The notes below the pieces were generated by a model, which saw nothing but the letters and a program-made list of their open reading frames with translations, had not been told where the DNA came from and ran no database searches. A program made the position numbers and the translations under genes. DNA of 23,808 nucleotides, taken from IMG/VR virus record IMGVR_UViG_3300005253_000297, positions 1 through 23,808 of that record, one strand, 5' to 3'. This document shows positions 1 to 23,808 of the stretch, piece after piece (position 1 is the stretch's first letter; every line of letters starts with the position of its first letter). The DNA comes from a virus.

Positions 1-1262
1 ATCTTCGTGTTCCCATTCGCAGCGAGGTGCCCGAAGACCCTGATGTGGAGGACATCCCCGTCCGTGTCGAGGGTGTCCGCAGGGAGCGTGAAGGACCCGA
101 GATCCGTCTCGGCGGTCCCTGTGTTCTCCCGCGCGGTGTAGTCGGTGTAGATACGACCGCGGACACGGGCGGTGCCGGTGCCAGTACCCGGGTTGAATAC
201 GGGGGCTGTGCTGAAGGTCTTGGCTCCAGCGAAGGTCTGGACTCCAGTCGTGACGAGACCACGAGCCGTAGCTGAGGCGTCGGGGATGTTGAAGGTGTGC
301 GTCGTTCCTGCGGAGACGATGTTGAAGTCCGCCCCGGACGTGCCGACTGCGAAGGTCTGAGTCGCGCCGGTAAGACCGCCAAGCGACGTGATCCCCGCCC
401 CTGCGGTGCCGATCTCCAGCGTCCCCGCCCCTGGGGTAAGCGTGATCCCGGTCCCAGCAGTAAGCGAGGCCCAGACCGGGGGATTCCCAGTCGACCCGAG
501 GAGAACCTGCCCGTTCGTACCGGGACCCACTGAGGTGAAGACACCACTCGCGCCAAAGACAGCGGTGGCGTTCTGGGTCATCCCAGTGAGCGTCGCCCCG
601 GCGAAGGTGGGAGAGGAGGCGGCAGCGATGTCCTGCGGGGTGGAGAGTGTGATCGTGCCCGCCCCGTTCGCGACGACGACTTGATTAGCGGTCCCAGTGA
701 GCGTCGCAAGGGCGAACGCAGTGCCACCAGAACCGATGAGAAGCTCGCCGTTCGCTGGTGCCGCGGCGAGACCAGTTCCGCCAGATCCAACAGCGATCGG
801 GGTCGAGAAGGTCTTCACTCCAGCGAAGGTCTGAGCCCCCGTCGTGACCACTCCTCGGGCGGCAGCGCCAGCGTCGGGGAGGTCGAAGGTGATCGTCGTC
901 CCAGCGCCGGAAATGGCGAAGTTGGTACCAGCCGTCCCCGTCTCGAAGATAATCTCGTCCCCAGAGATTATCGATTCCCCGCCTACATCGATGCCCGTGA
1001 AACCATTGAGGTGTACATCACCCCAAGTGTAGGGAGCTACGATCCCGCCGTCAGAGAGCCGGACGTCGTACTCTCCAGCCGCGGCGTAGAAGAAGAAGAA
1101 CCCGTCCCCATCGGTCGTGAAGGGGTTGGCGAGCGGGGTGACCCCGTTGTCGGAGAAGATGGTCGCGAGGTCGAGGGTCCCCGCGTCGTAGACGGTGACG
1201 GTCGCGTTCGGAGCAGGAGCCCCGGTCGCGAGGAGGCGGGAGTAGTTGTTGAAGCGCTGCAT
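1..1262 (-). CDS. Phage tail fibre / appendage protein, C-terminus cut by window edge
   Basis: An uninterrupted minus-strand frame of 420 codons starts at an ATG preceded by an AAGG ribosome site and runs off the left edge without a stop. The protein begins [20 protein letters not shown]. Its first ~70 residues ([10 protein letters not shown], then [13 protein letters not shown]) resemble the N-terminal domain common in phage fibre proteins. The rest is Gly/Thr/Ala-rich low-complexity sequence with fibre motifs such as [15 protein letters not shown] and [16 protein letters not shown], the latter twice. Such proteins form trimeric fibres or baseplate appendages for receptor binding. No signal peptide is seen, unlike the next two appendage genes. 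The receptor-binding tip would lie to the left of the window. The family assignment is from motif style, not a search. Confidence 0.85.
210..344 (-). repeat. Fibre internal repeat, copy 2
   Basis: This 45-codon unit encodes [18 protein letters not shown] and continues to [10 protein letters not shown]. It is a diverged, equal-length duplicate of 804..938 within the same fibre gene. Such units are typical of beta-rich fibre shafts. Confidence 0.8.
804..938 (-). repeat. Fibre internal repeat, copy 1
   Basis: This 45-codon unit encodes [18 protein letters not shown] and continues to [10 protein letters not shown]. It aligns without gaps to 210..344, so the fibre shaft appears to have grown by tandem-type duplication with a spacer of about 150 codons between copies. 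Confidence 0.8.
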
Positions 1263-1271
1263 TTTTAGCCT

Positions 1272-1622
1272 TCAGTCCTGACTGTCGATGTCACTCCGCT
1301 TCCGGTCCGCCGGCTGGATGAAGAGGAGCTTGATGATGTCCCTCTGCCCTGTCAGGAGCTTCTTCTGCGTCTCCTCGACATGGCCGATTCTCACCTCGTG
1401 GCGGATCACGCCGTCTTTCGCGAACGTGGCATCTCCACTCACCTGCGTGAAGGCGTACCCAGAGAGTCCTGCGATGAAGAGGAGAAAGAGCCCAGTGCCA
1501 GCGCTGAGACAAGCCTTCGCGAGTGGGCTCAGCCTGCCGTTAACTCGCCGCTGACGATAGTCACCGGACTCTCCAGAGCGATGATCTAGCGGTGGCGGTA
1601 GCCGTTTCCAGCAGTCATGCAT
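1272..1622 (-). CDS. Small single-span membrane protein, possibly lysis-related
   Basis: This is a 116-residue protein. The ATG at 1622 has an AGGAG site five bases upstream; the same frame is open further upstream but without such a site. Residues about 1-36 are basic and soluble. Residues 37-58 (ACLSAGTGLFLLFIAGLSGYA) form one transmembrane helix. The last ~55 residues are charged and likely helical (HVEETQKKLLTGQRDIIKLL). It sits among tail appendage genes, where phages often place holin or spanin-like genes, but I recognise no family. A lysis accessory or membrane anchor is a guess. Confidence 0.6.
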   Translation of the reverse strand: MHDCWKRLPPPLDHRSGESGDYRQRRVNGRLSPLAKACLSAGTGLFLLFIAGLSGYAFTQVSGDATFAKDGVIRHEVRIGHVEETQKKLLTGQRDIIKLLFIQPADRKRSDIDSQD

Positions 1623-1639
1623 TCTAGCTCCTAGCTCTG

Positions 1640-1699
1640 TCACAACGGCCAGCCCGCCGCGAGCGTCGCCCCCAACAGAACAAACAGCAGTCGTCTCAT
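1640..1699 (-). CDS. MicroORF encoding a 19-residue hydrophobic peptide
   Basis: The ATG at 1699 follows a strong GAGGAGG site with suitable spacing. The peptide is MRRLLFVLLGATLAAGWPL and then TGA. It looks like a bare signal peptide or tiny membrane peptide: two arginines, a hydrophobic core and an A-x-A-like end. It lies between the beta-helix gene and the small membrane protein, whose ribosome site follows the stop by only a few bases. It may be a lysis peptide, a translational coupler, or the remnant of a longer exported protein. Confidence 0.4.
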   Translation of the reverse strand: MRRLLFVLLGATLAAGWPL

Positions 1700-1710
1700 G
1701 TGCTTCCTCC

Positions 1711-3395
1711 TCATTGAACCGTCCAGCCGCTGCCGCCAATGCCGCTGAAAGCAGCCTGTGGGGTGGGCGAGCTGGCCCCGTACTCGTAGGCTCCAATGTC
1801 CACGTCCGCGTCCCGGGTCAGACCCCGATAGTCGTCGGAGGGGACCGTGGTGGTGCCGACAGCCTGCCCTGCTGCCAAGCCGGTGTCTCTGGCTGGAGAC
1901 CCCGACTGAATCAAAAAGTCGAAGACCCCGTTTGCTAGATCGAACGTGGAGAATAGCGGGTCACCATCAAAGCAAGTCGAAATGCCTAGACTGGTACAAT
2001 TCTCCGACGAGTCATACACGACAAAGTAGTCTAGATCCCAATCAGTTCCGAGGTCTCCGCAGTTGGTCCCGATGGTTGAAGTCCCTACGCCGTCGCTTCG
2101 GATGATGATGTTGCGGAGGATAGCCGTTTCGCTGTTATCACAAGTCCCCGAGGACTCCCCAAACCACACTCCGTAATTGCCCACATTGCTGATAGAGACG
2201 TTCGCCATGTACACGTCGTGTCCGCCACTGTCTTCGACACGAGACATGACGGGAACGATGGCATCTCCAGCCGCTCGGCAAAAGTCACCTCCGGCCCATT
2301 CAGCAGCAGCTATGTACTGATTGCCTGGCTCACCCGTGTTGAAGTAATTGCAGTTCCCGACAACCACGGCGTTGCGGATGATCTGCGTGGCACCTCCGGT
2401 CTTAATCTGATTCCCTGAGTTGCCCTCAAACAGTCCGCCTTCGATGGTGACCGTGGCGGGATCAAGAAAATAGATGACATCCAAGCCGTCCGAGGTGTTG
2501 TAGCGGAAGGTTGCATTCGTAAAGACCCAGTTACCGCTATTTGTCCTCCCCGCACCAAACCCGTCACCATAGATAGGAGAGCACTCCGCAGGCAGAAGGC
2601 CAGGGTAGGTTTCAATACAGCCATTCCACTCAATCGTCAGATTCGTGAAGCTAATGGTTCCCGTGCTGTCATCGTCACCTTCCAGATCCGTACTGATCCC
2701 TGAGAGCCCATTTCCGCTGCTTGTCACGTCGGTCGCCGTGAAGCCGTAGAGGTCGCTGATTAAGATTCCGTTGTTGGCGATCCCATGGACGTTGACATTA
2801 GTCATGGACGAGCCCGTCGTGTTGAAGAGGCGGACCCCGGCCCACGCGAATGGAACAGCTGCGCCGTATGAATCGTCACACTGGGCGGTAGCATGACCTC
2901 CGTGATCTATACATGAGGCGTGATCGGTTATCTCCAAGCACTGAATGTCGATGTAATCTGCCCCATCGCTGCGGATGATGTAGTCAGTTCCAAACACCCC
3001 ATACAGTTCCGGTTTGCTCGAACAGCCCGCGTCCCAGCCGTCGCCGACGATGCGAGTCGGATTCTCTGACGTTCCGCTGGGAAGGCTGGCCGTCCAGCAA
3101 TCCCGAGTGTGTGTGGGATCGCAGTTGTTCGTCTCAAACACACCGACCACATGACCGACAGGATTATCTCCATGCTTTACAACGACGATGTCGCTACCGG
3201 AAATTCTCTGAGGAAACTGTGCCGCGTTGGCTTGGACGCGCAGGGCTGATCCGACCCGCTCCCAGGGTCCGCGGCGTCCGTGGTGCCAGTGCATCGCGTC
3301 GGGGTCCCACCATCGTCGCGGATGTAGTAGGTCGTCGCGTTAGCAAACGTTGGAACCAGAAGAACCAGAAGCAAGCAGAACCAAACCAGTCTCAT
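1711..3395 (-). CDS. Secreted-type right-handed beta-helix appendage protein, frame broken near its N-terminus
   Basis: The N-terminus is encoded from an ATG at 3395 that overlaps the TGA of the preceding gene (ATGA coupling). It reads MRLVWFCLLLVLLVPTFANA, a Sec signal peptide, followed by TTYYIRDDGGTPTRCTG and PGSGSDQPCA. That frame stops at 3177. The protein continues one frame over (-1) as NAAQFPQRISGSDIVVVKHG and runs about 500 residues to 1711. The body has the short repeating turns of a parallel beta-helix of the pectate-lyase type (NNGILISDLYGFTATDVTSS, NQIKTGGATQIIRNAVVVGN) and ends with DVDIGAYEYG, a common ending of such proteins. The switch falls around 3220-3240. A one-base deletion in the genome or assembly explains it; I see no classical slippery heptamer. 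Likely role: polysaccharide-binding or depolymerising appendage. Confidence 0.75.
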
Positions 3396-5056
3396 CTGGT
3401 CACGTCCTTCTGGTAGTACATCATGTCGAGGCCAACCTCTCGGTTCGTGGTTCCGCTCGTCTTATAGCCGCCCATGACGAGTTGCATCTCGTTGGTTGTG
3501 GCGGGGAGATTCGTTGTGATGTCCGCAGAGTTGGCGTTGTCAATCAGGAAATTGACTGACGTGTTGCCCGAGTTAAATGTAATCTCCCACTTGTACCAAG
3601 TGCTCGCGACGACCGTGACGGCACTGTCAGACGTTGTCTCCGTCGAAGTGTTGGCGCACACGTACTCGAACTTGCCCGTGTTGACGCTGTCCTCGTAGCG
3701 AAGCCAGCATCCGTCGCTGTTGGCCACGGCCGCGTCGTCCATGATTCCAGCGACGAGCTGGTAGCCATCCGTCCCATCAGAGAGATTCGCTTCGGTCTTG
3801 AACACCCCCTTGATGGTCGTGGCTCCGGCGCCGACCATGATTCCCCGGCTGACGATTGTGGCGTATCCCGTCGCCGTGGTTCCCATTTCCGCGGCGCAGA
3901 CGCCCGGATGGGCATTCGTCACGTCCCCGGGGGAGAGGGTGATGGTATTTCCAGCGCCGTTGCCCCTATCACTGAAGTCAAAGGAATCTGCCGTAGCGCC
4001 TGAGCCGTGACAGAAGGTGAAGTCTGTGTACATCCGAACTGAAGTCTCTGGATCGAAGCCACTGCCACCAGCCGCATCGGCATAAGCAGTCGTTGCTACC
4101 TTGGTGGAGTTGTCGGCTGCGGTCTGCGTTGTAGCAATGGCTCCATCTGCAAGTACGGGAGCCAAGCCCGCAGAGCCTAACGTCATGGTTCCACCCGAAG
4201 CAGACACGACCATGACGTTAGTAGCCACTCCAGCAACCTGTACTGTCTCGGTGATGTCGATGTCTTCCGTCCCCGAGCCCGTGTCGGTGGCGTCGATGTC
4301 CAGAACGTAGTTGTCGTCACCGTCTGCAGCGTCGGAGTCCCTCAGAATCAGCTTAGGGTCAGCAGATGCCCCGAAGCCCTCAAGGATGTCCTGGTCGACC
4401 TTGTTGTCGTCCGTGGCGTCTCCGAGCAGTCGATCAGGATCGAAGTCGTTGGAGGTGGCGCTCTCCGCGGCGATGTCGCTCAGCGTCTCGACAGCGCTGC
4501 GGCCTTCTAGAACATCCGTCCCAGTGAACCGGGCAAAATCGTTAGCGATCGGCGTACTGTCGTTGAGAGTGACAGTCCCGGCCACATCGGCAAGTATGAT
4601 CGCTCTGTCCGCCGTCGGGTTTGTCACTGTGAGAGTAGTCTCAAACCCATCGACCGCAAATCCCTCGAAGGCGAATCCTCCCGCTATACCCCACACCGTG
4701 TTGGCAGCGTTCGGGTTTGAGGTAAGAGTGGTAACAAAGAACGCTCCACTGAGGAGTGGGACGTTGATCGTTATGTCCGCGCTAGGATCTTGGAAGTCGA
4801 TACAGGTCTCGAAGGCGTCAGCAGTCCCGCCTTCAGCACAGAGCATATCCGCCGCTGCCCAAAGTGCTTGAGCAGCACCGACTGTGTTGCTGCCGCTCGT
4901 CTGGAGATACCCAACGTGGTCGTTGTCGGCGAGTCCGGTCAGGGCGCCGTGGTCGGTGACGCCGCCACCAGCACCAGCACCCGGGTCGGTGACGATCTGG
5001 GCCCAAGACGACACCGTAAGAGACAGGAAAAGTACGAGCGGCCAGATGGGCCTCAT
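3392..5056 (-). CDS. Signal-peptide-bearing tail fibre-like protein with lectin-like C-terminal domain
   Basis: This 554-residue protein starts at an ATG after GGAGGAACTT. Residues 1-20 (MRPIWPLVLFLSLTVSSWAQ) look like a Sec signal peptide. Next comes a Gly-rich linker and the fibre motif DHGALTGLADNDHVGYLQ, like the H-x-x-L-x-G-L-x-D-D-H-x-x-Y-L element of many phage fibres. The centre is Asp/Thr/Ala-rich beta sequence with TTQTAADNSTKVATTAYADA, another fibre element. The last ~200 residues (WYKWEITFNSGNTSVNFLID) look like a concanavalin A/LamG-like jelly roll. It is coupled by ATGA to the beta-helix gene, which also has a leader. A leader on a virion fibre is odd, since fibres normally assemble in the cytoplasm. 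Confidence 0.75.
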   Translation of the reverse strand: MRPIWPLVLFLSLTVSSWAQIVTDPGAGAGGGVTDHGALTGLADNDHVGYLQTSGSNTVGAAQALWAAADMLCAEGGTADAFETCIDFQDPSADITINVPLLSGAFFVTTLTSNPNAANTVWGIAGGFAFEGFAVDGFETTLTVTNPTADRAIILADVAGTVTLNDSTPIANDFARFTGTDVLEGRSAVETLSDIAAESATSNDFDPDRLLGDATDDNKVDQDILEGFGASADPKLILRDSDAADGDDNYVLDIDATDTGSGTEDIDITETVQVAGVATNVMVVSASGGTMTLGSAGLAPVLADGAIATTQTAADNSTKVATTAYADAAGGSGFDPETSVRMYTDFTFCHGSGATADSFDFSDRGNGAGNTITLSPGDVTNAHPGVCAAEMGTTATGYATIVSRGIMVGAGATTIKGVFKTEANLSDGTDGYQLVAGIMDDAAVANSDGCWLRYEDSVNTGKFEYVCANTSTETTSDSAVTVVASTWYKWEITFNSGNTSVNFLIDNANSADITTNLPATTNEMQLVMGGYKTSGTTNREVGLDMMYYQKDVTR

Positions 5057-5065
5057 AAGTTCCTC

Positions 5066-5389
5066 CTACCAGATGACGCCAGAGACGTAGACCTCGTCTC
5101 CCGCAGTTCCCACGAGGAAAATCTGCGAGATGTAGACACTGCCGGCTAGCGGGGGGATGGACGTCGCCTCGCCAGCGTCGATGTAGCCCGCCGCGTCCGC
5201 ACCAGCGGCCGTAACGGCGTTGCTGTAGCCCCAGTAGACGCGCGCAGACTGACCTCCAGCCGTGGTCTCGGCACGCATACCGAGGGAGCCAACGGATATA
5301 TCGTCAATGCCCAACAGCGTGTGGAGCGGCTGGGGCGTCGCCTGAATCGTGACGGGACTGCCGGACTCCGGGAACAGTTTGTGAGCCAT
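5066..5389 (-). CDS. Small virion-module protein of unknown function
   Basis: This 107-residue protein begins MAHKLFPESGSPVTIQATPQ. The start has an AGGGGG site about eight bases upstream. The sequence alternates short beta strands with Gly/Ala turns and ends SVYISQIFLVGTAGDEVYVS, consistent with a small beta-sandwich such as a head or tail decoration domain. It lies between tail appendages and head-tail connector genes. I do not recognise a family. Confidence 0.7.
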   Translation of the reverse strand: MAHKLFPESGSPVTIQATPQPLHTLLGIDDISVGSLGMRAETTAGGQSARVYWGYSNAVTAAGADAAGYIDAGEATSIPPLAGSVYISQIFLVGTAGDEVYVSGVIW

Positions 5390-5401
5390 AGGAGAATCCC
5401 C

Positions 5402-5617
5402 CTAGTAGCTGCCGCCGCCCGGGATCCGGATCTGTCCCTGCTTCGTCCCAGGCTTCGGACCCACGTCGGAGAGCTGCACCTCCTCCATGATCCCCTTGGT
5501 CGGCTTCGAGCCGTCCGAGAGTGCCTTCCCAAAGGACGCTCCGGCTGCCGAGCCGGGATCCGGCTTCTTGATGACGCAGTCGTCATACGGTGTTTCGATC
5601 GGACCTTGCATCTTCAT
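5402..5617 (-). CDS. Small conserved-looking phage protein, unknown function
   Basis: This 71-residue protein (MKMQGPIETPYDDCVIKKPD...) starts at an ATG after AGGAGG, which overlaps the end of the gene upstream. It is rich in Gly, Pro and Lys, with a Gly-rich C-terminus (GQIRIPGGGSY) and no predicted membrane span. It is probably a small structural or assembly factor. I could not assign a family. Confidence 0.7.
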   Translation of the reverse strand: MKMQGPIETPYDDCVIKKPDPGSAAGASFGKALSDGSKPTKGIMEEVQLSDVGPKPGTKQGQIRIPGGGSY

Positions 5618-5619
5618 AA

Positions 5620-5799
5620 CTACCTCCTTGCGAGCATTGACTTGAGACTCTGGCTCCTTTTGGTGTGAAACCTCCTCGCACGGCGGAGCCGCTTGGTGTC
5701 AGCCTTGACCTCGGCCGCCCGCTCCAACGAACGAAGGTCGTCCTCGGCCTGCCACTTCATGTCGTCGGACGCTGCGGACGGACCCTTCACCTTAGCCAT
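5620..5799 (-). CDS. Small basic helical phage protein
   Basis: This 59-residue protein runs MAKVKGPSAASDDMKWQAED, then DLRSLERAAEVKADTKRLRR, and ends SLKSMLARR. The acidic-then-basic helical pattern (K-W-Q-A-E-D-D-L-R-x-L, then K-x-D-x-K-R-x-x-x-A) matches small proteins I recall between connector and tail genes of podovirus-like metagenomic phages; their function is unknown. Its stop codon lies within the AGGAGGTAG ribosome site of the next gene, and its start is three bases after the adaptor gene ends, so it is firmly within the operon. Confidence 0.75.
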   Translation of the reverse strand: MAKVKGPSAASDDMKWQAEDDLRSLERAAEVKADTKRLRRARRFHTKRSQSLKSMLARR

Positions 5800-5802
5800 G
5801 GC

Positions 5803-6753
5803 TCACCACCCAGACACGTAATTGTAAGGCACGTCGTGGCTCTGAAGGTAGCGCGAGTCTACCGGAGCGAACTGGTAGCGGTTGATCCAAGAGATGTGCT
5901 CCAGCCACGTAGAGTAGATTTCCTCGTCCAGCACCTCGAGCCGCGACGCCTCCTGCTCAGCCATGTCCCGCTTGGCTCGAGCAAGCTGAAGGTTGAAGTA
6001 GGGGTTTCTCCGATCCTCCGTCCCAGGCCACTCGGCAGCCTCGGCCAAGGCGAGGGTCACGAGGAGATTCACGTTCGTGGAGAGCGGCCCGAGGAGAGCC
6101 GTGTCGTCAGCGATCGACTCGTCCGGGGTCTTCTGGTAGAAGTACCAGTAGTTGTTCTGCGCGATCGGATAGGGCCACAGCTCATACTGGATCCGGCCAG
6201 CGAGGGTGCCTGCGTCGGCGAGACGCCGTGAGGCCAGTGCCCAAGACGTCCCCGTCGACGAGCGCTGCGCGTCCCAGGTGTTCAGCTCCTCCTCGGTGAC
6301 CCACAGGTGCAACTGCCAGTTGTTGGTCGTGTCCAAGACAGCGATGAACCGGCGGAAGTCCGCGGGAGGGGTCACGTAGGCGTCGAGTACCTGAGCCGCG
6401 ACCAGTGCCCCCGTGGACCCTCCCCAGACCCGGTCCAGCGTGTAGGACGCGCCATCAGCGGCGATGATCGTGTAGACCGGCTCGTCACTGGCCGCGCGGA
6501 ACTGGCGATCCGCGTCCGAGGCAGCATAGACGAGGGTGCCCCCTGAGACAGTCGCCGACCCGCGGGTCAGGTCGCAGGTTCCGGTCTTCTCATCGTTGAT
6601 GAGGAACTCGGCCTCGGCGCGAAGGAAGGACCAGCTCCGGCGGTCGCAGAACTTACGGTAGGCCGTCTCAGTCCAGAACTGGGCGAGGAAAGGAGTTGCT
6701 AGCTGACAGTGATTCCGCACCATTCTCCACGCCCGGCCGTAGGTGTCCGCCAA
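5803..6753 (-). CDS. Putative head-tail adaptor / connector protein
   Basis: This 316-residue protein starts with TTG after GGAGG at six-base spacing. The N-terminal helices (FLAQFWTETAYRKFCDRRSW) with W-S-F-L-R-A, then a beta region (TCDLTRGSATVSGGTLVYAA) and the PPADFRRFIAVLD segment, follow the pattern of phage tail accessory or adaptor proteins that bind under the portal (P22 gp4-like and similar). The C-terminal half is helical (ALAEAAEWPGTEDRRNPYFN, LQLARAKRDMAEQEASRLEV). Its place after the capsid genes and before small tail genes fits. The assignment is by pattern and position only. Confidence 0.6.
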   Translation of the reverse strand: MADTYGRAWRMVRNHCQLATPFLAQFWTETAYRKFCDRRSWSFLRAEAEFLINDEKTGTCDLTRGSATVSGGTLVYAASDADRQFRAASDEPVYTIIAADGASYTLDRVWGGSTGALVAAQVLDAYVTPPADFRRFIAVLDTTNNWQLHLWVTEEELNTWDAQRSSTGTSWALASRRLADAGTLAGRIQYELWPYPIAQNNYWYFYQKTPDESIADDTALLGPLSTNVNLLVTLALAEAAEWPGTEDRRNPYFNLQLARAKRDMAEQEASRLEVLDEEIYSTWLEHISWINRYQFAPVDSRYLQSHDVPYNYVSGW

Positions 6754-6787
6754 GACGGTCCTCCCTCTCTACGTCACCTCCCCTGAC

Positions 6788-7102
6788 CTACAGGCCGATC
6801 GCTTCGAACCGGGCCGAGAAGCCTGAGAGATCGACCGCCCCTGCGACTTCGGCACCCGTGTTGGGAATGACCCAGACCACCTTCTCGTTCGCGTGGTCGT
6901 AGGTGAGGAGCCGGTTGACTGGGGTCGCGTTGACCGCATTCTCGAAGCTCAAGAACTCGATCGTCCCGAGCCCCAGCTCGGTTGCAAGGAGTGCGTCCCC
7001 TCCCGCTACGTAGGAGGCGGGGCCGGTGTACTGCCCGACGATGCGGCGTCGGACCCCAGCCACGTCCCGGGAGCGTGCGACAGTCAGATCAATGGTTGCC
7101 AA
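6788..7102 (-). CDS. Conserved small virion protein downstream of capsid genes
   Basis: This 104-residue protein begins MATIDLTVARSRDVAGVRRR from a TTG. It contains PASYVAGGDALLATELGLG, then IEFLSFENA, VVWVIPNTGAEVAGAVDLSG and ends SARFEAIGL. This pattern (S-Y-x-x-G-G-D-x-L, then V-P-N-T-G-A-E-V) is familiar from small proteins encoded next to capsid genes in many uncultured phages. They are likely a decoration or minor capsid component, but function is not established to my knowledge. A competing ATG just upstream is in another frame. Confidence 0.7.
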   Translation of the reverse strand: MATIDLTVARSRDVAGVRRRIVGQYTGPASYVAGGDALLATELGLGTIEFLSFENAVNATPVNRLLTYDHANEKVVWVIPNTGAEVAGAVDLSGFSARFEAIGL

Positions 7103-7121
7103 CTTCTCATTGCCCCCTTTC

Positions 7122-7688
7122 CTACGGCTGCTGCGGGATGTTCAGCTCGACGACGGCGAGAGCGTTCGGTGCGTCTCCTGCACCGGTCGTGAGACCGAGG
7201 AGGGCGTAGGTCGGTGCGGTCCCCGCGGCCTCTGTCTGCGCCTTGCCTGCGGTCGCGGACGCGATGACTTGGAGGCCAACCGTACCCGCGGCGCCGGCCG
7301 CCGACGCATTGGTGAACTTCGTGGAGCCCGGACCCTCGACCTGCACGAAGCAGAAGTGTCCAGCGGTGATCGGGGCAACAGCCTCGTCGTTCTGGAAGAC
7401 TCCGGCGACGGAGTTCCTGTTGATCGCAGCGGTCGTGACGAGGTAGATCGCCCGATTGGACCACCAGGCGACGGCGCCCTTGAAGGGAGCGACCGTCATG
7501 CTGGAGTCGGATCGGACGAGCTGGTAGGTCTTGGCCCGCCCTTCCTCATCGGACGGAACCCCCGCGGTGGTCTGCTTGACCGTGACACGGCTGCCAAGGA
7601 GACCGTCCGCGTAGAGCGACGGCGAGGAGTACGTCTCGGGGTCTCCCGTTCCTGTCCAAGCCCCCTGCTGGCGGATGTTGTTGGGCAT
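7122..7688 (-). CDS. Probable capsid decoration / minor virion protein
   Basis: This 188-residue protein begins MPNNIRQQGAWTGTGDPETY, with an AAAGGAG site upstream of the ATG. It lies directly after the major capsid protein gene, the usual place for decoration (head stabilising) proteins. Residues 46-58 (S-D-E-E-G-R, then Q-L-V), 70-84 (KGAVAWWSNRAIYLV) and 107-120 (ITAGHFCFVQVEGP) form a beta-rich domain. That same core is recognisable in the leader-bearing protein at 22273..22836, which makes the two likely paralogs. The C-terminal part is Ala/Gly/Thr-rich and predicted beta. Confidence 0.7.
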   Translation of the reverse strand: MPNNIRQQGAWTGTGDPETYSSPSLYADGLLGSRVTVKQTTAGVPSDEEGRAKTYQLVRSDSSMTVAPFKGAVAWWSNRAIYLVTTAAINRNSVAGVFQNDEAVAPITAGHFCFVQVEGPGSTKFTNASAAGAAGTVGLQVIASATAGKAQTEAAGTAPTYALLGLTTGAGDAPNALAVVELNIPQQP

Positions 7689-7712
7689 CTCTTGCTCCTT
7701 TCCTTTCTCCGC

Positions 7713-8771
7713 CTAGCGGGTGATGCCGTAGAGAGCGCGCATGAGACGCATGGCGCGCGCCGTGAAGTTGCCTCCGAAGAGGATCTGACCGGCGACGACG
7801 GTGGAGTCCTGGGCGACCTTGAACCCCGTCCAGCCGAACTGGTACTTCGGCGAGGACGAGAAGTAGAGGTTCAGGAAGGCGTTGTCACCCTCCTTGCCCG
7901 GGTTGAGCCACCAGAAGGTCTCGGCCGCGGCGTTGTAGTTCCCGATGTCGGGGTCGTTCACCCCGTCCTGGCCAGGGGCGTACTGGTCCTCGATGATGGT
8001 GGCCTGCTTGAACTTCAGGCCCGGGTATCCGATCGTCGGCTCCAGGGTGTCGATCCGCTGTTGCGGCTGGAAGTTCTCGTTGATGAAGCCCATGCAGCGG
8101 TTCGTGGTGCAGCCGATGACCGGGTGCTCGTCACCGATGACGCAGGACTGGTAGGAGTGCTCCAGCGTCCTGTAGTTGATCGCGCCGTTCACGTTGGGAT
8201 CCGAGATGAGGCCGGTCGGAGAGTTGAGCGCCGGGGAGACGTCGACCCGGGCCTGCTGTCCGTAGGACGTGAAGGTGTTGCCATTCCACGTCGTGTTCGT
8301 CCCGTCGGTGAGCGCTTCCTCCAGCCCGTTGAGAGCGGCTGAGCGGTCTGCGCCCGCGAGGTTCTGTCCGTGATGGTAGAGAGCGATCGCGAGAATGGCG
8401 GAGAGGGTGAGTGCCGCGTCTCCGAGATGAGCGTTCACCAGTGAGAGGACAGCTTCCGGACCCCTGACGATCACCTCGACGTCCTCGGTGTACTCTGTGA
8501 CGTTCACCTCGGCGAAGCGGGGATCGAAGAGGAGGCCAGCCATCGTCTGGTGCTTCGTGATGTCGAAGGTGGCACCCTTGCGGTAGAAGCCGCCCTTCAT
8601 GGGCTTGAAGAGGAAGTTCTCCTGGATCTGTGGACCACCGGTCCAGACCTTGTAGCGGTTCCTCTTCAGAAACGCCAGGATGGGGGAGTTCTTGAAGAAG
8701 TTGTCGACGAGACCCGGCATGATCTTCTTCGTGGTGAGCGTGTTGATCTCGTCGAGATTGGGATCGGCCAA
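7713..8771 (-). CDS. Major capsid protein
   Basis: This 352-residue protein follows a scaffold-like gene and precedes decoration-like genes. It starts with TTG after a perfect AAGGAGG at six-base spacing, an unusual start for what should be the most expressed phage gene. The N-terminal arm has LDEINTLTTKKIMPGLVDNF and FKNSPILAFLKRN, then QIQENFLFKPMKGGFYRKG; the centre has the long helix-like VLSLVNAHLGDAALTLSAIL; and the C-terminal part has FWWLNPGKEGDNAF. This fits an HK97-fold coat protein of the group found in uncultured podovirus-like phages. The N-terminal arm is copied in the small protein at 22975..23211. The fold is inferred from neighbours and pattern. Confidence 0.85.
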   Translation of the reverse strand: MADPNLDEINTLTTKKIMPGLVDNFFKNSPILAFLKRNRYKVWTGGPQIQENFLFKPMKGGFYRKGATFDITKHQTMAGLLFDPRFAEVNVTEYTEDVEVIVRGPEAVLSLVNAHLGDAALTLSAILAIALYHHGQNLAGADRSAALNGLEEALTDGTNTTWNGNTFTSYGQQARVDVSPALNSPTGLISDPNVNGAINYRTLEHSYQSCVIGDEHPVIGCTTNRCMGFINENFQPQQRIDTLEPTIGYPGLKFKQATIIEDQYAPGQDGVNDPDIGNYNAAAETFWWLNPGKEGDNAFLNLYFSSSPKYQFGWTGFKVAQDSTVVAGQILFGGNFTARAMRLMRALYGITR

Positions 8772-8801
8772 CGCTGGCCTCCTTAGTTCAAAAGGAAGGG
8801 G

Positions 8802-9623
8802 CTACGTACCGAAGTTCTGCCCCTTGGCGTAGAACTCGTTGACGGCAGCCTGGACCCCGAAACCAGGGTCTGGCGCGTCCTTCCCGTTCCCCTTCAAACC
8901 GCCGAGAGTCGTCGGTTCCTCGGACAAGGTGCCTGGCAACGGGTAGGCACCGTGACCTGTACTCTTTTGCAGCTCCTTCGTGACTTTCTCCCTCTCGTCC
9001 TTTCGGACCACGTCTTCCTTCTCCTTCTCGGCCTTGGTGTGTAGGTCAGCGAACTTCTGAGCGAACTTCTGGGCGTAGAACGCGGGAACCCGCTGGCCCG
9101 CGGCCTCAGCCTCCTGAAGGAGGACTGCCACGTCGAGCGTCTCACCGAACTGCTGGAAGTGCTCCATCGACAGCTTGTTGAAGTAGGCGATCGCCCCGAC
9201 AGCACCACGCTCGGAGGCCGCGAGCATGTCGCCGACCTGCTTCGAGACGTCATCCTTGGTGAGTCCAGGCGGGGGTGGCGGGGAAGCGCTCGGATCGGGT
9301 GGGTCGGCGTTCGGGTCGGGTGGCTGAGCCTTCAGCTTCTCCAGCTCGACGAGGGCTGCTTCACCCCGTTCGATCTGTGGCAGCGTCTTCCCGTACCACG
9401 TGTCCAGGTTCTGCTTGTACTTCCCGACGGCCACGCCATCCTGGACGGCCTTGGCGATGGCCTCCTCGGACTTCGTCTCGTACCCGACGATCGGATCCCC
9501 GATCTTCTCGACGAGATCCTCCGCGCCGAGGGCTTCTTGGACCACGGTACGCTTGTCTTCGGGGATGAGCGCCAAGACGTCCTTCAGGAACTGCTCCCCA
9601 GCCTCCTTCTTCGTTCGTGGCAT
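8802..9623 (-). CDS. Putative capsid scaffolding protein
   Basis: This 273-residue, highly charged, mostly helical protein begins MPRTKKEAGEQFLKDVLALI. A proline-rich linker (residues ~105-119, ending ASPPPPPG) divides it. After the linker come coiled-coil-prone helices (residues ~120-220, including the Lys/Glu-rich stretch HTKAEKEKEDVVRKDEREKV). This composition, and the position directly upstream of the major capsid gene, are typical of scaffolding proteins, which assemble inside the procapsid and then leave. The ATG has an AAGGAGAG site. No protease domain is visible, so maturation may be protease-independent or encoded elsewhere. Confidence 0.75.
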   Translation of the reverse strand: MPRTKKEAGEQFLKDVLALIPEDKRTVVQEALGAEDLVEKIGDPIVGYETKSEEAIAKAVQDGVAVGKYKQNLDTWYGKTLPQIERGEAALVELEKLKAQPPDPNADPPDPSASPPPPPGLTKDDVSKQVGDMLAASERGAVGAIAYFNKLSMEHFQQFGETLDVAVLLQEAEAAGQRVPAFYAQKFAQKFADLHTKAEKEKEDVVRKDEREKVTKELQKSTGHGAYPLPGTLSEEPTTLGGLKGNGKDAPDPGFGVQAAVNEFYAKGQNFGT

Positions 9624-9641
9624 GCTTCTCTCCTTCTACCT

Positions 9642-10013
9642 CTAGAACGGTAGCCCGGCGGCCATTCCGCCCCCGGGGAACTGTGTCCCTGTGCCTCCAG
9701 GAGACATCATCTCTTCCCCGCCACTGGCGAGGAGCTTGGCCAGGCCAGCCTGGAGGAGCTTCCGAGACTGCCCAAACTCGGGGATCTCCCCCGGGGCCAT
9801 CTCGGCAAGGGCGACCAGTGCCCGGTCGATCTCCATTCCCATCGTGGTGATCTGCTTCAGCGCGTCGGTGGGACCGGGAGGTGAAGTGCCTGGGACACCC
9901 GTGCCTCCAAAGCCCCCCTGTGGGGCGCCCGCAGCCTGAGGAGCCGGGTTGGCCGGGGAGGGAGGCGGCTGATCGAGGGCGCCGGGAGGCGGGAAGGGAA
10001 GGCTGCTAGCCAC
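9642..10013 (-). CDS. Small proline-rich head-module protein
   Basis: This 123-residue protein starts with GTG after GAGGTAG. Residues 1-50 are Pro/Ala/Gly-rich and disordered. Residues 50-95 form helices (DALKQITTMGMEIDRALVAL, then EFGQSRKLLQAGLAKLLA). A Gly-rich tail follows. Similar small proteins lie between portal and scaffold in many phages with no known function. It could be an assembly cofactor or minor virion protein. Confidence 0.65.
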   Translation of the reverse strand: MASSLPFPPPGALDQPPPSPANPAPQAAGAPQGGFGGTGVPGTSPPGPTDALKQITTMGMEIDRALVALAEMAPGEIPEFGQSRKLLQAGLAKLLASGGEEMMSPGGTGTQFPGGGMAAGLPF

Positions 10014-10016
10014 GGT

Positions 10017-10145
10017 CTACCTCTTCGAACCCCCGGTACGGACGATGTTGTCCTTGAAGGGAGTCGAGGTGATGGGACCCTTCTTCACCCCACCCACGGC
10101 ACCTTTCTTGTTCGAGCCCACACCCTTCATGCCCTTCTTCGCCAT
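10017..10145 (-). CDS. Very small basic protein (42 aa)
   Basis: The ATG at 10145 follows the upstream gene's stop by two bases, preceded by GGAGGTAGCA. The peptide runs MAKKGMKGVGSNKKGAVGGV, then KKGPITSTPFKDNIVRTGGS, then KR. It is Lys/Gly-rich and probably unstructured or nucleic-acid binding. The gene is too short for default gene callers but fits exactly between its neighbours. Confidence 0.65.
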   Translation of the reverse strand: MAKKGMKGVGSNKKGAVGGVKKGPITSTPFKDNIVRTGGSKR

Positions 10146-10147
10146 TG

Positions 10148-10393
10148 CTACCTCCGCTTGGAGTCCTTGCGCTTCGAGTCCTTTTTCATGCCCTTTTCAC
10201 CGTAGAGCTTCTTGAGTTCCTTGTTCCGCTTGGTCAGGTCCGCGTGGATCTCAGATGCTTCGTCGGTGACGTTCTTCGGCTTGGCCTTCTTCACGGTGGG
10301 AGTAGGGGTGGGGGCGGGCTTGGCCTTTCCGACGCCGAACACGTCGCGTTCCCACGGCTTCGGCTCCTGCTTCTTCTTTTTCTCGTCTGCCAC
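10148..10393 (-). CDS. Small lysine-rich protein with PT-repeat linker
   Basis: This 81-residue protein starts at a GTG overlapping the upstream gene's stop (TAGTG). The frame is open further upstream, but only as a shadow of the preceding gene. The N-terminus is ADEKKKKQEPKPWERDVFGV, then a KPAPTPTPTVKKAKPKN linker, then a coiled helix (ASEIHADLTKRNKELKKLYG) and a highly basic end (MKKDSKRKDSKRR). It is likely a small DNA-binding or head-assembly accessory protein; no family is recognised. Confidence 0.65.
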   Translation of the reverse strand: MADEKKKKQEPKPWERDVFGVGKAKPAPTPTPTVKKAKPKNVTDEASEIHADLTKRNKELKKLYGEKGMKKDSKRKDSKRR

Positions 10394-10548
10394 TACCGCC
10401 CCCCGGAGGTCTGACTCTTCTTGAGAGGCTTCCTGGCGAAGTCGCGGAGCTTCTTCTCGGACATCCCGGTCTGCGTTCTCTTCCCAGATCGGAGCCTGTC
10501 TAAATCGGCTCCCATGAGGCGGCGCTGCTTCTCGGACGTTGCAGGCAA
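10393..10548 (-). CDS. Small phage protein of the DUF3008-like 'PATSEKQRR' type
   Basis: This 51-residue protein reads PATSEKQRRLMGADLDRLRS, then GKRTQTGMSEKKLRDFARKP. The pattern P-A-T/V-S-x-x-Q-R-R at the start and M-S-x-x-x-L-R-D-F-A near the end is shared by many small phage and bacterial proteins (I recall a DUF3008-like group) of unknown function. I chose the TTG at 10548, eight bases after AGGA and just before PATSEKQ. An in-frame ATG at 10578 would add ten unlikely residues. It is the first gene of the minus-strand run after the HNH gene, so the HNH insertion separates it from the portal. Confidence 0.65.
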   Translation of the reverse strand: MPATSEKQRRLMGADLDRLRSGKRTQTGMSEKKLRDFARKPLKKSQTSGGR

Positions 10549-10612
10549 AGTCAAAGTCCTCGTGCAGGCAGGATACAAATCTTTCTAGGAGGGCTGTCAA
10601 GCGGATAAATGG

Positions 10613-10641
10613 TTGCGTACCAGGCTTCAATCCACTAAGAT
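10613..10641 (+). promoter_or_regulatory. Candidate sigma70-type promoter for the HNH gene
   Basis: TTGCGT and TAAGAT are separated by 17 bases and match the -35 and -10 consensus at three and four of six positions. The -10 box ends six bases before the ATG at 10648, so transcription would start at or beside the start codon. No Shine-Dalgarno is present before that ATG, so the mRNA may be leaderless. Confidence 0.4.
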
Positions 10642-10647
10642 ACCGTC

Positions 10648-11160
10648 ATGCCGACAGGCGTTTACCCACGCAAGCCCCGGCCACCACAGGATCCCATGCC
10701 GCGGTTCTGGGCCAGCGTCCACAAAGCACGAGACGGCTGCTGGCTCTGGCGGAACGGAAGCAAGCGGGGCTACGGCGGCTTCTGGTTCGTAGACAAGACG
10801 ATCCTCGCACACCGCTTCGCTTATGAACACTTAGTCGGGCCAATCCCGAAGGACCTGTGGGTCCTTCACCACTGTGACCAGCCCCGTTGCGTCCGCCCAG
10901 ACCATCTTTTTCTTGGAACAGTCCTCGACAACGTGCGAGACGCGATCAGGAAGAATCGCTGGAACTATGAGCGTCGGACCAGTAAGAATTACGTCCGGGG
11001 AGAACAGAACCACAAAGCCAAGCTGAACGAGAGAAAGGTCAGGACCATTCGGGCACAGGCCAACCACGTTTCACAGGCAAAGCTGGCGTTCCGGTTCAAG
11101 GTGACAAAATACGCCGTTTTCTCAGTCATACACAGGCTGACTTGGCGCCACGTCGCCTAG
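10648..11160 (+). CDS. HNH homing endonuclease (HNH_3-like) with C-terminal DNA-binding segment
   Basis: This 170-residue protein is the only clear gene on the plus strand. MPTGVYPRKPRPPQDPMPRF leads to the CWLWRNGSKRGYGGF strand and the HNH core WVLHHCDQPRCVRPDHLFLG (residues 71-90: His74/His75, Cys81, His86), then NVRDAIRKNRW. This matches the HNH family with H-H-C-D, C-V-x-P-x-H-L. Residues about 124-168 (KAKLNERKVRTIRAQ, LAFRFKVTKYAVFSVIHRLT) look like a helix-turn-helix for site recognition. It would nick or cut a homing site and spread as a selfish gene. It inserts between the portal and the small gene at 10393..10548; its TAG shares a CTAG palindrome with the portal stop on the other strand. 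Confidence 0.9.
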   Translation: MPTGVYPRKPRPPQDPMPRFWASVHKARDGCWLWRNGSKRGYGGFWFVDKTILAHRFAYEHLVGPIPKDLWVLHHCDQPRCVRPDHLFLGTVLDNVRDAIRKNRWNYERRTSKNYVRGEQNHKAKLNERKVRTIRAQANHVSQAKLAFRFKVTKYAVFSVIHRLTWRHVA

Positions 11161-13184
11161 GACTCAGTGATTGTGGTCCTCCCATCACTCTTCTGTTCCA
11201 GGCTCGGAGGCTCCTGCCCCGTGGCCTTCCTCCCACTTGGGCTCACGGTCTGCCCGATCCCAAGCTGCTTCTGAGCGATGAGACGCTCCGTGATCGTGAT
11301 GGGCTCCCGGACGATCATGGGGGGAGGGGCGGGTGGGAGAGGCTGACCAGTCTGAGGATCTTTCTGCATCTCGGGCTTGTAGTCGGGGTCCGGGAGCGGG
11401 ACCGCGGGTGGGCGGCCGACGTTCGGGACCTCCAGGCGCTCGAGGAGCGTCCAGAAGTCGACGTAGCCCTGGCGGGAGAGCTGCATGTACTTCATCTGCT
11501 CTTCCTGAGAGTGCATGGACAGCATCGAGTTGGGCTTGATGTAGAAGGCGAAGAGCTTGTGGAAGTGCTGGGCGCGCTCGTCTCGAGAGCGCTTCTTGTC
11601 CAGCTCGGGGACGTAGCCGTCGTCACCCTCAGCCATGGACGGGATGAGGTTCCCAGGGTCGAAGTCGAAGTCCTGGAGCTGTTGCCCCGCGTCCCCAAGG
11701 ATGAGGATCCTCTTCTCCTGGGTGTAGTACTGGAACATATTGACCTTGACCATCTCGGCCATCTCGCGGAGGAAGACCTCCATGAGCCGTCCTTCGAGCC
11801 GAAGACCCGGGGTGAGCGCTTGGTAGTACTTCTCGATCGTGTCGGCCGAGGGCATCTGCCTGAGCGACATGAGCTGCTGAAGATTGGCCATCTCGGTCAT
11901 GTCGTCGAACTGGTTGAGGAGGAGGTTCGTAAACTCGAAGGCCCACTGTGGCAGGACGGGGGTGTCAGCCAGCTTCACGCCCTGACCGAGCGTCGGGTTG
12001 ACCTTCAACTTGTAGTTGGGGACGCGCGAGTCGAACCGCTTGTAGACCCCCTCGGGGATGGCCTTGGCGTCGAAGATGAGCCCCCGGTTCACTGCCTGAG
12101 AGAACGCTGTCAGGATGTTGTTGATGATCCCGTTGATCCCGTCCTGCATCGGCTTCGTGTCGTTGGTGAGAGGGAGACCCAGGAAGTTCCACGGCCATGG
12201 GTCGAGCTTCATCCGGATGATCGGGAACATGCCGTGCCAGAAGGGGTTGGGACCATCGAAGGTGATCGCCTTCTCGGTCGCCACGATGAGCCGGCCACGC
12301 GGGTAGAGCTTCCCACCCGGCTCGACCTTGTAGGCGTAGTCGGTCCCAGGAAACCCCATGATGACCGCATTGGTGTTCTTGTTCCGCTGCCCATCCCTGA
12401 GCCAGACACGCACGACGCCCACCTCAGGGAAGAGGGAACCTGGACCCTTGGACGAGCGGAGCCCGTCGAGCGTGGAGACCGGAGTCGTCATCTTCGTGGT
12501 CCGCTTGAACCGAGTGAAGACGCGCGACCACAGTGAAGCCTCCGAAGGGGTGAAAGCCGAGGAGTCCATGTCCGGGTAGAACGACTGGAGGACCCCAGGA
12601 GAGTACGCTTCTCGAAGGATCACGCCCCGCCAGTCCTGGAGCGTGTCCGTCCTGGATGGACGGATGGCGAGCGTGTCCCGAGGGTCCCGAGCCAGAAGAC
12701 GCGTGTCCCCATCATTATAGAAGGGATCGAACTCCACGACCATGTCCCCGGTCCCGAGTGTGAGAGCGTACTTGGCACACTCGGAGATCCGAAGGTCCAC
12801 GAAGGAATTGAGCCACCAGACGAGGGTCAGGTTGTTGAGGAGGTGGGCTTGGGCGTCGAAGCGCGTGTTCTTCGTCTTGAACCCGAAGAGTGGCCGGATG
12901 TCGGTGAGTGCAGCCACGTGGGTGCGGATCGCCTTCTTCGTCCGGTTCACGACGACGTTCGGGAGGTACTGAGGACGGCTCGTCGAGAGCTGCTGTCCCA
13001 AGACGTAGTTCTGGTTCTGGTCCATCTTCGAGTAGACCGGGTCGGCCTCGTTGATGAGGTCGCCCTCTCGAACAGCCTCCTTGATCCAGTCGAGAATGCG
13101 GCGATCCTTGGGAGTGAAGAAGCCCTCTTCACCGGATCCGACAGCGCGTCCCATGAGACCGTCGATAAGGGGATCCTTGGGCAT
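11157..13184 (-). CDS. Portal protein
   Basis: This 675-residue protein begins MPKDPLIDGLMGRAVGSGEE, with a GAGGAG site and TGATG coupling to the preceding gene. Size and composition fit a podovirus-type portal. The N-terminal segment has DPVYSKMDQNQNYVLGQQLS and RPQYLPNVVVNRTKKAIRTH. The centre has VVRVWLRDGQR and GPNPFWHGMFPIIRMKLDPW, and FLGLPLTNDTKPMQDGINGI is the turret-to-stem helix region typical of portals. Then come LLLNQFDDMTEMANLQQL and SADTIEKYYQALTPGLRLEG. The C-terminal ~100 residues are Pro-rich. The portal forms the dodecameric ring through which DNA is packaged and to which the terminase docks. Its place between the terminase and scaffold genes agrees. Confidence 0.88.
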   Translation of the reverse strand: MPKDPLIDGLMGRAVGSGEEGFFTPKDRRILDWIKEAVREGDLINEADPVYSKMDQNQNYVLGQQLSTSRPQYLPNVVVNRTKKAIRTHVAALTDIRPLFGFKTKNTRFDAQAHLLNNLTLVWWLNSFVDLRISECAKYALTLGTGDMVVEFDPFYNDGDTRLLARDPRDTLAIRPSRTDTLQDWRGVILREAYSPGVLQSFYPDMDSSAFTPSEASLWSRVFTRFKRTTKMTTPVSTLDGLRSSKGPGSLFPEVGVVRVWLRDGQRNKNTNAVIMGFPGTDYAYKVEPGGKLYPRGRLIVATEKAITFDGPNPFWHGMFPIIRMKLDPWPWNFLGLPLTNDTKPMQDGINGIINNILTAFSQAVNRGLIFDAKAIPEGVYKRFDSRVPNYKLKVNPTLGQGVKLADTPVLPQWAFEFTNLLLNQFDDMTEMANLQQLMSLRQMPSADTIEKYYQALTPGLRLEGRLMEVFLREMAEMVKVNMFQYYTQEKRILILGDAGQQLQDFDFDPGNLIPSMAEGDDGYVPELDKKRSRDERAQHFHKLFAFYIKPNSMLSMHSQEEQMKYMQLSRQGYVDFWTLLERLEVPNVGRPPAVPLPDPDYKPEMQKDPQTGQPLPPAPPPMIVREPITITERLIAQKQLGIGQTVSPSGRKATGQEPPSLEQKSDGRTTITES

Positions 13185-13378
13185 CAGTCCATCTCCTCAG
13201 CCAGCACAGCTAGTCCAGCCGCCAGCGCCCTCACTTGGTTCTGGTCCAAGAACGTGACCGCCGACTTGTACTTGGGTGGACCCTGCCCATACCAGTCATG
13301 CACTGTCAGCGCCAAGAGCGCCTGGTCCGTACCGAACGCTGCTGAGTAGCGACCACGAAGCACGTGACTTGGTACCAT
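13184..13378 (-). CDS. Small protein upstream of portal, unknown function
   Basis: This 64-residue protein (MVPSHVLRGRYSAAFGTDQA...) ends DQNQVRALAAGLAVLAEEMD. The start has GAGGAGA seven bases upstream, and its stop overlaps the portal start (TGATG), indicating coupled translation. The C-terminal half is an amphipathic helix. No family is recognised. Confidence 0.65.
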   Translation of the reverse strand: MVPSHVLRGRYSAAFGTDQALLALTVHDWYGQGPPKYKSAVTFLDQNQVRALAAGLAVLAEEMD

Positions 13379-13381
13379 CAG

Positions 13382-13816
13382 TCAGTCTCCTCTGAGACGC
13401 TTGACGACTGGGTGGACAGTCCTGTCCCTGGCCTCCCGGGAGAATCCGCCTCGGATGTTCCCCCGCTTGGGAGTTGGGACTTGGGGTGAGCGGCCGAACG
13501 TGTTCACGTCGTAGTTGGACTGGTCTTGATGGAACGCGCGGAAGCGGATAGGTGCCTGACCCTCCTCGTTCCTGGCCCTGTCCTCGGACGCGCGCTCGAT
13601 CCTACCCGCATCTTGAATCGAGTTGACCATCTGCCCCTCGTGCTCGAAGGCGGGGAAGATGCGGTGCGCTCGTGGGGGGCCATGACGGGAAGGGTCCCCA
13701 CTACAGGCCGGGAAGTCTCCGATCTGGATGTCCGCGCCACAGAAGGGGCACATATAGGGACCGGGTTCCAGAAGGATGACGGAGCGGTGGCCGATCAGGA
13801 GTGTTGGTTCAAGCAC
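13382..13816 (-). CDS. Small zinc-ribbon-like phage protein
   Basis: This 144-residue frame starts at a GTG six bases after the previous gene's stop. An ATG at 13753 (MCPFCGADIQIGDFPACSGD) is a possible later start. CPFCGADIQIGDFPAC gives C-x2-C-x11-C followed by SRHG, so zinc binding by three Cys and a His is possible. The conserved-looking core MVNSIQDAGRIERASEDRAR, FRAFHQDQSNYDVNTFG and the basic end KRGNIRGGFSREARDR resemble small proteins encoded near the terminase and portal in uncultured phages, with unknown function. Start choice is uncertain. Confidence 0.6.
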   Translation of the reverse strand: MLEPTLLIGHRSVILLEPGPYMCPFCGADIQIGDFPACSGDPSRHGPPRAHRIFPAFEHEGQMVNSIQDAGRIERASEDRARNEEGQAPIRFRAFHQDQSNYDVNTFGRSPQVPTPKRGNIRGGFSREARDRTVHPVVKRLRGD

Positions 13817-13821
13817 TGGGA

Positions 13822-14229
13822 CTACCCTGCAAGGTCAAAGAACTGCTCCTCCATCCCTCGGACGATAGCACGAGCCGACTCCTCCACGGTCTTCCTGTTC
13901 CGTGTCGCATAGTTCTTGATCTGCTCCCACTGCCGTGTTGTGAACTCCACCCGAATCCCACCGATCTCGAGGTCTGCAAGCTCTCGGACGCGTCCAAGGA
14001 TGTCGGCGCCACTGGAAAGGAAGCCTCCAGGAAGGAGAACTTCCAAGCCCTCCCGCGACACCGAATCCACGACCACGATCCGGTCCATCGGGGCGATCTT
14101 CTGGAACCGATCGAGCTGGGACACGATCAGGTCTTGTACGGAGGCTTGCCTCCCACGCCCCATGAGGGCGTCCGCGTGGGACAAGTAGACATCGTAGAGG
14201 CCGTCGGGGATCTGAAGAGTGACCTTCAT
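13822..14229 (-). CDS. Small phage protein beginning MKVTLQIPDGLYDVY
   Basis: This is a 135-residue protein. The ATG at 14229 overlaps the TGA of the gene before it (ATGA) and has a GAGGGT site; the longer upstream frame is the shadow of that neighbour. The N-terminus M-K-V-T-L-Q-I-P-D resembles the strand of ribbon-helix-helix or antitoxin-like proteins (TLQIPDGLYDVYLSHADALM). The C-terminus (VEFTTRQWEQIKNYATRNRK, EESARAIVRGMEEQFFDLA) again has a strand-helix-helix look, so it may hold two such modules. It could bind DNA during packaging, but this is inference. Confidence 0.6.
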   Translation of the reverse strand: MKVTLQIPDGLYDVYLSHADALMGRGRQASVQDLIVSQLDRFQKIAPMDRIVVVDSVSREGLEVLLPGGFLSSGADILGRVRELADLEIGGIRVEFTTRQWEQIKNYATRNRKTVEESARAIVRGMEEQFFDLAG

Positions 14230-14405
14230 GCCTGCACCCTCAGCGGTGGAAGCTCGATGAGACGATTCGCGTGGCAGGTCCCACAGTAGACAAGACCATC
14301 CGGCCTCTCCATCCGCCACGTGACTGGGTGAGCACAGTCCTGGTGTGCGAGGATCCCCAATTTCTTCCAGAAGTTAGGATCCCGCCTCCTCTTGAGCCTC
14401 TTCAC
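14226..14405 (-). CDS. Small Cys/His-rich protein, possible zinc finger
   Basis: This 59-residue protein starts at GTG, five bases after GGAGG, with a GTGA overlap with the upstream stop. It reads KRLKRRRDPNFWKKLGILAH and then QDCAHPVTWRMERPDGLVYC followed by GTCHANRLIELPP. Cys24, His26, Cys45 and Cys48/His49 suggest one bound zinc. The basic N-terminus suggests nucleic-acid contact. Longer upstream reading is a shadow of the adjacent gene. Confidence 0.6.
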   Translation of the reverse strand: MKRLKRRRDPNFWKKLGILAHQDCAHPVTWRMERPDGLVYCGTCHANRLIELPPLRVQA

Positions 14406-14656
14406 CTTTTCCTCCACTGTCCCAGACCGCCTCCAGAGGAGATGCCGTAGACCACCATCATCCGCAGCTCTTTGGAAGGACGGTAGAACATATTCTTCTG
14501 AATCCACTCGGCCTGACAGTCCTCCTCCCAGTCGAGGAAAAGCTCGCCAGACAAGACGCCGTCCTTGTCCGAGACGACGAGGAGGGGACGCTCGAGGAGC
14601 GGGTCGTCATGAATCCGGAGGAGCACGACCTCGCCAACGTGGGACCTCTTGCCCAT
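14402..14656 (-). CDS. Small protein downstream of terminase nuclease, unknown
   Basis: This 84-residue protein (MGKRSHVGEVVLLRIHDDPL...) starts at an ATG overlapping the nuclease stop (TAATG) with GGAGGGG upstream. The sequence LLVVSDKDGVLSGELFLDW and MFYRPSKELRMMVVYGISSG suggests a small beta-barrel or SH3-like fold. It overlaps the start of the next gene by four bases. No family is recognised. Confidence 0.65.
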   Translation of the reverse strand: MGKRSHVGEVVLLRIHDDPLLERPLLVVSDKDGVLSGELFLDWEEDCQAEWIQKNMFYRPSKELRMMVVYGISSGGGLGQWRKR

Positions 14657-15588
14657 TAGTACCACCCCTCCTGCACCGAGTAGGGATCTTGCTTTCCCGA
14701 GACCTCATGCGCTCCCGCGTCAGAGTTCTGGAAGTCCAACCGGACCCCGGTCTTGGAGAGGAGCGCCTTCTTCCTCAGCTCTTCCTCAGCCAGCCGGCGG
14801 CGCCGCTCCGAGAGAGGCTCGGACCCCAAGAGGCGCGTCTGGGTCGCGACCTCGACGGAGATGGCTCCCGCCATGAGACAGTCGTCGTGTGCCCCTGCGG
14901 CCGCCTCGGCCTCCCAAGCGGCTCCGACCGAGATGAAGTCGCGCATCTCTTCCATGGTGAGTGGGGAGTTGATCCGGTAGTCTGGAAGACCGGTGCGCGG
15001 GTCCTCAGCGGTCACGGAACGGTAGTACCGAGCGAGCATCCGGGCGCGGGTCCTCGTGGTGGTGTACCACCCGTAAGCCTTCGTATAGCGAGCGCGCGGG
15101 TCCCTGGCGTCCTCGTGCTGCCAGATGTAGAGGTTGTCGTAGCCGCAGTGATGCTGAAGCTCGGACTGGGTGGCGAGTCCCTGCCCGTTGCACTCGACGG
15201 CCACGAGGGCTCCAAGGTCGTCGTCGTCGTGGTAGAAGCGTGCAACAGGGTCCACGTAGTAGGCCAGCTCGATCGGGTCCACCGAGTCCGAGACGAACTG
15301 GGCGACCTGCTCCTCAGGCTCGGTGAGGGTTCCGATCCGTAGGACGTCGATCACGGAGCGGTCGAGCCCCATTCCCGAGGAGACATCCACCGAGACGATG
15401 TAGGAGCAGCCACGCTTCTGAACCTCCCAGACGAGGAGCTTATCCATGAGGCTCTCGAGATAGTCGGGGTGGTCGGCCTCGGTGGAAGCGTTCCAGCGCT
15501 CACGTGGGATGACGTTGAAGCCGTACCCAGGCGGGATGGAGATGGGCTCAGGCTGAGAGACGAGATGCTGCTGAGGTAGCTCAGGCAT
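14656..15588 (-). CDS. Large terminase, nuclease domain (separate gene)
   Basis: This 310-residue protein is an RNase H-fold DNA-packaging nuclease. The motifs are: SYIVSVDVSSGMGLDRS with Asp68; GALVAVECNGQGLATQSELQ with Glu132; and WEAEAAAGAHDDCLMAGAIS with Asp235/Asp236. This gives the two-metal acidic triad typical of terminase nucleases. QVAQFVSDSVDPIELAYYVD and YDNLYIWQHED also match the family. It cuts the concatemer at the start and end of headful or site-specific packaging. No ATPase motifs are present, and its first 60 residues lack any Walker motif. The ATPase is a separate gene at 19195..20442. It overlaps the preceding zinc-binding gene by eight bases. Confidence 0.88.
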   Translation of the reverse strand: MPELPQQHLVSQPEPISIPPGYGFNVIPRERWNASTEADHPDYLESLMDKLLVWEVQKRGCSYIVSVDVSSGMGLDRSVIDVLRIGTLTEPEEQVAQFVSDSVDPIELAYYVDPVARFYHDDDDLGALVAVECNGQGLATQSELQHHCGYDNLYIWQHEDARDPRARYTKAYGWYTTTRTRARMLARYYRSVTAEDPRTGLPDYRINSPLTMEEMRDFISVGAAWEAEAAAGAHDDCLMAGAISVEVATQTRLLGSEPLSERRRRLAEEELRKKALLSKTGVRLDFQNSDAGAHEVSGKQDPYSVQEGWY

Positions 15589-15778
15589 TCCCTATCCTCT
15601 GCGAGACGGGAGGCCCACAGCAGTCGGGACGGCTCCCGAAGAACATCTCCATGGCCGCCTCGGAGGCGCGGACAGCGTACCGGCCCTCACAGCCGGTACA
15701 GAACCAGTGCCCACAGAAGGAGCAGTACTGGACCGGCCGCGACTCGCGGCAGACGTGGCACTTGCCCTCACCACGCAA
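15581..15778 (-). CDS. Small B-box/treble-clef-like zinc protein
   Basis: This 65-residue protein, read from a TTG, is CHVCRESRPVQYCSFCGHWF followed by CTGCEGRY and ending RPDCCGPP. Six or more cysteines in C-x2-C pairs plus His suggest one or two zinc sites in a RING/B-box-like arrangement. Its 3' end overlaps the terminase nuclease start by eight bases, so the two are translationally coupled. I have the impression of similar proteins beside terminase genes in environmental phages. Function unknown; a partner of the packaging motor or a host-takeover factor are both possible. Confidence 0.65.
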   Translation of the reverse strand: MRGEGKCHVCRESRPVQYCSFCGHWFCTGCEGRYAVRASEAAMEMFFGSRPDCCGPPVSQRIGNA

Positions 15779-15782
15779 GAGA

Positions 15783-16352
15783 TCATCCCTTCTTGCCGAG
15801 CAGCTCCAACCGCTTCACCTTCCAGAGATTCGTCAGGAAGCGGACGAGGAAGACCCCTGCCGCGGCGACGATGACAGGGAGACCGAGACTCTGAAGCTCA
15901 TGGGCCTCGTCGATGAGCGGCAGGACGAAGTCGACGCCGGCTACAAGAGCCGTGATCCCCACGGCGACGGCAATGCCGAGGGCTGCTTCCCCTGTTCCCT
16001 GCGCCGCTTTGGCAGCGCCCTTCTTGACCGAGTACGTCTGTGGCTTGGGCGACATGGATGCCTCCTTGCGCTGAGCGAGCCAACCGGAGATGAACACCCA
16101 CCCGAAGAGGATCGCCGTGACGAGCACTATCCACCCGGGTAGGAACGGCGGGACGAAGAAGTGCAAGAGGAGGACCACGAAGAAAAGGATCCCCACGATG
16201 CGCTTCCATGTGTTGTCGTAGAACGTCCAGATCGTCTGGGAGAGGGTCGTCTGCTTCAAGATGATGGCGAGGATCTCCAGACCAGCGACGACGAGGCCCA
16301 CGATGAGCCAGAGGGTGCCCCAGAAAGGGTCGTAGCCGGCTGCCATGTTCAT
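15783..16352 (-). CDS. Multi-span membrane protein, holin-like, apparently two proteins fused in one frame
   Basis: This 189-residue protein starts at an ATG overlapping the stop of the gene before it (ATGA). Three transmembrane helices lie at about residues 11-32 (WGTLWLIVGLVVAGLEILAI), 51-70 and 71-92. At residue 100 is a Met codon (16055) preceded by a perfect AAGGAGG at five-base spacing, so a shorter 90-residue product with a soluble N-terminus (SPKPQTYSVKKGAAKAAQGT) and two spans (~124-143 and ~158-175) could be made from the same frame. Either half alone looks like a holin-sized gene. It lies near the M15 endolysin, so it may form the lysis pore. The longer upstream frame is a shadow of the previous gene. 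Confidence 0.65.
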   Translation of the reverse strand: MNMAAGYDPFWGTLWLIVGLVVAGLEILAIILKQTTLSQTIWTFYDNTWKRIVGILFFVVLLLHFFVPPFLPGWIVLVTAILFGWVFISGWLAQRKEASMSPKPQTYSVKKGAAKAAQGTGEAALGIAVAVGITALVAGVDFVLPLIDEAHELQSLGLPVIVAAAGVFLVRFLTNLWKVKRLELLGKKG

Positions 16353-17665
16353 GGCCTCGGGACCCTCGCACACTGGAATCCTGCGGTCGTGCAGACGTCG
16401 ATATAGGAGCAGGATGGTGCGTCCCGACACTTCGCCCCTGCGCTGCTCGGGAGGCAGCACCGCGCACGGGAGGGGTTGTCTCCCTTGATGACGAGCCGCC
16501 CGTCGGTCCGCCAGAGGGGATCCCCCCCGACCACCAAGCGCTCGCACGCCACACGATCCTTGAACTCGCAGCCAGGGCCGGAGCAGTCGGGACGGACAGC
16601 ACAGAACGAGCGGCCATCGGTGAAGCCCACGGCGGCGCAGTAGGCCACGTCAGGACCGACGATCGGGGTGGAGTCGCACCAGGGCGTCCCGCACTTCAGG
16701 TTGAAGTGATGGAGCGCCGGGGGAAGAGGAAGCCCACAGTCCCCAGGGGGAGGCACCGGGGTGTCATAAGACCACACGCTCCTCTCAGGCCGGCCTGTGT
16801 ACCCCCCGTCTCTTGAAGAGACAGCATGGTAGCCCTCATAGAGCCCGTCGTCCGCCTTGATGACGACCTCGTCGTCCCAAGGTCCCGCGGCGCATCCACC
16901 AGCAGCGTTGACAGCCTCGGCCAAGAGAGCGAGCGTCTCCAACCAAGGCTGACCTGTCCGGTCCCCGACGGCGCCCTTCGCTGCTTCGAGCTGGTGGCGC
17001 GTCCTGAAGTTCCTGCTCCCAGGGTCCTGGGGGTGAGCCGTGGAGTTGTCGACGAACACCCAGCCCGGGTCCTCGGAATGCGGGACCTCACAGGCCGGTG
17101 CAGGAGTGGGCGTAGGCGTCGGAGCAGGGTCTGGATCCGGAGCGTCCCTCGTGAAGAGGACGGTCACGAGGAAGTGGCAGCGCGCGGAGAGGGACCCGGA
17201 AACCGCGTTGGACGCCGTAACCCGACAGGCAAGATCCACCGTGAGCTGCGTGACCGGGGGACCCCGATACCACTGCTGCTGGAAGGGCCGATAGAGACCA
17301 GCAAGACCCAGCTCCTTGTGAGGAGACCGGCGGTGAAGGACTCGACCCTGCTGATCGTAGACGGCCACGACCGACTCCAGCGTGTCCCCTCGATCATACG
17401 CCGCGAAGGAATCGACACGGTCCACGGAGAGAGGCCCGGGAAGAGCGACGATGCTCCTCCGCGTGAAGACGAAGTCCTCCGACCCCCCCTGAACGGTGAC
17501 CGGCATGTCGGACCAGGAGATTTCGAGCTGGGTGCCGCCACGCCAGAGGAGATCAGGTGTGACTTGTGGGACAGCGTCGGAGCGGAGAAGAGTGAGGAGC
17601 GTCTCCTGTGCCGTGGCGAGTGGGCAGAGGAGGAGCAGGGCGAGGACGGTAGTGAAGAGCTTCAA
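16349..17665 (-). CDS. Secreted cysteine-rich protein, unknown function
   Basis: This 438-residue protein starts at TTG, seven bases after GGAGG, with a TTGA overlap with the protease stop. Residues 1-19 are a Sec signal peptide (MKLFTTVLALLLLCPLATAQ, cut after ATA). Residues ~20-170 form a beta-rich domain (VPQVTPDLLWRGGTQLEISW). A DPDPAPTPTPTPAPACE linker follows. The C-terminal ~250 residues include a ~100-residue region with about 15 cysteines (CGTPWCDSTPIVGPDVAYC, CSYIDVCTTAGFQC), presumably disulfide-bonded. It is coupled to the protease gene and may act with it outside the cytoplasm, but no family is recognised. Such a protein is unusual in a packaging module. Confidence 0.75.
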   Translation of the reverse strand: MKLFTTVLALLLLCPLATAQETLLTLLRSDAVPQVTPDLLWRGGTQLEISWSDMPVTVQGGSEDFVFTRRSIVALPGPLSVDRVDSFAAYDRGDTLESVVAVYDQQGRVLHRRSPHKELGLAGLYRPFQQQWYRGPPVTQLTVDLACRVTASNAVSGSLSARCHFLVTVLFTRDAPDPDPAPTPTPTPAPACEVPHSEDPGWVFVDNSTAHPQDPGSRNFRTRHQLEAAKGAVGDRTGQPWLETLALLAEAVNAAGGCAAGPWDDEVVIKADDGLYEGYHAVSSRDGGYTGRPERSVWSYDTPVPPPGDCGLPLPPALHHFNLKCGTPWCDSTPIVGPDVAYCAAVGFTDGRSFCAVRPDCSGPGCEFKDRVACERLVVGGDPLWRTDGRLVIKGDNPSRARCCLPSSAGAKCRDAPSCSYIDVCTTAGFQCARVPRP

Positions 17666-18930
17666 GGGGTAGCCTCCTCCCTTGCATACGCCAACCGGTT
17701 CGGGCTGCCAGGACCAAGCCCACTGAGGACGTCCTTCGTGGAGCGGGTGATGATCTTCTCAGCAACCTCGGCTGGAGTAGAGTTCGGGGCGCGCGCGAGG
17801 GTGAGAGCAGCAATGCCTGTAGCGTGGGGCGCTGACATACTCGTCCCGTTCTTGCTCCCTCCTATTGATCTGATTCCCACACCCGGAGCGTAGAGATCGA
17901 CAACCTCGCCGTGGTTCGAGAAGGATGCTTCTCGATCCTTGTCGTCTGAAGCACCGATGGTGATGGCTTGCACCACGCGAGCGGGACTGGATCCCGCCGC
18001 GTCCGCGTTGGAGTTCCCTGCCGCAGCGACGAACGTGGCCCCGGAGGCGATCACTTTACAGACCGCGTCGTCGAGGACCGGAGAGGCGCCGCCACCCCAG
18101 CTCGCGTTCACGACCTTCCCGAGGGCAGCCGGACCTGGATCGTGGGCCGCAATCCACTCGAGAGAGCGGATCGCATCGGTGTCGCTCCCAGACCCGTTCT
18201 TGTCGAGGAAGCGGACAGAGTGGATGGTGCAGTCGCGACAGACTCCGAAGCTCGACCCAGCAGCAGTACCGGCGACATGTTTCCCATGACCCGTGCCCTG
18301 CGGATCGTCGGAGCACCCAGCGAAGATAATCGTGGAGAAGCAATCCTCGGACAGCCGATCTCCAAACTCGGGGTGCGGCGCGACTCCTGTGTCATTGATG
18401 TAAACGTGGACCCCTTCTCCCCCGGTCCCGGGGTCGAAGACACCGTCCAGGGGAAGCGTTCTCTGATCGATCCGGTCGAGGCCCCAGCTCTTCACATCGA
18501 AGGTCTCGACTCTTCCCTCCTGCTGGACGTACTTGACGCGCGGATCGGCAAGCGTGGCAAGGAGGTTACGCACGTCCATCTTGGCGGAGAAGCCCCCAAC
18601 GAGGCCGAGCGTCTGAACGCTCGTCAGCCCTTTGAAGCTGGACGACGGGCTCTGCAAGACGGCCGCCGAGGCAGGCTTGAGAACCACGATGTAGCGGTCA
18701 GGAATGGGATTCTTGACCAGGACGAGGCCCGCGAGCGCCGGGGGGTTCTCACAGTTGTAGGGTCCACTTCCCCCAGGGTCCGGCATACAAGCCGGATCGG
18801 GGTTGTCCGGACACGGGTCGATGATGTCGGGGATTCCATCCCCATCACCGTCGGGAAGGCCCGGGATTCCTCCACAGCTCGGCAGGATGACGAGCAGCGG
18901 GAGTAGCAGGGCAAGAGCAGTCTTCTTCAT
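17662..18930 (-). CDS. Subtilisin-like serine protease (S8, proteinase K-like) lipoprotein
   Basis: This 422-residue protein starts at an ATG after GGAGG. Residues 1-19 form a lipoprotein signal with box LPSC (Cys19). DGDGDGIPDIIDPCPDNPDP (28-47) is a thrombospondin type-3-like calcium motif. Residues ~78-143 (RYIVVLKPAS, then VKYVQQEGRVETF) look like an inhibitor_I9 propeptide. The catalytic domain has Asp180 in VYINDTGV, His215 in GTGHGKHVAGT, oxyanion Asn306 in AAAGNSNAD and Ser364 in NGTSMSAPHATG, all in proteinase K order, so it should be active. It is presumably anchored to the outer membrane and secreted. It lies between endolysin and Cys-rich protein genes with four-base overlaps. Surface degradation during entry or lysis is plausible, and a captured host gene is likely. 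Confidence 0.9.
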   Translation of the reverse strand: MKKTALALLLPLLVILPSCGGIPGLPDGDGDGIPDIIDPCPDNPDPACMPDPGGSGPYNCENPPALAGLVLVKNPIPDRYIVVLKPASAAVLQSPSSSFKGLTSVQTLGLVGGFSAKMDVRNLLATLADPRVKYVQQEGRVETFDVKSWGLDRIDQRTLPLDGVFDPGTGGEGVHVYINDTGVAPHPEFGDRLSEDCFSTIIFAGCSDDPQGTGHGKHVAGTAAGSSFGVCRDCTIHSVRFLDKNGSGSDTDAIRSLEWIAAHDPGPAALGKVVNASWGGGASPVLDDAVCKVIASGATFVAAAGNSNADAAGSSPARVVQAITIGASDDKDREASFSNHGEVVDLYAPGVGIRSIGGSKNGTSMSAPHATGIAALTLARAPNSTPAEVAEKIITRSTKDVLSGLGPGSPNRLAYAREEATP

Positions 18931-19202
18931 TGAGACACCTCCACTTGAAGATGGTCGTGGTCGTCCTCACGGACGAGGCGTAATCCGAGGCGGCGCGCGA
19001 AGCTCTTGGCGCGTCCCAGCGGGACAGGTTCATCATAGACGACATCGGCCCCAAGCCAGACGAGATGAAAAGAGTTCGAGGCACCACCCACGTCGGCATT
19101 GTGCTTGGCCGTCCGTCCCCAAGAGCTGACCGACCCGCGGGTGGCAGCGCAGTAGGCGATGAGTACCGAGGCGAACTCGACAGGGCTGAAGATTCTAGCC
19201 AC
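18927..19202 (-). CDS. Small endolysin-like peptidase M15 (D-Ala-D-Ala carboxypeptidase type)
   Basis: This 91-residue protein starts with GTG. The sequence WGRTAKHNADVGGASNSFHL, then VWLGADVVYDEP, and DDHDHLQVEV has the M15 pattern S-x-x-H-x6-D and H-x-H. His46, Asp53 and His84 would be zinc ligands, and His82 or Asp81 the catalytic base. It is compact, lacking a separate cell-wall binding domain, as in single-domain M15_3 phage lysins. It would cut peptide crosslinks in peptidoglycan during lysis. The start overlaps the terminase ATPase gene by eight bases and its stop overlaps the protease start (ATGA), so all are co-transcribed. Confidence 0.85.
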   Translation of the reverse strand: MARIFSPVEFASVLIAYCAATRGSVSSWGRTAKHNADVGGASNSFHLVWLGADVVYDEPVPLGRAKSFARRLGLRLVREDDHDHLQVEVSQ

Positions 19203-20442
19203 TGCGCGTCACCTCCCGCATGGGTACGATCTCGAGCTGACCGAGGAGCGGACGAGCCTGATCCCGAATCCTTTGCTGGACTGAAGCCTTGAAGACCGAG
19301 CGCCCAGAGTGCTGGAAGCACTCGTCGTCGGTCACCGAGCCGAACTCCTCGATGAAGGTCTTCAGGTCGTCCTCTGCCTCGTAAGACTCGCGTGTCACCT
19401 CGTACCAGTAGAGCTGATCCTTGGTGAGCGAGTACTCCTTTCCAAGATAGGACGGGGAAGTCTCTTCACAGTGCTTCGCATGGGCAAGACTGCTCGTGCT
19501 GGGGGACCAGTTCACTGGAGGGGGGATGGAGTATCGAGGCTCCACGTACCACGGAATGAAGATGTTGACCTTGAACCTTGTCTTGTCCTCCAGCGATGCC
19601 TTCCAATGCGAGTGCCACCAGTTGTGCCGGCCCTTCGCGGTGGACTCGAAGAACGCGAAGGTCGTGGGGAGCCGGTGGAGCGTCGGGAGCAAGGAGCCGC
19701 GAATCTGACCGATCTGGACGGCTTCCCACGTCGAGAGTTCTGAGAGGTGGACGAATCCCAGGGTCTTCCCTCGACCGAGCTGACCCCTCTTCCCCTCGGT
19801 TCCACGTGTGGACTTCCCAGATCCCACCCAGATATGGCACTCGGTGTCGAGCTTCATCTCCCCGTTCTTCACGTGCTCGACGACCTTCGGAGCGAGCCAC
19901 CAGGGGAGGTTCTCCACGATTCTCTCAAAGATGTCGAACATGAAGGCCGAGGTGTTAGGATCGTCCGCGGCGATGAGCCCGAAGAGGTGCTCCTCGGTGG
20001 TCGTGCGGTAGGCCGCGACCGCTTCAGCGAAGGTGCTCCCGCCCACCTGGCGGGCGCCCTTTAAGAGGTTGCAGAGGATCCCGTCGTGAAGACCCCCGTC
20101 ACGGACCTGAAGCTCGGCGTCGGCGAGGCCCTTCAAGATGAAGCTCTGGGTATCGAGGAAAGGGAACATCCTCCCCAGACGAGCGCCCGCGAGGTTGATC
20201 ATCGCGTAGCGCGTGGCCCAGTACTCGAAGGAGGACTGGACCAGGAGACGCTCGTTCACCACGAAGCACGCCTCCTCGTCGTCCAGCTCTCTCCGCTTGT
20301 TCCCCTTCCCGTCCACTGCTTCCTCGAGTCGATGAACCATCACGTCCACCTCGTCGATGGAGTGCGACTGGACAGTGAAGCCCGGCTCGAAGGCGTCCTC
20401 CAGCTTCCGGAGCTTCTCAGCACAGACTTCAGGATGGAACAA
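19195..20442 (-). CDS. Large terminase, ATPase domain (separate gene)
   Basis: This 415-residue protein has a Walker A-like KGARQVGGST (128-137), a Walker B-like GFVHLSELSTWE with Glu235 (Ser in place of Asp before it), and coupling motif III FFESTAKG (264-271), in the order of viral packaging ATPases. It powers DNA translocation into the procapsid at the portal. It ends about 40 residues past VFKASVQQRIRDQARP with no nuclease motifs; the nuclease is at 14656..15588. The frame begins with TTG at 20442 without a ribosome site, while GAGGAGG-ACTAG-ATG sits at 20495 in another frame. A missing base in CGACCCAATGG would join them (see findings), so the true start may be 20495. Confidence 0.85.
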   Translation of the reverse strand: MFHPEVCAEKLRKLEDAFEPGFTVQSHSIDEVDVMVHRLEEAVDGKGNKRRELDDEEACFVVNERLLVQSSFEYWATRYAMINLAGARLGRMFPFLDTQSFILKGLADAELQVRDGGLHDGILCNLLKGARQVGGSTFAEAVAAYRTTTEEHLFGLIAADDPNTSAFMFDIFERIVENLPWWLAPKVVEHVKNGEMKLDTECHIWVGSGKSTRGTEGKRGQLGRGKTLGFVHLSELSTWEAVQIGQIRGSLLPTLHRLPTTFAFFESTAKGRHNWWHSHWKASLEDKTRFKVNIFIPWYVEPRYSIPPPVNWSPSTSSLAHAKHCEETSPSYLGKEYSLTKDQLYWYEVTRESYEAEDDLKTFIEEFGSVTDDECFQHSGRSVFKASVQQRIRDQARPLLGQLEIVPMREVTRSG

Positions 20443-20495
20443 GGGAGAGCCTACTCTAGGCAGCCGTGGAGCCCACCATTGGGTCGGGCGGACAT

Positions 20496-20759
20496 CTAGT
20501 CCTCCTCGGACTCAGGATCACGAGGAGTAAGATCAAGTCCCATGTGCAGCTCGGTCTGCTCCTCGGGGATAGGAGGGAGGTGCTGGGGCGCGCCCTGCTT
20601 CTCGGGCGCTTCCTTTTCGATGGTGTCGCTCAGAATCTCCACCTGTGGGCGACCGAGTTCCGCCGCCATCTCTTCTGCGAAGGCAACGAGGAGAGGGTCT
20701 TCTCTCTTCTCCGCCTCGATCTTCAAGTTTGCGAGACGCTTGGCTAGCTCATTTCCCAT
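20496..20759 (-). CDS. Small acidic protein upstream of terminase ATPase
   Basis: This 87-residue protein is MGNELAKRLANLKIEAEKRE, then a helix with acidic and basic stripes (AEEMAAELGRPQVEILSDT), then a proline-rich C-terminus (HLPPIPEEQTEL...EED). Probably helical and partly disordered. Its start overlaps the candidate small terminase gene by 11 bases, and a GAGGAGG sequence at its end serves the next gene. It could be a packaging cofactor. No family is recognised. Confidence 0.65.
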   Translation of the reverse strand: MGNELAKRLANLKIEAEKREDPLLVAFAEEMAAELGRPQVEILSDTIEKEAPEKQGAPQHLPPIPEEQTELHMGLDLTPRDPESEED

Positions 20760-21453
20760 TTTCCGTACCCTCCCCTTCTTCTATTAAGGTAGCCTCGGTG
20801 TCAATGGCCGCCTGCGGTGTGCGCTTGATCCGCGTGACGGCCGCTACGAAGTCGCGCATCGTGTCCGAGCCGACGAAGGTCGTCTGCTGCTTCGTCGACT
20901 GGTCAATATGGACCATGGGAGTCGTCTTGGGGAGCCCCCCGAGGGTGAGAGCAAGCTTCTGGTAGTCCAGCGTGGGCTCGACAGGAACCTTCCCCGCCCC
21001 ATCGCACCTGGAGCAGCCGACCTTATCCTTCTTCTTGCCCTTCTTGATTTCTTGGAACCCGGTCCCCGCGCAGGGCTTGCAAAAGACCTCTCGAGGGAGC
21101 GCGCGCTTCATGACGTCCTCGGCCACCTCCGGGAGAGCCGACCAGACCCGATCGAGGGCGTCGAGATAGGCGCGAGCCCCGCGGGCGTCGCGGAAGAGCT
21201 TCAGAAAGCGTGCGAGGGAGACGTTCGCGTGACCCAAGACCTCGTGAAGAGGCCAAGAGTCGTTCTCCGGGTCGGCGAGGAGCTGAAGGACGAGGGACTC
21301 CTCAGCGGTCAAGGCTGCCGGCGCCAGCTCGGCGACGAGAGCGTCCCTCCCCCCGACGGCCTCCTCGAACGCCCGGAGCGCTTGAACGATTCTCGGAGGA
21401 GGAGGGTCACCCTTGACTGGGGAGGGCAGCGGCTTGGTGAGGTCGGTGGTCAC
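20749..21453 (-). CDS. DnaJ-type zinc-finger protein, candidate small terminase
   Basis: This 234-residue protein is read from the GTG at 21453. The frame is open further upstream but there overlaps the neighbour gene. Residues 66-97 (SWPLHEVLGHANVSLARFLK) resemble a DNA-binding helix-turn-helix. Residues 125-154 hold CKPCAGTG and CSRCDGAG with a KKGKKKDK loop, the CxxCxGxG pairs of DnaJ zinc fingers. The C-terminal part (KLALTLGGLPKTTPMVHIDQ) is unassigned. A helix-turn-helix protein placed just before a terminase ATPase is typical of TerS. TerS with a DnaJ-like finger is unusual, so this role is inferred from position. It could instead be a chaperone-like assembly factor. Confidence 0.55.
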   Translation of the reverse strand: MTTDLTKPLPSPVKGDPPPPRIVQALRAFEEAVGGRDALVAELAPAALTAEESLVLQLLADPENDSWPLHEVLGHANVSLARFLKLFRDARGARAYLDALDRVWSALPEVAEDVMKRALPREVFCKPCAGTGFQEIKKGKKKDKVGCSRCDGAGKVPVEPTLDYQKLALTLGGLPKTTPMVHIDQSTKQQTTFVGSDTMRDFVAAVTRIKRTPQAAIDTEATLIEEGEGTENGK

Positions 21454-21463
21454 AGGATCTTCA

Positions 21464-21799
21464 TCACCCAAACCGAGGCAAGAACGATCCCGTAGGACCG
21501 CGCTCGCGCGTTGGCGCCTCTTCCTTCTTGGCCTGCGGAGCCTCGTCGCCCTCGCCCTCGCCCTCGAAGACCTCATCGTCAGGCAAAGAGCGCCCGCGAG
21601 ACATCGCCTCGAACTCGGCGAAGTCCTTGTCGGTCTGGGCGACGAACTCCGAAGCGTCAGGCGCGTCCGGGATGGGCGTTGCACGCTCTTTCAGGGCGAG
21701 AAGCTCCAGGGCGACTCGAATCCCACGAAGCTCCTCGGCGATCCCGGACAAGACGCCCAGGAATTGCTTCTTCTCGCTTTGGAGGAGGTTCAATCTCAC
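21464..21799 (-). CDS. Small acidic coiled-coil protein
   Basis: This 111-residue protein starts at a GTG overlapping the upstream TGA (GTGA). The first 40 residues form a helix (MRLNLLQSEKKQFLGVLSGI, then EELRGIRVALELLALKER). The rest is acidic and disordered (EVFEGEGEGDEAPQAKKEEA). No family is recognised. Its size and position upstream of the packaging genes are typical of small regulatory or assembly proteins. Confidence 0.6.
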   Translation of the reverse strand: MRLNLLQSEKKQFLGVLSGIAEELRGIRVALELLALKERATPIPDAPDASEFVAQTDKDFAEFEAMSRGRSLPDDEVFEGEGEGDEAPQAKKEEAPTRERGPTGSFLPRFG

Positions 21800-22272
21800 T
21801 TCTTGGCTTCAAGTGTCGCCAGCTCCTTTGCAGAGAGACACCCAGCGTCGAAAAAGGGTGGACTCGGTTGGAGGGCGTACCACCGTCCCGGTTCGCCCCC
21901 GCCCTTCTCCGCGCGCTTCACTCCGTTCTCGAAGGAGACGGTGCGGGTCTTCGGGCCAGCCATGTCGCCCGTGTCAGCGGGACCGTTCAGGAAGACGACC
22001 AAGTTCACGGTCCCGGTCGGGTGTCCCGCGGCGTTGCGGTAGCAGAAGACGACGATCGCTGGCCTGACCTGCCCCCTGGAGTTCGTCGGCCACGTCTTCG
22101 GGAGCGTGAAAGCCACAATCTGACCTTCCGAGAGCGCGGAGACCTCTTTCGCGTTCACCTTCGTCTCGGTCTCCCTGGGCTCCGGGTCATCGGGCCTGTT
22201 CTCGGGCTTGGCTGCGCCTTGACTCATCTCACGCTCCTTCTTTCTCGGGTCCAACTTGTCGAGGATGCTCAT
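21796..22272 (-). CDS. Small phage protein with an SH3/MazF-like 'RPAIVV' beta-barrel
   Basis: This protein is 158 residues long from the ATG at 22272, which directly follows the preceding TAA. A second ATG at 22227 has AAGGAG at good spacing and would give 143 residues; either start is possible. After a charged disordered N-terminus, residues ~48-115 read SEGQIVAFTLPKTWPTN, GQVRPAIVVFCYRN and GTVNLVVFLNGPADTGDM, ending GRWYALQP. This resembles a widespread family of small phage proteins with the pattern V-R-P-A-I-V-V, then V-N-L-x-V-F. The function of that family is unknown. It may be related in fold to PemK/MazF, but no toxin catalytic residues are evident. Confidence 0.65.
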   Translation of the reverse strand: MSILDKLDPRKKEREMSQGAAKPENRPDDPEPRETETKVNAKEVSALSEGQIVAFTLPKTWPTNSRGQVRPAIVVFCYRNAAGHPTGTVNLVVFLNGPADTGDMAGPKTRTVSFENGVKRAEKGGGEPGRWYALQPSPPFFDAGCLSAKELATLEAKK

Positions 22273-22836
22273 TTATGCGCCGGGGACAGGGAAGTTCTGT
22301 TTCGCCAGAATAGTCAGGAGTGTCTCGGAGGCATCGTGGTAGGCGCGTTCTACCTGCTCTTCAACCGGCTCACCCGGGACGTAGAGGTCGTGCTCGATCG
22401 GGACGCCGTGGAAGTAGACCTCGCCGGGAGACGGACCCCCAACCTGGATGAACCCCCACTGACCCGGCGCGATCGGCTCGGCGGCGATACCCGCGGGGTG
22501 CGGTCCACCGTAGGCGCTCACGAGCAGCTTCTTTCGGTCCTCCCAGTAGACCATCTTCCCCTTGATGTCTTCGGGAGGGTCCTCGTGGAAGCTGTCCCCC
22601 CGCGCTCTTGTGACGAGTTGGAAGACCCTCCCCTTCTCGTCAGTGAAGCGGGCATCGAGCGGATGGGACGAAGTGAGGGTGAAGTCTGCCTGCTCGAACC
22701 TCTCCCTATTTCCGACGACGGTGTCGTTGTACGCCCTTTCCATCTCCTCGTAGGAGACTCCCTGCTTCACGAGCCCCAGCGCCACCCCGAACCCAGCGAG
22801 CATGCCGAAGAACGATCGCCTCTTGAGCTGCTTCAT
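22273..22836 (-). CDS. Tat-leader protein, paralog of the probable decoration protein
   Basis: This 187-residue protein starts at an ATG after GGGAG. Residues 1-23 (MKQLKRRSFFGMLAGFGVAL) look like a twin-arginine (Tat) leader: R-R-S-F-F then a hydrophobic core. Residues 66-75 (D-E-K-G-R-x-x-Q-L-V), 92-106 (KGKMVYWEDRKKLLV), 115-117 (AGI), 123-125 (APG) and 129-135 (FIQVGGP) line up in order with the virion protein at 7122..7688, so I read them as paralogs. In that protein the same region is cytoplasmic, with no leader. It follows the MCP-arm protein gene by about 140 bases. Function unknown; see findings. Confidence 0.6.
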   Translation of the reverse strand: MKQLKRRSFFGMLAGFGVALGLVKQGVSYEEMERAYNDTVVGNRERFEQADFTLTSSHPLDARFTDEKGRVFQLVTRARGDSFHEDPPEDIKGKMVYWEDRKKLLVSAYGGPHPAGIAAEPIAPGQWGFIQVGGPSPGEVYFHGVPIEHDLYVPGEPVEEQVERAYHDASETLLTILAKQNFPVPGA

Positions 22837-22974
22837 CCTGCGCTCCCATCTGGACGTTTCGGGATGACGAGGTACCGCGGACCTCGACACGGGACGTTCT
22901 TCGGTCGAGTCGGAAACCGGAAAAACGCTTCGCGTGGAAGGTTCAGAGTTTGAGGGTCACCCGGGCACCACATG

Positions 22975-23211
22975 CTATCTCACCGTGTTCCTCTTCAAGT
23001 ACTCCAAGAGCGGGCTCGACTTGAAGAACTGGTCCACCACCCCTGGCATGATGTGCTTGATCGAGAGCGCGTTGATCTCTGCCATCGAGACCCTTTGCCC
23101 CTCGACCGCCGCCAGCTCCACGACCTTCTGGAGAACCTGCGGAGTTGCGGCCGTGACACCGACCGCCACGGTGGCCGCTCCGAAGAGACGAAGGAAGGTT
23201 CTGCGGTCCAT
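22975..23211 (-). CDS. Tat-like leader fused to an N-terminal arm copy of the major capsid protein
   Basis: This 78-residue protein starts at an ATG coupled to the upstream stop (TGATG). Residues 1-24 (MDRRTFLRLFGAATVAVGVT) form a twin-arginine-like leader (RRTFLRLFGAA). Residues 44-75 (MAEINALSIKHIMPGVVDQF, then FKSSPLLEYLKRN) align without gaps to MCP residues 7-38 (DEINTLTTKKIMPGLVDNF, then FKNSPILAFLKRN), with 21 of 32 identical by my hand count. It stops three residues after that block and has no capsid body. It is followed by a leader-bearing decoration paralog, the same order as in the main capsid operon. Possible roles include interference with assembly or a duplicate reduced to a fragment. 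Confidence 0.65.
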   Translation of the reverse strand: MDRRTFLRLFGAATVAVGVTAATPQVLQKVVELAAVEGQRVSMAEINALSIKHIMPGVVDQFFKSSPLLEYLKRNTVR

Positions 23212-23399
23212 CAGTGCCCTCGCCTATCGTGGGAAGCGTTGAGGTGTTCGAAAATCTTGGTTTCGGTTCCGACGAAGGTCATTCCCTCGACCTGGCTCTT
23301 GCAGAAGGGGCAAGCCGCGGTCCACCGTCCCGACTTCTCGTCCTGCTCCGCCACGACTTGGAACCTCCTCGGTGGCTTGCGCTGATCTAGCTTTTCCAT
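23211..23399 (-). CDS. Small C2H2-like zinc-finger protein
   Basis: This 62-residue protein starts at an ATG after GGGGGTGG. After MEKLDQRKPPRRFQVVAEQD, residues ~30-58 read TAACPFCKSQVEGMTF, then EHLNASHDRRGH, giving C-x2-C-x19-H-x4-H, a C2H2-type zinc finger. It could bind DNA or RNA. Its end overlaps the ATG of the Tat-MCP protein (TGATG), so the two are translationally coupled, which hints at a shared function. An in-frame longer form from 23471 overlaps the hairpin region and is unlikely. Confidence 0.6.
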   Translation of the reverse strand: MEKLDQRKPPRRFQVVAEQDEKSGRWTAACPFCKSQVEGMTFVGTETKIFEHLNASHDRRGH

Positions 23400-23421
23400 C
23401 ACGCCACCCCCGTTGAAGGGT

Positions 23422-23500
23422 GAGGCAGCAGCGGGGATTTGAACCTCCGCGGCCAGAACGCTACGACGCAATGCGTAGCGTTGCCGGTACCCTGACCTGC
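23422..23500 (-). other. Stem-loop region with a tRNA-like T-arm
   Basis: Transcribed leftward, the region holds GAGGTTCAAATCCCC, like a tRNA T-arm (T-loop TTCAAAT, stem with one bulged A; positions 23431-23450). Upstream is a perfect 9-bp hairpin, AACGCTACG...CGTAGCGTT with an 8-base loop containing TTGCG (23457-23482). GGCAG and CTGCC ends could pair as an acceptor-like stem. The spacing does not give a regular tRNA: there is no proper D-arm, no 7-base anticodon loop and no CCA. It may be a degenerate or unusual tRNA, an attachment-type sequence or a 5' UTR structure for the next gene. Confidence 0.3.
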
Positions 23501-23520
23501 CACCATCGAGGCCGTCTTTC

Positions 23521-23656
23521 TCACTTCAACCTGAGGGCGACGTCCCTCATCTCCTCCGGCGTCTTGTCCTTGAATAGCCATGGGCCGAATGGACCATTGA
23601 AGAGGAGCATGGCCTGTCCACGGACGACGAAGCTCTGCGGGAGCTGTCATCCTCAT
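23521..23656 (-). CDS. Possible small gene with a one-base frame break
   Basis: One frame gives QLPQSFVVRGQAMLLFNGPF, then GPWLFKDKTPEEMRDVALRL, ending K and TGA at 23521; it reads like a conserved small protein. It lacks an upstream ATG with a good site (only ATG at 23610). The adjacent frame has ATGAGGATGACAGCTCCC at 23656-23639 and then goes wrong. Removing one base near CCCGCAGAG would join them as MRMTAP-QSFVVRGQAM. I treat it as a small gene of about 44 residues with an indel. Otherwise only a 29-residue peptide from 23610 remains. Confidence 0.35.
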
Positions 23657-23670
23657 CTCTTCGAGCAAGC

Positions 23671-23808
23671 CTACCACGCCCTGTCAAGAGAAGAGGAGAA
23701 ACACTCTCTGGGCTCCACGCACGCTCCCTCTACCCCCCGCTCCTCCAGATCCTTATTGAAAGCATCCTGCACTCTTGAAAGTCGCGAGTCAGGATAAAAA
23801 CCAGGTAG
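23671..23808 (-). CDS. C-terminal fragment of a gene entering from the right edge
   Basis: The minus-strand frame is open from the window edge for 45 codons: LPGFYPDSRLSRVQDAFNKD, then LEERGVEGACVEPRECFSSS, LDRAW, then TAG. Codon use and content look like real protein. Too little is present to name it. The next gene's start region follows within about 15 bases, so they would be in one operon. Confidence 0.45.
   Translation of the reverse strand, partial: LPGFYPDSRLSRVQDAFNKDLEERGVEGACVEPRECFSSSLDRAW

Follow-up and report, generated by a model that had tools for sequence, protein, structure and literature searches.

Small phage genes joining Tat-like leaders to segments copied from the major capsid protein of the same phage

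The leader genes P1 and P2

The window analyzed here is an entire 23.8-kb virus contig from IMG/VR (23,808 nucleotides; Table 1). Two of its ORFs, P1 and P2, lie on the minus strand exactly where the first-pass annotation had placed them, each behind a plausible Shine-Dalgarno sequence read from the DNA, about 14 kb upstream of the genes for the major capsid protein (MCP) and an adjacent decoration-like protein, which are on the same strand. The block that follows the leader of P1 proved, as had been suggested, to be a copy of the N-terminal arm of the MCP: P1 residues 42-75 align with MCP residues 5-38, with 21 of the 34 positions identical and 28 similar (single BLASTP comparison). None of 1000 shuffles reached the score of this arm, and the MCP was the top-scoring gene of the contig against it. 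The homology extends over these 34 residues only, so that P1 holds a fragment and is not an MCP; tblastn with the whole MCP on the window recovered the arm alone, with no remnant of MCP residues 39-352 after the P1 stop. The P1 C-terminus also weakly matches positions 2-34 of the MCP model NF033394, and no Pfam or PHROG model matched P1 or P2.

Table 1. Features of the window
Feature	Position	Strand	Evidence
P1, 78-aa Tat-leader mini-MCP	22975..23211	-	translation; TIGR01409 above cut-off; BLASTP to own MCP, E 6e-14
MCP N-arm copy within P1 (MCP residues 5-38)	22987..23088	-	tblastn of MCP on window; shuffles, z 23
P2, 187-aa RR-leader protein with decoration-like domain	22273..22836	-	translation; BLASTP to 7122-7688 product, E 2e-8; 19-protein decoration-like alignment
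Decoration-like part of P2	22432..22731	-	tblastn of decoration-like protein on window, 33%, E 3e-5
MCP, TTG start, source family of the P1 arm	7713..8771	-	PHROG 9953 major head protein, E 1e-13; 30-member alignment
Decoration-like protein adjoining MCP, P2 paralogue	7122..7688	-	comparison with P2; name from position
Small cysteine-bearing gene upstream of P1; stop overlaps P1 start (TGATG)	23211..23471	-	read from sequence
158-aa gene downstream of P2, start adjoins P2 stop (same operon)	21796..22272	-	read from sequence

The proposed paralogy between P2 and the decoration-like protein likewise held, with 33% identity over 109 residues in BLASTP, and P2 also matches the decoration-like proteins of relatives (for example, in loci L004, L009, L018 and L027). 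The family search with the 7122-7688 product gave no match, and "decoration" reflects its place next to the MCP; a search for related loci with P2 as the query found nothing. A segment of P2, VSYEEMERAYNDTVVG, weakly resembles MCP residues 198-214 (11 of 2000 shuffles reach the score). The AlphaFold models of the MCP and P2 are of low confidence (mean pLDDT 46 and 58, respectively), too poor for fold searches. The first-pass annotation had also remarked that P1 and P2 repeat the gene order of the capsid operon, an arrangement that does not generalize: elsewhere, there is a single leader gene, or two different adjacent MCP pieces, or three leader genes, and in other phages the leader genes and the MCP gene are sometimes on different strands.

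Twin-arginine (Tat)-like leaders had been proposed for both proteins. The leader of P1 scores above the cut-off of the curated NCBI Tat-signal model TIGR01409 (18.3 versus 16.7 bits); that of P2 contains an RRSFF motif and a hydrophobic stretch but matches none of the curated Tat models. A motif of the RR-x-[FM]-[LIF] type and a moderately hydrophobic stretch (mean hydropathy 1.4-2.1) are present in all 24 leaders compared, and the hairpin motif D-[VI]-E-[KR]-L-L-W-x-P-G of the leaders is strongly conserved. By a simple pattern, an AxA-type cleavage site occurs in about two thirds of the leaders and is absent from P1 and P2. A second leader style, RRAxLRSLLxLPIAAT-D-[VI]-E-K-L-L-W-x-P, was found in L073, L074 and L075. 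The Tat assignment rests on the family models and the motif count, and such a signal would be predicted to take the product to the Tat machinery. A bacterial origin of the leader was considered and rejected, as a degenerate DNA scan of GTDB genomes yielded 12 matches, none of them in an RR-leader gene.

Several other genes of the window were recognized by eye. The large terminase is apparently split into ATPase-type and nuclease-type genes (19195-20442 and 14656-15588, minus strand), as it is in L003 (274-1563 and 1560-2525), with several kb separating the halves in the window; between the two parts lies a gene for a subtilisin-like (S8) protease with a lipoprotein-like start (17662-18930, minus strand). 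Closely downstream of the portal gene, and in the opposite orientation, there is an ORF for an HNH-type (homing-like) endonuclease (10648-11160, plus strand).

Leader genes with capsid pieces in other phages

The observation is real, and P1 and P2 belong to a recurring gene design. In the relative G001 (L003), a gene that combines a leader with the arm of the phage's own MCP lies immediately upstream of the portal gene, and its product runs MRRRAFLKSVLAVPAAALL... and then SFAEINRITIAQIMPRVTRAYFAESPL, the arm of the MCP itself being TEVNSIATKQIMPGVVDQFFKAGPL. Of two further RR-leader genes in G001, one matches the C-terminus of the MCP (residues 328-350, window numbering); the own MCP of G001 is truncated in the contig, and this piece was therefore scored against the MCPs of the window and of G030 (score reached by 5 and 0 of 2000 shuffles, respectively). 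The other (G001b, L157:3328-3582) has a C-terminal part, MERGLEYYRRTLDHVV..., that has no assigned source and is possibly related to the MERAYNDTVVG segment of P2.

Scans with the D-x-E-x-L-L-W leader motif identified 17 different leader proteins, not counting the seeds, and 14 of these contained a piece of an MCP (Table 2). The three without such a piece are G014, G016a and G016b; G016a is similar to another gene in its contig, one with a weak head-tail-adaptor match. The pieces vary in type, coming from the N-arm, from an internal segment or, in one relative, from the C-terminus, and the donor MCPs fall into four groups, namely, PHROG 9953, P22-coat/PHROG 283, GP7/PHROG 212 (a weak case), and one unnamed group that is placed as expected, between scaffold and tail genes. 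In an INPHARED search, the G023 protein strongly, and the G024 protein weakly, matched coat proteins of cultured phages. About half of the leader genes adjoin the terminase or portal gene in the late operon; in G013, 3 bases separate the end of the leader gene from the start of the portal gene, and G001c overlaps the portal start. In G010 and G011, the leader gene is surrounded by replication genes, and it and the MCP gene are on different strands, as is also the case in G009, G014, G016 and G017/G027.

Table 2. Capsid pieces of leader proteins found with the leader motif
Leader protein	Matching MCP segment	Match
G008	residues 3-45	58%, E 2e-15
G010	residues 250-279	63%, E 2e-11
G011	residues 228-257	57%, E 4e-10
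G013	residues 3-34	
G015	residues 3-33	
G017/G027	residues 7-37	
G019	residues 212-278	
G020	residues 5-35	
G023	residues 250-310	
G030	residues 236-252	
G009	residues 9-41	weak, 6 of 1000 shuffles reach score
G024/G026	N-terminus of P22-like coat	
G012, two adjacent genes	residues 21-78 and 245-327 of the G010 MCP	

All genes of a contig could be ranked against its piece in 12 contigs, and in each of these the top score fell to the phage's own MCP (z 3.5 to 28). As a control, 439 further genes of these contigs, with products of 60-260 aa, were scored against the MCP of their contig, and only one exceeded z = 5, a leaderless 113-aa gene of G011 (L148:19554-19895) that is itself a mosaic of two MCP pieces. 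Its parts match MCP residues 345-398 (E 5e-8) and 64-74 (10 of 11 identical, E 2e-4), joined in reversed order. Once truncated MCPs and frame-shifted noise were set aside, the MCP pieces found outside the MCP genes among 27,651 ORFs of 242 loci were confined to leader genes and two small genes that lack a leader, the second one being L106:85-309 (G026). Chance similarity of amphipathic helices is ruled out by the shuffles together with the 439 control genes.

An independent case comes from cultured phages. The only ones in INPHARED with a recognizable MCP of the window type (29% identity) are the Tunturiibacter phages Tunturi_1 and Tunturi_2, lytic podoviruses of an Acidobacteriota host (PMC11924767), and the MCP was the sole criterion for choosing the Tunturi_1 genome. 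Tunturi_1 infects Tunturiibacter psychrotolerans X5P2. The product of its ORF97 (59906-60217, XJP11587.1, annotated as "hypothetical") begins with MATQVVSRRSFFKLFGAAAVVAP... and continues with a copy of residues 5-56 of its own MCP (40%, E 8e-8, z 11.5). Located upstream of the terminase, ORF97 is both the sole RR-leader ORF of its style and the sole ORF with an MCP piece in this genome; the gene is present in a single copy in each of the closely related Tunturi_1 and Tunturi_2. It is absent from the cultured EBPR podovirus 1, P26218 and Tunturi_4, and from the scanned part of Tunturi_3 (positions 1-49000). Tunturi_3 encodes an RR-leader ORF without MCP similarity (L258:42137-42649), so that an RR leader on a phage protein need not imply a capsid piece.

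Evolution of the pieces and hairpin-bearing capsid proteins

The pieces are old and evolve under purifying selection. The P1 arm differs from the MCP by a dS of about 1, near saturation, at a dN of 0.32; across the phages, dS between a piece and the own MCP ranges from about 1 to saturation, with dN/dS, where estimable, of 0.32-0.47, and orthologous pieces compared between phages give dN/dS of 0.17-0.30. Given this near or complete saturation of synonymous sites and a nucleotide identity of 46-68%, the possibility that the pieces are silent cassettes for gene conversion of the MCP was discarded. In one clear pair of phages, the piece behaves like an exchangeable cassette on a constant leader: between G019 and G023, the MCPs are 99% identical (dS 0.27) and the leaders 91% (dS 0.22), but the pieces are just 61% identical (dS 1.25), and in the DNA flanking the piece the identity is back at about 0.9. 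Both pieces are closer to the MCPs of other phages (L237, 51%, and G013) than to their own (43%). There is a weak sign of the same exchange between G017 and G027. No MCP outscores the own one against the pieces of the window, G001, G008, G011, G015 and others. All in all, the combination of a leader with a piece of the own MCP looks like a recurring, selected gene design.

In 17 of the 80 related MCP loci (among them L009, L011, L012, L014, L017, L018, L020, L022, L024, L033, L067, L070, L074, L075 and L077), the MCP frame opens 40-55 codons earlier with a hydrophobic hairpin that leads straight into the N-arm. The hairpin comprises about 45 residues, with the consensus roughly W-L-x-x-H-P-R-L-x-A-L...P-[DE]...I-x-A-I. 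Most of the hairpin starts are preceded by strong Shine-Dalgarno sequences, most of these loci lack a start codon at the usual MCP start, and 98 of 105 pairs show a pN lower than pS. From their sequences, these are apparently membrane-anchored capsid proteins, and the predicted hairpin would thus give the phage group of the window a second route for bringing the MCP arm to the membrane. L073, L074 and L075 apparently possess both a leader gene and a hairpin MCP. Most relatives of the window have neither, and, most contigs being fragments, the absence of a gene is weak evidence.

Possible roles at the membrane and known systems

On balance, we consider it probable that, in several unrelated capsid lineages, an undescribed class of small genes sends pieces of the own MCP to the membrane via Tat, and that in some relatives the MCP itself is a membrane-anchored precursor. 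As the first-pass annotation had stated, no phage system that exports capsid fragments appears to have been described; none was found in the open-access literature.

The role that we favor, if tentatively, is docking of the capsid protein at the membrane. Taken to the Tat machinery by its signal, the product would sit in or across the inner membrane and would display the capsid segment there, and the membrane-held MCP arm (for P2, the putative capsid-surface domain) could be a binding site that tethers the capsid protein, or the portal/packaging complex, to the membrane while the head is being assembled; an MCP with an N-terminal membrane hairpin may serve the same end in close relatives. Our preference derives from the hairpin MCPs, with the hydrophobic extension placed just before the same arm in 17 of 80 loci, from the frequent portal/terminase neighborhood (about half of the genes), and from the precedent of T4, where prohead initiation is membrane-bound, starting on a membrane-bound portal with the aid of gp40 (PMC9958956). 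The specificity of the pieces is in line with such a role, given the own MCP as the best gene in every rankable contig, 14 of 17 leader proteins with a piece against 1 of 439 controls, the age of the pieces and the selection on them, and the coincidence of leader and piece in the one Tunturi_1 ORF upstream of the terminase. Several observations speak against it. Internal and C-terminal pieces (G010, G011, G012a, G019, G023, G001a) are not obviously of use to an assembly dock; the G019 and G023 pieces have diverged to 61% identity despite 99% identical MCPs, and both are nearer to the MCPs of other phages; some leader genes lie among replication genes (G010, G011) or otherwise opposite to the MCP (G009, G014, G016, G017/G027); a protein with a Tat signal normally leaves the cytoplasm and with it the site of head assembly; and most relatives of the window lack both leader gene and hairpin.

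Segment choice, cassette exchange and the replication-module sites in G010 and G011 are better explained by a counter-defence decoy, a possible although less probable role. A decoy and a superinfection factor had been among the suggestions of the first-pass annotation, and either may apply. The leader protein would offer, early on, an MCP segment that a host factor senses, and would sequester the bound factor at or across the membrane by piggy-back export. MCP-triggered immunity is established, as CapRel, CmdTAC and Thoeris are all triggered by the MCP (PMC9712102, PMC11618068, PMC11312562), and a signal on one of the partners can suffice for the Tat export of a complex (PMC4273604). Pieces that differ between phages, one being adaptor-like, are expected if sensors see different segments, and the fast change of the piece on a constant leader fits as well. 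The leader, however, should remove the bait from the cytoplasm, where the known sensors act, and no phage MCP-piece decoy with a Tat leader was found in the open-access literature. Docking is ranked slightly above the decoy on account of the close relatives in which an N-terminal membrane hairpin is part of the MCP itself.

It is unlikely that the target is another phage, with the membrane-held piece poisoning capsid assembly of a co-infecting relative and the producer's MCP being different enough to escape. Interference of this kind fits G019 and G023, near-identical phages that have swapped a piece and carry versions closer to the MCPs of others than to their own. It does not fit the window, nor G001, G008, G011, G015 and others, in which the own MCP is the best or equal-best match and the producer would poison itself. 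Somewhat more doubtful still is a general export signal for small phage proteins, with capsid pieces as one cargo among several and a periplasmic role unrelated to capsids, in which, for instance, the D-[VI]-E-[KR]-L-L-W-x-P-G hairpin would bind a protein of the host envelope. The conservation of this motif and the RR-leader proteins without an MCP piece (G014, G016a, G016b and that of Tunturi_3) would agree with such a role, but pieces in 14 of the 17 leader proteins against 1 of 439 controls would not. Finally, a decayed or transient duplication of a capsid gene behind a leader, without function, one of the options in the first-pass annotation, is very improbable: the P1 arm does end abruptly and some pieces are very short (17 residues in G030), but near-saturated synonymous divergence with low dN (dN/dS 0.17-0.47 overall, 0.17-0.30 in orthologues), recurrence over several MCP families in unrelated phages with a constant leader, operon starts with Shine-Dalgarno sequences, and the lack of an MCP remnant downstream all oppose it.

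The cytoplasm is generally regarded as the place where capsid proteins act. A gene class in which an export-type signal precedes a segment of the own MCP suggests one of two things: that many uncultured phages assemble their heads at the membrane, or that a new weapon, against host defences or other phages, targets capsid recognition. With a single copy in the cultured Tunturi_1 and Tunturi_2, the question is directly testable.

Among known systems, TIGR02811 ("formate dehydrogenase region TAT target") resembles P1 in being a very short protein with a Tat leader, and model residues 10-39 match the P1 leader (E 3e-5); P1 is not a member of this family (24 bits against a cut-off of 48), which has no capsid piece. 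The capsid hijackers of satellites, such as P4 Sid and SaPI CpmB, are small proteins that act on the capsid protein, but they serve as external or internal scaffolds and are not known to have Tat leaders or to copy segments of an MCP; in contrast to these satellites, the phage of the window encodes a terminase, a portal and an MCP of its own. The membrane-bound portal initiator of T4, with its chaperone gp40, is similar to the proposed dock in that a phage protein helps to site head assembly at the inner membrane, and several leader genes described here adjoin the portal or terminase gene; compared by description, gp40 is not presented as a Tat-leader protein or a carrier of an MCP piece (PMC9958956). 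CapRel-SJ46, CmdTAC and Thoeris ThsB are host systems, whereas the leader proteins are encoded by phages; they show the MCP to be a common trigger, so that MCP-like decoys could benefit a phage.
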